From: Parafilimonas terrae
Lineage (GTDB): Bacteria > Bacteroidota > Bacteroidia > Chitinophagales > Chitinophagaceae
Assembly (NCBI RefSeq): GCF_900115755.1
Contig: NZ_FOXQ01000001.1
Span: 868,001-932,000, forward strand
Length of the DNA stretch: 64,000 nucleotides
Reading direction: 5' to 3'
Under the pieces are notes generated by a model. That model saw nothing but the letters and a program-made list of their open reading frames with translations, ran no database searches and was not told where the DNA came from. The translations under genes and the position numbers were made by a program. Shown piece after piece: positions 1-64,000 of this stretch. How positions within the stretch are numbered: position 1 is the stretch's first letter; each line of letters begins with the position of its first letter.

Positions 1-72
1 ACAAAAAAAAGTGTTGACAACAATCTCATACAGGAAGCAGGTTATTTGGAAAAAGTTTTATTTAAAATATAA
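1..72 (+). CDS. possible 3' end of an unidentified gene (partial)
   Basis: Frame 1 is open from the window edge to a TAA at 70-72 and reads like coding sequence (23 residues ending in ...YLEKVLFKI). It is too short to identify. If real, it converges with the CRTAC1-like gene that ends at 104. It may equally be a chance open stretch in an AT-rich spacer. Confidence 0.3.
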   Translation, partial: TKKSVDNNLIQEAGYLEKVLFKI

Positions 73-103
73 AAATTGCGGGGCTTAATATTAAACTGAT
101 ATT

Positions 104-2380
104 TTATTCACCATGTGCATGCTGTGCAGCGCTCATATCCATCATATTCATGTTGTTTTCCTTATGCTGTTTTTCAAAGTCAAAAGTTTTTAATTGAATG
201 GTTTCAATTTCGTTGCTGCCTTCTTTTATTTTTAAAAACTGGCAAGGCTTAATATTTTTAAAAACCTGTGTTTTGTTTGTGGCTGGCCATGTTATAGCTA
301 TTTCATCAATTATGTTTGCCTGGCCAATACCAATTTCCCTGCGCAAAGGAGAACAGCCAAAGCTGCCTCCTGAATTTTCTTCCCTGTAAAGGCTTCGTTC
401 TATGCCATTTTCTTTAAAAGATATTTTTATTCTTGCACCTATTGCCGAACGGTTACTTTTTGTTCCCTCCAGCGTTAAGCTTATCCACTTGTTATTATTC
501 TGCCCGGGATTAAGATAAAACGAATTGTAATAAACATCACCTGCATAAGCGCCGCCTATTTCTTCAAAAATATCCTGGTCACCATCGTTATCCAGATCAG
601 CAAAAGATACACCGTGCCCCTTTTGTAAATTACCAACCCGTGCAGCCGTAGTTATATCTACGAATTTTTTGCCTTCTATATTTTTAAAAAGCTTATTGGG
701 CACAAGGGATTTGTAATCCGGGTTGCCTGTTCCCAAATACATATCAAGATAACCATCGTTATCAATATCGCCGAAGTTTGAACCCATGGCAAATACAGAT
801 TTATCAAGCCCTGCTTCAACGCTTACATTCGTAAATGTTCCATTATGATTATTATGATAGAGATACATTTTGCTGGCATCAGGCAAAGGTTTTCCCAAGG
901 CTTCTGCAGCAGTTGTATAAGCAATAGGATAATTATCGCAATCGTATCCGCAAACAAAAATATCAGGCCAGCCATCATTATCATAATCCCAAAACCAGGT
1001 GGGAAAAGTTTTTACATATATATCATCCAGGCCTGCCTGGCGGGTTGCATCAGCAAAATGTACAACTCCGTTTTGCACGCCTTCATTCTTAAGCAACAAT
1101 CTCATGCCATTGTATGTTGAAATAAAAATATCCTGCAAGCCATCGTTGTTATAATCTGCAGAGGCCACTCCCTTTACATAACCTACTACATCACAACCTG
1201 CCTGTTTTGCAAGATTCGTAAATGTACCGTCGCCATTACTTATATATAATTCGCAAGGCTGAGGATCATGAGAATCGGTTGTTTCGTTACCAATAAACAA
1301 ATCGAGCCATCCATCGTTATTAAAATCTTTCCAAACAGCAGTTTGTGTAGAATGAAAAGACAGCAAGCCGCTTTGAATGGTAACATCAGTAAACGTTCCG
1401 TCTCCATTATTGCGCAGCAAAGAATTAGGTTGTTTGCCATACTCGCCCGAAAGCCAGCCACCACGTAAAACCAATATGTCTGTATAACCATCGTTGTTAT
1501 AATCAGCCTGTATCATATTCAATCCGCCTGTAAATTTTTTCAGGCCTGATTGTGTGGTTACATCTGTAAAACTGCCGTTGGCATTATTCTTAAAAAAGTG
1601 CATAAAACCCTTTCCCAATCTTAAATCAGAAGTTATTACATCCAGATAACCATCATTATTAAAATCATCAACAATGGCGCCGCCTGCATCATTTTCAGTG
1701 TCGAAATTAAAATCTGAAGCCACATCAATAAACGGCTTCACAGTAATCCCTGAATTATCTTTGCCCATATCAGGTATAAGAAATGCCTTGGGCACTTTTG
1801 CAGGATATTCACCCAATGTCATATAGGCAATATTTAATACCCATCTTGAAGCCAAATCATCCGGTTTTTTAGTAAGCACCTCTTTATATAATTCAATGGC
1901 TTTTTGCGAGCCCGTTTCATCATGGTGCAGGCCCATTCCCTGCAACGGAAATATGCATGACTCTGCCATGTGATGGTTGATGCAATTGGTGCGCTCGCCA
2001 TAACGCATATAAGCAAGCGCATAATCCGGCAGCATTTGCTTATATACTTCTGTTCCTTTTAATCTTGGCACAGCAGCTATATTAGAAAAAGTTTCTATCG
2101 CTTCTTTTTCGCGGCCAAGCTGTAACAGTATTCCGCCTTTATAGTATTCCATTCCTGCTTTACGATACACGTTTGTATCTGCCCTTTCAATCTCTTTATT
2201 AAAATAAGCTAATTGGGATTGAGGCGAATATGGATTATCATTACCATATTTTTTTGAAATACTATCTAATATCACCAGCATTCTTTCTTCGCCTGCTTTA
2301 TCTGCATCCAGTTTATTTTTTTGCTGTTCACATGAAACAGATGCAATAACCATGATAATTAACAGTATGATATTTTTCAT
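104..2380 (-). CDS. CRTAC1-type lipoprotein: TPR, FG-GAP/VCBS repeats, ASPIC/UnbV domain
   Basis: Predicted surface lipoprotein of 758 aa. The ATG at 2380 gives a short signal peptide with a lipobox (MKNIILLIIMVIASVSC); an upstream in-frame ATG at 2422 would bury it behind 14 polar residues. A TPR-like helical region (about 60-200) is followed by at least seven VCBS/FG-GAP calcium-loop motifs (NDGYLD, NNDGYTD, NNDGWLD, NNDGLQD, NDGWPD, NDGYLDM, NDGDQD). The C-terminal ASPIC/UnbV domain contains SNRSAIGARI and ends before a His/Met-rich tail (NNMNMMDMSAAQHAHGE). Such proteins in Bacteroidota often accompany SusC/SusD systems, and a SusC/D pair lies upstream on the same strand. The substrate is unknown. 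The His/Met tail could bind metal, but that is only a guess. Confidence 0.85.
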   Translation of the reverse strand: MKNIILLIIMVIASVSCEQQKNKLDADKAGEERMLVILDSISKKYGNDNPYSPQSQLAYFNKEIERADTNVYRKAGMEYYKGGILLQLGREKEAIETFSNIAAVPRLKGTEVYKQMLPDYALAYMRYGERTNCINHHMAESCIFPLQGMGLHHDETGSQKAIELYKEVLTKKPDDLASRWVLNIAYMTLGEYPAKVPKAFLIPDMGKDNSGITVKPFIDVASDFNFDTENDAGGAIVDDFNNDGYLDVITSDLRLGKGFMHFFKNNANGSFTDVTTQSGLKKFTGGLNMIQADYNNDGYTDILVLRGGWLSGEYGKQPNSLLRNNGDGTFTDVTIQSGLLSFHSTQTAVWKDFNNDGWLDLFIGNETTDSHDPQPCELYISNGDGTFTNLAKQAGCDVVGYVKGVASADYNNDGLQDIFISTYNGMRLLLKNEGVQNGVVHFADATRQAGLDDIYVKTFPTWFWDYDNDGWPDIFVCGYDCDNYPIAYTTAAEALGKPLPDASKMYLYHNNHNGTFTNVSVEAGLDKSVFAMGSNFGDIDNDGYLDMYLGTGNPDYKSLVPNKLFKNIEGKKFVDITTAARVGNLQKGHGVSFADLDNDGDQDIFEEIGGAYAGDVYYNSFYLNPGQNNNKWISLTLEGTKSNRSAIGARIKISFKENGIERSLYREENSGGSFGCSPLRREIGIGQANIIDEIAITWPATNKTQVFKNIKPCQFLKIKEGSNEIETIQLKTFDFEKQHKENNMNMMDMSAAQHAHGE

Positions 2381-2450
2381 CTGAAGCTGATAAAATTTAT
2401 AGCGTTCTCTCATTGCAAGCATTCATTTCAGAAGTTACTAAAAATTATTA

Positions 2451-2467
2451 GCCTGCATTATACAGGC
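2451..2467 (-). terminator. weak hairpin after the CHU_C gene
   Basis: A 5-bp stem (GCCTG/CAGGC, 7-nt loop) lies in the 95-bp gap after the stop at 2476 and before the next gene on the same strand. On the minus strand it is followed by an AT-rich run. Weak evidence for termination. Confidence 0.3.
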
Positions 2468-2475
2468 AGTATAAT

Positions 2476-4584
2476 TTACCTTATTAAAACCACCCATCCT
2501 GTTTTTGTAAAAGTAGTTTTATTATCCAATGACTTCATTACAATAACATAAATATATGTGCCGGCGGCTGCGGGATATTCTCTGTTCATTCCGTTCCAGC
2601 CTTCATTTATATTTTTAGTTTCAAATATCTTCTTCCCCCACCTGTCATAAATGGAAAAGTTTATTAGGCTATTATAGTTTTGGCTGGGTATTTTAAACCA
2701 ATCGTTCAAGCCATCATTATTTGGTGTAAATGCATTGGGCATATAAATTTCAAACTGGCATTCTTTAAAGATCTTAATAGTATCAGCCTGCATGCCGCAT
2801 TCATTTTTTATTTGCAATATATAATCGCCGGGCTGCTTTACTGCATATTTATAGCTGGGTGTATTAACTCCGTTCCAGGTATATGTATCATAACCCTGTG
2901 CAGCCTTTAATACAAGTGAATCCCTTTCGCCTAAACATGTGTCGGCGCCAAGCTTTGCCACAGGTGTAAAACTAAAAACCACGCTTTGGTAAACAATGCT
3001 ATCGCAGCCCTTCGCTGTTTTATAAGTAGTAGTATATATGCCTGAATTTTTTATAGTGTCTTTATTTGGCAAAATGTAAGAATATATATCGCATAGCTTC
3101 ACTTCGTCTGCAGTATCGGTAACATCGCTGCAGCATGCAATACGGCATGAGCTGCTGCTTTGCATGGTATAACTATATACACCGGGTAAAGAAAGATTAC
3201 CAAATGTGCCCGGTGTTTGATCAAATTTTATATTTAAAGGCTGCATAAAAAAAGCCCCTGTAATATCTTCCTGCAATATTGAAGAAGCGCTTTCAATGCA
3301 TGGCACATTTCCTGCATTATCTGTTTTAATAAGCTTAGGGTCCCGGCTTCCGCCATTATTAGTATTGCAAAACCAGTAGTTACCGGCATTCGTATGCAAA
3401 ACACTTCTTGTTTCCTGGCCCCGGCCAATTAATGCATATCCTTTTTGCCAAACAATGTCACCTTGCGCATTTATATTCATCAAATAAGGCGCATCACCAT
3501 CATCCATTAAAATCAGGCGGCTACCGTTGCCGGATTCGGCAACAGCCGATGCATATATTGGAGGCAAAAGGTTTGCATAAGAAAGAACTTTTTTTAGAAT
3601 GCCTGATTCATCTATGGTAAAATTTAATACCTCATTGGTTTTTCGTAAGCCGCTTTGCATTGCCGATTTTGCATAAGAAGTTATAAAGCTTATACTGCGA
3701 TCCGGCATTTCGGTTATGTTTACCATATCTCCCAAAAAAGCCTGGCTAAGGGAAAGTGTGTCCCTGCCAAGAAAAAATTTATTCCATAGTATTCCTCCCG
3801 TTTTACTATCAAGGCAGTTAAAATAGTACCCTTTTCTTTGATAAGGATGACCTTCATCCATAACATTGGCAGTGCCGCCAAAAACAATATTACCATTGCT
3901 TAATAGTTTCAATCTGGCATCGCCAAAACCTGTATTGACCGATGGAGAATTTAATATGGAAGTCCATATAACATTTCCATCTTTACTTATTCGCATTACA
4001 ACAATGTACTGCCTTACAGAAAAGGAATTGATGGACAGAATAAAATCTCCATCTTTCGTTTTATCTATGTTGGTGATGTTTGAGGACTCGAATTGCCTGA
4101 TCCTGTTCGAGAGTATTTTAGACCAAAGTATATTTCCATATTTATCAATTTTTAGCAACAACCCATATTCTGAAAGATGCGCCAGCGGCCACACTGTAGT
4201 ATCTACATCCCCGATATTTCCCGTAATTAAATAATTGCCATTATCCGCGGCGATGATATTAGTAAAATTGAGAAAATTAAATGCGGGCGTATAGTATTGT
4301 TTGCTCCAAAGCACAGTGCCCTGCGCAGAATACCTGGTAAGCCATCCGCCCTGAAGCAAAGAATTATAACGAAAAACATTTCCGGTAACTAATATTTCAT
4401 TTTCAGGAGTGGAGGTAGTTGCAACTATATTCTGAACCGTACTTGTATTAAGGTTTATGTTGAAATAATCATCCACGCAAACCTGGGTATATGCAACCTG
4501 TGCCTGCAATGCAAAAACTAAATAAACAAGCCTTATAATGCTTAATGATTTTTTATTGCAGTTGCAGTTGGCAAACATCTTCAT
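2476..4584 (-). CDS. secreted protein with gliding-motility/type IX C-terminal sorting domain (CHU_C)
   Basis: 702-aa exported protein. The N-terminus has a basic stretch and a hydrophobic segment ending near AQVAYTQ, consistent with a Sec signal. The body is a long beta-rich region with repeated 'GNILWSK', 'GNVIWTS' and 'GDIVWQK' phrases, which suggests beta-propeller-like blades. A CDSIVYQS Ig-like module follows. The last ~90 residues match the CHU_C gliding-associated domain: MPNAFTPNNDGLNDWFKI, then FSIYDRWGKKIFET and a final GWVVLIR. That domain is known as a type IX secretion signal, so the protein is probably secreted or cell-surface attached. Its function is not identifiable. The start is uncertain: there is another ATG two codons downstream. 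Confidence 0.8.
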   Translation of the reverse strand: MKMFANCNCNKKSLSIIRLVYLVFALQAQVAYTQVCVDDYFNINLNTSTVQNIVATTSTPENEILVTGNVFRYNSLLQGGWLTRYSAQGTVLWSKQYYTPAFNFLNFTNIIAADNGNYLITGNIGDVDTTVWPLAHLSEYGLLLKIDKYGNILWSKILSNRIRQFESSNITNIDKTKDGDFILSINSFSVRQYIVVMRISKDGNVIWTSILNSPSVNTGFGDARLKLLSNGNIVFGGTANVMDEGHPYQRKGYYFNCLDSKTGGILWNKFFLGRDTLSLSQAFLGDMVNITEMPDRSISFITSYAKSAMQSGLRKTNEVLNFTIDESGILKKVLSYANLLPPIYASAVAESGNGSRLILMDDGDAPYLMNINAQGDIVWQKGYALIGRGQETRSVLHTNAGNYWFCNTNNGGSRDPKLIKTDNAGNVPCIESASSILQEDITGAFFMQPLNIKFDQTPGTFGNLSLPGVYSYTMQSSSSCRIACCSDVTDTADEVKLCDIYSYILPNKDTIKNSGIYTTTYKTAKGCDSIVYQSVVFSFTPVAKLGADTCLGERDSLVLKAAQGYDTYTWNGVNTPSYKYAVKQPGDYILQIKNECGMQADTIKIFKECQFEIYMPNAFTPNNDGLNDWFKIPSQNYNSLINFSIYDRWGKKIFETKNINEGWNGMNREYPAAAGTYIYVIVMKSLDNKTTFTKTGWVVLIR

Positions 4585-4697
4585 AAAGATATGCTGACAA
4601 GAATATTCAATAATTAAAAGCGCATGAATACCTAAAGTTTTTTAAAAAAGATTTACAGTTTTGTTTCATTATCCTACAATGCTGTATGTTGCACAGC

Positions 4698-5621
4698 ATG
4701 AAGAAATTGACGGTTGCTATTCTTGTTGTTTTACTGCTTGTTTTCGCAATCATATATTTTCTTATTCCTCCTCAATTTACAGTATCAAATACTATCTTAC
4801 TAAAAGCTAACCCCAACAGCATTTACAGATGCTTATCGAACGAAGCTAAATGGGAAAAAATTTTGGAGGAAGAAGGTTCTGCTGATAATCCCAAACAAAA
4901 AATTAAGATAGGTAAGAAACTGATGGGCAGCATGGAGGTACAGATAAAAGATAAAGGTTCATCGTTTCCGGGGCTGATTGAAATACTGGCGCTAAAGAAC
5001 GACTCTGCTGCAATAAAATGGACGCTGAATGTTGAACGTGGGCCTGGCCTGTTTAAAAGAATACAGAATTATTTTATCGCAAAAAAATTAAAAAATTCTA
5101 CTGCAGGCATACTTGGCAACGTGAAAAAGTTTCTTGAAAAAACAGAGAACATTTATGACATTCAAGTGCAAATGGTAAGCATTAAAGACACTTTATTGGT
5201 AGCTATAAAAACAACCTCAAAAAATTATCCCGGTTTGCAGGAAGTTTATGGTCGCATTGATAAACTGCAAAATTACGCAACAGCCAACGGCGCCGTGCAA
5301 ACGGGTTATCCTATGTTGAGTGTAAGAACTGGGGACAGCATAAATTTTGAAATAATTACAGGGCTTCCCATCAGCAAAGACCTTAAAGGCAGCGGCATAA
5401 TCTTACACAAGGAAATGCCTTCAACAGGAAGGATGCTTGCCACGAATGAAATTAAAGGCGGCCCTTACACTATCAAAAAGGCATTTAATAATCTCGAAGA
5501 TTTCTTTGAAGATCATAAATTCATATCTCCCGCCGTTCCTTTTGAATCCCTTATCACCAATCGTATGCAGGAAAAAGATACAAGCAAGTGGGTAACGAAA
5601 ATTTATTACCCGGTTTATTAA
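4698..5621 (+). CDS. membrane-anchored SRPBCC / GyrI-like domain protein
   Basis: 307 aa from the second ATG (MKKLTVAILVVLLLV); an upstream in-frame ATG at 4686 adds four residues. A single N-terminal transmembrane helix is followed by an SRPBCC/polyketide-cyclase-like region (to about residue 145). The C-terminal half resembles the GyrI-like/AraC effector-binding fold (…YPGLQEVYGRIDKLQ…GGPYTIKKAFNNLEDF…). Such two-domain anchored proteins are common in Bacteroidota and probably bind small ligands, but no ligand can be assigned. The gene is isolated between two minus-strand genes and ends at a strong bidirectional terminator. Confidence 0.65.
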   Translation: MKKLTVAILVVLLLVFAIIYFLIPPQFTVSNTILLKANPNSIYRCLSNEAKWEKILEEEGSADNPKQKIKIGKKLMGSMEVQIKDKGSSFPGLIEILALKNDSAAIKWTLNVERGPGLFKRIQNYFIAKKLKNSTAGILGNVKKFLEKTENIYDIQVQMVSIKDTLLVAIKTTSKNYPGLQEVYGRIDKLQNYATANGAVQTGYPMLSVRTGDSINFEIITGLPISKDLKGSGIILHKEMPSTGRMLATNEIKGGPYTIKKAFNNLEDFFEDHKFISPAVPFESLITNRMQEKDTSKWVTKIYYPVY

Positions 5622-5623
5622 TA

Positions 5624-5656
5624 AAAAAAGCTGTACCAAATCAGTACAGCTTTTTT
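5624..5656. terminator. bidirectional intrinsic terminator
   Basis: Stem AGCTGTAC/GTACAGCT with a 7-nt loop, flanked by A6-7 on the left and T6 on the right. It lies between the converging SRPBCC gene and susD-like gene and can serve both strands. Confidence 0.9.
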
Positions 5657-5676
5657 CAAAAACATATCCGTTTGTA

Positions 5677-7239
5677 TTAATACCCCGGGTTTTGCTCCAG
5701 GTTTGGATTAACTGCCAACTGGTTGCTTGGTATAGGGAATAGTATATTTTTCGGATCATCTGTAGGTTTTTCCTGCCAGGGATCGAGGAATTTTCCAAAG
5801 CGCACAAGATCTTCTCTTCTCCATCCTTCCCAATACATTTCCCTTCCTCTTTCATCCAATAAATTATCCAAAGTAAGTGAACTAAGGTTAGCTACACCGC
5901 GTGCAGTCCTTATATCATTCACAATTTTCAAGGCATCAGCTTCTTTTCCTGTTCTTAGCAAGGCTTCGGCTTTCATTAATAACACATCAGCATACCTTAA
6001 TAATGCCCAGTCGTTATCACTTGCCTGGTTTTCATGTGCAGCAGTACCTCCGCTATATGCATAATCATAAGCATATTTATCAACTCTTATACCGGTTACT
6101 TCGAGGTTATTGCCCGGTTCCCTCAAATGCACTTCAGGTGTAAAAATCAATGGATTACCTTTTCTGTCCTGCAAAGCAACATCTGTCCTGAGATTATATT
6201 GCTGGCCGGCAAGGAAACCAACATTTACCCTTTTGCCCGGATTAGGTAAAGCCCCCGGGTAATCGTAATACTTGCCACGTCTTTCATCATTAGCATCAAA
6301 CTTATCGTAGAAGTCAGATAAAGTGGCAAACCCATTCCATCCACCTGGTTCCATGCTATAGTGCGCTACCTGGAACCAGTTGTTTGCAACACCTGTGGTT
6401 CGGTCAGAACCATTTTGGCTAAAGAATGTAAAAATGTTCTCGGTAGAAACGGCATCATTATTCGGCGCAAAATTGTCAAAATAACTACCGCTTTTTACTG
6501 CATATTTACCGCTGGCGGTAATTTGATCAGCCAGGGTAATCACCTGGTTCATATCATCTGCAGAAAAGCCTGGATTTGATCTGTTATCTGCACTATCTGC
6601 AAAAACACCATAATTCAAATAAGTTTTCATCAACAATGCCCTTGCTGCATTTTTGCTGGCTTTGTAAGCCGGCCCGCTATCAGGAAGATCGTTCATAGCC
6701 GCATTTAACTCGCTGATAATAAAATCTGCCGCACCTGCACCTTTAAGCGTTATAGGATCAATTCTGTAATCAGAGAGGTCTTCTCTATAAGGCACCTGGT
6801 TCCAGCCATCTAAAACAGAAAAAATACTTAATGCCCTTAAAAAGCGGGCTTCGGCAGCCTGTTCGGCTGAAGGGCTGTTTTGCAAAACATTAGATGCTGC
6901 AAACTGGGCGCTTAATAAATCGCTGAAAGCTCCGGAAATTAATGCATGGTCTGCATTCCATGTATGTGCATGTAAAGCGCGCCATTGCCCATTATCATCC
7001 CAGTCTCCCCCACGAGTAGGCCCGATTAATTCGTCAGAGGTGTGTTCCTGCAAATGCCAGAAATTTCCCGCAATGTAAGTACCATTAATATTGTTATAGG
7101 CTGAAGTAAGAAGGTCTGCAGCAGAAACAGCTCCGCCTTCCTGTTCTTCCAACGAACTCCTGAATTGCTCATCCAGCTTCGTACAGGAGAAAGCAAAGGG
7201 AATTAAAAATAATAAGAAGAATATTTTGATGGATTTCAT
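5677..7239 (-). CDS. RagB/SusD family outer-membrane lipoprotein
   Basis: 520-aa SusD homologue, the surface lipoprotein 'lid' that captures substrate for a SusC channel. The signal peptide MKSIKIFFLLFLIPFAFSC carries a lipobox cysteine. The TPR-like helical scaffold is visible in ARALLMKTYLNYG and ADVLLMKAEALL. The C-terminus has the family-typical RGREMYWEGWRREDLVRFGKF and ends in NPNLEQNPGY. It begins 17 bp after the SusC-like gene on the same strand, so the two are surely cotranscribed. No glycoside hydrolase, sulfatase or peptidase is adjacent, so the nutrient cannot be inferred. Confidence 0.95.
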   Translation of the reverse strand: MKSIKIFFLLFLIPFAFSCTKLDEQFRSSLEEQEGGAVSAADLLTSAYNNINGTYIAGNFWHLQEHTSDELIGPTRGGDWDDNGQWRALHAHTWNADHALISGAFSDLLSAQFAASNVLQNSPSAEQAAEARFLRALSIFSVLDGWNQVPYREDLSDYRIDPITLKGAGAADFIISELNAAMNDLPDSGPAYKASKNAARALLMKTYLNYGVFADSADNRSNPGFSADDMNQVITLADQITASGKYAVKSGSYFDNFAPNNDAVSTENIFTFFSQNGSDRTTGVANNWFQVAHYSMEPGGWNGFATLSDFYDKFDANDERRGKYYDYPGALPNPGKRVNVGFLAGQQYNLRTDVALQDRKGNPLIFTPEVHLREPGNNLEVTGIRVDKYAYDYAYSGGTAAHENQASDNDWALLRYADVLLMKAEALLRTGKEADALKIVNDIRTARGVANLSSLTLDNLLDERGREMYWEGWRREDLVRFGKFLDPWQEKPTDDPKNILFPIPSNQLAVNPNLEQNPGY

Positions 7240-7256
7240 AAAAATCTTTTTATGTA

Positions 7257-10229
7257 TTATAATGAAAAGTTTACTCCTAAAAGAATAGTTCTGGCAGAGG
7301 GATAAGGAATATAATCAACCCCTAAAGATGGAATTCCGTTAACCGCTCCGTCTGTGTTTACTTCAGGATCAAAACCTGAGTATTTAGTTAGGACAAACAG
7401 GTTTTGTCCTGTAAGAGAGATATTCAGGTTTTTGATAACTTTCCCAATATTACCCACATTATATACTAAGCTAGCGTTTGCCATTTTAAGATAATTTCCT
7501 TTTTCCAAAAAGCGGTCAGAAGGAGCCGCGGCATCTGAGGTGCTCTCACCAGAACTTTTTGCCACATCATAAGCAGTTTTGGCCAGGTTCCTACTTCCCA
7601 AATTAGAAATAGCTAACACAGTTGCTGCAGTATTATTAAATAAATACTGGCCAAAAGCACCATTCATGTTAATAACAGCAGAAAACTTTTTATAGGTGAT
7701 ATCTGTGGATAAGCCAAGCAACATTTTAGGGTTGGGGCTTCCTAAGTAAAACTTATTGGCTGCAGGATCCCCACCCTCATAAGTGCTTAGTCCTGTGTTT
7801 TTATCTATACCTGTCCATTTTCCGAGATACCACACATCCAATGGCTGTCCATTTGTTACTCGTTGCCCGCGCACATTGGAAAAGCCCTGACCCCGGAGAT
7901 CACCTGTTTCATAAAAGCCAACTAGTCCCTGAACTGTATTCTTTAAAAAAGACGCATTACCAGTAATATTCCAGTTAAGATCCTTCTGCCTGATGACATT
8001 TCCTGTTAAGGATACTTCAAGTCCTTTATTCAACACATAACCCGGCAGGTTTACCCATATTTTTCCTGAAGGAGCCGGCTGTGCCAATTCTCTTTCAAAT
8101 AAAACATCAGTGGTTTTTTTATAAAAATAATCAACAGAGCCTGTTAATCTGTTATCAAAAAAACCAAAGTCAATACCGGCATCTGCTGTTGAAGATGTTT
8201 CCCACCTTAAATCAGGATTCCCAAAATTAGAGCGGGAAATACTTTGCTGGCCAAAATCAAAACGGTTTAGAGACGCGCCGGAGGGGAACTCCTGGTTTCC
8301 TGTTTCACCCCAGCTTGCACGCACTTTCAAGTTGCTGACAATATTGCTGCCAGAAAGGAATTTTTCATTGGAAGCATTCCATGCTACACCTACTGACGGG
8401 AAATAGCCATATTTATTATTCTTCCCGAATTTGGTTGAGCCGTCTGCCCTGATAGTACCGGTAACCAAATATTTATCTTTGTAATTTAAAATAGCCCTTG
8501 CAAAGAAAGATTGAATTTCGGTAGTGGGGTCATCATAGGAATTAATGGACCTGTCAGACTGTTGAGAATATCCAAGCACATCATAATAATTAATTCCAAC
8601 AGGCACAGCCGCAAATCCATGTCCGTTTTCAGCATTCCATGCATTATCATAAATCAGCCATTCATGACCTACGACAGCATTAATGTTCAATGAAGAAACT
8701 TGTTTATTAAAGTTTAATGTATTGGTGATTTGTTGGTTAGTCATTTGATTATTATTAATAAAAGCAACCCCAACATCTTTAATACCGTTAAGGTTTAAAC
8801 GTTGGTCACCCATACCCTTTCTCACGCCAACCTGCCGGTTTACGCTATACAAAAATTTATATTCTAACGAGTTGGTGATTTTATAGGATGGTGAAATGCT
8901 CGCTAAAATGGTATTTACTGCAGATTTGTCTTTGTAATATGCCAGGGAAGCCAATGGATTTATGGTAGTACCTGGAGGATTGTATATTGTGCCATCATCA
9001 TTATATAATAAGAATGTAGGATTCCATTGTAAAGCCTGGCTTATAACATTACCTTCAAAGCCAACAAAAGAATTTACTGGAGCTATATGTTCATTATTTT
9101 GGCTAACCAAAACGTTTATATCCAATCCGAGTTTCTTACTCTCTAAAAACTTAAAGCTGCTGTTGAAATTAGCCGTTAACTTTTTTAATTCCGATGTTTC
9201 TATAATACCCTGCTGATCTAAATAGCTCACAGATAAACGATATCTTCCGTTTTCGTTACCCCCGCCTACTGCAACGTTATAATTCTGAGTAACTGCAGTT
9301 CTCGTTATAGCATCCCAGGCATCTACATTACTGGCACCACCATCACTCTGATCGTTCTGCAAATCATAATCTTTTAAGGCTTGCCTGTATTGATTTGTAT
9401 TTAAAACCTCTATCTTTTTTAAATAATTGGAAATGCCTGTAGAACCGGTTACATTTAGTTGAGGAATCCCTGACTGGCCACGCTTGGTAGTAACAATAAC
9501 AACACCGTTCGCTCCTCTTGAACCATAAATAGCTGTGGCAGAAGCGTCCTTCAAGATTTCTATATTGGCAATATCAGCCGGATTAATAAAGCTTAATGGG
9601 TTACCTGGATCTGAACCAAAACTTCCACCATCTTCGCCCGGCCTTGCCGAACCTCCCGATAATGGAACACCGTCTATTACAAACAATGGATTGTTATTTG
9701 ATCTGATAGAAGACGTACCACGAATCCTTATTGTAGCAGAACCTCCAGGCTGGCCCATATTATTCATTACCATAACGCCGGAAGCTTTCCCCTGTATCAA
9801 CTGATCAGGAGAGGTAATCACACCTTTATTGAAGTCTTTTTCCTTTACAGATGCCACCGAACCTGTAAGGTCTTTTCTTCTTGCAGTACCATAACCAACC
9901 ACAACAACATCTGTTAAACTGGAATTATCCGGAGCTAAAGAAACGGATATATTAGACGTTGACGATACATCAACATCCTGAGAAACATACCCTACATAAC
10001 TCACGGTTACGGCAGTGGTACCCGCCGGGGCATTTAATGTAAAACTTCCTGAAGCATCGGTAGTGGTACCTATTTTTCCGTCTTTTACAATAATTGACGC
10101 CCCCGAAATAGGGTTACCCTTCTCATCAATAATTTTTCCCGTAACGGTTTTTTGGGCCTGCGCGGCAAATGCTAGCAAAAGCAATAGCGGGCACAGAAAT
10201 AGTGCTTTGAGCAATCGATTTGATGTCAT
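7257..10229 (-). CDS. SusC/RagA family TonB-linked outer-membrane transporter
   Basis: 990-aa TonB-dependent transporter. The signal peptide ends at AFAAQAQ. Next comes a carboxypeptidase-regulatory-like beta-sandwich (about 28-110: VTGKIIDEKGNPISGASI, TTTDASGSFTL). The plug domain starts near DVVVVGYGTARRKDLTGSV and includes IRGTSSIRSNNNPLFVIDG and YGSRGANGVVIVTTKRG. The rest is a 22-strand-type barrel ending in an aromatic-rich segment (ILLGVNFSL). It pairs with the SusD-like protein downstream to import an oligomeric nutrient. No ECF sigma/anti-sigma pair is present in the window; a palindrome upstream may be the operator. Confidence 0.95.
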   Translation of the reverse strand: MTSNRLLKALFLCPLLLLLAFAAQAQKTVTGKIIDEKGNPISGASIIVKDGKIGTTTDASGSFTLNAPAGTTAVTVSYVGYVSQDVDVSSTSNISVSLAPDNSSLTDVVVVGYGTARRKDLTGSVASVKEKDFNKGVITSPDQLIQGKASGVMVMNNMGQPGGSATIRIRGTSSIRSNNNPLFVIDGVPLSGGSARPGEDGGSFGSDPGNPLSFINPADIANIEILKDASATAIYGSRGANGVVIVTTKRGQSGIPQLNVTGSTGISNYLKKIEVLNTNQYRQALKDYDLQNDQSDGGASNVDAWDAITRTAVTQNYNVAVGGGNENGRYRLSVSYLDQQGIIETSELKKLTANFNSSFKFLESKKLGLDINVLVSQNNEHIAPVNSFVGFEGNVISQALQWNPTFLLYNDDGTIYNPPGTTINPLASLAYYKDKSAVNTILASISPSYKITNSLEYKFLYSVNRQVGVRKGMGDQRLNLNGIKDVGVAFINNNQMTNQQITNTLNFNKQVSSLNINAVVGHEWLIYDNAWNAENGHGFAAVPVGINYYDVLGYSQQSDRSINSYDDPTTEIQSFFARAILNYKDKYLVTGTIRADGSTKFGKNNKYGYFPSVGVAWNASNEKFLSGSNIVSNLKVRASWGETGNQEFPSGASLNRFDFGQQSISRSNFGNPDLRWETSSTADAGIDFGFFDNRLTGSVDYFYKKTTDVLFERELAQPAPSGKIWVNLPGYVLNKGLEVSLTGNVIRQKDLNWNITGNASFLKNTVQGLVGFYETGDLRGQGFSNVRGQRVTNGQPLDVWYLGKWTGIDKNTGLSTYEGGDPAANKFYLGSPNPKMLLGLSTDITYKKFSAVINMNGAFGQYLFNNTAATVLAISNLGSRNLAKTAYDVAKSSGESTSDAAAPSDRFLEKGNYLKMANASLVYNVGNIGKVIKNLNISLTGQNLFVLTKYSGFDPEVNTDGAVNGIPSLGVDYIPYPSARTILLGVNFSL

Positions 10230-10309
10230 AATTACAAGCAGTTTAATAAATTAAGAAGTAATTCTTTTTGTATAAATATCAAGCAATTGAACTGTAAATA
10301 TACAGAAGC

Positions 10310-10326
10310 TGTGTAATATTTACACA
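10310..10326. promoter_or_regulatory. palindrome upstream of the susC-like gene (candidate operator)
   Basis: TGTGTAA-TAT-TTACACA is a perfect 7-bp inverted repeat with a 3-nt centre, about 80 bp upstream of the susC start. A second smaller inverted repeat (CTGTA-AATA-TACAG, 10292-10305) lies between it and the gene. The symmetry suggests a dimeric regulator site; no regulator is linked. Confidence 0.4.
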
Positions 10327-10405
10327 ATTGTTAAAAAAATATTTTTAACGCTCATACATATGACATCTTTAATTTAAATAAAGCTGCCTTAAAATTTCAG
10401 ATAAA

Positions 10406-10750
10406 TTAAACTGCGAAACTTTCGCCGCAACCGCAGGTGCGTGAAGCATTGGGGTTTCTAAAAACAAACCCTTTTCCATTCAGGCCATCAGAGTAATCGA
10501 GTTCGGTGTTTAATAAATAAAGAAGGCTTTTTATGTCAGTAACCAGTTTAAGGCTTTCCATTTCAAAAACCTGGTCGCTGGCTTTTAATTCATTATCAAA
10601 ATCAAGTTTATAGCTAAGGCCCGAACAGCCGCCGCCCACCACAGATACCCGTAAAAAATATGTGTCATCAATACCTGCCTGCTGCATTAATTCCCTGGCT
10701 TTTATCTGCGCCCTTTCCGATGCTGTTATTCCCTCAGTAACTGTTTCCAT
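10406..10750 (-). CDS. HesB/IscA-type iron-sulfur cluster carrier
   Basis: 114-aa A-type carrier that transfers Fe-S clusters to apo-enzymes. The three invariant cysteines are present: one in VVGGGCSGLSYKL and two in the C-terminal CGCGESF. Length is normal for IscA/SufA/ErpA, and which of these it matches cannot be decided. It stands alone, divergent from the epimerase gene, and no other suf/isc genes are in the window. Confidence 0.9.
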   Translation of the reverse strand: METVTEGITASERAQIKARELMQQAGIDDTYFLRVSVVGGGCSGLSYKLDFDNELKASDQVFEMESLKLVTDIKSLLYLLNTELDYSDGLNGKGFVFRNPNASRTCGCGESFAV

Positions 10751-10854
10751 AATCCTTAATTATTTTACAAAGATAAAACTTACCACATTGAATTGAACAT
10801 TACGTAACCATTCATGAAAAGTTTGCATTTTCTTTGATAATTAATGCTGAAAAC

Positions 10855-11265
10855 ATGAATCACGTAGAACATATTGGCATCGCCGTAAAAAACCTTGAAG
10901 TTTCTGTGCCACTGTTTGAAAACCTTTTAAATGCAAAATGCTACAAGCAGGAGACTGTTGAGTCTGAAAAAGTTATAACAGCATTTTTTAAAACGGGCGA
11001 TGCAAAGATTGAATTATTGCAGGATGAGAAGGGAGATGGCGTTATCAGCAAATTTATAGAGCGCAAAGGTGAAGGCATTCATCATATTGCATTTGAAGTG
11101 GAAAATATACGGAACGAAATAGCAAGGCTTAAACAGGCAGGGTTTACTGTTTTAAACGAAGAGCCCAAGAAAGGTGCAGATAACAAAATGGTTTGCTTTC
11201 TTCACCCTAAATCAACCAACGGTGTGTTAGTTGAATTGTGCGAACAAATTATACCTGGCTTATAA
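10855..11265 (+). CDS. mce: methylmalonyl-CoA epimerase
   Basis: 136-aa VOC-fold enzyme interconverting (2R)- and (2S)-methylmalonyl-CoA in propionate/succinate metabolism. Metal ligands are visible in the first repeat (NHVEHIGIAVKN) and second repeat (GIHHIAFEVEN), and the final VLVELCEQ carries the C-terminal Glu. The ATG at 10855 matches the usual family N-terminus; the frame extends upstream only through a TTG. Its stop overlaps the stop region of the convergent aminotransferase by 6 bp. A cognate methylmalonyl-CoA mutase is not in the window: the mutase at 19.5 kb appears to be the isobutyryl type. Confidence 0.9.
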   Translation: MNHVEHIGIAVKNLEVSVPLFENLLNAKCYKQETVESEKVITAFFKTGDAKIELLQDEKGDGVISKFIERKGEGIHHIAFEVENIRNEIARLKQAGFTVLNEEPKKGADNKMVCFLHPKSTNGVLVELCEQIIPGL

Positions 11266-12105
11266 TTTACCCTTTAGGAATTTATCATATAAGTATGCTG
11301 CCAACTGGTTATTATAATTATGCCTATCACATTGTCCAACCCAGTTAATTCCTCTTACCGCATTCGTAACAAAAAACTCATTTGCATTGGCAAGTGCATC
11401 CGGCGCAATGGCGGTTTCTTCAAAAGGAAGGCCTTCTTTTTTTATACAATCAATTAAATAGCGGCGCATTACGCCACTAATGCAACCCTCGCTCAAGGCG
11501 GGTGTTTCGATCTTTCCATCCTTCACTAAAAAAATATTGGCAATAGTTGCATCGGCAATACGGTTGTAATTATTTAAGATGACGGCTTCATCCAGTTTAT
11601 TTTGCCTGGCCCATAAAGCACCCATTATATAGGGTAAAAAATTATTGTTTTTGATGTGCGAAAAATCATCGCAGGCTTTTCTTGCCTTTGTAAAAAGGCC
11701 TGATTTCATTCCTTTATCATTTAATCTTATCGCTTCTTTCAAAGGCCAGGTTTGAATGATATAATTGGGGAGATTGTTTGCAAAATCATACAGGCTGCCA
11801 TCACTTCGAAAAACAGTTAAACGCACCCGCGCCGATTTTTGATGATTGTTTTTTGCAGCCAGTTTCTTTATTTGTTCCAAAAATAAGGCCGCGGTTAAAT
11901 GTGCCGGTACATCAAAATGAAAAGCCTGTAAAGATGAAAACAGGCGCTCAAAATGATAACCGCTTAGTGCTATTTCACCATCCGTTAATCTCATCGTTTC
12001 AAAAAGGCCATCGCCAAAACGGAAAGAACGATTATCAGCAGTAAGAACAGCCTTACCGGATGCAACCATTTTATGGTTGTGCAAAAAATATTTGCCTGCT
12101 TCCAT
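11260..12105 (-). CDS. class IV PLP aminotransferase (branched-chain / aminodeoxychorismate lyase-like)
   Basis: 281-aa fold-type IV PLP enzyme. FRFGDGLFETMRL near the N-terminus and SEGCISGVMRRYLID in the C-terminal half are typical. The short length and divergent sequence are closer to PabC/4-amino-4-deoxychorismate lyase-like members than to IlvE, but substrate cannot be fixed from sequence alone. It is convergent with mce, with stops overlapping by 6 bp and no terminator between. Confidence 0.8.
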   Translation of the reverse strand: MEAGKYFLHNHKMVASGKAVLTADNRSFRFGDGLFETMRLTDGEIALSGYHFERLFSSLQAFHFDVPAHLTAALFLEQIKKLAAKNNHQKSARVRLTVFRSDGSLYDFANNLPNYIIQTWPLKEAIRLNDKGMKSGLFTKARKACDDFSHIKNNNFLPYIMGALWARQNKLDEAVILNNYNRIADATIANIFLVKDGKIETPALSEGCISGVMRRYLIDCIKKEGLPFEETAIAPDALANANEFFVTNAVRGINWVGQCDRHNYNNQLAAYLYDKFLKGKL

Positions 12106-12210
12106 TAAACAAAAATAAGTTCAGCTTTAATTAGGTTAATCAGTTGCGAAGCAAATGATGTTTAAACTTCATGCAAGATTCATCAAAATTTTGTTCGCTA
12201 ATTTGCACAT

Positions 12211-13308
12211 ATGAAGATTGCTGAAATAATAAACCATCTCGAAACCATTGCACCGCCTGTATTGCAGGAAGATTATGATAATGCAGGATTAATTACCGGT
12301 AATGCCGGATGGAACTGCACCGGCGTTTTATGCACGCTCGATGCCACCGAAGCTATCGTTGAAGAAGCCAAAGCCTCCAATTGCAATTTAATCGTGGCAC
12401 ATCACCCGATTGTTTTTCGCGGGCTTAAAAAAATAAACGGCAAAAATTACGTGGAGCAAACCATCATTAATGCTATAAAAAATGATATTGCCATTTATGC
12501 CATCCACACCAATCTTGATAATGTAATAACAGGCGTGAACAATAAGATCGCCGATAAACTTGGTTTAAAAAACAGGCAGGTTTTATTGCCTAAAGAAAAT
12601 ATGCTGATGAAGCTGTTCACTTTTGCGCCAACAGAGCATGCAGAAAAAGTGCGTTCGGCTTTGTTTAATGCAGGCGCCGGCGCCATCGGCAATTACAGTG
12701 AATGCAGTTTTAATGCAGCAGGCAAAGGCACTTTTAAGGCGGGTGCAAATACCCAGCCTTTTGTGGGCGAACAAAATGTCCAGCATGCCGAAGACGAGGT
12801 CAAGATTGAAGTTGTCTTCCCGTTTTATCTTCAGCAAAAAGTATTGTCAGCGCTTTTTGAGGCGCATCCTTATGAAGAAGTTGCTTACGATATTATCCTG
12901 CTTTCAAATCAATATAGTAATATCGGGAGCGGCTTAATTGGGGAACTGGAAGCTGAAAAACTGGAAACGGATTTTCTCGCTGCCTTAAAGAAAGCTTTCA
13001 ATTTAAGCGTTATAAAACACACGCCTTTATTACAAAAACCTGTTAAAAAAGTAGCCGTTTGCGGCGGGGCCGGGAGTTTTCTTGTTAACAAAGCAAAAGC
13101 ATCGGGTGCTGATTTTTACATTACTTCCGATATAAAATACCATGAGTTTTTTGATGCTGACGGCAAAATGGTGATTGCAGACATTGGTCATTGGGAAAGC
13201 GAGCAATTTACCACAGAACTTTTATATGATATTTTGCAGGCTAAATTCCCTAACTTTGCCGTCCTCAAAACAAAAACGGTAACCAATCCCGTTCATTATT
13301 TTGTTTAA
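12211..13308 (+). CDS. NIF3-like dinuclear metal-centre protein
   Basis: 365-aa member of the NIF3/YbgI/YqfO family. Metal-binding signatures are present: AHHPIVFRG near residue 68, HTNLDN, and the C-terminal ADIGHWESEQF. The length fits the long form, with a PII/CutA-like domain inserted in the middle (about 130-235; VFPFYLQQKVLSALFEAHPYEE). The molecular role of the family remains unclear. It is followed after 9 bp by the zinc-ribbon coiled-coil gene, a pairing often seen in Bacteroidota, and the two are probably cotranscribed. Confidence 0.9.
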   Translation: MKIAEIINHLETIAPPVLQEDYDNAGLITGNAGWNCTGVLCTLDATEAIVEEAKASNCNLIVAHHPIVFRGLKKINGKNYVEQTIINAIKNDIAIYAIHTNLDNVITGVNNKIADKLGLKNRQVLLPKENMLMKLFTFAPTEHAEKVRSALFNAGAGAIGNYSECSFNAAGKGTFKAGANTQPFVGEQNVQHAEDEVKIEVVFPFYLQQKVLSALFEAHPYEEVAYDIILLSNQYSNIGSGLIGELEAEKLETDFLAALKKAFNLSVIKHTPLLQKPVKKVAVCGGAGSFLVNKAKASGADFYITSDIKYHEFFDADGKMVIADIGHWESEQFTTELLYDILQAKFPNFAVLKTKTVTNPVHYFV

Positions 13309-13317
13309 ATAATAAAT

Positions 13318-14076
13318 ATGGCAGCAGTAAAAGAATATTCAGTTGAAGAAAAACTTGCATCGCTGGTGCGCCTGCAAAAAATTGACAGTAAACTGGATGA
13401 AATTAAAATATTAAAAGGTGAGCTTCCCATGGAAGTAAGCGACCTCGAAGACGAAATTCAGGGTTTGCACAGCCGTCAAACAAGAATTGAAGAAGAAATC
13501 AACGGCATCACCGAGTTCATTGAGCAAAAGAAAAATCTTATAAAGGAAGCTGATGCAATGGTAAAAAAATACCAGAAGCAAAGCGACAGCGTTAAGAATA
13601 ACCGCGAATACGAAGCCATTACCAAGGAAATTGAAATGCAGGAACTGGAAGGTAAACTGGCCGAAAAACACATTCGCGATGCCAACGAAGAACTGGCCGA
13701 AAAAGCAAAAATGCTGGAACAAACCAAAAAACTTATAGGCAATAAAGATGTTTCATTAAAGCAGAAGAAAAGCGAGCTTGAAAAAATTATTGCCGATACA
13801 GAAAAAGAAGAAACACATTTTTCAAAACTTTCCGGGCAGGCCCGCGAAGGCATTGACGACCGCCTGTTGTATTCTTACGACCGCATCCGCAAAAGTTACC
13901 GCAATGGTTTGGCCGTTGTTCCGGTTGAAAGAGATGCCTGCGGCGGATGCTTTAACGCAATACCGCCACAGCGCCAGAGCGAAATACGCCAGCACAAAAA
14001 AATCATCGTTTGTGAAAACTGCGGGCGCATTTTGGTGGATGAAGAGCTGAATGTGGCTACAGAAATGGAAAAATAA
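13318..14076 (+). CDS. coiled-coil protein with C-terminal C4 zinc ribbon
   Basis: 252 aa. Residues ~10-180 are charged heptad-rich helix (LEDEIQGLHSRQTRIEEEI…). The C-terminus has two CxxC knuckles (CGGCFNAIPP and CENCGRILV), forming a zinc ribbon like the CT398/DUF164 family, thought to bind nucleic acid or protein partners. It is cotranscribed with the NIF3-like gene and ends at a strong terminator. Exact function unknown. Confidence 0.85.
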   Translation: MAAVKEYSVEEKLASLVRLQKIDSKLDEIKILKGELPMEVSDLEDEIQGLHSRQTRIEEEINGITEFIEQKKNLIKEADAMVKKYQKQSDSVKNNREYEAITKEIEMQELEGKLAEKHIRDANEELAEKAKMLEQTKKLIGNKDVSLKQKKSELEKIIADTEKEETHFSKLSGQAREGIDDRLLYSYDRIRKSYRNGLAVVPVERDACGGCFNAIPPQRQSEIRQHKKIIVCENCGRILVDEELNVATEMEK

Positions 14077-14100
14077 ATAACATTAACATCTTATCTTTAT

Positions 14101-14131
14101 AAAAAGGACGTTGCTTTAAACGTCCTTTTTT
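14101..14131 (+). terminator. intrinsic terminator after the zinc-ribbon gene
   Basis: 12-bp stem AAAAAGGACGTT/AACGTCCTTTTT with a 6-nt loop and a T-rich tail, located 25 bp after the stop. Confidence 0.9.
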
Positions 14132-14143
14132 ATTTTCGGGCTA

Positions 14144-15643
14144 ATGAAGTTTACGCTACAGAAATTAGTTTTCTCATTACTGTTTTGTATTGCTTTTTTT
14201 ACTGTTAAAGCAGGCAAGGTTTATGATTTTAATGCTACCTGCCAGCAGGCTTATAAAGAAATAACCAGCCTGCGCCTGGAAAATGGCGAAAGATTGATTG
14301 CCCAGGCCAAAGCAGAAAACCCGGATAATCTTATCCCTTATTTCCTCAACAGCTATATAGATTTTTTTATTCTCTTTTTTAATGAAGACCCGGCTGAATT
14401 AAAAATACGTGAACCGCATTTTGACGATTACGTGGATATATTGGATGAAGGCCCGTCTTCATCACCATTTTATAATTACTGCCGCGCCGTGGTGCTGATA
14501 CAAGCTGCCTGTGTTGAAATAAAATTCGGCGAAAGATGGTCTGCAGGCTGGGATTTCCGCAAGGCATTCGGGCTGATAAAAGACAATCGTAAAAAATTCC
14601 CGGGTTTTGTGCCCAACAATATGCTGTACGGCCCAATGCAGGTGGTTGCAGGCACCATTCCCGACGGTTATAAATGGATAGCGGGATTGTTTGGCATTAA
14701 AGGTTCCATCAGCAAAGGCATGACTTTAATGCAGGGGGTAATTAACAGTAACGACAGTTATGCCCGGTTATTTGCCAACGAAGCGGCTTTTTATTACTGT
14801 TATGTAAGTTTCTATATACAAAACCAGCCGGAAAAGGTTTTTCAATTCATCAGGCAGAAAAATTTTGACCTCGTAAATAATCACCTGATGGCTTACATGG
14901 CGGCTAACCTTGCCGTGAATAATAAGATGAATGAATTTGCAAGGGACGTTATTGAAAACCGGAACAGGTCATCAGCTTACATGCAAACACCTGTATGGAA
15001 TTTTGAACTGGCGTATGTACAAATGCGCCATCTTGAACTGGAAGACGCTGCTAAGAATTTTGAATATTTCCTTTCGCATTTCAAAGGCAAATTTTATGTA
15101 AAGGATGCCTGCGAAAAACTGGCCTGGTGTTATTATTTAATGGGTAATACCGCTGCTGCAAACAATGCCCGGCAAATGGTATTAAAACGCGGCAACACAG
15201 ATACCGATGCAGATAAAGAAGCCAATAAAAATGCAAAGGCAGGCAAATGGCCAACCCCACTTTTATTAAAGGCAAGGGTTTTGAATGATGGCGGTTATAA
15301 CCAGCAGGCAATTTCTTTGTTGAGAAGTAAATCTGCAAACGACTTTACCGATGCCACCGACAAACTCGAATACACTTACCGCACAGGCAGGATTTATGAT
15401 GATATGAATTATGATGATTCTGCGGTTAAATATTACCAGGCAGCTATTTCACTCGGCATCAACAGAACGGAATATTATGCTTCCCGCGCTGCCTTGCAAA
15501 TAGGGATGATTTATGAAAAGCAGGGCAATAAACAGCTTGCCATTCAGTATTATCAAAAATGCCTGGCCATGCAAAACCACGATTATAAAGATTCAATGGA
15601 CCAGAAGGCAAAGTCAGGTATTGCAAGATGCAGTGGCGGATGA
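14144..15643 (+). CDS. exported tetratricopeptide-repeat protein
   Basis: 499-aa protein with a signal peptide (MKFTLQKLVFSLLFCIAFFTVKAG) and mainly helical repeats. The clearest TPR units are at the C-terminus (SAVKYYQAAISLGINRTEYY and KQLAIQYYQKCLAM). Probably periplasmic, acting as a protein-interaction scaffold. Nothing indicates a specific partner. The next gene (M14 peptidase) starts 76 bp downstream on the same strand. Confidence 0.75.
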   Translation: MKFTLQKLVFSLLFCIAFFTVKAGKVYDFNATCQQAYKEITSLRLENGERLIAQAKAENPDNLIPYFLNSYIDFFILFFNEDPAELKIREPHFDDYVDILDEGPSSSPFYNYCRAVVLIQAACVEIKFGERWSAGWDFRKAFGLIKDNRKKFPGFVPNNMLYGPMQVVAGTIPDGYKWIAGLFGIKGSISKGMTLMQGVINSNDSYARLFANEAAFYYCYVSFYIQNQPEKVFQFIRQKNFDLVNNHLMAYMAANLAVNNKMNEFARDVIENRNRSSAYMQTPVWNFELAYVQMRHLELEDAAKNFEYFLSHFKGKFYVKDACEKLAWCYYLMGNTAAANNARQMVLKRGNTDTDADKEANKNAKAGKWPTPLLLKARVLNDGGYNQQAISLLRSKSANDFTDATDKLEYTYRTGRIYDDMNYDDSAVKYYQAAISLGINRTEYYASRAALQIGMIYEKQGNKQLAIQYYQKCLAMQNHDYKDSMDQKAKSGIARCSGG

Positions 15644-15719
15644 TTTTGCATCCGGCATCTGCTTTCGTATCTATTTAAATCGTTTTATAATCATACTGAC
15701 AAAACCGATATTTGTTCTT

Positions 15720-18206
15720 ATGAAAAGAATAAATATCATTACTATACTGCTTTGCATCACCACTATTCTTTCTGCTCAAAACATTCCGTCGCCAAAACAA
15801 TTTCTCGGTTATGAATTAGGTGAACGTTTCACGCCTTGTTATAAAATAGATAATTACTTCAACGCGGTGGCACAGGCTTCGCCATCTACCGTTAAAACAT
15901 TTAAATATGGCGAAACCAATGAAGGCCGCGATTTAATAGTGGCTTTTATTTCTTCGGCACAAAATATTCAGAACCTGGAAAATATACGGCAGAATAATTT
16001 GCGTCTTGCAGGCATGTTAAAAGATAATACACCTGCTGATGTAAATGCGCCCACCATTGTTTGGTTAAGCTACAATGTGCATGGCAACGAACCTTCAAGC
16101 AGCGAAGCGGCTATGAAAGTGTTGTATGCATTAGCCGATGCTTCCAACACACAAACAAAACAATGGCTGCAAAATGTTGTTGTAATAATTGATCCGATAC
16201 AAAACCCTGATGGCCGCGACCGTTACATAAACTGGTATAATAATGCTGTTGGCAAAAATTTTAATGCCGATCCGCAAAGCCGTGAACATGACGAGCCGTG
16301 GCCGTATGGAAGAACCAATCATTATAACTTTGATCTTAACCGCGACTGGGCCTGGCAAACGCAAAAAGAGACGCAGCAAAAAATGAAATTATATAATCAA
16401 TGGCTGCCCCAGATACATGTTGACCTGCATGAACAAGGTTATAATGCACCTTATTATTTTGCACCGGCCGCACAGCCCTTTCACGAAGTAGTTACGCAAT
16501 GGCAAAGGGATTTCCAGGTTACTGTTGGAAAAAATAATGCAAAGTATTTTGATGCTAATGGGTGGCTGTATTTCACTAAACAAATATTCGATTTATTTTA
16601 TCCCTCTTATGGCGATACGTATCCAACTTATAACGGCGCTATCGGCATGACGTATGAACAAGGTGGCATTGGCGCCGGGCTCGGTATAAAAACAAGAAGC
16701 GGCGATACGCTCACTTTAACTGACAGGCTGATGCACCACTACACTTCAAGCATATCTACTATTGAAGTAGCTTCAAACAATGCAAAGCAACTCGTAACTG
16801 AATATAAAAAGTATTTTGACAATAACGTTAATGGCGTTGATTTGGGAAATACAACGTATGTGCTTACATCATCAGACCAAAACAAAATTGAAGCGGTAAG
16901 AAAACTGCTTGATAATAATGGTATAAGTTATGGCGCAACCAATACAAGTTTTAGTGGTTATAATTATATTGATAATAAAACAGAAGTGTTTAAAAACGAA
17001 GGTTATCAAATTGCGGTTAACACATTGCAACCCAAAGGCCGCATGGTAAAAGTGTTGTTTGAAAGAGAAAGCAAACTGGTTGATTCTGCCACTTATGATA
17101 TTACGGCATGGAGCATTCCTTATGTATATGGCGTGAATGCATGGGCAACAAAAGATAAAATTTCATTAAGCGCTTATACAATGCCGGCAGCAGTTACGCC
17201 TGTTCAAAGTAATTATGGCGTATTGATCCCGTACACTTCTATCAATGCATCAAAAGTGCTGGCGGCTTTATTATCGCAGGGCATCCGCGTACGTTATTCT
17301 GCTGATGATTTTACCTATAACGGCAAAGCCTTCAACAAAGGCACGCTTATTATTTTAAAAGGTAACAATCAACCAACCTGGCTTAACGCTGTTAACACAG
17401 CCTGCAGCAGTTATAATGTGCAGCCTTTTGCAGTGGAAACAGGTTTTATGGATGCCGGTGCAGACTTCGGCTCCTCCGATGTGCATTTTATAAAAGCGCC
17501 AAGAGTGGCTTTGCTTACCGGCAAAAATGTATCCTACATTGCTTCGGGCGAAGTTTGGAGTTATTTTGATAATGAACTGAATTATCCCATATCTCAGTTA
17601 ATGGCAGAAGATATGGATGATATTAATCTTTCTAACTACGATGTTTTAATAATGCCCGATGGCGGTTATGATGTGTTTGATGATAAAACAAATGCAGCAA
17701 AGCTTGAAGATTTTGTAAAGGGTGGCGGCAAACTTATAGCCACAGAAAGCGGCGCCGAAAAGCTTGCTGATTTTAACTGGAGCGGCTTGAAACTTATTGA
17801 AGACACAGCACAATCTTCAGACAGTATTGTACAAAAAAACTATGGCGCTTCAGAGCGTGATTTCCTCACTTCATTCATCCCCGGCGCTATCTATAAATTA
17901 CAGTTAGATAATACGCATCCCATTGCTTACGGCTACCCAAATTTCTATTACACATTAAAGCAGGATGCACGTGTTTATGAGTCTGTTAAAGGCGGATGGA
18001 ATGTGGGCATATTTCCTTCAAACGCTTATGTGGCGGGCTTTGTAGGCAGCACATTAAAATCGAAGTTGAAGCAGGGCGTTGCCATTGGAGAAAAACGTTA
18101 TGGTAAAGGCAACATTATTTTTTTTAATGATGATGTTTTATTCCGCCAGTTTTGGCAAAACGGCAAAATGCTTTTTGCCAATGCCGTTTTTTTAGCCGGC
18201 AATTAA
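15720..18206 (+). CDS. secreted M14-family zinc carboxypeptidase with C-terminal GATase/DJ-1-like domain
   Basis: 828 aa from the ATG that begins a clear signal peptide (MKRINIITILLCITTILSAQ); the open frame extends upstream into the TPR gene but that part is a shadow. M14 zinc ligands: H121 and E124 in NVHGNEPSSSEA, and H237 in DLHEQG. Arg/Asn substrate residues lie in DLNRDWAW, and the candidate catalytic Glu in GMTYEQGG. The last ~200 residues (VALLTGKNVSYIASGEVW…VLIMPDGGYD) resemble a class I glutamine-amidotransferase/DJ-1 fold, as in other large Bacteroidota M14 proteins. Predicted periplasmic or outer-surface peptidase; substrate unknown. Confidence 0.88.
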   Translation: MKRINIITILLCITTILSAQNIPSPKQFLGYELGERFTPCYKIDNYFNAVAQASPSTVKTFKYGETNEGRDLIVAFISSAQNIQNLENIRQNNLRLAGMLKDNTPADVNAPTIVWLSYNVHGNEPSSSEAAMKVLYALADASNTQTKQWLQNVVVIIDPIQNPDGRDRYINWYNNAVGKNFNADPQSREHDEPWPYGRTNHYNFDLNRDWAWQTQKETQQKMKLYNQWLPQIHVDLHEQGYNAPYYFAPAAQPFHEVVTQWQRDFQVTVGKNNAKYFDANGWLYFTKQIFDLFYPSYGDTYPTYNGAIGMTYEQGGIGAGLGIKTRSGDTLTLTDRLMHHYTSSISTIEVASNNAKQLVTEYKKYFDNNVNGVDLGNTTYVLTSSDQNKIEAVRKLLDNNGISYGATNTSFSGYNYIDNKTEVFKNEGYQIAVNTLQPKGRMVKVLFERESKLVDSATYDITAWSIPYVYGVNAWATKDKISLSAYTMPAAVTPVQSNYGVLIPYTSINASKVLAALLSQGIRVRYSADDFTYNGKAFNKGTLIILKGNNQPTWLNAVNTACSSYNVQPFAVETGFMDAGADFGSSDVHFIKAPRVALLTGKNVSYIASGEVWSYFDNELNYPISQLMAEDMDDINLSNYDVLIMPDGGYDVFDDKTNAAKLEDFVKGGGKLIATESGAEKLADFNWSGLKLIEDTAQSSDSIVQKNYGASERDFLTSFIPGAIYKLQLDNTHPIAYGYPNFYYTLKQDARVYESVKGGWNVGIFPSNAYVAGFVGSTLKSKLKQGVAIGEKRYGKGNIIFFNDDVLFRQFWQNGKMLFANAVFLAGN

Positions 18207-18263
18207 TTTGATGTACGCCCATTTTCATTAACCTTTGCGGGCTTTAAAGAAGGAAATATATTA

Positions 18264-19526
18264 ATGGCAAAAAATAACAAAGCTGCGCTTGGATTTATTT
18301 TTACTACTGTTTTAATTGATGTAATAGGGCTTGGCATTATCATTCCCGTTGTGCCTGACCTGATCAGGCAACTAACAGGTAAAGGATTAAGCCGCGCTGC
18401 TGAATTAAACGGCCTGCTCACATTTGCGTATGCATTTATGCAGTTTGTTTGCGCACCGTTAATGGGCAATTTAAGCGACCGTTATGGCCGCAGGCCGGTA
18501 TTACTTTTTTCTTTGTTAGGGTTCGGGTTTGATTATCTTTTCCAGGGTTTTGCGCCAACATTGGGCTGGTTATTTGTGGGAAGGATTATCGCCGGCATGA
18601 CGGGCGCCAGCTTCACTACTGCCACCGCTTATATTGCTGATGTAAGTGAACCAGAAAAACGGGCGCAAAATTTTGGATTGGTTGGCGCAGCATTTGGATT
18701 AGGCTTTATAATTGGCCCGGCATTGGGCGGCCATCTTTCTGTATATGGAACAAGGGTTCCATTCTTTGCTGCAGCGGGGCTGAGTTTACTCAACTGTATT
18801 TACGGATATTTTGTATTGCCAGAATCATTGTCTGCAGAACGGCGGCGCAAGTTTGAATGGAAGCGGGCAAATCCTGTTGGCGCTTTTAAACAGTTTAAAA
18901 AACATCCTTCACTTTCAGGGCTTATCGTGGCCATTATTCTCATCTATCTTTCAGCCCATGCTATACAAGCCACCTGGCTTTTTTATAACATGGAAAAGTT
19001 TAACTGGGATGCAAAATGGGGCGGTTATTCATTAAGCTTTATTGGATTGATGATTGCGCTGGTGCAAGGCCTATTAATCCGTATAATTATACCAAAGCTT
19101 GGCCAGGAACGAAGCGTATACGTTGGGTTGATGTTGTATAGCATTGGCTTTATTTTATTTGCTTTTGCCACGCAGGGATGGGAGATGTTTGTATTTATGA
19201 TACCGTATGCCTTAGGCGGCATTGCGGGGCCTGCTTTACAAGGCATAATTTCAAGCCAGACACCAGCTACTGAGCAGGGCGAGTTGCAGGGTGGATTAAC
19301 CAGTTTAATGAGTGCTTCAGCCATTATAGGGCCCGTTATCATGACCGGTTTGTTTGCTTATTTTACGGGTAAAGATGCGCCCTTTAAATTCCCCGGCGCC
19401 CCGTTCATTGTTGGCGCTATGCTTACTACAATAAGCGCTATTCTTGCTTATAAAAATTACAGGAAAAATAAAGCTATGGTTGAAGAAGAAGAGGTTCAAT
19501 ATTCAACAGTTGATATAAGTGAATAG
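18264..19526 (+). CDS. major facilitator superfamily exporter, TetA-like
   Basis: 420-aa integral membrane protein with about 12 hydrophobic helices. The loop 2-3 motif A is intact ([14 protein letters not shown]) and the antiporter motif C-like stretch is [16 protein letters not shown]. These features place it with proton-driven drug exporters of the TetA/DHA1 type; the drug or metabolite is not predictable. It has its own upstream region and converges on icmF, with only 9 bp between stops and no visible terminator. Confidence 0.85.
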
Positions 19527-19535
19527 CAAACAGCT

Positions 19536-22500
19536 TTACATATTGCGCCGGTATTGACCGCCCACTTCATATAATGCATGTGTGATTTGGCCAAGTGAAC
19601 AATATTTAACCGTTTCCATCAATTCTTCAAAAAGATTTCCATTGTTAACAGCAACAGTTTTCAACTTGTTCAACTTATCAGCTGATACATTTTCATTACG
19701 TTTATGAAATGCGTTGAGGTTTACAATCTGTTGCTCTTTTTCTTCCGTTGTTGAACGAATGACTTCTGAGGGTGTTATTGTTGGCGAACCTGTTTTATTT
19801 AAAAAAGTATTTACACCAATCAATGGTAATTCGCCTGTATGTTTTTGATGTTCGTAATGCAAGCTTTCTTCCTGAATTTTATTGCGCTGGTACATTCTTT
19901 CCATTGCGCCCAGCACACCGCCACGGTCTGTTAAACGGTCAAACTCTGCCAGCACAGCTTCTTCCACCAAATCAGTTAATTCTTCAATAGCAAATGAGCC
20001 TTGTATAAAGTTCTCTGTTTTTGCAGAACCTAATTCACGGTTAATGATTAATTGAATGGCCATTGCACGGCGCACACTTTCTTCCGTTGGCGTTGTTATG
20101 GCTTCATCATAAGCATTTGTATGCAGCGAATTGCAGTTATCATAAATGGCATATAAAGCCTGCAGTGTTGTTCTTATATCATTGAAATCAATTTCCTGTG
20201 CATGCAAGGAGCGGCCGGATGTTTGAATATGATATTTTAATTTTTGAGAACGCTCATTGGCTTTGTATTTATACTTCATCGCCTTTGCCCATATACGTCT
20301 TGCCACACGGCCAATTACACTATATTCTGCATCCATACCATTACTGAAAAAGAAAGAAAGGTTTGGCGCAAAATCATCTATGTGCATCCCGCGGCTTAAA
20401 TAATATTCAACATAAGTAAAGCCATTTGCCAGCGTAAACGCTAATTGTGTTATTGGATTGGCGCCGGCTTCCGCAATATGATAACCGCTGATGCTTACAC
20501 TATAAAAATTTCTTACTTTATTATTGATAAAATATTCCTGCACATCGCCCATTAATTTCAATGCAAATTCTGTTGAAAAGATGCAGGTGTTTTGCGCCTG
20601 GTCTTCTTTTAAAATATCTGCCTGCACCGTTCCACGCACCTGAGCTAATGTTGATGCTTTGATTTGTTCATACACATCTTCCGGCAACACTTCATCACCA
20701 CTAAATCCTAATAATTTTAAACCCAAACCATTATTGCCATCAGGCAATCTTTCCGGCGATGATGGATTATAATAAGATGGTTTACCACTCGTCTTGTACT
20801 TCGATTCTACAAGTCCATCGACCATGGACCATTGACCATGGTCTGTTATCCATTTCTCGCATTGCTGATCAATGGCAGCGTTCATAAAAAATGCAAGAAT
20901 GATGGGCGCCGGCCCGTTAATCGTCATGCTAACGGAGGTTTTTGCATCGCACAAATCAAAACCGCTGTATAATTTTTTTGCATCATCAACAGTTGCTATG
21001 CTAACGCCGCTGTTACCAATTTTTCCATAAATATCAGGACGGTTATCAGGATCTTCACCATACAATGTAACGCTGTCAAATGCAGTGCTCAAACGCTTTG
21101 CCGGCTGCTCTAATGAAACATAATGAAAACGTTTATTGGTACGTTCCGGCCCGCCTTCACCGGCAAACATTCTTGTCGGGTCTTCGCCTTGCCGTTTTAA
21201 TTCAAAAACACCTGCCGTAAATGGAAATTCGCCGGGCACATTTTCCTGTAACTGCCATCTTAAAATATCGCCCCAGTCTTTATATTTCGGCAAAACAATT
21301 TTAGGAATGCGTGTGCCGCTTAATGAAGTTGATGTTAATGGCTGTTTAATTGTTTTATCGCGAACAGTATATTCAAAAAAATCTGCGCTGTATTTTTTTT
21401 GCAATGATGGCCAAGCATCAATTAATTTTTTGCATTCAGCATTCAATTGTTGTTCGTAATGTTTTTTTAAACCTAACAGGTCTTGATGACCTGTTAGGTT
21501 TTTTTCTTCAAGCACACCATCAATCTTATACAATTTCGATGCGATGGCACATTGTTCATCAACCCAATTATCATACGCTTTATTGCTTTCAACAATCTCA
21601 GACAAATAACGAACACGTTTAGGTGGAATGATCAGTGATTTTGACGTTGTATCTTTTATATGATGTACTTCAATTTTACCAAAATCCACCTTCGTTTTTT
21701 CTTCAATCGTGAGCATTATTTTTTCAAACAATTCATTAATGCCCGCATCATTAAATTGAGATGCAATGGTTCCAACGACAGGTAAATCTTCATTCTTCGC
21801 TTCCCATAAATTGCGGTTACGTTTATATTGTTTGCGCACATCATTCAATGCATCCAACGCACCGGCTTTATCAAATTTGTTGATGCAAACAATGTCTGCA
21901 TAATCCAGCATATTTATTTTTTCAAGCTGGGATGCGGCACCATATTCGGGCGTCATTACATACATGCTTACATCACAATAATCTAAAATGGATGCATCGC
22001 TCTGACCAACGCCTGCACTTTCCAAAATGATAAAATCAAACTGAGCAGCTTTACAAATTTCCAATGCATGTTCAACCGCGCCACTTAATGCAATATTATC
22101 ATCACGGGTGGCAAGGCTGCGCATATATGCACGCGGATGTGAAATAGAGTTCATTCTTATTCTATCACCCAATAATGCGCCACCTGTTTTTTTGCGGGAC
22201 GGATCAACAGAAATTACGGCAATTGTTTTATCTGTGTAAGCATTCAAATAACGGCGAACAATTTCATCTGTAACGGAAGATTTGCCTGCGCCGCCGGTGC
22301 CGGTAATGCCGAGAACCGGGATAACTGTTGGCCGTTCACCGTTTACCGAATTCGGTTGTCGGTTGCCGGTTATCGGTTGACCATTTTCAATGTTTGTTAT
22401 CTTTCTCGCAATCGTTCTTATATCTTTTACTTCACTAAGCGTCATCGGTTTTTTATATGCACCGTTGCCGTTTAATACAAAATCACATTGCTGAATCACA

Positions 22501-22901
22501 TCTTCAATCATGCCTTCCAAGCCCATCTTTCTACCATCATCAGGCGAATAAATTCTTGTGATGCCATAGTTGTGTAATTCATTTATTTCCTGTGGAAGAA
22601 TGGTGCCGCCGCCTCCGCCAAAAATCTTTATATGACCGCAACCATTTTCATCAAGCAAATCTTTCATGTATTTGAAAAACTCTATGTGGCCGCCTTGATA
22701 TGAAGTAATTGCAATGCCCTGTACATCTTCTTCAATAGCACATTCAACAATTTCTTTTACACTGCGGTTGTGGCCAAGATGAATAATCTCTGCGCCTTTA
22801 CTCTGTAAAATACGGCGCATAATATTGATTGCGGCATCGTGACCATCAAACAAAGAAGCTGCGGTAACTATGCGGATTTTATGTTGCGGCATGTAATTCA
22901 T
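19536..22901 (-). CDS. icmF: fused adenosylcobalamin-dependent acyl-CoA mutase (isobutyryl-CoA mutase type, IcmF)
   Basis: About 1,120 aa carrying three modules in one chain. They are an N-terminal B12-binding domain ([14 protein letters not shown], with the DxHxxG-like cobalt-ligand His), a MeaB-like G-protein chaperone (P-loop [13 protein letters not shown]) and the mutase TIM barrel. This order is diagnostic of IcmF. In the barrel, the position of MCM's substrate Tyr is Phe (RMFAGEGG, codon 21165-21167), and that of MCM's Arg is Gln (AQNTCIF, codon 20592-20594). This favours isobutyryl-/n-butyryl-CoA over methylmalonyl-CoA. Three repeat-derived inserts interrupt the gene without breaking the frame. 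ATG at 22901 chosen; ATG at 22892 is equally possible, and the frame upstream opens only with TTG. Slightly longer than typical IcmF. Confidence 0.92.
20813..20843. repeat. heptanucleotide tract inside icmF (mutase domain)
   Basis: Four consecutive 7-mers of the form GWCCATN (GTCCATC, GACCATG, GACCATT, GACCATG) plus three further bases, at exact period 7. It is translated in icmF as roughly [12 protein letters not shown], a stretch that looks foreign to the family. It also contains overlapping CCATGG palindromes. Confidence 0.75.
21469..21501. repeat. 14-bp perfect inverted repeat inside icmF
   Basis: Arms AAACCTAACAGGTC and GACCTGTTAGGTTT around a 5-nt loop, 33 bp in all, exactly 11 codons. 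It is translated as part of [12 protein letters not shown] in the linker before the mutase barrel. T-runs flank it on both sides. It resembles intergenic palindromes of Bacteroidota genomes rather than coding sequence. Confidence 0.85.
22334..22380. repeat. heptanucleotide tract inside icmF (B12/G-domain linker)
   Basis: Two 7-mers GTTYACC are followed by a 12-bp palindrome (ACCGAATTCGGT, 22345-22356) and four exact-period CGGTTRN 7-mers from 22353 to 22380. Translated as roughly [16 protein letters not shown] between the B12-binding and G-protein modules. Confidence 0.75.
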
Positions 22902-22970
22902 TAAATAAAAAATTGCAAACAAAATTAACTGTTTGCAATTTAAATGAACGGCTGTTAGTTTATTGCAGCT

Positions 22971-23927
22971 TTAACCCTTCAGTTTTTTAATTTCGTCTGT
23001 AAGTTTTGGAACAACTTCAAATGCATCGCCCACAATTCCATAATCGGCAGCTTTGAAAAACGGCGCTTCAGGATCTTTATTAATAACAACAATGGTTTTA
23101 CTGCGGTTTACGCCAGCCAGGTGCTGAATAGCGCCTGAAATACCAATAGCTATATAAAGGTTCGGTGCAATCTGAATACCCGTTTGCCCAACATGTTCAT
23201 GATGCGGCCGCCACCCGGCATCGGCCACAGGACGGCTGCACGCGGTGGCGGCATGCAATTCGTGCGCAAGGTCTTCTACCATCTTCCAGTTTTCAGGCCC
23301 TTTTAAGCCGCGGCCGCCGCTCACAACAATTTCAGCTTCGGTTAAAGGCACTTCACCTTTAACTTTATTAACCGATGTAACTTTTACTTTCGGTTCACTT
23401 ACCGTTATATTTAATTGCTCTACAGATGCCGTACCGCCGGTTTGTTTAACCTGAAAACTGTTTGGATTAAGCGAAATAATTTTAATAGCCGATGTGATAT
23501 TTACATTGGCAAATGCTTTACCGCTAAAAACATTCTTTTTTACAACAAAACCATTTGAAGTGTCGGGCAGTGCAACTGCGCCTGCTACCAGCCCGGCTTT
23601 TAAACGAGCTGCAACACGTGGGGCTACAGCCTTGCCGGTTTGGTTGTGGCTGAACACAATTACATCGGCATTTAAAGAGGTGACTGCATCTGCAACAGCC
23701 CTTGCATACACCTGCGCATCAAGATTATTTAAGGCATCATTGGAAACCTGGTGCACTTTTGAAACACCATAATTACCAAGGGTGGCAAGATCATCTTTAA
23801 CAGCACCCAGTAAAAGGGCTTCGGCTGAAGTGCCGAGCTTTTCTGCAAGAGCTGCACCATAGCTTAATACTTCGTACGATGATTTTTTTATTTCTGAATC
23901 AGAATGATCGACAAATATGAGTACCAT
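22971..23927 (-). CDS. etfA: electron transfer flavoprotein alpha subunit
   Basis: 318 aa. EtfA passes electrons from acyl-CoA dehydrogenases to the respiratory chain as an FAD-containing heterodimer with EtfB. The C-terminal FAD domain is clear: SGGRGLKGPENW, ATACSRPVADAGW, VGQTGIQIAPNLYIAIGISG. The ATG at 23927 gives the standard N-terminus MVLIFVDHSDSE; the upstream frame includes repeat sequence and is rejected. It lies 74 bp after etfB on the same strand. Adjacent icmF on the same strand suggests a shared role in branched-chain or short acyl-CoA breakdown. Confidence 0.95.
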   Translation of the reverse strand: MVLIFVDHSDSEIKKSSYEVLSYGAALAEKLGTSAEALLLGAVKDDLATLGNYGVSKVHQVSNDALNNLDAQVYARAVADAVTSLNADVIVFSHNQTGKAVAPRVAARLKAGLVAGAVALPDTSNGFVVKKNVFSGKAFANVNITSAIKIISLNPNSFQVKQTGGTASVEQLNITVSEPKVKVTSVNKVKGEVPLTEAEIVVSGGRGLKGPENWKMVEDLAHELHAATACSRPVADAGWRPHHEHVGQTGIQIAPNLYIAIGISGAIQHLAGVNRSKTIVVINKDPEAPFFKAADYGIVGDAFEVVPKLTDEIKKLKG

Positions 23928-23961
23928 GTAATGAATTTGAATAATGATTATAATTTTTTGA

Positions 23962-23989
23962 GAGCTGCGGGCCATGAGCCACGAGCTTG
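23962..23989. repeat. heptanucleotide tract between etfB and etfA
   Basis: Four tandem 7-mers at exact period 7 (GAGCTGC, GGGCCAT, GAGCCAC, GAGCTTG) fill part of the 74-bp gap between the two Etf genes. Same architecture as the tracts inside icmF, with a different unit sequence. Confidence 0.7.
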
Positions 23990-24001
23990 CTGATAATATC
24001 C

Positions 24002-24745
24002 TTAAATTACTTTAGCTTCTTCGTGCAGCAGGCGCACCAGTTCCTGAACGTTATCGGCCGCAACCAGTTTTACGCCAGCTTTTGGCGCAGGCAATTCGTA
24101 ACTTACCACGTTAGTCAATGCTTCAACCGCCGCAGGTTCAATTACCTTAAGTGGCTTTGTGCGGGCAGCCATTATACCCCGCATATTGGGGATGCGTTGT
24201 TCTGCCACGCCTTTCTGGCAACTGATAACCACCGGCAGGGAAACTTCATCGGTTTCTTCACCACCTTCTATTTCGCGGTTCACGGTAGCCGCACTATTAT
24301 TAACCTCCACTTTTGTTGCAAGAGAAATATAAGGCACATCGAGCAATTCGGCCAACATTCCGCCCACTGACGAACTATTGTAATCAATGGTTTCCTTCCC
24401 CGTTAAAATGAGGTCGTAGCCACCTTGTTTTGCCACTTCAGCAATTTGGACGGCAATAAAATAACTATCATTATTTGTGGCATTAATCCGAATGGCTTCA
24501 TCGCCCCCAAGCGCCAGCGCCTTGCGGATAACAGGATCATAATCTGCGCCGCCAACGCTTATAAGGTGCAACTGTATAGAAGCATCTTTTTCTTTTAATT
24601 CAATTGCCCTTACGAGCGCATACCATTCATCATAAGGATTGATTATCCATTGTACACCTGATTCTTCAAATTTTGTATTATTCTCTTTAAAGGAGATTTT
24701 AGAGGTGGTATCCGGTGTTTTACTGATACAAACTAATATTTTCAT
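24002..24745 (-). CDS. etfB: electron transfer flavoprotein beta subunit
   Basis: 247 aa from the ATG at 24745 (MKILVCISKTPDTTSKISF); two codons further upstream the frame begins with a TTG. The Etf beta/FixA signature is visible in YDLILTGKETIDYNSSSVGGMLAELLDVPY and the following VEGGEE-like segment. Forms a heterodimer with EtfA. First gene of the etfBA unit, divergent from the rlpA-like gene. Confidence 0.95.
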   Translation of the reverse strand: MKILVCISKTPDTTSKISFKENNTKFEESGVQWIINPYDEWYALVRAIELKEKDASIQLHLISVGGADYDPVIRKALALGGDEAIRINATNNDSYFIAVQIAEVAKQGGYDLILTGKETIDYNSSSVGGMLAELLDVPYISLATKVEVNNSAATVNREIEGGEETDEVSLPVVISCQKGVAEQRIPNMRGIMAARTKPLKVIEPAAVEALTNVVSYELPAPKAGVKLVAADNVQELVRLLHEEAKVI

Positions 24746-25057
24746 TGGCAAAAATTATGTAAACAAAAGTAAAAGAAAAGTTGTTTATGCAACTATTTTT
24801 AAGATGTAATTTGTTAAATGCATTACAAAATTAAACACGAAAAAAGTTGATAATCAATGATATATATTTAAAACAAGCATTAAATTACCGCTTTTAATAA
24901 AGAAAATGTTACCTTGCATCCCCATTTGTGGAATAGAAGATATGGCATGATAGTTGCAAATCAAGCCAAGATTTTTAAAGAAGAAGATTAAGCGTGTTTT
25001 GAGAAAGGACTTACTTATTATTCATTAAAGTCTTAGTTGCTTTACAAATCATCTACC
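24746..25057. other. 312-bp divergent spacer between etfB and the rlpA-like gene
   Basis: AT-rich non-coding region holding the promoters for both directions. TTACCTTGC near 24910 on the plus strand is a poor match to the TAnnTTTG element. No RNA gene or conserved structure was recognised. Confidence 0.4.
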
Positions 25058-25531
25058 ATGAAGAGATTTTGCGTGATTGCCGTTCTTTTACTTTGTTCGG
25101 CCTTATTTCCAAATATTAACAACCGGGCTAATGCCAATGTTGCTAACTGGCCTCCTATTTTTTCATTTTCGAAAAAATCAGGCGATTTGTCTCATAGCAG
25201 TACAAGGAATTTTATTACAGGCCTTGCCACTTATTATGCCAACCAGTTTGAAGGCAATTTAACTGCCACCGGTGAAGTTTTCCATCACAGTGATTTAACT
25301 GCAGCAAGCAATATGTTTGCTTTAAATACCTGGGTTAAGGTTACAAATATTTTAACCGGGAAATCTATTATTGTTCGCATTAACGACCGGATGCACCCCA
25401 GGATGAATGAAAAAGGAAGGGTATTGGACCTTACCTTAACAGGCGCCAAACAATTAAAAATTGTTAAACGCGGTGTTGCTAAAGTAAAAATTGAACCGCT
25501 TACTGAAAACCAGGTTGAAGCCGGCAAATAA
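25058..25531 (+). CDS. RlpA-like double-psi beta-barrel protein
   Basis: 157-aa exported protein from the ATG at 25058 (MKRFCVIAVLLLCSALFPN signal-type start); an upstream TTG extension is rejected. The domain reads GLATYYANQFEGNLTATGE, LNTWVKVTNILTGKSIIVRI, NDRMHPRMNEKGRVLDLTL, the RlpA septal-ring lytic transglycosylase-like fold with its conserved NDR and D-L residues. There is no SPOR domain, so it is a minimal version. Likely acts on peptidoglycan in the periplasm, though enzymatic activity of short RlpA-like proteins is not assured. Confidence 0.85.
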   Translation: MKRFCVIAVLLLCSALFPNINNRANANVANWPPIFSFSKKSGDLSHSSTRNFITGLATYYANQFEGNLTATGEVFHHSDLTAASNMFALNTWVKVTNILTGKSIIVRINDRMHPRMNEKGRVLDLTLTGAKQLKIVKRGVAKVKIEPLTENQVEAGK

Positions 25532-25551
25532 GATATTTTATATTTTTTTTG

Positions 25552-25585
25552 AAAAAGATCGCAGCATTACACCGCGGTCTTTTTT
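25552..25585 (+). terminator. intrinsic terminator after the rlpA-like gene
   Basis: 11-bp stem AAAAAGATCGC/GCGGTCTTTTT (one G-T wobble), 11-nt loop and a T-run, 20 bp after the stop. Confidence 0.85.
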
Positions 25586-25664
25586 GCTTTTAGAAGTCAG
25601 GCGCAAGCCGAAATCCATACGGGTTTATACGCTTAACTGCGAACCATATTTAATAGTATATTGC

Positions 25665-25672
25665 TACCTTTG
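25665..25672 (+). promoter_or_regulatory. promoter -7 element of ileS (TACCTTTG)
   Basis: Exact match to the Bacteroidota housekeeping -7 consensus TAnnTTTG, 38 bp before the ileS ATG. A convincing -33 TTTG is not evident. Confidence 0.65.
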
Positions 25673-25710
25673 CACACTTTTTATTATTTACAGACAGGTT
25701 TTTACGTATA

Positions 25711-28700
25711 ATGGCAGCTACATACAAAGAATTCCGGGGTTTACATCTTCCCGCTATAGAAAAGGAAATTTTAGAAAAGTGGGATGATGAAAAAGCATTT
25801 GAAAAAAGTGTTTCGTTAAGGCAGGGCAGGCAGCCTTTCGTTTTTTACGAAGGCCCGCCAAGCGCCAATGGCATGCCCGGTATTCACCACGTAATTTCCA
25901 GAACCTTAAAAGACCTGGTTTGCCGTTACAAAACCATGAAAGGCTTCCAGGTAAAACGCAAAGGCGGCTGGGACACACATGGTTTGCCTGTTGAACTGGG
26001 TGTTGAAAAAGAGCTTGGCATTACCAAAGAAGATATAGGAAAGAAGATTTCGGTTGAAGATTACAACAAAAAATGCCGCGAAGCGGTTTTGCGTTATAAA
26101 GATAAATGGGACGAGCTCACCAAACGTATTGGTTACTGGGTTGACCTGGAACATCCTTACATCACTTTTGAAAATAATTATATTGAAACCCTTTGGTGGC
26201 TGCTAAAACAACTCTACAATAAAGGTTTATTATATGAAGATGTGAGCATCCAGCCATATTCTCCCGCAGCGGGAACAGGTCTAAGCTCACATGAATTGAA
26301 CCAGCCGGGTACGTATAAAGATGTGAAGGATACAAGTGCAGTAGCTATGTTTAAAGCGGTAAAGAATGAAAAAAGTGATTTTCTTTTTAATGCTGCCGGA
26401 AATGATGAGGTTTTCTTCATGGCTTGGACGACAACGCCCTGGACACTTCCTTCCAACCTTGGCCTGACCGTTGGTGCCAACATTGATTATGTACTGGTTA
26501 AAACTTTCAATCCCTACACACATTTTCCAGTTAATGTAATTCTTGCCAAAGCTTTGCTGGGCAAATATTTTGAAGGAATTAGAGGTGACGAAAAAGTCGG
26601 AGATAGTTATTTCTTCACGAATACTGATTCTAAGAAAATAAATGTTGAATGGAAAATATTGGCTGAATTTAAAGGATCAGATTTAGAAGGAATACCCTAC
26701 GAACAGCTACTTCCTTTCGAAGCCAATAAAACCGATAACCCCAATGCTTTCAAAGTTTTATTGGGCGATTTTGTTACTACGGAAGATGGTACCGGCATTG
26801 TTCACACAGCGCCGGCATTTGGCGCGGATGATTATAAAGTGGGCAAAAAATATGACATCGGCATATTAACAATGGTTGACCGCCAGGGCAAATTTGTTAA
26901 TGGCCTTGGCGAATTCAGCAACCGCTACGTAAAAAATTATAAAGACGACCCGGATTATGTGGATGTAAACGTTGACATCTGCGTAAAACTGAAAAAAGAA
27001 AACCGCGCTTTCAAGGTAGAAAAATACGAGCACAGCTACCCGCATTGCTGGCGCACGGATAAGCCGGTTTTATATTACCCGCTTGATGCCTGGTTTATAA
27101 AAACCACTGCCCTGCGGGATCGCATGGTGGAATTGAATAAAACCATCAACTGGAAACCCAAAAGCACCGGTGAAGGCCGTTTTGGCAACTGGCTTGAAAA
27201 TATGGTTGACTGGAATCTGAGCCGCAGCCGTTTCTGGGGAACGCCGCTTCCGGTTTGGCGCACAAAAGATGGCAAAGAAGAAATTTGTATTGGTTCAATA
27301 GAAGAATTGAAAGCAGAAGGCAAAAAAGCTGATGACCAGTTAGGCACTATGAACGCTGCTTTTCTTGCCCATGATAATCTTGATCTTCATAAACCTATGG
27401 TTGATGAGATTGTGCTGGTTTCTTCTTCCGGTGAGCCGATGAAACGTGTGCCTGACTTGGTGGATGTTTGGTTCGACAGCGGCGCCATGCCGTATGCACA
27501 ATGGCATTTTCCATTTGAAAATATTGAAACCTTTGCCGATAATTACCCGGCAGATTTTGTTTGCGAAGGTGTTGACCAAACCCGCGGCTGGTTTTATACC
27601 CTGCATGCGCTGGGTTCTTTGCTGAAGGAATCTATTCAGGATGAACTGAAACAGAAAGGGTTTGAAGTTTCAGACGAAAAATATCCCGGACTGGCTTTTA
27701 AAACCTGTGTTTCCAATGGATTGGTTTTAGATAAGAATGGCCAAAAGATGAGCAAACGCCTTGGCAACGTGGTTGATCCATTTAAAACCATTGCCGATTT
27801 TGGCGCCGATGCCACCCGCTGGTACCTTATCACGAATGCTTCACCCTGGGATAATTTAAAGTTTGACCTTGACGGCATTAAAGAAGTACAGCGTAAATTC
27901 TTCGGCACATTATATAATACCTACCAGTTTTTTGCTTTATATGCCAATGTGGACGGCTTTGCTTTCAGCGAAGATTACATCCCTGTTGAAGAAAGGCCCG
28001 AAATTGACCGTTGGGTGCTTTCATCGCTCAATACCCTTGTGAAAAAAGCTACAGAAGCGATGGATGATTATGAACCCACGCTTGCCGGCAGGTTAATAGA
28101 GGAATTTGTGGATGAACATTTAAGCAACTGGTATGTGCGCCTTTGCCGCCGCAGGTTCTGGAAAGGTGAATATGAGCAGGATAAAATTGCAGCATACCAA
28201 ACTTTATATGAATGCCTGGAAACTGTAACCCGCCTGATGGCCCCGGTTTCACCGTTTTTCAGCGATGCCGTTTTCAAAAACCTGGATGCCGTTACAAAAA
28301 GGTTTAATGTTGAATCAGTACATCATACCGATTACCCAGTTGCAAATGAAAAGTTGATCGACAATTCACTTGAAGAAAGAATGCAACTGGCGCAGGATGC
28401 ATCTTCATTAATATTATCGCTCCGGAAAAAAAACAATATAAAAGTACGACAGCCTTTACAGAAAGCCCTGATACCGGTATTAAACCCGGAAATGAAGCAG
28501 CAGTTGGAAAAAGTGGGAGGCCTGGTAAAGTCTGAAGTAAATATTAAAGAAATAGAACTGGCAACTGATGCCGGCAATATCATTCATAAAAAAGTAAAAC
28601 CCAATTTCAAATTACTGGGCGCTAAACTTGGCCCGGCAATGAAAGAAGCCGCCGGTATTATTGGCAGCTTTTCACAGGAACAGATTGCAGAGCTTGAAAA

Positions 28701-29109
28701 GAACGGATCAATTGAAATTGAGCTGAAAACCGGAAAATCTGCTATCGCCTTAAACGAGGTAGAAATAATTGCAGAAGATATTCCTGGCTGGAGCGTTGCT
28801 TCAAAAGGGAATTTAACAGTGGCTTTAGACATCCAATTGTCTGCTGAATTGAAAATGGAAGGCGATGCCCGTGAATTTGTAAACCGGATCCAGAATATCA
28901 GGAAAGACAAGGGTTTCGACCTTACTGACCGCATATCTGTAAATGTTCTCGACAATGCTATTCTCAAACCCTCTATCAATACATTTAAAAACTATATTTG
29001 CGCCGAAATTTTGGCAGATAATCTTGACTGGGTGCCGGAAATAACAGACGGCATTGAGGTTGAGGTTAATGACAACTTATTGAAAGTGAGCGTAAATAAA
29101 AAAGGATAA
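25711..29109 (+). CDS. ileS: isoleucyl-tRNA synthetase
   Basis: 1,132-aa class I synthetase charging tRNA-Ile. The HIGH-equivalent is PSANGMPGIHH near residue 50; the KMSKS-equivalent is KMSKRLGN near residue 680. The editing domain (CP1) contains MAWTTTPWTLPSNLGL and the GTGIVHTAPAFGADD segment, so editing of valine appears retained. The C-terminal anticodon-binding region follows (ERPEIDRWVLSSLN…). Length and the KMSKR variant match the eukaryotic-like (type 2) IleRS found in Bacteroidota, a group generally insensitive to mupirocin. Followed 6 bp later by the DksA-like gene. Confidence 0.97.
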   Translation: MAATYKEFRGLHLPAIEKEILEKWDDEKAFEKSVSLRQGRQPFVFYEGPPSANGMPGIHHVISRTLKDLVCRYKTMKGFQVKRKGGWDTHGLPVELGVEKELGITKEDIGKKISVEDYNKKCREAVLRYKDKWDELTKRIGYWVDLEHPYITFENNYIETLWWLLKQLYNKGLLYEDVSIQPYSPAAGTGLSSHELNQPGTYKDVKDTSAVAMFKAVKNEKSDFLFNAAGNDEVFFMAWTTTPWTLPSNLGLTVGANIDYVLVKTFNPYTHFPVNVILAKALLGKYFEGIRGDEKVGDSYFFTNTDSKKINVEWKILAEFKGSDLEGIPYEQLLPFEANKTDNPNAFKVLLGDFVTTEDGTGIVHTAPAFGADDYKVGKKYDIGILTMVDRQGKFVNGLGEFSNRYVKNYKDDPDYVDVNVDICVKLKKENRAFKVEKYEHSYPHCWRTDKPVLYYPLDAWFIKTTALRDRMVELNKTINWKPKSTGEGRFGNWLENMVDWNLSRSRFWGTPLPVWRTKDGKEEICIGSIEELKAEGKKADDQLGTMNAAFLAHDNLDLHKPMVDEIVLVSSSGEPMKRVPDLVDVWFDSGAMPYAQWHFPFENIETFADNYPADFVCEGVDQTRGWFYTLHALGSLLKESIQDELKQKGFEVSDEKYPGLAFKTCVSNGLVLDKNGQKMSKRLGNVVDPFKTIADFGADATRWYLITNASPWDNLKFDLDGIKEVQRKFFGTLYNTYQFFALYANVDGFAFSEDYIPVEERPEIDRWVLSSLNTLVKKATEAMDDYEPTLAGRLIEEFVDEHLSNWYVRLCRRRFWKGEYEQDKIAAYQTLYECLETVTRLMAPVSPFFSDAVFKNLDAVTKRFNVESVHHTDYPVANEKLIDNSLEERMQLAQDASSLILSLRKKNNIKVRQPLQKALIPVLNPEMKQQLEKVGGLVKSEVNIKEIELATDAGNIIHKKVKPNFKLLGAKLGPAMKEAAGIIGSFSQEQIAELEKNGSIEIELKTGKSAIALNEVEIIAEDIPGWSVASKGNLTVALDIQLSAELKMEGDAREFVNRIQNIRKDKGFDLTDRISVNVLDNAILKPSINTFKNYICAEILADNLDWVPEITDGIEVEVNDNLLKVSVNKKG

Positions 29110-29115
29110 CGAACT

Positions 29116-29997
29116 ATGCCACAGAAAAAAACAATTAAAAAAGCAGCTAAGGCTGTAACCAAAAAAACATCGCCCGGCAGCAAAAAAGCCGGCCCCGTTA
29201 AAAAAGTTGCTCCCAAAGCAGCTAAAAAAGCTGTTAAAAAGGCAGCAGCAGCAAAAACGGTTAAAGCTGTGGTGGCAAAACCCAAGGCAAAGGTGGTTGC
29301 TGTTTCCAATAAGAAATCTGCAAAGAAACCTGTAGCCAAACCAGTAAAAACAATAAAGAAAGCTGCAGCGCCGGCAAAAAAAGCGGGGGCAAAGCCTCAG
29401 CCAAAAGCTGATGCCAGCAAGCAACATAAACAAATTAAAGCTATGTCAAAGCAAAAGAAGCAAGAAGAAAAACCGGTTCAGAAAAAAGCAGCGAAGAAGC
29501 AGGAACCGGTAAAAGAAGTGAAATTGCCTAAAATAAGCGCTAAAACCAGTGTGCCTTATCAGCCTTCTTATAAATCGCTTGAACAGCGGCAGGAGCCGGT
29601 AAGATCGGCTGAACCGCTTGTTCGCTATAGCGATACTGAACTGAATGAGTTTAGGGAATTAATTCAGCGCAAGCTGGATTCCGCAAAAAAAGAACTGGCT
29701 TATTTACAAGGCCTTATTACCCGTAAAGACGATATGGGCGGCGACGAAAGCGAAAACCGCTACATGACTATGGAAGATGGCAGTATAAGCATGGAGCGTG
29801 AACAACTTAGCCAGATGGCAAGCCGCCAGATAACTTATATCGACCATCTCGAAAAGGCATTAATCCGTATTGAAAACAAAACTTACGGCATTTGCCGTGT
29901 AACCGGTAAATTAATTGATAAAGCAAGATTACGCGCAGTACCACATGCCACTCTAAGCCTTGAAGCCAAGCTTGGTTTGGTAAAAGCAGGAGAATAA
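29116..29997 (+). CDS. TraR/DksA-like protein with Lys/Ala-rich histone H1-like N-terminus
   Basis: 293 aa. Residues 1-~130 are a Lys/Ala/Pro-rich low-complexity tail (KKAAKAV, KKAVKKAAAAK repeats) like bacterial histone-H1 analogues, probably binding DNA. Residues ~175-293 form the DksA coiled coil plus globular tip (ELNEFRELIQRKLDSAKKEL; YGICRVTGKLIDKARLRAVP). The zinc-finger region keeps only one cysteine (C260), where canonical DksA has four; this cysteine-less form is usual in Bacteroidota. Likely an RNA-polymerase secondary-channel regulator tethered to DNA. It follows ileS by 6 bp and is probably cotranscribed. Confidence 0.85.
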   Translation: MPQKKTIKKAAKAVTKKTSPGSKKAGPVKKVAPKAAKKAVKKAAAAKTVKAVVAKPKAKVVAVSNKKSAKKPVAKPVKTIKKAAAPAKKAGAKPQPKADASKQHKQIKAMSKQKKQEEKPVQKKAAKKQEPVKEVKLPKISAKTSVPYQPSYKSLEQRQEPVRSAEPLVRYSDTELNEFRELIQRKLDSAKKELAYLQGLITRKDDMGGDESENRYMTMEDGSISMEREQLSQMASRQITYIDHLEKALIRIENKTYGICRVTGKLIDKARLRAVPHATLSLEAKLGLVKAGE

Positions 29998-30024
29998 AAT
30001 TTTCTCATTTAAATTATAAAAAGA

Positions 30025-30056
30025 AGGCCGGTTGCAATTGCAACCGGCCTCTTTAT
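30025..30056. terminator. strong terminator, 26-bp perfect palindrome
   Basis: A fully self-complementary 26-bp sequence (30025-30050, arms AGGCCGGTTGCAA/TTGCAACCGGCCT) is preceded by A-rich and followed by CTTTATTTAT sequence. It lies between the convergent DksA-like and DUF3078 genes. Confidence 0.85.
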
Positions 30057-30100
30057 TTATGTTACCCGGCCAGATAAAACCGGTAATCTTTTAATATTCT

Positions 30101-31063
30101 TTACGGCGCAGGAGCTTTGGGCGGCTTAGGCGTAAAATTGTCGAACTTAACCATTAGGCCAGCTCCGAACAGTGACTGCACCTGTAAGCCGGCAGAGGTA
30201 TTATGCGGCCCAAACTGGCGCACGTCATCATCGTATATTAAGGTAAGGCTATAGGTAACAGACAATATCCTGGAAATTTTAGCGGCAAACAGATTCGTCA
30301 TATACACATCAACGTTCTGAGGATTATGCCTGTAGTTAGAAAACAGGTCAAGTTTGCCGGTATAGCTTACTGCTTTTCCAAGATTGGCGACGTAAGAAAT
30401 AGTGCCATAAGCACCAAACTGAAAATCTGCTGGTTTGTCAACCGGAACGCCATATAATGCCCGCAGGCTGTCGGGCCTGACGATGGTCCATCTTGCAGTG
30501 GCAGGCGATACGAATATGGAAAGATTTTTTACCGGATGATAATCAAAACCGGGGCTTAATAATACATAAGCCGGTGCAAAGAAATTAGATGTGTAATTTT
30601 TTGTATCCGCATCCGGATAATCATATCCTTTAAAAAACTGCGTTCTTACATTAAAGAGGCCGCTAAGATTAAGTTTTGGGTTTAATGCATAGCCATACTT
30701 AGATGTAAATTCCACGCGGTCATCGTTTTTACGGGTGCCAAGGCTAGTAGTTTTTACATAGCCTATATTCCAGGTTGCAAGATTGTCCCAGCTATGTTTA
30801 TTTTTTTTATAAAATGCAAAACCGCTTAACAGTGAGTTCAGTGATAATGAGAATTTCTCCCCGCCCGCAGCCCAGTTGCTCAATGAGCCTTGTGCAAGGT
30901 TAACACTTATGAGGCCGCCCGTTTTCCATATTTTAGGAATTGTATCGTTAGGATCTTTTGTAATTGTTTTGGATGATTCTGTTTTCAAATCCTGTACAGT
31001 TGCATCCTGCGAAAAGGCTGTATAAAATGCAGGGAGAAAAAAAACAAAAAGAAATTTCTTCAT
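30101..31063 (-). CDS. DUF3078 outer-membrane beta-barrel-like protein
   Basis: 320-aa exported protein (MKKFLFVFFLPAFYTAFSQ signal). The DUF3078 core is recognisable: GGLISVNLAQGSLSNWAAGG, SWDNLATWNIGYVKT, NLSGLFNVRTQF, then alternating amphipathic strands to the C-terminus, which ends in a Pro-rich tail (FTPKPPKAPAP). Found widely in Bacteroidota, with function undetermined. It is monocistronic, between a terminator and a divergent region. Confidence 0.8.
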   Translation of the reverse strand: MKKFLFVFFLPAFYTAFSQDATVQDLKTESSKTITKDPNDTIPKIWKTGGLISVNLAQGSLSNWAAGGEKFSLSLNSLLSGFAFYKKNKHSWDNLATWNIGYVKTTSLGTRKNDDRVEFTSKYGYALNPKLNLSGLFNVRTQFFKGYDYPDADTKNYTSNFFAPAYVLLSPGFDYHPVKNLSIFVSPATARWTIVRPDSLRALYGVPVDKPADFQFGAYGTISYVANLGKAVSYTGKLDLFSNYRHNPQNVDVYMTNLFAAKISRILSVTYSLTLIYDDDVRQFGPHNTSAGLQVQSLFGAGLMVKFDNFTPKPPKAPAP

Positions 31064-31206
31064 AATTTGTTGTTTAAGTTAATATTAGAGAACATTGGGG
31101 CGCATCAGTTCAGCAGCACAACTGCGTTTTGCCATTCTCTATTGAACGGCGTAAAAATATGCAAAGCCTGTTTAAACCAAATAATATGAATCCAAAACTT
31201 ATTCTC

Positions 31207-31214
31207 TACATTTG
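31207..31214 (+). promoter_or_regulatory. promoter -7 element (TACATTTG) for the TPR/MORN-like gene
   Basis: Matches TAnnTTTG. A TATG stands 18 nt upstream in the -33 position. It would give a 5' UTR of roughly 75 nt before the ATG at 31296. Confidence 0.5.
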
Positions 31215-31295
31215 CTTCTACTCAACCTGAAATTGTAACGCTTATATATACCAAAAGAACTGATTAAATAACTCCAATTCAATCCACCATTTGTT

Positions 31296-34200
31296 ATGAG
31301 GAAATATCCTGTTGTCTTTGCCTGCATTTGTTTTTGTAATGCTGTTTTTGCACAACACCCCCAATTAATTAACAGCGCAGACGTAATAGAAAAGGCCGCC
31401 GGTTTCAGTAGCAACAAGCAATACAAACAGGCTATTGCATTATATAAAACTGTGCCAATAAGCGATTCTAACTACAGCAGCATCTTGCATGAACTTTCTT
31501 ATGCCTGTTACCTCGACAGCGATTTTAATGCAGGGCTTGCTTATGCCAGGCAAGGCATGAAGCTCTTTCCTGAAAAGGCGGAAGACTGGTATAGCCTTGT
31601 GGCAAATGTGCTCGATGCGGAAGGGAAAAGAAATGAAGCTGTACAATATTATGACAGTTCCTTAGCTCTTAACCCATACAATTTTTATACATGGTTTAAT
31701 AAAGGCATTGTTTTGTATAATTCTGATAAAAGCAATGATGCATTGCAATGCTTTCAAAAAGCCGTTACTATCAATCCGTACCATTCATCGTCGCATTATT
31801 TTCTTGGTGCCATTTATACTGAACAGGGCAGGCTGCCCCAGGCAATGCTGTGCTTTACAACCAGCCTGCTGATAAACCCGGAAAACAGGTATATTAATAA
31901 GTGTGTAAATTATTTAAACGCTATCTCCAAAATAACAGACGACATAAACGGCTTTGTTTCGCATGCAGCAACATACAACGATGATAATTTTGAATTGCAG
32001 CAGGAAATATTGCTGAGCAAAGCTGCCCTTGATGAAAAATATAAATTACTGGCAGATGTGGACGACCCCATTGTGCGGCAACTGCAGGTATTGCTCGAAA
32101 AACTGGAGTATGAGGCAACAGATAAAGGGTTTTGCATGCAATATTATGTACCCTTTTATGAAGGCGTATTTAAACGGGAAGAGTTTAATGCATTCATCAA
32201 TTATATATTCAGCGGGCTTGATATAAAATCAGTAAAAAGTTATAACGATAAACACAAAAAAGAAATAGGCGTATTGACAGATTCTGCCATCAGCTACCTC
32301 AATTTAATAAGGCGGACAGAATTGCCAGATTATTCAGCGCGAATAAAAGCTGATAATAAATATTATTATGGTGAAACGAGCTTAACAGGCGTTGGCAAAT
32401 GGACGAATAATGGCTCTGATGATATTTTTAATGGCCCCTGGGAATTCTTTAACGGTAATGGCCGGTTAAAATCAAAAGGGAATTTTATTAATTCAGAAAA
32501 AGAGGGCGACTGGGTTTTCTACCATGATAATGGTACAGTAAAAGAAAAATCAACTTACAAAAACGGTAAGGCTGAAGGAAAAAGTTATACCTGGTTTGAT
32601 AACGGAATTTTATCGGGAGAAAATCTTTATGCCGGGGATAATTTAAATAGTGAATCGAAAAGTTATTTCTTCAATGGCCTGCCTAAAATGATTGAGCATT
32701 ATAAAAATAATCAGTTGAACGGCGAAGCCAGGTCATATACTTACAATGGTTTTCTTTATTATGTTGCCAATTATAAAGATGATGAACTGGAAGGGCCGCT
32801 CACTTTCTATTATAAAAATGGCAAGCCTGAAGTAATCAAAAATTATTCAGCAGGAAAACTAAACGGCGCTTATAAACATTTCAGTGAAAATGGTATTGCT
32901 GATGTGGAAGGCAGTTATGCTGATGATAAAGCTACCGGCAACTGGAAAGAATATTACGACTCAAAATCGTTAAAGGCAGAATATACGTATGTGGATGGTT
33001 TAATTGATGGTATATATAAAACGTACCATGAAAATGGAAAGCCATCACAGGTTATTCAATATGCTGCCGGCAAAATAAATGGCAAAGAAGAAAACTTTGA
33101 TGAAGACGGCATAAAATATGGCGAGGCAGTATATGAAAAAGGCAAGTTAAGAGAGCTCACCTATTTTGATAAATCAGGCCAGGTTATCAGCACTTCCACT
33201 ACGCGGAAAGGCGCCGGCAATCTTAGCTTTTATAATGCAGATGGCAGCAAGGCCACCGATGGCTTTTATAATAAAGATGGCGATGCAGATGGTAAATCAA
33301 CCTACTATTTTAAATCAGGCAAAATACAATCCGAAATAAATTTCAAGTCGGGCCTGCGTGAAGGTGAACGTATCATTTATTACGCTAATGGCAATATTTC
33401 AGAAAAAGTAAATTTTACAAACGACCAGGAAAATGGCCTTTTATTAGCCTATCATATAAACGGCGGCTTAAGATATGCAGGCAATTTTGCTGAAGGAAAA
33501 AAGCAGGGCGAACATCAAACCTTCAATCTTTTTAATACCCTTACTTCGTCAATATATTATCTCAATGATGAGCAGGATGGATATAGCACTTACTATGCGC
33601 CCAATGGTAAAAAATTATATGAAGAAAAGTACCGCACAGGCTGGTTGATTAAAACCACTCAGTTTGACACCGTAGGCAACATACTTTCCGAATCAAATTT
33701 TCCGACAGGCAAAGGAAAATTTGTTTTCAAACATTTGAACGGAAAAGATTATATACGGGTTTCCTATAACAACTATCTCACGCAGGGCAAATACGAATCA
33801 TTTTATTTTGATGGCTCGCCGCTAAGTGTAAGATATTATAAAAACGGCCTTGCAGACAGCATCTATAAAGCTTATAATTATGGCGGCACACTTTCGCAGG
33901 AAGGCCAATTCAAATTAGATAAGAAAACAGGCAAGTGGAAGTTTTATGATGATAATGGCAAGCTATATTATGTTCAGGTTTTTGACCAGGGAAAGCTGAA
34001 TGGCACATCGGTTTCTTACCACGAAAACGGCAATAAAAAAGCAGAGTTTAATTACAAAAACGATATGCTTGAAGGATTAACTGTTATCTACGGCAAGAAT
34101 AACGAGGTGGCCGTAATATTAAACTTTCATAAAGACGGGCTTGTTAGTTATTCTTATTTAAGCAAAGATGGAAAACAGGTAGGGCCTGTAGCTGTAAAAA

Positions 34201-34586
34201 ATGGAACTGCGGCTATTACAGCCTATTATCCCAATGGCAATAAAAGTGCAGAGCTAAATTATGAGAGCAGCACATCCAATGGCCCGCAAAAAATTTACTT
34301 CAGCAACGGGCAGCTTTTTTCACAATATGAAAGAGTGTACGGTTATAATAACGGCGTTGCCAAAACATTTTTTGAAGATGGCAAAATTTCCAAAGAAGAA
34401 AATTATGTGTACGATAATTTTCATGGCATAATAAAAGAATTTTATGCAAATGGTAATTTAAAATCAGAGCGCAGTTTTTATGAAGGAGAAGAAAATGGCG
34501 CTAGCAAATATTACAATGAAACCGGCAAGCTTACGGAAACAAGAACTTATTATTTTGGCGTTTTGCTAAGCGTGAACAAGCAATAA
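31296..34586 (+). CDS. large exported protein: TPR array plus about 20 MORN/YwqK-like repeats
   Basis: 1,096 aa with a signal peptide (MRKYPVVFACICFCNAVFAQ). Residues ~25-200 are TPRs (EAVQYYDSSLALNPYNFYTW, DALQCFQKAVTINPYHSS). From about residue 350 to the end runs a long series of ~22-25-residue repeats of the type 'G.W.FYHDNG.VKEKSTYKNGK.EG', the MORN-2/'YwqK antitoxin' repeat. The database label antitoxin is historical; no toxin is nearby. Probably a periplasmic or surface scaffold. It starts a three-gene run with two DUF3857/transglutaminase-like genes (spacings 12 and 15 bp). Confidence 0.8.
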   Translation: MRKYPVVFACICFCNAVFAQHPQLINSADVIEKAAGFSSNKQYKQAIALYKTVPISDSNYSSILHELSYACYLDSDFNAGLAYARQGMKLFPEKAEDWYSLVANVLDAEGKRNEAVQYYDSSLALNPYNFYTWFNKGIVLYNSDKSNDALQCFQKAVTINPYHSSSHYFLGAIYTEQGRLPQAMLCFTTSLLINPENRYINKCVNYLNAISKITDDINGFVSHAATYNDDNFELQQEILLSKAALDEKYKLLADVDDPIVRQLQVLLEKLEYEATDKGFCMQYYVPFYEGVFKREEFNAFINYIFSGLDIKSVKSYNDKHKKEIGVLTDSAISYLNLIRRTELPDYSARIKADNKYYYGETSLTGVGKWTNNGSDDIFNGPWEFFNGNGRLKSKGNFINSEKEGDWVFYHDNGTVKEKSTYKNGKAEGKSYTWFDNGILSGENLYAGDNLNSESKSYFFNGLPKMIEHYKNNQLNGEARSYTYNGFLYYVANYKDDELEGPLTFYYKNGKPEVIKNYSAGKLNGAYKHFSENGIADVEGSYADDKATGNWKEYYDSKSLKAEYTYVDGLIDGIYKTYHENGKPSQVIQYAAGKINGKEENFDEDGIKYGEAVYEKGKLRELTYFDKSGQVISTSTTRKGAGNLSFYNADGSKATDGFYNKDGDADGKSTYYFKSGKIQSEINFKSGLREGERIIYYANGNISEKVNFTNDQENGLLLAYHINGGLRYAGNFAEGKKQGEHQTFNLFNTLTSSIYYLNDEQDGYSTYYAPNGKKLYEEKYRTGWLIKTTQFDTVGNILSESNFPTGKGKFVFKHLNGKDYIRVSYNNYLTQGKYESFYFDGSPLSVRYYKNGLADSIYKAYNYGGTLSQEGQFKLDKKTGKWKFYDDNGKLYYVQVFDQGKLNGTSVSYHENGNKKAEFNYKNDMLEGLTVIYGKNNEVAVILNFHKDGLVSYSYLSKDGKQVGPVAVKNGTAAITAYYPNGNKSAELNYESSTSNGPQKIYFSNGQLFSQYERVYGYNNGVAKTFFEDGKISKEENYVYDNFHGIIKEFYANGNLKSERSFYEGEENGASKYYNETGKLTETRTYYFGVLLSVNKQ

Positions 34587-34598
34587 AGAACAAGGCTT

Positions 34599-36527
34599 AT
34601 GAGAAAGTTGAAAATATTTTATACAGGCATGCTGCTTATGCTGGGCTGTAATTTATACGCGCAGTCGTTTGATGCAATAGCTGCAAAATATCCGAATAAC
34701 CAGGCGGTAATTCAAAATTTTACAAAGACAATAACCATCAGCTTAAAAAACGGCGAACCTTTTGCGCAAAGCAAAACCGGGCAGGAAATTCTTGCACTGG
34801 ACGATAAAGCCAATGGCCTTTATAACAGGCAGTATGTTTTCAGCAGCTCGTATAATGAATTAACGTCGCTTGAAGCTTATACAAAAGTACCAGATGGAAA
34901 AAGATACAATAAGCTTAAAGTAACTGATATAAAAACGGAAAGTTCAAGAAGCAGCAGTGTTTTTTACGATGATGCCAAACAATCAACCTTTGATCTTCCA
35001 TCAATGATAAAAGGAGCGGTTGGTTACGTAACCTATACACAGGCGCATAAGGATCCACACCTGCTGTCACCGTTCTATTTTGTCTCTTATATGCCTGTTG
35101 TCAACGAAAAGTTTATTGTTACTTTTCCCGCAACCATGCAGGTTAAATACACCATTATGAATAATGATGATAACCTGGTGCATGTAACTGAAGACACCAA
35201 AGGCAAAGAGCACAGTTACATATTCAGGGCAAATAACGTTGATGCTTATGCGGGCTTTGATGGTGCACCTTCTGCTGCTTATTATGCGCCGCATGTTATT
35301 ATACAAATTGTGTCTTATGAGAATGAAAATGGCGGGCGCATAAATTACCTTGGCAGCCTTGACGATTTATATAAATGGAACTATGGTTTTATAAACAAGC
35401 TCGACAATACCAGAGAACCTTACTTAAAGAAACTTGCCGACAGCCTTACCGCCGGTTGTAATTCGCCCGCTGAAAAAGCTGCAAATATTTATCAATGGGT
35501 GCAGGGCAACATAAAATATATTGCCTTTGAAGATGGCCTCGAAGGCTTTGTGCCACGCCGTGCCATTGACGTTTGTAACCGTCGTTTTGGCGATTGTAAA
35601 GACATGGCCAGCATTCTTACATCACTTTTACAGCTTGAGGGTTTAGATGCTTATTTCACATGGATTGGCACGAGAGATATACCGTATGATTATACATCCG
35701 TTTCCCTGCCCATCACCGATAACCACATGATTGCTTCGCTTAAGCTCGATAACGAATGGATATTTCTTGACGCAACAGACCCCAACTGTATTTTTGGCCT
35801 GCCCAGTTCTGCCATACAGGGTAAACAGGCACTGATTGCAATTTCAAAGGATAACTATAAAGTTGAAAGAGTGCCGGAAGTAAGCGCCGAAAAAAATACA
35901 CTTATCGACAGCACTTATATTTCTGTTACTGACAATGGCATTAAAGGCCGTTCAAGCGTTTATTACAACGGGTATTGGGGCGCAGACGTTTATAACCGTT
36001 TAATGTTTAGCGATGCCAAACAAACACGCGATTACGTGAAATACCGGATGGGCAAGGCAAGCAATAAATTTATTATGGGCGATTATGCTATCAATAAATT
36101 AAGCAATGCCGATAAACGGGTAAACATAAAAGCCGGATTTGAAGTGCCTGATTATGGAAAAAAGATTGCAGATGAACTTTATATAAACCTGAACCTTGAA
36201 AAGCTTTTTGTGAACCAAATAATAGACACAGCAAAACGAAGGGTTCCGGTTGAGAATGAATTTAAATATATAATTAAACAATACACCATTCTTGATGTGC
36301 CTGAATCTTATACTGTGAGCTATATGCCGAAAAACTACAGCATTGACAACGACATCCTCGGCTTCAGCATAAAATATTCACAGGAGAATGGAAAGGTAAT
36401 TGCCCTGCAGGAGTTGCGTCAAAACTTTTTAATGCTGCAGCCTAAAGGTTTTGCAACCTGGAACAATTCATTAAAACAACTTTTCAGCCAGTATAAAGAA
36501 GAAGTAGTGCTTGAAAAAAAGAAATAA
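34599..36527 (+). CDS. exported DUF3857 / transglutaminase-like protein with intact triad
   Basis: 642 aa with a signal peptide (MRKLKIFYTGMLLMLGCNLYAQ). The N-terminal DUF3857 beta domain is followed by a transglutaminase-like core. Its likely catalytic residues are Cys in RRFGDCKDMASIL, His in TDNHMIASL and Asp in IFLDATDPN. A C-terminal beta-rich DUF3858-like region ends the chain. Probably a periplasmic cysteine peptidase or cross-linking enzyme; substrate unknown. Middle gene of a three-gene operon. Confidence 0.8.
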   Translation: MRKLKIFYTGMLLMLGCNLYAQSFDAIAAKYPNNQAVIQNFTKTITISLKNGEPFAQSKTGQEILALDDKANGLYNRQYVFSSSYNELTSLEAYTKVPDGKRYNKLKVTDIKTESSRSSSVFYDDAKQSTFDLPSMIKGAVGYVTYTQAHKDPHLLSPFYFVSYMPVVNEKFIVTFPATMQVKYTIMNNDDNLVHVTEDTKGKEHSYIFRANNVDAYAGFDGAPSAAYYAPHVIIQIVSYENENGGRINYLGSLDDLYKWNYGFINKLDNTREPYLKKLADSLTAGCNSPAEKAANIYQWVQGNIKYIAFEDGLEGFVPRRAIDVCNRRFGDCKDMASILTSLLQLEGLDAYFTWIGTRDIPYDYTSVSLPITDNHMIASLKLDNEWIFLDATDPNCIFGLPSSAIQGKQALIAISKDNYKVERVPEVSAEKNTLIDSTYISVTDNGIKGRSSVYYNGYWGADVYNRLMFSDAKQTRDYVKYRMGKASNKFIMGDYAINKLSNADKRVNIKAGFEVPDYGKKIADELYINLNLEKLFVNQIIDTAKRRVPVENEFKYIIKQYTILDVPESYTVSYMPKNYSIDNDILGFSIKYSQENGKVIALQELRQNFLMLQPKGFATWNNSLKQLFSQYKEEVVLEKKK

Positions 36528-36542
36528 ATATTGCTTTCTGTT

Positions 36543-38507
36543 ATGAGAAAATTTTTTGTTACAACCACTTTAGTATTAGCCACAGCTATACTTTCTGCCC
36601 AAACTTTTGATTATAGTTTAAATAATACCTGGAATAAAAAACCAGTGCTTCACGAAATAAAAAAGCCTTATGATTCGGCAAGCGCCGCAGGTATTCTCGA
36701 TGAAAGAAAAATAGAATATTACAACGAAAAAGCTGGTGTGGTTATTAATGATTATAATCACTTTATTGTAAAGCTTACAAATGATAACGGCGTTGAACGT
36801 TTCAACAAAATTTATATACCCATGTATGCAGGCTCTGCAATTGAGCATATACAGGCAAGAACGATACTGCCCAATGGAAAAGTTATCAATCTCGATACAA
36901 CAAAAATTAAAGAACTAACAGAAGATGGACAACAGTATAAATTGTTTGCATTTGAAGGACTGGAACCAGGTTGCGAAGTGGAATATGAATATGCCATAAA
37001 ACGCCCGCTAAGCCTTTTTGGAAGCGAAGTTTTTCAACGTACAACAATGCCTTACCTGCATGCAAAATTTTTGCTTGTAACGCCGGCTTATTTAAAGTTT
37101 GATGCAAAAGGTTATAATGGTTTTAATGTGAGCAAAGATTCTGTTATAAATGAAAAGCGCATAATTGCAGGATACAGCAGTAACCTTGATGAAATTGATG
37201 ATGTAAAATACGTTCAGGCAGAACCTTACCTGCAAAGAGTGGATTATAAGCTTAGCTATAATATTGATAAAAGTGCTTCCGTAAGATTATATACATGGAA
37301 GGAATATGCAAAGAAGGCTTACGAATATTATACTACCCGCACTTCAAAAGAAGAAAAGGTATTGGATGCATTCACAGCTAAAATAAAAATGCCGGGTAAT
37401 AATGATGATGCACAAAAAATTCTTGCTATTGAAGATTATATAAAAACAAATATCAATATTGATAAAGATGCCATTGGTGATGATGCCGGCAACATTGAAT
37501 GGCTTATAAAAAATAAAACAGCAAATGTGGATGGCGCTGCAAAATTATTCTGCGGCATTTTTGATAAGCTTGGAATTAACTACCAGGTGGTTTTTCCCGG
37601 TACAAGAACAGGTTATACCATTGATCCCGAATTGGAAAACTGGAATCGTATCAATGACATTCTTTTTTTCTTTCCTTCCACCGGGAAGTTTATATCTCCC
37701 GGCAGGCCGGATTTGCGTTATCCATATATTCCTTATGAGTTCACGGAAACAAACGGGTTGTTCTTAAAAGGAACGCTTATCGGTGATTATAAAACAGCTA
37801 TTGGCAGCTTTCGCAAAATATCAATAGAGCCTTTTGATCAGCATGCGCATAACCTTGAAGCTGATATTCATTTTAATGCGGACCTGGACACCGCTATCAT
37901 CCAGTTAGATCAGATTTTTAAAGGTTATGGAGCGGTAGGATACAGGCCCATTTATACATTTCTTACGCCGGATAAGCAGGATGAAGTAAATAAGGAAATC
38001 ATAAAAAGTTTTATAGGAACCGATAATATTTCAAACATAAAAATTGAAAATACTGCACTTACAGATTATTTTGACAACAAGCCACTCATAATAAGTGCGC
38101 TTGTAAAAAACCCTGAAATGATTGAACGCGCCGGCAATAAAATCCTGTTTAAAATAGGTACTGTAATTGGCCCGCAGGAACAAATGTACCAGGAGAAACC
38201 AAGGCAGTTACCGGTTGAATTGCCTTATCCTCATATATTAAACAGGAAGATTGTGTTGCATGTTCCGGATGGGTACAGGGTAAAAAACCCCGATGATATA
38301 AATATAAATACAGAACATAAGGAAGGCGGTGAAACAACAATGGGTTTTACAAGCAGCTATTCAGAAAATGGTAATACAATAACGATCTCAATCAATGAAA
38401 CCTATCGCAAAATAAAGTACCCTTTATCAGAGTTTGAAGATTATAAAAAGGTTATTAATGCTTCTGCGGATTTTAATAAAGTGGTGCTTGTTCTTGAGAA
38501 AAAATAG
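36543..38507 (+). CDS. exported DUF3857 / transglutaminase-like paralogue, apparently without triad
   Basis: 654 aa from the ATG at 36543 (MRKFFVTTTLVLATAILSAQ); the frame opens four codons earlier with TTG. Its DUF3857 domain and layout resemble the preceding protein. In the transglutaminase-like segment, the expected catalytic Cys aligns with a hydrophobic or acidic stretch (NVDGAAKLFCGIF), and the expected His with Asn (NWNRINDILF). It is probably a non-enzymatic partner of its neighbour. The alignment was done by eye. Last gene of the operon, ending 40 bp before the tRNA-Leu 3' end. Confidence 0.75.
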   Translation: MRKFFVTTTLVLATAILSAQTFDYSLNNTWNKKPVLHEIKKPYDSASAAGILDERKIEYYNEKAGVVINDYNHFIVKLTNDNGVERFNKIYIPMYAGSAIEHIQARTILPNGKVINLDTTKIKELTEDGQQYKLFAFEGLEPGCEVEYEYAIKRPLSLFGSEVFQRTTMPYLHAKFLLVTPAYLKFDAKGYNGFNVSKDSVINEKRIIAGYSSNLDEIDDVKYVQAEPYLQRVDYKLSYNIDKSASVRLYTWKEYAKKAYEYYTTRTSKEEKVLDAFTAKIKMPGNNDDAQKILAIEDYIKTNINIDKDAIGDDAGNIEWLIKNKTANVDGAAKLFCGIFDKLGINYQVVFPGTRTGYTIDPELENWNRINDILFFFPSTGKFISPGRPDLRYPYIPYEFTETNGLFLKGTLIGDYKTAIGSFRKISIEPFDQHAHNLEADIHFNADLDTAIIQLDQIFKGYGAVGYRPIYTFLTPDKQDEVNKEIIKSFIGTDNISNIKIENTALTDYFDNKPLIISALVKNPEMIERAGNKILFKIGTVIGPQEQMYQEKPRQLPVELPYPHILNRKIVLHVPDGYRVKNPDDININTEHKEGGETTMGFTSSYSENGNTITISINETYRKIKYPLSEFEDYKKVINASADFNKVVLVLEKK

Positions 38508-38519
38508 ATTGTTAAATAA

Positions 38520-38547
38520 AAAAAGCAACCTTTTCAGATTGCTTTTT
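38520..38547. terminator. convergent terminator between the DUF3857 gene and tRNA-Leu
   Basis: 9-bp stem AAAAAGCAA/TTGCTTTTT with a 10-nt loop. A-run on the left and T-run on the right allow use from both strands. Confidence 0.8.
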
Positions 38548-38633
38548 GGTGCCCAAGACTGGATTCGAACCAGCAAGCCCGTTAAGGCACTACCACCTCA
38601 AAGTAGCGTGTCTACCAATTTCACCACCTGGGC
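38547..38633 (-). tRNA. tRNA-Leu (anticodon GAG)
   Basis: Read on the minus strand: acceptor GCCCAGG pairs with CTTGGGC, with discriminator A and an encoded CCA at 38547-38549. The 7-nt anticodon loop TTGAGGT sits on a CTACT/GGTAG stem and gives anticodon GAG. A long class II variable arm follows, then the T-loop GGTTCGAATCC. The long arm confirms a leucine-type tRNA. Confidence 0.95.
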
Positions 38634-38641
38634 ATGGCCTG

Positions 38642-38649
38642 CAAATGTA
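38642..38649 (-). promoter_or_regulatory. promoter -7 element of tRNA-Leu (TACATTTG)
   Basis: On the minus strand TACATTTG ends 8 nt before the mature tRNA 5' end, matching TAnnTTTG. Confidence 0.6.
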
Positions 38650-38662
38650 GGGGGAAAATAAA

Positions 38663-39820
38663 TTATTTATTCAGTTCTATCCTAAAAGTTGTGCCTTTAC
38701 CCGGTTCGCTGTGTTTTACAAACAAAGCGCCTTTGTGATATTGTTCAATTATGCGTTTACTCAGTGTTAACCCAAGCCCCCATCCTCGTTTCTTTGTAGT
38801 AAAGCCGGGATTGAAAACCTTTGCAATATTGTTTTTTGAAATGCCCTTACCGGTGTCCGTTACATCAATTAAAACCTGTGATACCGTATCTTTTATATAC
38901 ACTTCAACCGAGCCTTTGCCTTCAATAGCATCCAAAGCATTTTTTAGCAGGTTTTCAATTACCCAGTCGAACAACGGCGGCGATATCATAGCCGGAATAT
39001 CTTTTTCCCCACCGGCATTTAAGCTCATATTTACCTTGCCTCCTGCCCTTCGTTTTATATAATCCATCATATTGCTGACTTGCTCCACAATATTTTTTTC
39101 TTCAAGATGAGGATGGCTGCCTATTTTGCCAAAACGGTCTGTTATAAGTTCAAGCCGGTTTATATCTTTCTCTATTTCTGCGCTGAATTTTTCCGTTCCG
39201 GGCGTTTCCTTCAAAACTTCCACCCAGCCTTTAAGGCTTGAAACGGGTGTTCCCAACTGATGCGCCGTTTCCTTAGCCATGCCTGCCCATACCTGGTTTT
39301 GCGTGCTCCTATATGATGTGTGCTGCGCAATTATTATCACTATAAGAAAAAGCCCTACGATGATTAGCTGAACAACAGGATAATACCTCACCTCTTTTTG
39401 CAAAACACTTTGGCCATAATAATATTTATTGGCCTTGTAAGGTTTTTCGGAAAGAGTTATAATTATAGGCTCATGATCTTTTTTAAACTCAACTAATTTC
39501 TTCTTCAGATAATTTGGGTCTGATTTAATTTTTGCTGAATTGAGGTTTACACAGTTGCCTGCATTAATGCTGTCGTTTTCATTGGTTTCAATAATAGGTA
39601 TTTCGGTGTTTTCCGAAGAAATCCTGGCAGCAAGATTAAGGTTAACTTCATCTGTAACATTTAATATAGTATGCTGCGCTTCCACCCATATTTCTACTTT
39701 CTTCTTTTCATCTGCTGCTATTTTTTTAGCCAGGTAAGATGAATAAAATATAGTGCCTGTAACAATAGCCGCTGCTATAAGAAATAACAGTGTTTTGCCA
39801 TTAAGCCATTGCTGAATCAT
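38663..39820 (-). CDS. membrane sensor histidine kinase (orphan)
   Basis: 385 aa. TM1 at about 10-30 (LLFLIAAAIVTGTIFYSSYLA) and TM2 at about 147-167 (VVQLIIVGLFLIVIIIA) bracket a ~115-residue periplasmic sensor with no recognised fold. No HAMP follows. The phosphoacceptor region is MAKETAHQLGTPVSSLKGW (His in the H-box). The ATPase has N-box VIENLLKNALDAIEG, G1 DVTDTGKGIS and G2 GWGLGLTLSKRI. All kinase residues look intact. No response regulator is adjacent on either side, so its partner is elsewhere. Confidence 0.9.
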   Translation of the reverse strand: MIQQWLNGKTLLFLIAAAIVTGTIFYSSYLAKKIAADEKKKVEIWVEAQHTILNVTDEVNLNLAARISSENTEIPIIETNENDSINAGNCVNLNSAKIKSDPNYLKKKLVEFKKDHEPIIITLSEKPYKANKYYYGQSVLQKEVRYYPVVQLIIVGLFLIVIIIAQHTSYRSTQNQVWAGMAKETAHQLGTPVSSLKGWVEVLKETPGTEKFSAEIEKDINRLELITDRFGKIGSHPHLEEKNIVEQVSNMMDYIKRRAGGKVNMSLNAGGEKDIPAMISPPLFDWVIENLLKNALDAIEGKGSVEVYIKDTVSQVLIDVTDTGKGISKNNIAKVFNPGFTTKKRGWGLGLTLSKRIIEQYHKGALFVKHSEPGKGTTFRIELNK

Positions 39821-39849
39821 GCTCTAAAATATATAAACGGGTGCAAATA

Positions 39850-39881
39850 AAAAATCCCGCAGTAATGATTGCGGGATTTTT
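39850..39881. terminator. bidirectional terminator between coiled-coil gene and kinase
   Basis: 12-bp stem AAAAATCCCGCA/TGCGGGATTTTT with an 8-nt loop. On the minus strand it terminates the coiled-coil gene before the kinase gene. Confidence 0.85.
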
Positions 39882-39907
39882 GCTGAGACATTATAAAAAC
39901 ACGCTTT

Positions 39908-40900
39908 TTAACTGAACAGGCCGCCTTTCTTAAGTTCTTTTGTTCCTTGTCCTATTTTATAACCGTTTTGATAAATTTCAATTTTGTAACTGCCGGTTTG
40001 ATATTTTCCTGACTCCGGTTTCCAGTCAAAACTTACCGGCATGCGTTTGCCCTGCTCGTAATTCACTGTCATTTTATTGGTAAACACTTTATCACCATCT
40101 TCCCTTGTTGTAAAGGTACCGCTGCCATTAGCAGGCACTGTAATTGGATGGCCATCCGGGCCTGTAACACATACAAACAATTCTTTTTCGCCGCTTGGTG
40201 CAATGCGGTTTTCATCAAGATCAAATGTTATTCTGAAAAGATCTGCGCGTTTTGCGGTTTCTGTCGTTTTTTCTTTACCGCTGCCTTTTACATTAATAGC
40301 TGCAATATTGATATTGCTTGCATGCAATGTGGAACCAACATCTTCCACCTGTGCTTTTGCAGCCTGCGTGGTAGAGAGGTCTTGTTCAACTCTTGTTTTC
40401 TGAGCAGTAAGCGTATCGCGCTGCGTGCTCAAATCTGCATTGGCAACAGTCAATGTTTGATTTTCCTGTTTCAACTGCTCTACCTGTGCCAGTAAATCGG
40501 TGATCTTTCCATTTAATTCTTTAATCATCGACCTGGCTTTGCTTAAATCTGCATTCTTTTTGCCCAATTCATTTTTAATCTGCGATTTAAGGCTTTCAAT
40601 CTCCGTTTTCCGATCTGCCAATTCACCTGAAAGTTTTGCATTGGAACCGGTTAATGAATCCATTCTTGATAAAGCATCATTATATTCTGCTTCAACCGCG
40701 CTGCGGGATGAATCGGCGGCGGTATATTGAACAGTAAGCTGATCAATTTTTTTGCTTGACTGGCTCTTATCATAAATAATATAACCCCAGGTACCAACCA
40801 AAGCGGCTATTAAAATGCCGAAGATCAGCTTACGGTTATCTTTCGGCTGGTTAGCCGGCTGATTCTCGGATGTAGAAGAAGGATAATTGCTGTAACTCAT
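39908..40900 (-). CDS. membrane-anchored coiled-coil protein of unknown function
   Basis: 330 aa. A short polar cytoplasmic N-terminus (MSYSNYPSSTSENQPANQ) precedes one TM helix (~25-43, LIFGILIAALVGTWGYIIY). A long coiled coil follows (~50-185, heptads such as KTEIESLKSQIKNELGKK). The C-terminal beta-sandwich (~205-330) contains FRITFDLDENRIAPSGEKEL and YKIEIYQNGYKIGQG. I do not recognise a named family. The layout suggests an envelope-spanning structural or signalling protein with the C-terminal domain in the periplasm. Monocistronic, with its own terminator. Confidence 0.7.
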   Translation of the reverse strand: MSYSNYPSSTSENQPANQPKDNRKLIFGILIAALVGTWGYIIYDKSQSSKKIDQLTVQYTAADSSRSAVEAEYNDALSRMDSLTGSNAKLSGELADRKTEIESLKSQIKNELGKKNADLSKARSMIKELNGKITDLLAQVEQLKQENQTLTVANADLSTQRDTLTAQKTRVEQDLSTTQAAKAQVEDVGSTLHASNINIAAINVKGSGKEKTTETAKRADLFRITFDLDENRIAPSGEKELFVCVTGPDGHPITVPANGSGTFTTREDGDKVFTNKMTVNYEQGKRMPVSFDWKPESGKYQTGSYKIEIYQNGYKIGQGTKELKKGGLFS

Positions 40901-40952
40901 ATTTTATGGTTTAATTGTAAGGCTAATTTAGTAATATTGAAAAAACTATGTT

Positions 40953-41678
40953 TTGAATACTTTTCCCTTATCAAACCTTTTATTGCTCGATATAGAAACT
41001 GTGCCATGCTATGAAAGGTTTGAAATGCTTCCGGATGAACTGAAATTACTTTGGGGCGACAAAATTTCCAAAACCGTGCCAGAAAGCCTTACGCTTGATG
41101 AAAGCTATTTGCTGAGAGCGGGCATTATGGCTGAGTTTGGAAAAATAATCTGTATATCAGCGGGTTATTTTTATGAAGATGAAAACAACGAGGTTTGCTT
41201 TAAAGTTAAAAGTGTTTGCTGCGAAGAAGAAGCAGAAATTTTGCAAAATTTTTTAAAAATAACTGACGGTTTTTTTAAAAGCAAAAAGCACATTGTATTC
41301 GGCGGCCATAATATACGTGAGTTTGATATACCGTATATATGCCGGCGCATGCTGATTAATAATATTCCCCTGCCGCCTTATTTGCAGTTGCATGCTGCCA
41401 AACCCTGGGAAATTGAAATGATCGATACACTGCAGTGGTGGAAATTCGGTGATTATAAAAATTATATTTCACTTAACCTGCTGGCTACTATTTTGAATGT
41501 GCCATCATCTAAAGACGATATAGATGGAAGTAAAGTAAGGGAAGTATATTACGAGCATAAGGACATACAACGCATAGCTACCTATTGTGAAAAAGATGTA
41601 ATTGTAGTAGCCAATATTATTCTCCGCTTCAAAAACCAGCCTTTGTTGAAGAAAGAAAATATCCAGATAATAAAATAG
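40953..41678 (+). CDS. predicted 3'-5' exonuclease, DnaQ/PolB-exonuclease fold
   Basis: 241 aa. Exo motifs are complete: ExoI LLLLDIETVP at the very N-terminus, ExoII FGGHNIREFDIPYICRR, ExoIII YCEKDVIVVANI. This is the PolB-type predicted exonuclease family (PF10108-like). It starts at TTG (40953): the only nearby ATG (40948) is in another frame and stops at once, and the next in-frame Met lies beyond the ExoI aspartate. It ends 51 bp before tRNA-Phe. Confidence 0.85.
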   Translation: MNTFPLSNLLLLDIETVPCYERFEMLPDELKLLWGDKISKTVPESLTLDESYLLRAGIMAEFGKIICISAGYFYEDENNEVCFKVKSVCCEEEAEILQNFLKITDGFFKSKKHIVFGGHNIREFDIPYICRRMLINNIPLPPYLQLHAAKPWEIEMIDTLQWWKFGDYKNYISLNLLATILNVPSSKDDIDGSKVREVYYEHKDIQRIATYCEKDVIVVANIILRFKNQPLLKKENIQIIK

Positions 41679-41712
41679 TTGCAACAGGTTGTTTGTATTT
41701 ATAAAAACCTCC

Positions 41713-41720
41713 TATATTTG
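41713..41720 (+). promoter_or_regulatory. promoter -7 element of tRNA-Phe (TATATTTG)
   Basis: TAnnTTTG match ending 9 nt before the tRNA 5' end, with a TTTG (41692-41695) 17 nt upstream as a -33 candidate. Confidence 0.65.
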
Positions 41721-41729
41721 CAGCCCTCT

Positions 41730-41802
41730 GGTGCGGTAGCTCAGTCGGTAGAGCAAAGGACTGAAAATCCTTGTGTCGGCGGTTCGATCCCGCCCCACAC
41801 CA
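41730..41802 (+). tRNA. tRNA-Phe (anticodon GAA)
   Basis: 73-nt cloverleaf. D-arm GCTC…GAGC; anticodon stem AAGGA/TCCTT around CTGAAAA (anticodon GAA); T-arm GGCGG-TTCGATC-CCGCC. The acceptor GGTGCGG/CCACACC has one C-A mismatch at the fifth pair. CCA is not encoded, unlike the tRNA-Leu in this window. Confidence 0.95.
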
Positions 41803-41806
41803 CAGT

Positions 41807-41851
41807 AAAAGCTTCAATTATATTGTTCCCCCAATTAATTGAAGCTTTTTG
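41807..41851 (+). terminator. terminator of tRNA-Phe
   Basis: 14-bp perfect stem AAAAGCTTCAATTA/TAATTGAAGCTTTT with a 15-nt loop and T-run, immediately after the tRNA. Confidence 0.85.
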
Positions 41852-41875
41852 TTTACTATAACCACTCAAAAAAAA

Positions 41876-41906
41876 CTTGTTCAATTAAACGGAGTTATTA
41901 TTTTTG
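41876..41906 (+). promoter_or_regulatory. promoter of the histidine operon
   Basis: -33 CTTG (41876-41879) and -7 TATTTTTG (41899-41906) are separated by exactly 19 nt, the canonical Bacteroidota spacing. Transcription would begin a few bases before the leader-peptide ATG at 41917. Confidence 0.75.
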
Positions 41907-41916
41907 CGCCTCAATT

Positions 41917-41967
41917 ATGAACTATAACACACATACACATCATCATCATTTTACCAAAGCATGGTAA
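41917..41967 (+). CDS. hisL: histidine operon leader peptide
   Basis: 16-codon ORF MNYNTHTHHHHFTKAW with five His codons (41932-41934 and 41938-41949), four of them consecutive. It sits between the his promoter and an intrinsic terminator 80 bp before hisG. This is the expected architecture of a ribosome-sensing attenuator: scarce His-tRNA stalls the ribosome on the CAT run. The family-independent logic is well established in enteric bacteria; here it is inferred from sequence. Confidence 0.85.
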   Translation: MNYNTHTHHHHFTKAW

Positions 41968-42036
41968 GCTGTAATGATTGTATGTAACAATAAAAACATT
42001 TCAAACAAAAGGCTTACTTAAACGTAGGCCTTTTTT
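41963..42036 (+). promoter_or_regulatory. his attenuator: terminator and candidate antiterminator
   Basis: Terminator: AAAAGGCTTAC (42007-42017) pairs with GTAGGCCTTTT (42024-42034) through 11 bp including one wobble, followed by T's. Antiterminator candidate: GTAAGC (41964-41969), overlapping the hisL stop codon, is complementary to GCTTAC (42012-42017) in the terminator's 5' arm. A ribosome at the hisL stop would mask GTAAGC and allow termination. One stalled on the His codons 14 nt upstream would free it and block the terminator. Confidence 0.8.
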
Positions 42037-42047
42037 ATTTTAAAATA

Positions 42048-42908
42048 ATGGAAACAAAACTGAAAATAGCCCTGCAGAAATCTGGAAGGCTGTATGATGA
42101 TTCTGTAAAAATCCTGAAAGAATGCGGTATTGAACTGCAAAACGGCATGAACAAACTGCTGAATGAAGCCATTAATTTTCCCATGCAGATTTTGTTTTTG
42201 CGGGACGACGATATTCCACAATATGTTGAAGATGGCGTTGCAGATATTGGTATCGTTGGCGAGAACATCGTATATGAAACCAATAAAAATGTTGAGATTA
42301 TTGAGAAGCTTGGCTTTGGCAAATGCCGCTTATCTGTTGCTGTTCCGCGTAATGAAAATTATGCTGATGCGCAATTTCTGAATGGTAAACGCATTGCTAC
42401 AACTTATCCTTTTTTATTGCAAAGTTTTTTAGATAAGAATAAGGTGACTGCAGAGATACATGAAATAAGCGGATCAGTAGAAATCACGCCGGGCGTGGGT
42501 TTGGCAGATGCAATATGTGATTTGGTAAGCAGCGGCAGCACCCTGTTTTCAAATGGCTTGAAAGAAACCGAAGTGGTATTGAATTCCCAGGCGGCGCTTA
42601 TTGGCAACAAAGATCTTTCCTCTGAAAAACAATTGTTGCTTAAAAAATTATTATTCAGGATACAAGCCGTAAAAAAAGCAAAGAAGAATAAATACATTTT
42701 ATTAAATGCGCCAAACGATAAGCTGGATATAATCTGCAGCCTTATACCCGGCATGAAAAGCCCCACCATTTTACCATTGGGTATTGAAGGATGGAGCTCA
42801 CTGCATTCCGTGGTGCAGGAAGATGATTTCTGGAACATTATTGAAAGCTTAAAAGATAATGGCGCTGAAGGCATTTTAATTATACCAATCGAAAAAATGG
42901 TTTTATGA
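42048..42908 (+). CDS. hisG: ATP phosphoribosyltransferase, long form
   Basis: 286 aa; first step of histidine synthesis (ATP + PRPP). The catalytic domain shows KIALQKSGRL, GVADIGIVGENI and the PRPP loop segment ISGSVEITPGVGLADAICDLVSSGSTL. The length includes a C-terminal ACT-like regulatory domain (~210-286, ending GAEGILIIPIEKM), so it should be hisZ-independent and feedback inhibited by His. First structural gene after the attenuator; its 3' end overlaps hisD by 4 bp (ATGA). Confidence 0.97.
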   Translation: METKLKIALQKSGRLYDDSVKILKECGIELQNGMNKLLNEAINFPMQILFLRDDDIPQYVEDGVADIGIVGENIVYETNKNVEIIEKLGFGKCRLSVAVPRNENYADAQFLNGKRIATTYPFLLQSFLDKNKVTAEIHEISGSVEITPGVGLADAICDLVSSGSTLFSNGLKETEVVLNSQAALIGNKDLSSEKQLLLKKLLFRIQAVKKAKKNKYILLNAPNDKLDIICSLIPGMKSPTILPLGIEGWSSLHSVVQEDDFWNIIESLKDNGAEGILIIPIEKMVL

Positions 42909-44182
42909 TGCAGGTAATACAATATCCAAAAAAAGAAGATTGGGATGCATTATTAAAACGTCCGTCGCAGGATTTTACAACAGTAAAAAACATTGTTCAA
43001 AATATTTTAAATGATGTAAAACAACGTGGTGATAAAGCATTAAAAGATTACACAAAACAGTTTGATAAAATTGAGCTGGATAATTTTTTAATTGATGATG
43101 AAGAATGGCAAACAGCTAACAGTATCCCCCACTATCTGAGAGAAGCCATACAGCTTTCTATAAAAAATGTAAGCGCTTTTCATGCCGCACAAAAACAACC
43201 GGTTCAAAAAATTGAAACCATGCCGGGCGTTGTTTGCTGGAGAAAAAGTGTTGCCATTGATAAGGTTGGTTTATACATTCCGGGTGGCACTGCGCCATTG
43301 TTTTCCACTTTAATTATGCTGGGCGTTCCGGCAAAACTTGCCGGCTGCAAAGAAATTATTTTATGCACACCGCCGCAAAAAAACGGTTGGGTTCATCCTG
43401 CCGTTTTATATGCAGCGCAGCAAATTGGCATCACTGAAATATATAAGATTGGCGGCGCACAGGCTATTGCCGCAATGGCTTACGGAACTGAAACAATTAA
43501 TAAAGTATATAAAATTTTCGGGCCGGGAAATCAATATATAACCTGCGCAAAAATGCTGGTGAATGCTGAAGGCCTGGCCATTGATATGCCTGCAGGGCCA
43601 AGTGAAGTTGCTGTAATAGCTGATGAATTTGCTGAACCTGAATTTATTGCCGCCGATCTTTTATCTCAGGCTGAACATGGAAAAGATTCACAGGTAATTT
43701 TAGTTGCTGATAATGAAAACATCATTGCAAAAACTATACAGGCTTTGGAAGAGCAATTAAAAGCTTTGCCAAGAAAAGATATTGCTATTGAAGCTTTGCA
43801 AAACAGTAAAGCTATTTTGGTAAACGATCTGCATGAAGCGGTTAAATTAATGAATGAATATGCACCGGAACATTTAATCATCAATTGTAATAATGCTGAA
43901 GCTATCGCTGAACAAATTACCAATGCGGGTTCTGTTTTTATTGGCAATTATTCGCCGGAAAGTGTTGGCGATTATGCTTCCGGCACCAATCATACTTTAC
44001 CTACAAATGGCTTTGCAAAAGCTTATAGCGGCGTTTCGCTGGATAGTTTTTATAAGAAGATTACATTTCAGCAATTAACAAAACAGGGTTTACAAAATAT
44101 TGACAAAGCAGTAACAACATTAGCTGAAGCTGAAGGTTTGCAGGCACATGCAAATGCAGTGAACGTTCGTTTAAAAAATTAA
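42905..44182 (+). CDS. hisD: histidinol dehydrogenase
   Basis: 425 aa; the last two oxidations to histidine, NAD- and Zn-dependent. Signatures: GLYIPGGTAPLFSTLIMLGVPA, IAAMAYGTETI, the FGPGNQYI loop, PAGPSEVAVIADEFA, and the zinc/catalytic QAEHGKDSQ and EYAPEHLII segments. Length normal. Overlaps hisG by 4 bp; hisC starts 2 bp after its stop. Confidence 0.97.
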   Translation: MMQVIQYPKKEDWDALLKRPSQDFTTVKNIVQNILNDVKQRGDKALKDYTKQFDKIELDNFLIDDEEWQTANSIPHYLREAIQLSIKNVSAFHAAQKQPVQKIETMPGVVCWRKSVAIDKVGLYIPGGTAPLFSTLIMLGVPAKLAGCKEIILCTPPQKNGWVHPAVLYAAQQIGITEIYKIGGAQAIAAMAYGTETINKVYKIFGPGNQYITCAKMLVNAEGLAIDMPAGPSEVAVIADEFAEPEFIAADLLSQAEHGKDSQVILVADNENIIAKTIQALEEQLKALPRKDIAIEALQNSKAILVNDLHEAVKLMNEYAPEHLIINCNNAEAIAEQITNAGSVFIGNYSPESVGDYASGTNHTLPTNGFAKAYSGVSLDSFYKKITFQQLTKQGLQNIDKAVTTLAEAEGLQAHANAVNVRLKN

Positions 44183-44184
44183 GT

Positions 44185-45237
44185 ATGACTGAATTTAATT
44201 TGGATAGCATTCTTCGCAACAACGTAAAAAAATTAGTTCCTTATTCTTCTGCACGCTCAGAGTTTGAAGGTGATGCGCAAATATTTTTAGATGCAAATGA
44301 AAACAGTTTGGGCTCAACGCTTGGCAATAACTTTCATCGCTATCCTGACCCTTTGCAAAAGCAATTAAAACAAAAACTCTGTGCAATAAAAAATGTGCCT
44401 GTTGAAAATATTTTCGTTGGCAATGGAAGCGATGAAGCGATTGATTTATTAATAAGGGCGTTTTGCAATCCCGGTATTGACAACATCCTCATCTTTCCGC
44501 CAACGTATGGTATGTATGAAGTAAGCGCTGAGATAAATGATATAGCAATCAATAAAGTTTTGCTCACAAACAGCTACCAATTAGATATTAAAGCAATAAA
44601 AGAAGGTATAGATAATAACACCAAAATCATTTTCGTTTGTTCGCCCAACAATCCAACAGGAAATTTATTAAACACTGCAAGCATTGAATGGCTATTAAAG
44701 AACTTTAACGGCATTGTGGTTGTGGATGAAGCTTATATTGATTTTACAGGCACTCAATCATGGTCGCAAAGATTGAATGAGTTTCCTAACCTCGTTGTGT
44801 TGCAAACCCTTTCCAAAGCATGGGGCCTTGCAGGATTAAGAATAGGTTTTGCATACTCCTCAAAAGAAATTATCCATGTATTCAATAAAATAAAACCGCC
44901 GTATAATATCAGCGAAGCCACGCAGCAACTGGCTTTGCAGGCTTTACAAAATGAACAAAAGGCAAAAGAAAAAACCAATGTATTGGTTCAACAGAGAGAG
45001 CGGTTGCTTGAAGAATTTAAGCAATTCGATTTCATTACAACTATCTATCCGTCCGATGCCAATTTCATTTTGGTAAAAGTGGATGATGCAAAAAAATTAT
45101 ACCAATATCTTATTGCAAAAACCATCGTGGTAAGAAACCGCAGCAGCCAGCCTTTATGTGAAAACAGCCTGCGCATAACTGTTGGAACGCCTGGAGAAAA
45201 TGATGTATTAATCACTACCTTAAAAAATTATAAATAA
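44185..45237 (+). CDS. hisC: histidinol-phosphate aminotransferase
   Basis: 350 aa, fold-type I PLP enzyme converting imidazole-acetol phosphate to histidinol phosphate. DANENSLGS near the N-terminus, [34 protein letters not shown] and the PLP-lysine segment [14 protein letters not shown] are all present. The stop overlaps the hisB start region by 1 bp, indicating translational coupling. Confidence 0.96.
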
Positions 45238-46154
45238 TGAGAAACATATTTGCCCACATAAGTTCAGTTGTTGGCACATTTAATAATGTTATAGTTTTTG
45301 AAAAAGCCGTAATCAGCAACCTGTATCGCATACAAAAATCTGGTTACAATCTTTCTTTAATTATTGATGACACATTGCTGAATGAACCTTCTATACAACA
45401 AGCCATTAATATTTTAAACGGTGAATTTCAATTTGAAATTATCAACAAACCGGAAAGCATTGCCGGGCATGATTATTTAATTGAGAAAATCAGCGACCAG
45501 CTTATTATAAAAACAAAAGAAGACACCAAGACTTGTTCAGACTGGAATGAGATTTACAATTATTTAAAATCGAATGCAAGAAAAATCACACACACAAGAA
45601 ATACTAACGAAACAAAAATTGCCATTCAAATGAACCTCGATGGCAATGGCGTTTACCATGTGGATACGGGCCTGAATTTTTTCAACCACATGGTTGAACA
45701 ATTATCAAAGCATAGCCTGATAGATTTAAATTTAAAAGTAGATGGTGATTTGCATATTGATGAGCATCATACTATAGAAGATACTGCTATTGCTTTGGGT
45801 GAAGCAATAGCAAAAGCATTAGGGAATAAACGCGGCATTGAACGTTATGGATTTTTATTGCCGATGGATGATTGCCTTGCCCAGGTTGCCATTGATTTTG
45901 GCGGCCGTGCATGGCTGGTGTGGGATGTGCAGTTTAAGCGGGAATATGTGGGTGATGTGCCAACAGAAATGTTCTATCACTTCTTTAAATCATTCAGTGA
46001 TGCGGCAAAATGCAATCTGAATATTAAAGCTGAAGGCGATAATGAACACCATAAAATTGAATCGATATTTAAAGCATTTGCAAAGGCAATAAAAATGGCA
46101 GTTGCTGTTAATGAAAACAGCGATGCATTACCTACAACGAAAGGTTTATTATAA
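45237..46154 (+). CDS. hisB: imidazoleglycerol-phosphate dehydratase with vestigial N-terminal phosphatase domain
   Basis: 305 aa. Residues ~112-305 are a complete IGP dehydratase ([58 protein letters not shown], with the Mn-binding HHxxED-type motifs). The first ~110 residues occupy the place of the HAD histidinol-phosphate phosphatase of bifunctional HisB. The family linker [11 protein letters not shown] survives (residues 100-110), but there is no DxDGT nucleophile motif and the region is much shortened. The dehydratase step is supported; the phosphatase step probably comes from another gene. Stop overlaps hisH by 1 bp. Confidence 0.93.
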
Positions 46155-46735
46155 TGAAAATTGTAATTATAAAATACAATGCAGGCAATGTTTGCTCAGT
46201 TGAATTTGGTTTACAGCGTTTGGGCGTTAATGCAGTTGTAACAGATGATGCAGAAGAAATTTTAAGCGCTGATAAAATTATTTTTCCCGGCGTTGGCGCC
46301 GCGGGTTTTGCCATGGATTATTTGCGGGAAAGAAATTTAGATGTGGTAATTAAAACCTGTAAGCAACCATTTTTGGGCATTTGTCTGGGCATGCAGTTAT
46401 TGTGCGCTCATTCCGAAGAAAGCAATACGCAGTGCATTGGCGTATTTGATGAACAGGTGAAAAAATTTACCGGCAATATTAAAGTGCCGCAAATGGGCTG
46501 GAATAATATCTACAATTTACAGCAGCCATTGTTTAAAGGATTGAATGAACAGGAATATGTGTACTTCGTGCATAGCTTTTATGTAGAGAAATCGGCGCAT
46601 ACGGCGGCAACAGCAAATTATGGTTTGGAATACAGTGCGGCTTTACAAAAAGATAATTTTTATGCAGCACAGTTTCACCCTGAAAAATCTGGTAAGGCCG
46701 GAGAAAAAATCCTGAAAAATTTTATTGAACTATGA
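46154..46735 (+). CDS. hisH: imidazole glycerol phosphate synthase, glutaminase subunit
   Basis: 193-aa class I glutamine amidotransferase that supplies ammonia to HisF. Catalytic triad: Cys in FLGICLGMQLLC, and His/Glu in AAQFHPEKSG; oxyanion strand in PQMGWNNI. Overlaps hisB by 1 bp and hisA by 4 bp (ATGA). Confidence 0.97.
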   Translation: MKIVIIKYNAGNVCSVEFGLQRLGVNAVVTDDAEEILSADKIIFPGVGAAGFAMDYLRERNLDVVIKTCKQPFLGICLGMQLLCAHSEESNTQCIGVFDEQVKKFTGNIKVPQMGWNNIYNLQQPLFKGLNEQEYVYFVHSFYVEKSAHTAATANYGLEYSAALQKDNFYAAQFHPEKSGKAGEKILKNFIEL

Positions 46736-47454
46736 TTGAAATCATTCCGGCAATAGATGTTATAGAAGGGAAATGCGTAAGGCTTTCGCAAGGCGATTAC
46801 GATACAAAAAAAATATACAACGAATCGCCCGTTGATGTGGCGAAGATGTTTGAAGATGCAGGCATACAACGTTTGCATATAGTTGATTTGGATGGCGCCA
46901 AACAAAGCAGGATCGTTAATATAAAAACATTAGAAGCCGTTGCTAACGCTACAAAACTGAAAATAGATTTTGGCGGCGGCATTAAAACCACCAACGATGT
47001 GCAAACTGTTTTAAATGCCGGCGCAACTTTCTTTAACATCGGAAGTATTGCAGTAAAGCAACCTGCAATTGTTGAAGGCTGGATTAAACGATTCGGCGCT
47101 TCAAAAATCTTATTGGGCGCTGATGTAAAAGATGAAAACATTATGATACATGGCTGGCAGCAATCGGCCAACATAAATATCTTTAATTATATAAGTGCTT
47201 ATATAATTAAAGGCATCAACAATATTTTTTGCACAGATATATCCAAAGATGGCTTGCTGCAGGGCGCATCTGTTGATTTATATAAAAAGATACTGGCTGA
47301 ATTTTCTGAACTGAATTTAATTGCAAGCGGTGGGGTTACTGTTATTGAAGATGTGGATGAACTAAATACCATCGGTTGTTCAGGTGCAATTATCGGCAAG
47401 GCGTTGTATGAAGGAAGAATTCAATTATCACAGCTAAAAAAATATTTGCAATAA
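46732..47454 (+). CDS. hisA: ProFAR isomerase
   Basis: 240-aa TIM barrel performing the Amadori rearrangement of ProFAR to [24 protein letters not shown] (general base Asp), [19 protein letters not shown] and [15 protein letters not shown] (second catalytic Asp) are intact. Overlaps hisH by 4 bp and hisF by 1 bp. Confidence 0.97.
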
Positions 47455-48215
47455 TGCCGCTTACAAAAAGAATAATTCCCTGCCTGGATGTAAAAGACGG
47501 GCGCACTGTAAAGGGCGTAAATTTTGTAAACATCCGCGATGCGGGCGATGCCGTTGAGCTGGCCGCTGTATATGCAGAACAGGGCGCTGACGAGCTGGTT
47601 TTTTTAGATATAACCGCCACTAATGAAAAGCGAAAAACATTGGCGGAGCTTGTTACAAAAGTAGCCGCAGCAATCAATATTCCTTTCACTGTTGGCGGTG
47701 GCATATCGTCAGTGGAAGATGTAAGCGTTCTGCTGAATGCAGGCGCTGATAAGGTTTCTATTAATACGGCAGCTATAAAAAGGCCTGCGCTGATAACAGA
47801 GATTGCTAAACAATTCGGTACACAATGCACGGTGCTTGCTGTTGATGCAAAATTTGAAAATAATGCCTGGTTTGTATATTTAAATGGCGGCCGTGTTGCT
47901 ACTACCATGAATGCAATTGAATGGTTGAAAAAGGCGATTGATTTGGGAGCCGGTGAAATTTTATTAACTTCTATTAATCATGATGGGACTAAACAGGGTT
48001 TTGCCAATGAATTAATAAAAGAAGTAGAATCATTTTCATCAGTCCCGGTTATTGCGAGTGGTGGTGCGGGCAGTATGCAGCATTTTGCGGATGTATTTGA
48101 AGCGGGTGCAGATGCAGCATTGGCGGCAAGCTTATTTCATTATAAAGAAATAGCTATCCCCAATTTGAAGATGTTTTTAAAAAAAGAAGGTGTAAATGTG
48201 CGGATAGCTTCTTAG
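47454..48215 (+). CDS. hisF: imidazole glycerol phosphate synthase, cyclase subunit
   Basis: 253-aa TIM barrel that cyclises PRFAR with ammonia from His[21 protein letters not shown], the phosphate-binding [10 protein letters not shown] and [10 protein letters not shown], and the catalytic [14 protein letters not shown] are present. Overlaps hisA by 1 bp. The tight packing of the operon stops here: hisIE begins 165 bp later beyond a repeat-containing gap. Confidence 0.97.
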
Positions 48216-48228
48216 TGGCCCGGTGGTT

Positions 48229-48345
48229 CAAAACATTAACCACCAAGGCCCGGAAACACAAAGTTGCACAAAGGCTTCCTGTTGCCATGAAACTATGCAG
48301 TACAAGGGAGTGACACAACGAAGATGCCATGAAATACCATAGCTG
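48229..48345. repeat. repeat-like spacer between hisF and hisIE
   Basis: The only large gap in the his operon. It contains an imperfect tract of CACMAAGN units (CACCAAGG, CACAAAGT, CACAAAGG at 48240-48273) and then CAACGAAGATGCCATGAAA-type sequence, reminiscent of dispersed intergenic repeats. No ORF, terminator or clear promoter was seen. Confidence 0.45.
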
Positions 48346-48380
48346 GTAACATAAAATTTATCAAAATATTTTTTTATAAA

Positions 48381-49052
48381 ATGAGCAATCACGAGCATAT
48401 AAACATTCCTTCGGAGAATGGAGGCATAAAGCCAGACTTCAATAAATTCCCGGATAAACTTGTTCCGGTTATTGTGCAGGATGCTTTAACCAATAAAGTT
48501 TTAATGCTGGGTTATATGGATGAAGCAGCATACAATAAAACTATTGTTGAAGAAAAAGTAACCTTCTTCAGCCGCAGCAAACAAAGGCTTTGGACTAAAG
48601 GTGAAACAAGTGGCAACTTTTTGCTGGTTAAAGAAATTTTGCAGGATTGTGATAATGATTGTTTGCTCGTTAAAGCAAACCCTGTTGGGCCTGTTTGCCA
48701 TACCGGCGCCGATACCTGTTTTAATGAAACAAATGAAGGCAGCTTTTTGCAGCAGCTTGAAAAGATTATTCAATCGAGAAAAGAAACCAGGCAGGAAGGC
48801 TCTTATGTAAACAGTTTGTTTAAAAAAGGCATTAATAAGATTGCGCAAAAAGTGGGCGAAGAAGCCGTAGAAGTGGTAATTGAAGCCAAAGATGATAATG
48901 AAGGTTTGTTTAAAAATGAAGCAGCCGATCTTTTATTTCATTACCTGATTTTACTTAATGCCAAAGGCATGCGGCTGAATGATATTATAAAAGTGCTCGA
49001 AGCCAGGCATGCGGCTGGACCTAACTCCCTGCCTGAGAATGAAGGCGCATAA
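48381..49052 (+). CDS. hisIE: bifunctional phosphoribosyl-AMP cyclohydrolase / phosphoribosyl-ATP pyrophosphatase
   Basis: 223 aa; steps 2 and 3 of the pathway. HisI domain (~20-125): VIVQDALTNKVLMLGYMDEAAY, SRSKQRLWTKGETSGN, and metal ligands in QDCDNDCLLV and VCHTGADTCF. HisE domain (~130-223): KVGEEAVEVVIEAKD and ADLLFHYLILL. Both halves look complete. Last his gene. Confidence 0.96.
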   Translation: MSNHEHINIPSENGGIKPDFNKFPDKLVPVIVQDALTNKVLMLGYMDEAAYNKTIVEEKVTFFSRSKQRLWTKGETSGNFLLVKEILQDCDNDCLLVKANPVGPVCHTGADTCFNETNEGSFLQQLEKIIQSRKETRQEGSYVNSLFKKGINKIAQKVGEEAVEVVIEAKDDNEGLFKNEAADLLFHYLILLNAKGMRLNDIIKVLEARHAAGPNSLPENEGA

Positions 49053-49118
49053 TTTGTAATGCTTTTGTAAAATAAGCCCCTTAAAGGCGTTTCCTTATGA
49101 AGGTTGCGGGATAGGGTT

Positions 49119-49126
49119 TATCTTTG
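49119..49126 (+). promoter_or_regulatory. promoter -7 element (TATCTTTG) of the AraC-type gene
   Basis: TAnnTTTG match only 8 bp before the first ATG (49135), implying a leaderless or nearly leaderless transcript. Confidence 0.5.
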
Positions 49127-49134
49127 CAACCTTT

Positions 49135-50055
49135 ATGATGCAGACGCTGGACATATTACAAGCTGCGCACCGCGATACTATAGACTCAAGAATGGATTTA
49201 CTGGAACTGAAAGGACAGGAAATTCCGGGTTCTGCACATTACGTAATCCGCAGGTATAATGCGCCTGATTTTGTGAATATGGAAGATAAGGGCATGCTGG
49301 TATATCATTACAGCAAAAACCAGCCCGACGAAAATTTCTTTGAAATGCGCTTTTGCATTACCGGAAACAGGTATTGTTCCGGTAAAAATTGTCTTTCCTG
49401 CGGTCAGGCTGAAGATGCCGGTTGTAAAAGCCACAATACGATTGATGTTTTCTCCTTTCATTTTTCAACCAGTTTTCTTTACCAGTTTGTACATAACGTA
49501 AAGCTCACAAATCGTAAAGATGAAGTGCTGGCTTTCAAATATCCTTATTCATTCAACAAGCTTTTTCCTGTTTGCAACCGTAAGCGCATGGTGCTTGATG
49601 CTATGCTGAATAATAATTTCACCGGCGCACTGGAGAATGTTTATACGAATGCGAAAGTGCATGAGTTGTTATTGTACAGTGTTGAATGCTTGATTGATGA
49701 AAAAGAAGAAGGCTTCGCCTGCAAGTTTCTTGAAAATGAAAGTGGCCGCGACAGCATTTACAAAGCACGTGACATTTTACTGGAAAATATAGGCAACCCT
49801 ATTACCATAAAAGAATTAAGCCGGAAAGTAGCCATTAATGAATGTTATCTTAAGAAAGGCTTCAAGGAAATTTTCGGTACCACCATTTTCGATTTTTACC
49901 AGCAGCAACGCATGGAGCACGCAAAATATCTTTTATATGAAAAGAATTTAAGCGTAACAGATGTAAGTGACTTGCTTGGTTATTCCTCCATCTCTCATTT
50001 TTCTGCAGCATTTAAAAAGCATACCGGGCTTAAACCTTGTGAGTTGCTGAAATAA
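49135..50055 (+). CDS. AraC/XylS-family transcriptional regulator with Cys cluster
   Basis: 306 aa. The C-terminal ~100 residues form the double HTH (ITIKELSRKVAINECYLKKGF; LSVTDVSDLLGYSSISHFSAAFKKHTG). The N-terminal sensing half contains five closely spaced cysteines, C74, C81, C86, C89 and C97 (pattern CX6CX4CX2CX7C), which could bind metal or sense redox state. No known effector domain was recognised. It lies after the his operon and converges with the PHA-system gene; its targets are unknown. Two adjacent ATGs make the start ambiguous by one codon. Confidence 0.85.
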   Translation: MMQTLDILQAAHRDTIDSRMDLLELKGQEIPGSAHYVIRRYNAPDFVNMEDKGMLVYHYSKNQPDENFFEMRFCITGNRYCSGKNCLSCGQAEDAGCKSHNTIDVFSFHFSTSFLYQFVHNVKLTNRKDEVLAFKYPYSFNKLFPVCNRKRMVLDAMLNNNFTGALENVYTNAKVHELLLYSVECLIDEKEEGFACKFLENESGRDSIYKARDILLENIGNPITIKELSRKVAINECYLKKGFKEIFGTTIFDFYQQQRMEHAKYLLYEKNLSVTDVSDLLGYSSISHFSAAFKKHTGLKPCELLK

Positions 50056-50112
50056 ATGTATTGTTGTTTAAAGTTGAAGAGTTCACAAGTCGTTTTTATA
50101 TAGCTGGTACAT

Positions 50113-50415
50113 CTATGCCAGTAATTCCTTTGTTTTTTTGGTTATCATATCGCTGATAGCGCCCTTGAAAAATGACACTGCAAACGGCAGATCAGAATTT
50201 ATCTGAACATCAGCATCATTCACAATAATATTTCCGGAAAGATCAAAGCCTTTGGCTTTAAAACTAAAATTGCCTTTATTATCCTGCCAGTTTTCCTGCA
50301 CGTCAGAAACAATGTCTTTCTTATCTTCTTTAAGGTTTGACAAAAGGTTTTTGATGCGGGTTAAAGCTTCTTCTTTGGTAAGGCTGTGCGGTACGCTTAA
50401 ATTGAGTGCTGACAT
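50113..50415 (-). CDS. polyhydroxyalkanoic acid system family protein
   Basis: 100 aa, with the family hallmarks LSVPHSLTKEEALTRIKNLL at the N-terminus and GFDLSGNIIVNDADVQINSDLPF in the middle. The family (PHA_gran_rgn-like) is named after granule regulators, but many carriers lack PHA synthesis, and no PHA genes are visible here. Confidence 0.75.
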   Translation of the reverse strand: MSALNLSVPHSLTKEEALTRIKNLLSNLKEDKKDIVSDVQENWQDNKGNFSFKAKGFDLSGNIIVNDADVQINSDLPFAVSFFKGAISDMITKKTKELLA

Positions 50416-50472
50416 AGTATAAAATTGAGGAACAAATATATCTTCAGCTATCTAAAGAAATGCCAGAAAAGT

Positions 50473-51246
50473 TTAAACAATATCCAATTCTTTTATACGT
50501 GGCTTATATTCCTGCGGTAAAATCATTGCTTTTAAAAAGCCATCAAGCTTAATCATCCTGGATAATTTATAACCCGGAATTACTATGCGCATTATAGAAA
50601 ATTTATTAAAGCCCAGCAATGCATGCACCCGTTTTGGCACCAGCAATTTTTGCACTTCGACCAATATATAATAACGAAAAGCGCCAAGATGTTTTTTGTA
50701 TTGTTTAAACAAATCAACGGTGAATTTACTTTTCACCAGGTCATTCTGAAGATGCGAGGCATAATCCTTCGCCCACGATGTATAATCTGTGGGCAATGCT
50801 TTTAAATGCATGCGTTTGCCCACTCTGTAAAACACATCGAACACTTCTTCCTTTTCTGCTGCGGTCAATTTTTTTTCCAACAGTTCATAAGATGCAACAG
50901 AGTAGTGAATGAGCATATATAAAACATCCCGGTAAGCCCAATCAGGAATAGCTGCATTCCTGCCTTTTTCAATGGCAGTATGAATAGAGGTTATCCTGTC
51001 AATAGCCTTATGTGCATTATCTAAATCTGCAAAAATGATGGCGGTTGCATACGTTACAGTTGAAAATAAACGGCCAATTGGGTCGGCAGGCAATTTGCCC
51101 GTGAAGTAAAGCCAGTCAACAGCTTTATTCAAAGCAAATTCAGCAGCAGAGCCGGCGAAAATAAACATTACCGTATCGGCTTTGCCCCATATTTTTCTTA
51201 CAATAGAGTCTTGTTTAACAAAAAACTCAGCATCATCCTCCATCAC
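50473..51246 (-). CDS. MpaB-family (DUF2236) oxygenase-like protein
   Basis: 257 aa. DSIVRKIWGKADTVMFIFAGS at the N-terminus, and the family-typical RITSIHTAIEKGRN and PDWAYRDVLYMLIHYSVASYELL, match the DUF2236/MpaB fold. Characterised relatives include heme enzymes such as latex-clearing protein and MpaB; whether this short form binds heme is unproven. Upstream neighbour of the PHA-type gene on the same strand, 57 bp apart. Confidence 0.75.
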   Translation of the reverse strand: MMEDDAEFFVKQDSIVRKIWGKADTVMFIFAGSAAEFALNKAVDWLYFTGKLPADPIGRLFSTVTYATAIIFADLDNAHKAIDRITSIHTAIEKGRNAAIPDWAYRDVLYMLIHYSVASYELLEKKLTAAEKEEVFDVFYRVGKRMHLKALPTDYTSWAKDYASHLQNDLVKSKFTVDLFKQYKKHLGAFRYYILVEVQKLLVPKRVHALLGFNKFSIMRIVIPGYKLSRMIKLDGFLKAMILPQEYKPRIKELDIV

Positions 51247-51371
51247 TCATTCAATTATTATTCACCGGCAAATATCTTTTATCTTCTTCAATTTCTTTCT
51301 AATTGAATATATAGAAGTATTGAATGCTGCTGCACCTGCCTGCCATTTCACAAGGATTATTATAAGGCCTT

Positions 51372-51791
51372 TTAATTTATTTCTTCATAAGCGTCTATTG
51401 GCAACTGCATTTTGGTTAATTCTTCTTCGGCAGAAAATACCATAACTGTTTTACCATCTTTCGCTTCTATGGTTATGGTTGCATGGCGTTCTTTTCCGTG
51501 CGTATCTGTAAGCAAACTTTTAAAACTCATACTGCCATTATTCCTGTCTTTCCAATTGCAAACATAATCTGTAATGCCGCCGCTTAATTGTTCATTGTCT
51601 TCCGCTGCTGTTACAACAATTTTTCCATCGCCGGTAATTACCGTTATAATGCCGTCTTTACTTCTTACATTACCAGACGTATCAACCATTTCCATTTTTG
51701 ATGCGTTCCATTTTATCTTTTTATCACATTGTGCATTGGCTGCAAATGCACACATTACAAAAGCGCTTACAAAGAGCGTAAGTTTTTTCAT
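51372..51791 (-). CDS. small exported protein of unknown function
   Basis: 139 aa with a clear signal peptide (MKKLTLFVSAFVMCAFAANAQ). The mature part is beta-rich with alternating polar/hydrophobic residues (GIITVITGDGKIVVTAAED, MSFKSLLTDTHGKERHATITI). I do not recognise the family. Separated by 125 bp from the MpaB-like gene, where nothing else is evident, and by 173 bp of AT-rich sequence from the aminotransferase. Confidence 0.65.
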   Translation of the reverse strand: MKKLTLFVSAFVMCAFAANAQCDKKIKWNASKMEMVDTSGNVRSKDGIITVITGDGKIVVTAAEDNEQLSGGITDYVCNWKDRNNGSMSFKSLLTDTHGKERHATITIEAKDGKTVMVFSAEEELTKMQLPIDAYEEIN

Positions 51792-51964
51792 TGTTCCTTT
51801 TTTTAAATTAATAATTAAAGTAGATAAATGGTATTGGCTGGAAGGTAAACGATGCTAAAATTAATACCGGCTAAAGCTTACCGGCATTCAAATATGTAAA
51901 AGGGTTTTATGAAGGTTAAAAGGTAAATAATACAATTCAGATAAAGATAAAATACAGTAAGGGT

Positions 51965-53143
51965 TTACAACCTGCTCAATCTTTCAGCCGCTTCCTTTAG
52001 TGTACCTTCTTTTTTGGCGAAACAAAAACGTAACACTTTATCATCCCTTTTATTTTGATAAAAGCTGCTTAAAGGAATAGCCGTCACACCGTATTCTTTG
52101 GTTAAACGGATGGCAAATTCCATATCATTTTCATCACTTAAATCTTTGTAGCTGTAACACTGGAAATAACTGCCATGCGATGCAAGCGGCCTGAATTTCG
52201 TAGTCTTCATCAGGTTTTGAAAATAATCTCTTTTGCGCTGAATGAAATTGCTTAATGATAAATAGGCATCTTCATTATTTAAAAATTCAGCCAATGCATA
52301 TTGAACAAAACTGTTTACGCTAAAACAGTTGAACTGGTGCACTTTTCTGAACTCATGCATAAGCGATGGCGAAGCGATGCAATAGCCAATCTTCCAGCCG
52401 GTACAATGATATGTTTTGCCAAATGAGAAACAAACAAAGCTTCTTTCAAGAAGTTCAGGATAACGCAAAATACTAAGATGTGCAATGTCATCAAATATTA
52501 AATGCTCATACACTTCATCGCTTACAATAAAAATATTTTTATGTTTTTGAATGATAAGCTTTAGTTGTTCAATATCGCTTTCATTTATTACAGCGCCCGT
52601 TGGGTTATGTGGCGAATTAATAATGATGGCTCTTGTTTTAGCTGTTATCTTCTCATGCACTTTATGCCATGGAATATTATAAGCAGGATATTGCAATTGT
52701 ATTAAAACCGGCTTTGCTCCATTTACAGTGATGTTGGGGATATAACTATCATAGGCAGGCTCAAACACAATTACTTCATCATCTTTTTTTAGCATACTTG
52801 TAAGCGCTGTATAAATGGCATACGTGCCACCCGGCGTTATTGTGATCTGCGTTTCAGCATTGGCATCACTGTTATATAGCTTTTGTATTTTTTGTGCAAG
52901 CTTTTCACGCAGCAACGGTACGCCACACATGTGCGCATACTGGTTATGGCCCTGCAGCATGGCTGCATTTACCAACGCAATTAATTCTTCACTCATCATA
53001 AAATCAGGAAAACCCTGGCCGAGGTTAATAGCGTTATGTTCCAGCGCCAGCTGGCTCATTACGGTAAATATGGTTGTACCGGTATCGGGAAGTTTGGAAA
53101 TTAAGCCCCCATCCCCTAAAGGGGAGTATAATTTTAAGTTCAC
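51965..53143 (-). CDS. methionine/kynurenine-type PLP aminotransferase
   Basis: 392 aa, fold-type I aminotransferase. ISKLPDTGTTIFTVMSQLA and NLGQGFPDF open the conserved part; SPHNPTGAV, SDEVYEHLIFD and the PLP-lysine segment SFGKTYHCTGWKIGYC are intact. Relatives include the YbdL methionine aminotransferase used in Met salvage. The start is odd: the only in-frame initiator before the conserved region is a GTG at 53143. The first ~13 residues (…YSPLGDGG) are encoded by a CCCC-TAAA-GGGG repeat, so a repeat appears to have replaced the original start. Confidence 0.9.
   Translation of the reverse strand: MNLKLYSPLGDGGLISKLPDTGTTIFTVMSQLALEHNAINLGQGFPDFMMSEELIALVNAAMLQGHNQYAHMCGVPLLREKLAQKIQKLYNSDANAETQITITPGGTYAIYTALTSMLKKDDEVIVFEPAYDSYIPNITVNGAKPVLIQLQYPAYNIPWHKVHEKITAKTRAIIINSPHNPTGAVINESDIEQLKLIIQKHKNIFIVSDEVYEHLIFDDIAHLSILRYPELLERSFVCFSFGKTYHCTGWKIGYCIASPSLMHEFRKVHQFNCFSVNSFVQYALAEFLNNEDAYLSLSNFIQRKRDYFQNLMKTTKFRPLASHGSYFQCYSYKDLSDENDMEFAIRLTKEYGVTAIPLSSFYQNKRDDKVLRFCFAKKEGTLKEAAERLSRL
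53112..53125. repeat. TCCCCTAAAGGGGA palindrome at the aminotransferase 5' end
   Basis: 5-6 bp arms (TCCCC/GGGGA) followed on the minus strand by GATGGGGGC. It is translated as part of the N-terminus and resembles common Bacteroidota intergenic C/G-run repeats. Confidence 0.65.
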
Positions 53144-53190
53144 AAGTTTACCGTTTAAATATTCACAAGTTTAATGGTTCACGGGTTTAC
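53138..53190. repeat. RTTYAM tract of period 7-8 upstream of the aminotransferase
   Basis: Seven units of RTTYAM begin at 53138, 53146, 53153, 53161, 53169, 53177 and 53185 (GTTCAC, GTTTAC, GTTTAA, ATTCAC, GTTTAA, GTTCAC, GTTTAC). It fills most of the gap to mtgA and overlaps the GTG start codon of the aminotransferase. Confidence 0.65.
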
Positions 53191-53219
53191 AACAACCTTT
53201 CAACTTATTAACCAATCAA

Positions 53220-53942
53220 CTACTCACGCAACAATGCTGCTACGTTTTTATCGCCCTGCACATTATTCATCTGTCTTAATATCCATTTGCTTTTCCAGCT
53301 TACAAAGCGGCTGGCCGGTTTTACAGAGTATATTTTTGGATTGGGCAAACAGGCAATGATCATAGCAGCTTCATTGCGCGATAAGTTTTTTGCATGCTTA
53401 CCAAAATATTTTTGCGCCGCTGCTTCAATACCAAAAATGCCTTTACCCATTTCAATTGTATTGAGATACACTTCCAGTATGCGGCGCTTGCCCCATATCA
53501 ATTCTATCAATCCTGTATAAACTGCTTCCAAAGGTTTGCGCACATAACGCAAAACGCCTTCGCCCTGGAACAGGAAAACATTTTTTGCTGTTTGCTGGCT
53601 TATGGTGCTTGCCGCAGCGCCTACTGATCTTCCATTTTTGGAAGGGTCGTTGTCCATGCTTTTTGAAATAGCTTTCCAGTCAAAACCATTGTGCATCGGA
53701 AATAATTGATCTTCGCCTGCAATGGCAGCCAGCTTCACATTGGATGAAATATCATCCCAGCTTACATAATCTCTTTTTAAACCATAACCGCCAACCCAGT
53801 TTGTTAATTGCGTAAAAGTTATGGGTGGCATCAGCCATTTACAAACTAATAAATATATAAGTGAAAGAATAAACCCGTAAAGAATTATCTTGAAGAGACG
53901 GCGCAGGAATGTTTTGAACTTTGATTGCTTTTTCGATTTCAT
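53220..53942 (-). CDS. mtgA: monofunctional peptidoglycan glycosyltransferase
   Basis: 240 aa. An N-terminal TM helix (~14-34, IILYGFILSLIYLLVCKWLMP) anchors a GT51 domain that polymerises lipid II. Motif 1 AIAGEDQLFPMHNGFDW (catalytic Glu), motif 2 AASTISQQTAKNVFL, and motif 3 GKRRILEVYLNTIEMGKGIFGIEAA are all present. There is no transpeptidase domain, as expected for MtgA. Confidence 0.95.
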   Translation of the reverse strand: MKSKKQSKFKTFLRRLFKIILYGFILSLIYLLVCKWLMPPITFTQLTNWVGGYGLKRDYVSWDDISSNVKLAAIAGEDQLFPMHNGFDWKAISKSMDNDPSKNGRSVGAAASTISQQTAKNVFLFQGEGVLRYVRKPLEAVYTGLIELIWGKRRILEVYLNTIEMGKGIFGIEAAAQKYFGKHAKNLSRNEAAMIIACLPNPKIYSVKPASRFVSWKSKWILRQMNNVQGDKNVAALLRE

Positions 53943-53960
53943 TCAAGGCCGAAAGTACTA

Positions 53961-54518
53961 TTAAGATGGTTTTGCATTTATATATTCTATGTGATATTTT
54001 TTACCGATAATGTAGGTGGATTTATGCGTTAATCCCAGCACAACGCCTATAGCAAGCACACCTGCCGCAATGCCTATTTTAGGAAGATTATCTGAACCGA
54101 AAACAGGTTCATTATCGCTTAATGTATTAATCACATTCAGCAGTAAATAGCCGCCGCCTGCAATGTCAAATATCCATCCGTTCTTTACATAACCAAAGCC
54201 CCTGTCTTCTCTCGGAAAAGCATTTAACTGGTTTGGGTGCACCGGCATCAAACCATAATAAGTCGTATCTAAAAAAGGTAATCCAAGCCTGTTGGCATAA
54301 GTTCTTACTACGTAAGGCCGCAGGTATAAACTGTCATCCTGGATTTTATAAACCTCAGCCGTTATCCAGTTGCCGTTCTTTAACTGACCGTAAAAATCAT
54401 TTCCTTTAAACCAGCTTTTTATAACCTTGTTATTTTTTTTAAGCTGAATAAAATCGGATTGTGCAAAAGAAGATGTAAGGGCTAATGCAGCTATGATTGA
54501 AAGTATGCAGCTTTTCAT
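53961..54518 (-). CDS. exported/membrane protein of unknown function
   Basis: 185 aa from the ATG at 54518 (MKSCILSIIAALALTSSFAQS signal); the longer frame overlaps the LysE gene and is rejected. A central polar region (GQLKNGNWITAEVYKIQDDSLYLRP) is followed by two hydrophobic segments (GGGYLLLNVINTL and IGIAAGVLAIGVVLGLT). No family recognised. It follows the LysE-type gene and precedes mtgA on the same strand, 18 bp from mtgA. Confidence 0.65.
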   Translation of the reverse strand: MKSCILSIIAALALTSSFAQSDFIQLKKNNKVIKSWFKGNDFYGQLKNGNWITAEVYKIQDDSLYLRPYVVRTYANRLGLPFLDTTYYGLMPVHPNQLNAFPREDRGFGYVKNGWIFDIAGGGYLLLNVINTLSDNEPVFGSDNLPKIGIAAGVLAIGVVLGLTHKSTYIIGKKYHIEYINAKPS

Positions 54519-54552
54519 TTTTAAAAATACTACGCGGCTTGATAACAGCTTG

Positions 54553-55212
54553 TTAAAGGTTGCCCGCATGGGCATTGCGTATAAGCATGGTAACAACGAT
54601 AGCAATTCCAAAACCTGCCAGTATAACCCCTGATATGCGATTGATGATATGAATGTTATGCGGCGTTAATTTCAGCCTGATCTTATTTGCCAGCAATACC
54701 TTGGTTGTATCTGCCGCAAGGTTAAACGCAAGGGTTGTAAGAAAAACAACCACCCGGTATTGATCGGGATGTTCCACCAGCTTTGAATCTGCCGTAATAG
54801 TTGCTGTGGTGGCAAACCAGAATAATAACGCACCGGGATTTAAGGCATTCATAAAAAAGCCGGAGAAAAAAATACCGGCCAGGTGATGGGTGCGCAGGTT
54901 ATTGGTTGTAAGCATTCCATTTTCCACCTGCACCTTTCGAAAGAAAAAATTGTAAATGCCTAAAGCTACCAGTAAACTGCTACCTGCAATACCAATAATA
55001 AGTTCATGCTCCAGCATAGTATCGAATAAACGGGTGAACATATTGCAAATGATAACAATCAGCACATCACTTACTGATACGCCCGCTATAAACGCATAAC
55101 CGCCACGATGACCATTATTGAGACTTTGTTTAAGGATAGAAAAAATTACAGGACCAACAGACACACTTAAGAGCAATCCTAAAATTAATCCTTTCACTAA
55201 TGCTTCAAACAT
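54553..55212 (-). CDS. LysE-family translocator
   Basis: 219 aa, six predicted TM helices. The start FEALVKGLILGLLLSVSVGPVIFSILKQS carries the conserved GPxxxxxxxxs pattern of LysE/RhtB amino-acid exporters, followed by GGYAFIAGVSVSDVLIV. Substrate unknown. Confidence 0.85.
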   Translation of the reverse strand: MFEALVKGLILGLLLSVSVGPVIFSILKQSLNNGHRGGYAFIAGVSVSDVLIVIICNMFTRLFDTMLEHELIIGIAGSSLLVALGIYNFFFRKVQVENGMLTTNNLRTHHLAGIFFSGFFMNALNPGALLFWFATTATITADSKLVEHPDQYRVVVFLTTLAFNLAADTTKVLLANKIRLKLTPHNIHIINRISGVILAGFGIAIVVTMLIRNAHAGNL

Positions 55213-55405
55213 TATGAAAACTTATGGTACATTAATTGGCGGCAAAGTAAAGAATTATTCTTTTTGAAGGGCTGTTAAGATGCATTTCGGGCAAGGATAT
55301 ATTAACATATACCATGGCCGTATATTGTTTTATTCAGGCATAGCTCAAATTTAAAGGTATAACATCATTGAAGATGGTTGTAAATATTAGAGTGCTGTAA
55401 AGTGC

Positions 55406-55453
55406 GTCCTGAGCGGAGCCGAAGGACATGTATATTGAGCGCAGTCGAAATAT
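55406..55453 (+). repeat. tandem pair of GAGCG hairpin repeats upstream of the GIY-YIG/purK gene
   Basis: Copy 1 (55406-55427): arms GTCCT/AGGAC around core GAGCGGAGCCGA. Copy 2 (55432-55453): arms ATATT/AATAT around core GAGCGCAGTCGA. The cores match at 10 of 12 bases, while the arms differ completely yet stay self-complementary. Both copies have the same orientation. Confidence 0.9.
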
Positions 55454-55470
55454 TTTTTTATTTTAGATAG

Positions 55471-56961
55471 ATGCAGGAACAATACTTTGTTTATATACTT
55501 AAATGTTACGATGATGCCTATTTTATAGGGTTGTCAAATGATTTGCTGAAAGATTTCAAATTACATAATGAAGGTGTTTACGAGTTCACCAATATTCGCA
55601 CCCCTGTTGAAATGATGTATTATGAAGTAATTCCATCTTTACCCGATGCCATAAAAAGGCAACAACAATTGCGTGGATGGACAAGAGGAAAAAAGAAAGC
55701 ATTGATTGAGCAGAATTTTCACAAATTGCAGCTTTTATCACAATGTCAGAATATGTCGCATAGCAAATACAAAGATTTCGGCTCCGCTCAATCTTCTTCC
55801 ATCCCTCAAACAACATCCATTACCAAAAGCCCTTCGGCTCCGCTCAGGGCAGGCATTCTCGGTGGCGGACAATTAGGCCGTATGCTCTTACAGGCAGCCG
55901 CTAATTATGTAGTTGATACCTATGTTTTGGAAAATGATGAAAATGCACCAGCCGCACATTTATGCCATCATTTTATAAAAGGTGATATCAAAGACTTTGA
56001 TACCGTATATAATTTCGGCAAAGGGCTTGATGCATTAACTATAGAAATAGAGGCTGTAAATGTAGAAGCATTAGAAAAGCTGGAAAGTGAGGGCGTAAAA
56101 ATTTATCCAAAGCCAGCGATAATTAAGATGATTAAGAACAAGGTTACGCAAAAGGAATTTTATCAGCAACATAATATTCCTTCACCTGGATTTATCATTA
56201 CGCAAAACCTGGAAGAATTAAAAAGCCATATAGGTTTTTTACCGGCCGTGCACAAAATAGGGCAAGGCGGTTATGATGGCAAAGGCGTGCAGGTAATAAG
56301 AGATGAGGCATCGATAGATAAAGGTTTTGATGCGCCGTCAGTATTGGAAAAAATGGTAAGCATACAAAAAGAGATCGCTGTAATAGTGGCAATGAATGAT
56401 AAAGGAGAAACCGCCGTTTATCCCGCCACCGAAATGGTTTTTGATCCCGAACTAAACCTGCTCGATTACCAGGTTTCGCCGGCGGATTTACCTGAAACAA
56501 TTTTAGAAGAAGCAAAAAGCATAGCATTACAGCTTGTAAAAAATTTCAACAGTGCCGGTTTATTTGCTATAGAAATGTTTGTTGATAAAAACAATAAAGT
56601 GCTGGTAAATGAATCTGCACCGCGGGTGCATAATAGCGGGCATCATACCATTGAAGCCAGTTATTGCAGCCAGTATGATATGCTATGGCGGATTATGTTA
56701 GGTTATCCGCTGGGCAATACAGCAGCCATCCTTCCTTCAGCAATCGTAAACCTGCTGGGTGAAGAAGGCCATAGCGGCCCGGCCAAATATGCAGGCATGG
56801 ATGAAGTATTAAGCATGAACAATACATTTGTTCATCTTTATGGAAAAACACAAACCAAGCCCGGCAGGAAGATGGGACATGTAACTATCATGAGCGCAGA
56901 CAAAACTGATTTGCTCAATAAAGTGCATCGCATAAAAAGCACATTAAAAGTAATAAGCTGA
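55471..56961 (+). CDS. purK: GIY-YIG-like domain fused to N5-carboxyaminoimidazole ribonucleotide synthase (PurK)
   Basis: 496-aa fusion. Residues 1-~90 have the GIY-YIG layout (YFVYILKC, AYFIGLSNDLL, HNEG, AIKRQQQLRGWTRGKKKALIE). The position of the catalytic Arg is Asp28 and that of the Glu is Gln64, so nuclease activity is probably lost. Residues 95-127 are a linker containing two translated hairpin repeats. From G128 a normal PurK follows: ILGGGQLGRMLLQAAANY, the ATP-grasp HKIGQGGYDGKGVQ, VNESAPRVHNSGHHTIEA. PurK carboxylates AIR using ATP and bicarbonate in purine synthesis. No conventional start exists right before the PurK domain; M95 (55753) is the only internal option. purE follows after 33 bp. 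Confidence 0.92.
   Translation: MQEQYFVYILKCYDDAYFIGLSNDLLKDFKLHNEGVYEFTNIRTPVEMMYYEVIPSLPDAIKRQQQLRGWTRGKKKALIEQNFHKLQLLSQCQNMSHSKYKDFGSAQSSSIPQTTSITKSPSAPLRAGILGGGQLGRMLLQAAANYVVDTYVLENDENAPAAHLCHHFIKGDIKDFDTVYNFGKGLDALTIEIEAVNVEALEKLESEGVKIYPKPAIIKMIKNKVTQKEFYQQHNIPSPGFIITQNLEELKSHIGFLPAVHKIGQGGYDGKGVQVIRDEASIDKGFDAPSVLEKMVSIQKEIAVIVAMNDKGETAVYPATEMVFDPELNLLDYQVSPADLPETILEEAKSIALQLVKNFNSAGLFAIEMFVDKNNKVLVNESAPRVHNSGHHTIEASYCSQYDMLWRIMLGYPLGNTAAILPSAIVNLLGEEGHSGPAKYAGMDEVLSMNNTFVHLYGKTQTKPGRKMGHVTIMSADKTDLLNKVHRIKSTLKVIS
55772..55850 (-). repeat. inverted pair of GAGCG hairpin repeats in the GIY-YIG/PurK linker
   Basis: Copy 3 (55772-55795): arms AAGATT/AATCTT around TCGGCTCCGCTC. Copy 4 (55829-55850): arms GCCCT/AGGGC around the same core. 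Both cores are the exact reverse complement of copy 1's core, so they are inverted relative to the upstream pair. Both are translated (DFGSAQSS and SPSAPLRAG). Confidence 0.9.
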
Positions 56962-56994
56962 TATATTTACATTCTTTCCTTAATACATATCAAC

Positions 56995-57519
56995 ATGCCA
57001 ACTAATCAACCTCTCGTCGGTATCATCATGGGCAGCGACAGCGATTTAAAAATTATGCAGGATGCCGCCAATATTTTGAAAGAATTTAATATTCCTTTTG
57101 AGTTAACGGTTGTTTCAGCGCACCGCACACCAATGCGTATGGTGGAGTATGCAACAAAGGCGGCAGAGCGCGGTTTAAAGGTAATTATTGCCGGCGCCGG
57201 CGGCGCAGCACATTTGCCCGGCATGGTAGCCAGCTTAACAATATTACCGGTTATTGGTGTGCCTGTAAAATCTTCCAACTCTATTGATGGATGGGATTCT
57301 GTGCTTTCTATTTTGCAAATGCCGAATGGCGTTCCGGTGGCAACCGTTGCATTGAATGCTGCAAAGAATGCGGGTATTATTGCAGCGCAGATTATTAGCA
57401 CTTCAGATGAAAAAATAGCGGCGGCTTTAAAACAATACAAAAACGATCTTGAAACATCTGTATTGAATAAAGCAAAGAATTTATCCGCTGAATGGCAAAA
57501 TAGTTTTGATAATTTTTAA
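56995..57519 (+). CDS. purE: N5-carboxyaminoimidazole ribonucleotide mutase
   Basis: 174-aa class I PurE converting N5-CAIR to CAIR, the step after Pur[29 protein letters not shown] (catalytic His) and [16 protein letters not shown] match. It lies 33 bp after purK and is evidently cotranscribed. The pairing supports that the fused PurK is functional. Confidence 0.96.
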
Positions 57520-57529
57520 TCAATAAAAA

Positions 57530-57562
57530 AGAAAAGCTGCCATATACAGCAGCTTTCTTTTA
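57530..57562 (+). terminator. terminator after purE
   Basis: 8-bp stem AAAGCTGC/GCAGCTTT with an 8-nt loop and flanking A- and T-runs, between convergent purE and gltD. Confidence 0.75.
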
Positions 57563-57590
57563 ACAACAATACAATAAAACTTATAGAGAT

Positions 57591-59054
57591 TTATACATTT
57601 AAAAACGCATCAACGCTTTCTGCACATTGCCGTCCTTCGTTAATGGCCCAAACCACCAGCGACTGGCCGCGGCGCATATCACCGGCTGCAAATACTTTTT
57701 TATTATTAGTTTGATAGCTTTTATTATCAGCCTTTACATTTTTTCTTTCATCCAGGTCAACCTTCAGGTCTTCCAGCATGCCTTTATGCTGCGGATGTAC
57801 AAAACCCATAGCCAGTAAAATGAGCTGGCAGGGTATTTCACGTTCTGTTCCGGCAATTTCTTTAAATCCTGCAGCTCGTCCGTCTTCGCCCAATTGCCAT
57901 TCAAGGCTTATCACTTTAAGGGCTTTTAAGTTGCCTTCCTCGTCTTTTAAAAATTCTTTGGTGGCAATTGCCCATTCCCTGTCGGCACCTTCCTCGTGTG
58001 AAGAAGTTGTTTTCAACAACATAGGATAAGTAGGCCATGGCATGTGATGTGTTCTTGACTTTGGTGGTTGGGGCAACAATTCAATCTGCAAAACAGATTT
58101 AGCACCCTGCCTTTTAGATGTGCCGATACAGTCGCTGCCGGTATCGCCGCCGCCAATCACTATTACTTCCTTATTAAACGCATTGATGATTTCAGGATAG
58201 ATATTGCTTTCAATATCACTGTTGGCAAAAGGATTTTTTTCAGCATTGAATTTATTTTGCTGCTTTAAAAATTCCATGGCAAAATGCACGCCTTTGGCAT
58301 CACGGCCAGTCGCCGGCAAATCCCTTGGAATGGTTGAGCCACCGGCCACAACAACTGCATCATAATTATCCAGTATTTCCTTTACCGGAACGTTTACACC
58401 CACATTAGCATTGCATTTAAATTCAATGCCTTCTTTCTCTAATATATCAAGCCTTCTGTCAATCACCCATTTTTCCAGTTTGAAATCGGGGATGCCATAG
58501 CGCAATAAACCGCCAGGCACATCATCTCTTTCAAAAACGGTAACAGAATGGCCCGCATAATTCAACTGTGCGGCAGCCGCAAGCCCTGATGGCCCTGAGC
58601 CAATAACGGCCACTTTTTTGCCGCTGCGCACATTTATTTTTTTAGGTTGAACAAAGCCATGTTCAAAAGCAATCTCAATAATATGCTTCTCAATTTCCTC
58701 AATGGTTACCGGCGGGTTATTGATGCCGAGCACACAGGCTGTTTCGCAGGGTGCAGGGCAAATACGGCCTGTGAACTCCGGGAAATTATTGGTGGTGCTT
58801 AAAATATCGTACGCTTCCTTCCAGCTTTTACGATATACGGCATCATTAAATTCAGGAATAACATTGCCAAGCGGGCAGCCGCTATGGCTGTGGCAGAACG
58901 GAACACCACAATTCATACATCGTGCAGCCTGGTGATTTAATTCCGTTTCACTGAACCGGCCCACAAACTCATGGTAATTTTTAAGCCTTTCCTGCACCGG
59001 TACCTTTGCCGGCGTTGCTCTGTCAAATTCTAAAAACCCTGTTGTCTTGCCCAT
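57591..59054 (-). CDS. gltD: glutamate synthase small subunit
   Basis: 487 aa. It passes NADPH electrons through FAD and Fe-S centres to GltB. N-terminal cysteines for two [4Fe-4S] clusters: CMNCGVPFCHSHSGCPLGN and CPAPCETACVLGI. Nucleotide-binding motifs VIGSGPSGLAAA (FAD) and VIGGGDTGSDC (NADPH). ATG at 59054 (MGKTTGFLEFDR) is chosen over a GTG two codons upstream. It lies 54 bp after gltB. Confidence 0.96.
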   Translation of the reverse strand: MGKTTGFLEFDRATPAKVPVQERLKNYHEFVGRFSETELNHQAARCMNCGVPFCHSHSGCPLGNVIPEFNDAVYRKSWKEAYDILSTTNNFPEFTGRICPAPCETACVLGINNPPVTIEEIEKHIIEIAFEHGFVQPKKINVRSGKKVAVIGSGPSGLAAAAQLNYAGHSVTVFERDDVPGGLLRYGIPDFKLEKWVIDRRLDILEKEGIEFKCNANVGVNVPVKEILDNYDAVVVAGGSTIPRDLPATGRDAKGVHFAMEFLKQQNKFNAEKNPFANSDIESNIYPEIINAFNKEVIVIGGGDTGSDCIGTSKRQGAKSVLQIELLPQPPKSRTHHMPWPTYPMLLKTTSSHEEGADREWAIATKEFLKDEEGNLKALKVISLEWQLGEDGRAAGFKEIAGTEREIPCQLILLAMGFVHPQHKGMLEDLKVDLDERKNVKADNKSYQTNNKKVFAAGDMRRGQSLVVWAINEGRQCAESVDAFLNV

Positions 59055-59108
59055 AAGCACACTTTTCTTTATAGGAGGATAACTATTTAAAGTTGGTGAT
59101 CAAAAAAT

Positions 59109-62100
59109 TTATTTCACTGCGGTTTCTGATTCAGACTCAGATTCGGCTTCTGCCATACGCTGGCTGAGCGCTTTCTTGTAATCTTTAGGGAATACTTTTA
59201 TGAAATTCTTTAACTGGTTCTCAAAATCTTCCAGCATAAACCTGGCAACTGTGCTTCCGGTTGTGAGATAATGTTTATGAATGAGTTCTTTTAAACCAAT
59301 TTCATCTTTTTCATCCACCGGGTCAAGATCTACCATTTCCACGTTGCAGTTTTCCGTGAAGTTTCCATTCACATCATACACAAATGCAATACCACCGCTC
59401 ATGCCTGCTGCAAAGTTTTTACCTGTGCCGCCAAGTATTACTGCAATACCACCGGTCATATATTCGCAACCATGGTCGCCCACGCCTTCCACTACAACCG
59501 AAGCGCCTGAATTTCTTACACAGAAACGCTCGCCGGCTTTACCGCGAATGAACACTTCTCCATCTGTTGCGCCATAGAGCGCCACATTGCCGATAATAAT
59601 ATTTTCTTCCGGAACATAAGTGGCTTCCTGTGCGGGATAAACAATAAGTCTTGCACCGCTCAGGCCTTTTCCGAAATAATCATTGGCATCGCCTTCCAGT
59701 TCAAGCGTAACGCCTTTTGTATTAAAAGCGCCGAAGCTTTGGCCGGCTGTTCCTTTAAATTTAAAATGAATGGTATCATCCGGTAAGCCTGCTGCCTTAT
59801 GCACTTTCGTTATTTCGTTGGAAACAATGGTGCCGGTAGTGCGGTCTGTATTTTTTATATCAAATTCTGCATACACTTTTTCTTTGCTGAGGATGGCTGG
59901 CTGCGCTTTTTCCAGCAGCTTCCAGTCGAGCACGCCTTCCAGCACATCATCCTGGCTTTCGCTGCAATAAACGGCAGCATTTAACGGCGCCGGGGCTTTG
60001 AATAATATTGCAGAAGCATCAATATTTTTAAACTTCCAGTGCGTAATATTATCGCGCATTTCAAGGCAATCTGCCTGGCCAATCATTTCATTCACCGTCC
60101 TGAAGCCAAGCTCGGCCATTATTTCCCTTAATTCCTGTGTAATAAACCTGAAGAAGTTAATTACGTGTTCAGGATCGCCGGTAAACTTTTTGCGCAAATT
60201 TTCATCCTGCGTAGCCACACCCACAGGGCAGGTATTCAAATGGCATTTACGCATCATAATACAACCTTCTACAATTAAAGCTGCGGTTGCAACGCCCCAT
60301 TCTTCAGCGCCCAATAAAGCTGCAATAGCAATATCGCGGCCTGTTTTCATCTGGCCATCGGCCTGCACTACAACCCTGTCGCGCAACCTGTTTGTAACCA
60401 GTGTTTGATGGGTTTCGGCCAATCCAAGTTCCCAGGGCAAACCCGTGTGCCTGATAGAGCTTACCGGTGAGGCGCCTGTACCACCATCGTGACCGGAAAT
60501 TAATACCACATCAGCCTTGGCTTTTGTAACCCCGGCAGCAATGGTGCCCACACCTGCTTTACTTACCAATTTTACATTCACCCGCGCTTTACGGTTGGCA
60601 TTTTTCAAATCAAATATTAATTGCGCTAAATCTTCAATAGAATAAATATCGTGGTGCGGTGGTGGCGAAATCAAACCCACGCCCGGTGTTGCGTGACGAA
60701 TGCGGCCAATCCATTTATCTACTTTATGGCCAGGCAGTTGCCCGCCTTCACCAGGCTTGGCGCCCTGCGCCATTTTGATCTGCAATTCATCAGCTTCCGT
60801 TAAATAATAACTGGTTACGCCAAAACGCGCCGAAGCTATTTGTTTGATAGAACTGCGCATGGAATCGCCGTTTGGCAATGGTGTGTAACGCACATCGTCT
60901 TCACCGCCTTCGCCGGTATTGCTTTTACCGCCGAGACGGTTCATGGCAATAGCCAATGTAGTATGTGCTTCCCATGAAATGGAGCCAAAGCTCATAGCAC
61001 CGGTAGCAAAACGTTTATAAATATTTTCTGCAGGTTCCACTTCATCAATAGAAATAGCCGGCCTTGTTTTTTTGAACTTGAAAAGACTGCGTAAAGTGCA
61101 TGCCTTTTCACTTTGATCGTTAACTGCAGCCGAATATTTTTTAAACAGGCTGTAGTCATTCTTCCTGGTTGAATATTGCAGCAGGTGAATGGTGGTGGGG
61201 TTGAATAAATGAAATTCCCCTCTTGCCCGCCATTGATATACGCCGCCAACAGGCAACCTTTCGCCTAAATTCTCTTTCTTGCTGAAAGCATAGAAATGTT
61301 TGGCCAGCACTTCGTTGGCAATTTCATCAAGCCCCATGCCTTCAATACGGGAAATAGCGTTGGTGAAATATTCATCAACTACTGCTTTGTTTATGCCCAG
61401 TATCTCAAAAATTTGTGCGCCCTGGTAAGATTGCAGGGTAGAGATACCCATTTTTGAGAACACTTTTAATAAGCCGTTATTAACAGCTTTTATATAATTC
61501 TTCTTTAACTGCTCTTCAGATAATTCCTGCGGTATTTTACCGCTTTCGCGTAAATCTTTTATGGTAGCTAAAGCCAGGTATGGGTTGATAGCTGTGGCGC
61601 CAAACCCAATCAGGCAGGCAAAATGGTGCACTTCCCAAACATCGCCGGCTTCTACAATAATACCCACATTTCCCCGCAGGCCTTTCTTGGTTAAATGATG
61701 ATGCACTGCAGAGCAGGCTAATAAAGATGGAATAGAGGCATGTTCTGAATCTATTGCCCTGTCCTGTAAAATAAGTACTTTAAAATCATCTTTTACGGCA
61801 TCTTCCGCATAGCGGCAAAGCCTGCTTAAACCGGCTTCGAGCGAACCGGGGTTTCCATCAGCCCTGAAATAACATTGTAATGTTTTTGCCTGGAACATAC
61901 CGGTATCAATACTGCGTATTTGTTCCAGTTCATAATCGGTAAGAACGGGCTGCTTTAAAGAAACGCTGTGACAGGCAAGCGGGTTTTCAACCAGTATATT
62001 TCCAATATTACCTGCAAAAGTGTGCAGCGACATCACCAGCCTTTCCCTGATAGGATCGATTGGCGGATTGGTTACCTGTGCAAATAATTGTTTGAAATAA

Positions 62101-63653
62101 GAACTTAAATGCTGTGGCTGATCGCTTAAAATTGCCAGCGGAATATCAGTACCCATTGAACCAATAGGTTCTTTGCCATCAACCGCCATCGGTGTGATAA
62201 TATTGTCAAGCTCTTCAGAGGTATAACCAAAGGCTTTCTGATATTTAAACACCTGGTCAGGTTTTAGCTGGGAGAAAGTAATTCTCGGCTCCGGCAATTC
62301 TTCCAGGCGGATCTTATACTTATTCAGCCAGTCGGCATAAGGTTGCTGGGAACAAATTTCCTGTTTTAGTTCTTCATCGCTGATAATTCTTCCCTGCTTC
62401 ATATCAACCACGAACATCTTACCCGGCTGCAATCTTCCTTTTTCAATTACCAGGGATTGGTCAACCGGCAAAACACCGGTTTCAGACCCCATGATAACGC
62501 GCCCGTCTGAAGTAACACAGTAGCGTGAAGGGCGAAGACCGTTGCGGTCTAATGTTGCACCTATAATATTACCATCGGTGAAAGTGATAGATGCCGGTCC
62601 GTCCCACGGCTCCATGAAGGCAGAATGAAATTCATAAAATGCTTTTTTAGCGGCGTCCATTTTTTCATCCTCGTCCCAGGCTTCAGGGATCAGCATCATC
62701 ATTACATGCGGTAATGAGCGGCCGCAAAGCGTGAGCAGTTCTATCATATTATCCAAGCATGCAGAATCAGACTGGCCGGGCGTTACAATTGGCAATAATA
62801 AATTCATTTCCTCCGGGGAAAAATAAGGCGAAGTGAATGATTTATTGCTGGAACGCAGCCAGTTTAAATTGCCCTGCAGCGTATTGATCTCGCCATTATG
62901 CGCCATAAAACGGAATGGCTGTGCAAGCTTCCACGAAGGAAAAGTATTGGTAGCAAACCTGGAATGCACTAACCCAAAACCACTTACAAGTTTTGGATTT
63001 TTAAGGTCGATAAAATAGTTACGTACCTGGGCGCTGGTGAGCTGGCCTTTATATACAATAGTTTTATGGGAGAGCGATGCTATATAAAACCCAACTTCGT
63101 CTTCCCCAATACTTTTATTAATAAGATGGGAAGCATAGTTACGCAGCACAAAAAGCTTGCGCTCAAACGCTTCCGGGTCGTAAATGTGATTGGGGCATTT
63201 AATAAAAACATGCTCAATGTGCGGCTCAACGCTTAAAGCCGAAAAACCAATCTCCGTATCATCTACCGGCACTTTCCTGTAACCAAGCACTTTAAGGTTC
63301 AATGCATCGGCACATTTGCTAAACAGCATGCGTGACTCTTCATAATGCTCTTTATCTTTTGGAAAGAAGATAACACCCACGCCATACCTGCCATAATCCG
63401 GCAATGTAAACCCAAGCTTTGAGCATTCTTCCTTAAAAAATGCATGGGGCATTTGTATCATAATGCCTGCGCCATCGCCTGTATTATTTTCACAACCACA
63501 AGCGCCGCGATGCTCCATATTTTCAAGCACAGTAAGCGCATCAGAAATTGTTTGATGGCTTTTCTTGCCCTTAATATCAGCAACAAAACCAATACCGCAC
63601 GAATCGCGGTCAAAAGATGGGTCATACAACCCGTAATTACTTGCCATAGGCAT
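59109..63653 (-). CDS. gltB: glutamate synthase large subunit
   Basis: 1,514 aa. It makes glutamate from glutamine and 2-oxoglutarate. The class II amidotransferase begins at Cys19 (RDSCGIGFVAD), which should become the N-terminus after removal of a short propeptide. The FMN/synthase barrel carries the KPGEGGQLPGHKV segment and the 3Fe-4S cysteines in CIMMRKCHLNTCPVGVATQ. The C-terminal GXGXG beta-helix follows (GNVALYGATDGEVFIRGKAG). Two ATGs (63653, 63647) are possible starts. Operon gltB-gltD. Confidence 0.97.
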   Translation of the reverse strand: MPMASNYGLYDPSFDRDSCGIGFVADIKGKKSHQTISDALTVLENMEHRGACGCENNTGDGAGIMIQMPHAFFKEECSKLGFTLPDYGRYGVGVIFFPKDKEHYEESRMLFSKCADALNLKVLGYRKVPVDDTEIGFSALSVEPHIEHVFIKCPNHIYDPEAFERKLFVLRNYASHLINKSIGEDEVGFYIASLSHKTIVYKGQLTSAQVRNYFIDLKNPKLVSGFGLVHSRFATNTFPSWKLAQPFRFMAHNGEINTLQGNLNWLRSSNKSFTSPYFSPEEMNLLLPIVTPGQSDSACLDNMIELLTLCGRSLPHVMMMLIPEAWDEDEKMDAAKKAFYEFHSAFMEPWDGPASITFTDGNIIGATLDRNGLRPSRYCVTSDGRVIMGSETGVLPVDQSLVIEKGRLQPGKMFVVDMKQGRIISDEELKQEICSQQPYADWLNKYKIRLEELPEPRITFSQLKPDQVFKYQKAFGYTSEELDNIITPMAVDGKEPIGSMGTDIPLAILSDQPQHLSSYFKQLFAQVTNPPIDPIRERLVMSLHTFAGNIGNILVENPLACHSVSLKQPVLTDYELEQIRSIDTGMFQAKTLQCYFRADGNPGSLEAGLSRLCRYAEDAVKDDFKVLILQDRAIDSEHASIPSLLACSAVHHHLTKKGLRGNVGIIVEAGDVWEVHHFACLIGFGATAINPYLALATIKDLRESGKIPQELSEEQLKKNYIKAVNNGLLKVFSKMGISTLQSYQGAQIFEILGINKAVVDEYFTNAISRIEGMGLDEIANEVLAKHFYAFSKKENLGERLPVGGVYQWRARGEFHLFNPTTIHLLQYSTRKNDYSLFKKYSAAVNDQSEKACTLRSLFKFKKTRPAISIDEVEPAENIYKRFATGAMSFGSISWEAHTTLAIAMNRLGGKSNTGEGGEDDVRYTPLPNGDSMRSSIKQIASARFGVTSYYLTEADELQIKMAQGAKPGEGGQLPGHKVDKWIGRIRHATPGVGLISPPPHHDIYSIEDLAQLIFDLKNANRKARVNVKLVSKAGVGTIAAGVTKAKADVVLISGHDGGTGASPVSSIRHTGLPWELGLAETHQTLVTNRLRDRVVVQADGQMKTGRDIAIAALLGAEEWGVATAALIVEGCIMMRKCHLNTCPVGVATQDENLRKKFTGDPEHVINFFRFITQELREIMAELGFRTVNEMIGQADCLEMRDNITHWKFKNIDASAILFKAPAPLNAAVYCSESQDDVLEGVLDWKLLEKAQPAILSKEKVYAEFDIKNTDRTTGTIVSNEITKVHKAAGLPDDTIHFKFKGTAGQSFGAFNTKGVTLELEGDANDYFGKGLSGARLIVYPAQEATYVPEENIIIGNVALYGATDGEVFIRGKAGERFCVRNSGASVVVEGVGDHGCEYMTGGIAVILGGTGKNFAAGMSGGIAFVYDVNGNFTENCNVEMVDLDPVDEKDEIGLKELIHKHYLTTGSTVARFMLEDFENQLKNFIKVFPKDYKKALSQRMAEAESESESETAVK

Positions 63654-63781
63654 GCACTTTACAGAATTTCAGTTTAATTTATTAATAAATTTTTATTCGT
63701 ATGGCAGGCGAGGGTTTCAAGATACGGAAATCGGCAATTAACAGGTGTTAGTTTAATATATAAACTTTAATTTTTGAGGTA

Positions 63782-63806
63782 AACCAAATGAAAATTTGGT
63801 TATTTT
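63782..63806. terminator. hairpin between recN and gltB
   Basis: 8-bp perfect stem AACCAAAT/ATTTGGTT with a 4-nt GAAA loop. The T-run follows it on the plus strand, the wrong side for minus-strand recN, so its role is uncertain. Confidence 0.35.
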
Positions 63807-63826
63807 TTATGATAATCCTGCACAGC

Positions 63827-64000
63827 TCAGTTAGCAATCATTTCTCTTGCATTTTCAATTGCCGCAGCAGTAGGTTTTTCGCCAGAGAGCATTTGGGCAA
63901 TCGCCTGGATGCGTTCATCTGTATTTAACTGGCGGATATTTGTATTAACCATATCATTTTTTACCTGCTTGTACACATAAAAATGCACATCGGCTTTACC
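63827..64000 (-). CDS. recN: DNA repair protein RecN, C-terminal end (partial)
   Basis: The last 57 codons of a gene entering from the right edge. The end reads IRQLNTDERIQAIAQMLSG, then EKPTAAAIENAREMIAN. The 'ARMLSG…T.AAL.NAREL' ending is characteristic of RecN, the SMC-like ATPase of double-strand break repair. Only the C-terminus is visible. Confidence 0.8.
   Translation of the reverse strand, partial: GKADVHFYVYKQVKNDMVNTNIRQLNTDERIQAIAQMLSGEKPTAAAIENAREMIAN

Follow-up and report, generated by a model that had tools for sequence, protein, structure and literature searches.

The icmF gene of Parafilimonas terrae, which encodes a fused isobutyryl-CoA mutase/GTPase, occupies positions 19536-22892 on the minus strand of the window (the whole 64-kb stretch of DNA that was analysed) as one uninterrupted reading frame whose stop codon is at 19536. 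The start candidates are ATG at 22892 or 22901 and TTG at 22922, and the 1118 amino acids of the product are counted from the ATG at 22892. The protein matches the NCBIfam model NF045497 with 1783.1 bits (cut-off 1500), and the Pfam limits place a B12-binding domain at residues 7-109, a MeaB domain at 188-394 and the best stretch of the MM_CoA_mutase domain at 747-1111. Three repeat features lie within this frame, namely a heptanucleotide array at 22334-22380 (tract 1), a palindrome at 21469-21501 and a period-7 coding sequence at 20813-20843 (tract 3), which an initial annotation had interpreted as three in-frame inserts. All three are genuine features of the sequence, yet they differ in kind, and the first alone is a net insertion relative to the congeners. 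These comparisons are based on an alignment of 30 IcmF proteins, that of P. terrae included, on the DNA of the loci, and on the structure of Cupriavidus IcmF (4xc6). Such an alignment had been suggested as the check on all three insertions; it bears out the greater length at tract 1 vis-à-vis the congeners, but not an insertion at either of the other two sites. The genus was represented by eight genomes (G000-G007, G000 being P. terrae itself, with L002-L005 denoting the IcmF proteins of four congeners) and the wider sample by 59 genomes including G000. At E <= 0.001 the IcmF query had hits in 58 of these, a count that includes the own genome and matches to other mutases.

The palindrome (21469-21501, no strand assigned) covers residues 464-475 and falls, by the Pfam limits, between the GTPase and mutase domains, in the inter-domain linker to which it had been attributed (hereafter linker 2). 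Its description as a 14-bp palindrome of 33 bp was accurate, and the palindrome is exact: the arms (21469-21482 and 21488-21501) are 14 nt each and 100% complementary, with a 5-nt spacer, and as RNA it folds with -22.2 kcal/mol (z -7.1), a value reached by none of 200 shuffles. The supposition that it adds residues did not hold, as the site has the same length in P. terrae as in L003 and L004, is two residues longer than in L002 and two shorter than in L005, and aligns with Cupriavidus IcmF to within two residues. About 13 residues have been exchanged at this site and none added; the linker is variable in length, shows no net gain and lends no support to a net insertion. The same residues were not found as such in distant taxa, which had been named as the observation that would speak against insertion, but L008, from another genus, is partly similar, with EKALTGSADL..RRHY and no palindrome; L013 likewise has similar residues, ELLAIKKKYE, at the site. 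Thus, the insertion reading is weakened by the equal lengths and, for the palindrome, also by the residues of L008. The hairpin is absent from L002-L005, and G007 has one at the same codons (AAAACCTAACAGG...CCTGTTAGGTTTT) with inner bases that differ from those of the P. terrae copy. In the IcmF tree the P. terrae protein, that of G007 and the clade of G002-G004 form an unresolved fork, for which reason a single gain of the hairpin is indistinguishable from gain and loss; the fork and the same-site hairpin of G007 fit one old entry, without amounting to proof of it.

The idea that the palindrome is unique to IcmF was rejected: a search with its exact 10-base arms recovered one site in the P. 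terrae genome, but a relaxed pattern recovered 17, and an 86-base query found further copies across the genus. These hairpins share the form ACCT-xyz-AGGT...ACCT-z'y'x'-AGGT, in which the ends are fixed and the inner three bases vary from copy to copy, mostly with a match in the opposite arm. The co-varying arm types are AAC/GTT, ATA/TAT, GTG/CAC, GTC/GAC and TGA/TCA. The 29-bp core of the icmF palindrome, ACCTAACAGGT-N7-ACCTGTTAGGT (21471-21499, strand unassigned; G000:C32:889471-889499), is of the AAC/GTT type and agrees with the family at all fixed positions and in spacing. The pattern ACCTNNNAGGT-N0-12-ACCTNNNAGGT located 55 places in six of the eight genus genomes (17 in G000, 18 in G007, 10 in G006, 6 in G001, 3 in G003 and 1 in G002) and none in G004 and G005, and the reversed pattern, used as a control, matched nowhere in any of the eight. 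A tighter pattern matched at least 115 stretches in named genomes, with Bacteroidota, Beggiatoaceae, Chloroflexi, Methylococcales and others among the matches listed. Many copies have an A-rich left and a T-rich right flank. A gathering-threshold Rfam scan of the 64-kb window returned two tRNAs and nothing else.

We read 56 copies with their flanks, comprising 54 of the 55 genus copies (all except G000:C37:162001) and one each from G015 and G036. The majority are extragenic, and seven lie well inside long frames: the copy in IcmF, four copies in kinases and a pair in a single HsdS frame; the hairpin of L063, in a 144-codon frame with no Pfam hit, is ambiguous and was left out of this count. 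In the kinases (L042, L123, L125 and L122) the in-frame hairpins fall in loops of the HATPase domain, which Pfam (HATPase_c) confirms for L042, L122 and L125, and code for NLTGFENLLGL or NLSGL-x-DLTGL; the L122 gene is interrupted by a stop codon at another point, and L123 is cut off by a contig end. The three hairpin-bearing loops caught by our regular expression measure 50, 51 and 51 residues and four loops without a hairpin 49, 53, 54 and 55. As the lengths of both the kinase loop and the IcmF site fall within the range of their hairpin-free counterparts, replacement without gain in length is seen in two protein families. The HsdS gene of P. terrae (L130, G000:C36:267200-271600; PF01420, 43.3 bits) holds two in-frame hairpins. 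These two sit in two different reading frames, and the gene adjoins a frame resembling REP-associated tyrosine transposases (RAYTs).

This adjoining 190-codon frame on G000:C36, flanked by two hairpins of the GTG-arm type, has NHFH and YIHANP motifs. It scores 61.4 bits (E 8.6e-17) against the RAYT model NF047646, and a second such frame 54.3 bits, both under the curated cut-off of 80; the L130 frame, the one run through Pfam, matched no family there at 0.01. Homologues of it occur in 22 of the 59 genomes, and the 30 loci collected gave 24 distinct frames (four yielded none, and in two cases a pair of loci proved to be one gene), of which eight have like hairpins on both sides. Such two-sided flanks include the GTG and ATA types in P. 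terrae and the TGA type in G001 and G006. The search for RAYT-like homologues gave two matches in the P. terrae genome, neither with AAC/GTT-arm flanks, and the hairpin copy in IcmF would hence be a relic. The nearest candidate for a cognate transposase of the AAC type may be that of G007:C535, where hairpins of mixed GTA/AAC and GAC/GTC type stand on a single side. By eye, no GTAG/GGAG foot was seen at the hairpin base in 20 printed places and in the RAYT-flanking hairpins. As a separate observation, the RAYT-like frame of L247 itself holds REP-coded peptides after its NHFH motif.

Tract 1 (22334-22380, minus strand) is a degenerate array of CAACCGA-type units that codes for residues 171-187 in the linker between the B12-binding and GTPase domains (linker 1). 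The two heptanucleotide tracts had been described as exact in period, but Tandem Repeats Finder (TRF) gives only 80% matches at period 7 for tract 1 (22352-22379) and 85% for tract 3 (20815-20841), each with a score of 47 at period 14. The view of tract 1 as a repeat-like segment that adds length to the linker stands with respect to the congeners, the gain being six residues over L002 and seven over L003-L005, and among the three features it alone is a net insertion, and only in this comparison. Linker 1 of P. terrae is equal in length to those of L009, L026, L028 and L030, shorter than those of L007, L014, L015 and L018, and aligns within a few residues with Cupriavidus IcmF; linkers free of heptamers are equally long in several other genera. 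In a lag test (p <= 0.02) lag 7 was significant in 8, lag 14 in 9 and lag 21 in 11 of 39 linkers 1, and other lags in 0-3 of the 39, whereas lag 7 was significant in none of 48 genes in linker 2 and in none of 48 in a C-terminal control region. Of 50 IcmF loci 49 could be parsed (L094 has no long frame) and L076 was omitted as the same gene as L019, giving 48; for linker 1, seven were not caught by the regular expression and L019 and L077 were left out on account of length due to a DUF559 domain. The units differ from locus to locus (GTCAACC in L010, CCGAAAT in L007, CTCACGA in L018). A run of (TCAATGG)-type heptamers also occurs in IcmF of L029, from another family of the same order, in linker 2, where P. 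terrae has the palindrome.

Tract 3 (20813-20843, minus strand; residues 684-694) is an AATGGTC-like coding sequence for HGQWSMVDG. Its interpretation as an insertion finds no backing in the alignment, since its length is identical in L002-L020 except for one additional residue in L014; it adds no length relative to the congeners and most of the family and is not an insertion. L017 has ten extra residues slightly downstream, the more distant L021 is without about 11 residues at the tract, L022-L024 and L026-L030 are 1-8 residues shorter over the stretch shown, and in Cupriavidus IcmF about five residues face residues 689-740 of P. terrae, next to the tract. The DNA of L002 differs from that of P. 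terrae by two bases here, and the Q-W motif recurs in L011, L015, L018 and L025. When codons were shuffled with the protein fixed, 6 of 1000 shuffles for tract 3 and 5 of 1000 for tract 1 reached the TRF score; hence, the period of neither is explained by the protein sequence alone. As lag 7 was moreover significant in this loop in 8 of 46 IcmF genes, four of them within the genus, pure chance is not a secure explanation for tract 3.

Tracts 1 and 3 are the only arrays of TRF score 47 in the window, but an equally strong array arose at period 7/14 in 13, and at any period in 50, of 100 dinucleotide-shuffled windows; a single heptamer tract is accordingly weak evidence, and it is the recurrence in relatives that carries weight. 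A 400-kb sample of the P. terrae genome holds 13 loci of period 7/14/21, where 20 shuffles gave 1.05 on average and never more than 4, an approximately 12-fold excess. Arrays of other periods number 16, as against a shuffle mean of 5.2. Eight of the 13 period-7 loci lie in long frames of 313-976 codons. Recurrence of the units in other coding genes, which the initial annotation had proposed to look for, was found: besides the two hairpins in the HsdS gene, the unit CGGTTNN is in frame in two further long frames of the P. terrae genome. The idea of one mobile heptamer unit was rejected, as CCATNGA x3 occurs in IcmF only, CGGTTNN x3 at three places in the genome, and the units vary by locus. Further in-frame arrays are three in an RsmB-like gene (L316), two in a MetRS-like gene (L314) and, by TRF, one in a TilS-like gene (L301); these names, like MetH for L038, are presumptive and were read from the sequence without a family search. 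At the second and third arrays the RsmB-like protein exceeds every one of the 18 aligned relatives by about 27 residues, and at its array the TilS-like protein is only one residue above the commonest length (13 of 23 relatives), within a widely ranging stretch.

Based on these observations we consider it likely that the icmF palindrome is an intragenic REP that landed in a linker, that tract 1 is a local heptamer repeat and that tract 3 is IcmF sequence of unchanged length. RAYT-like HUH tyrosine transposases, encoded by genes that sister types of the hairpin flank, are the probable agents of the family's spread. One copy would have landed in the length-variable GTPase/mutase linker in an ancestor shared with a congener, entering in a stop-free frame (NLTG-xxx-LLGL) and replacing about 13 residues. 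It may have been kept in IcmF because the linker tolerates it, the replacement being presumably neutral for the enzyme. No net insertion is seen at the IcmF site, so that the act of entry escapes observation, and this lack of a change in length, together with the residue pattern shared by L008 and L013 without a palindrome, would also suit an origin in place, by template-switch (quasi-palindrome) correction of the L-T-G..D/E-L-L codons with no mobile element involved. However, such a process would not account for a core that fits a dispersed, genus-wide family in its fixed positions and spacing, nor for the same peptide turning up in kinases, and we regard it as unlikely. Selection for the hairpin itself, as a terminator or mRNA-stability element inside icmF, appears less probable still: the RNA hairpin is strong, many copies are bordered by A-rich sequence on the left and T-rich sequence on the right, and a run of T follows the hairpin on the strand opposite icmF, but in the sense of the icmF mRNA it is a run of A, not U, that follows, and the element is absent from L002-L005.

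The heptamers appear to call for a separate explanation. Tract 1 would be a local heptanucleotide simple-sequence repeat, perhaps born by slippage, with other units having arisen in other genera, and the codons of tract 3 may have come near (AATGGTC)3 by chance or by some substitution-like process. The alternative that all three features are in-frame inserts of one RPE-like kind, as initially proposed, draws on their common position in or beside variable regions; it is contradicted by the lack of added length at tract 3, by the replacement at the palindrome, and by the different distributions of hairpin and heptamers in the genomes, which also separate them as systems, and we hold it to be very improbable. 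With regard to the palindrome alone the likeness to RPEs is sound insofar as a dispersed palindromic element lies in frame in a housekeeping gene, but its nearest kin appears to be the REP/RAYT system rather than the RPEs. RPEs, too, are palindromes found in frame within functional genes, according to Di Nocera 2013 (PMC3733652); the present hairpins are in another taxon, are shorter and have RAYT-like genes adjoining.

As in REP/RAYT systems (REPtrons), the hairpins are short, dispersed and mostly extragenic palindromes which flank genes resembling those of HUH tyrosine transposases, with the type of repeat paired with the transposase-like gene. In-frame intragenic REPs have already been described (Di Nocera 2013, PMC3733652), as have REPs in frame within tnpA-REP genes of subclass 2.4 (Quentin 2018, PMC6006769), and in the present family, too, some copies are read in frame within ordinary genes, and REP-coded peptides occur inside one RAYT-like frame (L247). 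In contrast to canonical REPs, the present family has fixed ACCT...AGGT ends and three co-varying bases and shows no GTAG/GGAG foot by eye. The nearest description would be that of the 'atypical secondary structures' reported for the Bacteroidetes subclass 2.6 (PMC6006769), and icmF is not named as a REP host in the portions available of PMC3733652 or PMC6006769. Heptamers, for their part, are stated to outnumber every other class of long simple repeats (PMC4679880, citing Mrazek 2007), and the present arrays resemble these in the favoured seven-base unit, in the scatter of units and in slippage as the proposed source. They differ from the TAACTGA repeats of Beggiatoaceae, given in the same source as mainly intergenic, in that 8 of 13 loci in the 400-kb sample are in long frames. 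Thus, in-frame REPs and heptamer repeats are each already known, and what is unusual is the collection of in-frame passengers in one protein. In this bacterial group, DNA of probable selfish or slippage origin has been turned into protein time and again within core enzymes, at predictable linkers. Same-site pairs with and without the hairpin, in IcmF and in the kinases, offer a way into the question of how a REP can come to lie in coding DNA with no added length, and the pairing of co-varying arm bases with different RAYT-like genes makes transposase specificity testable.

A further passenger of the IcmF linkers is the DUF559 domain, which lies in linker 1 of the IcmF protein of G007 (L076; PF04480, 103.6 bits), at the same place in that of G018 (L077), and after IcmF residue 462, that is at the palindrome site, in G046 (L333), where the mutase part is a separate frame; the G018 assembly (72% complete), like that of G007 (680 contigs), is fragmented. 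Across the 59 genomes DUF559 was matched 57 times, in 25 genomes, and 25 of these matches lie in open frames of at least 400 codons, with two sharing one frame and two being weak, under 26 bits. The Pfam searches covered 10 of the approximately 24 long frames in one run and one in another, and all ten of the former hold a second, housekeeping domain: six are LeuRS, and chorismate synthase, the MetH activation domain, URO-D and IcmF account for one each. Eight of 11 inserts examined have hairpins on both sides, and the G007 IcmF insert, L327 and L330 have one clear hairpin side only. In LeuRS the inserts occupy two sites and have a terminal repeat of about the form CCTCACCCC-N3-CCCCTCTCC-NNN-GGAGAGGGG. 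The LeuRS of P. terrae (L322, G000:C21:135682) contains, besides its DUF559 insert, a solitary third hairpin in frame as well as a heptamer-like peptide.

We tentatively suggest, at rather less than even chances, that the IcmF linkers are landing sites for in-frame passengers, one of which would be a mobile DUF559 (restriction endonuclease-like) nuclease with hairpin-holding inverted terminal repeats that enters stop-free and remains translated as an additional domain within the host protein. The lone in-frame hairpin in the P. terrae LeuRS is possibly a non-autonomous form of this element. At the DNA level, the one 40-residue stretch compared, before the insert in G007 IcmF, resembles another genus (0.74) more than its own (0.60), and a foreign-looking flank is what homing with co-conversion would predict. 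We know of no description of a hairpin-bounded, in-frame DUF559 mobile element in the open-access literature, and, if borne out, the case could represent a mobile element of a new type, which persists as a translated domain. A GC-rich hairpin pattern, which was rejected as a general companion of DUF559 on account of its presence in only 3 of 59 genomes, is found in G018 IcmF (L077), where the same hairpin, coding for SPTGGDLEGA, is in frame in both linker 1 and linker 2.
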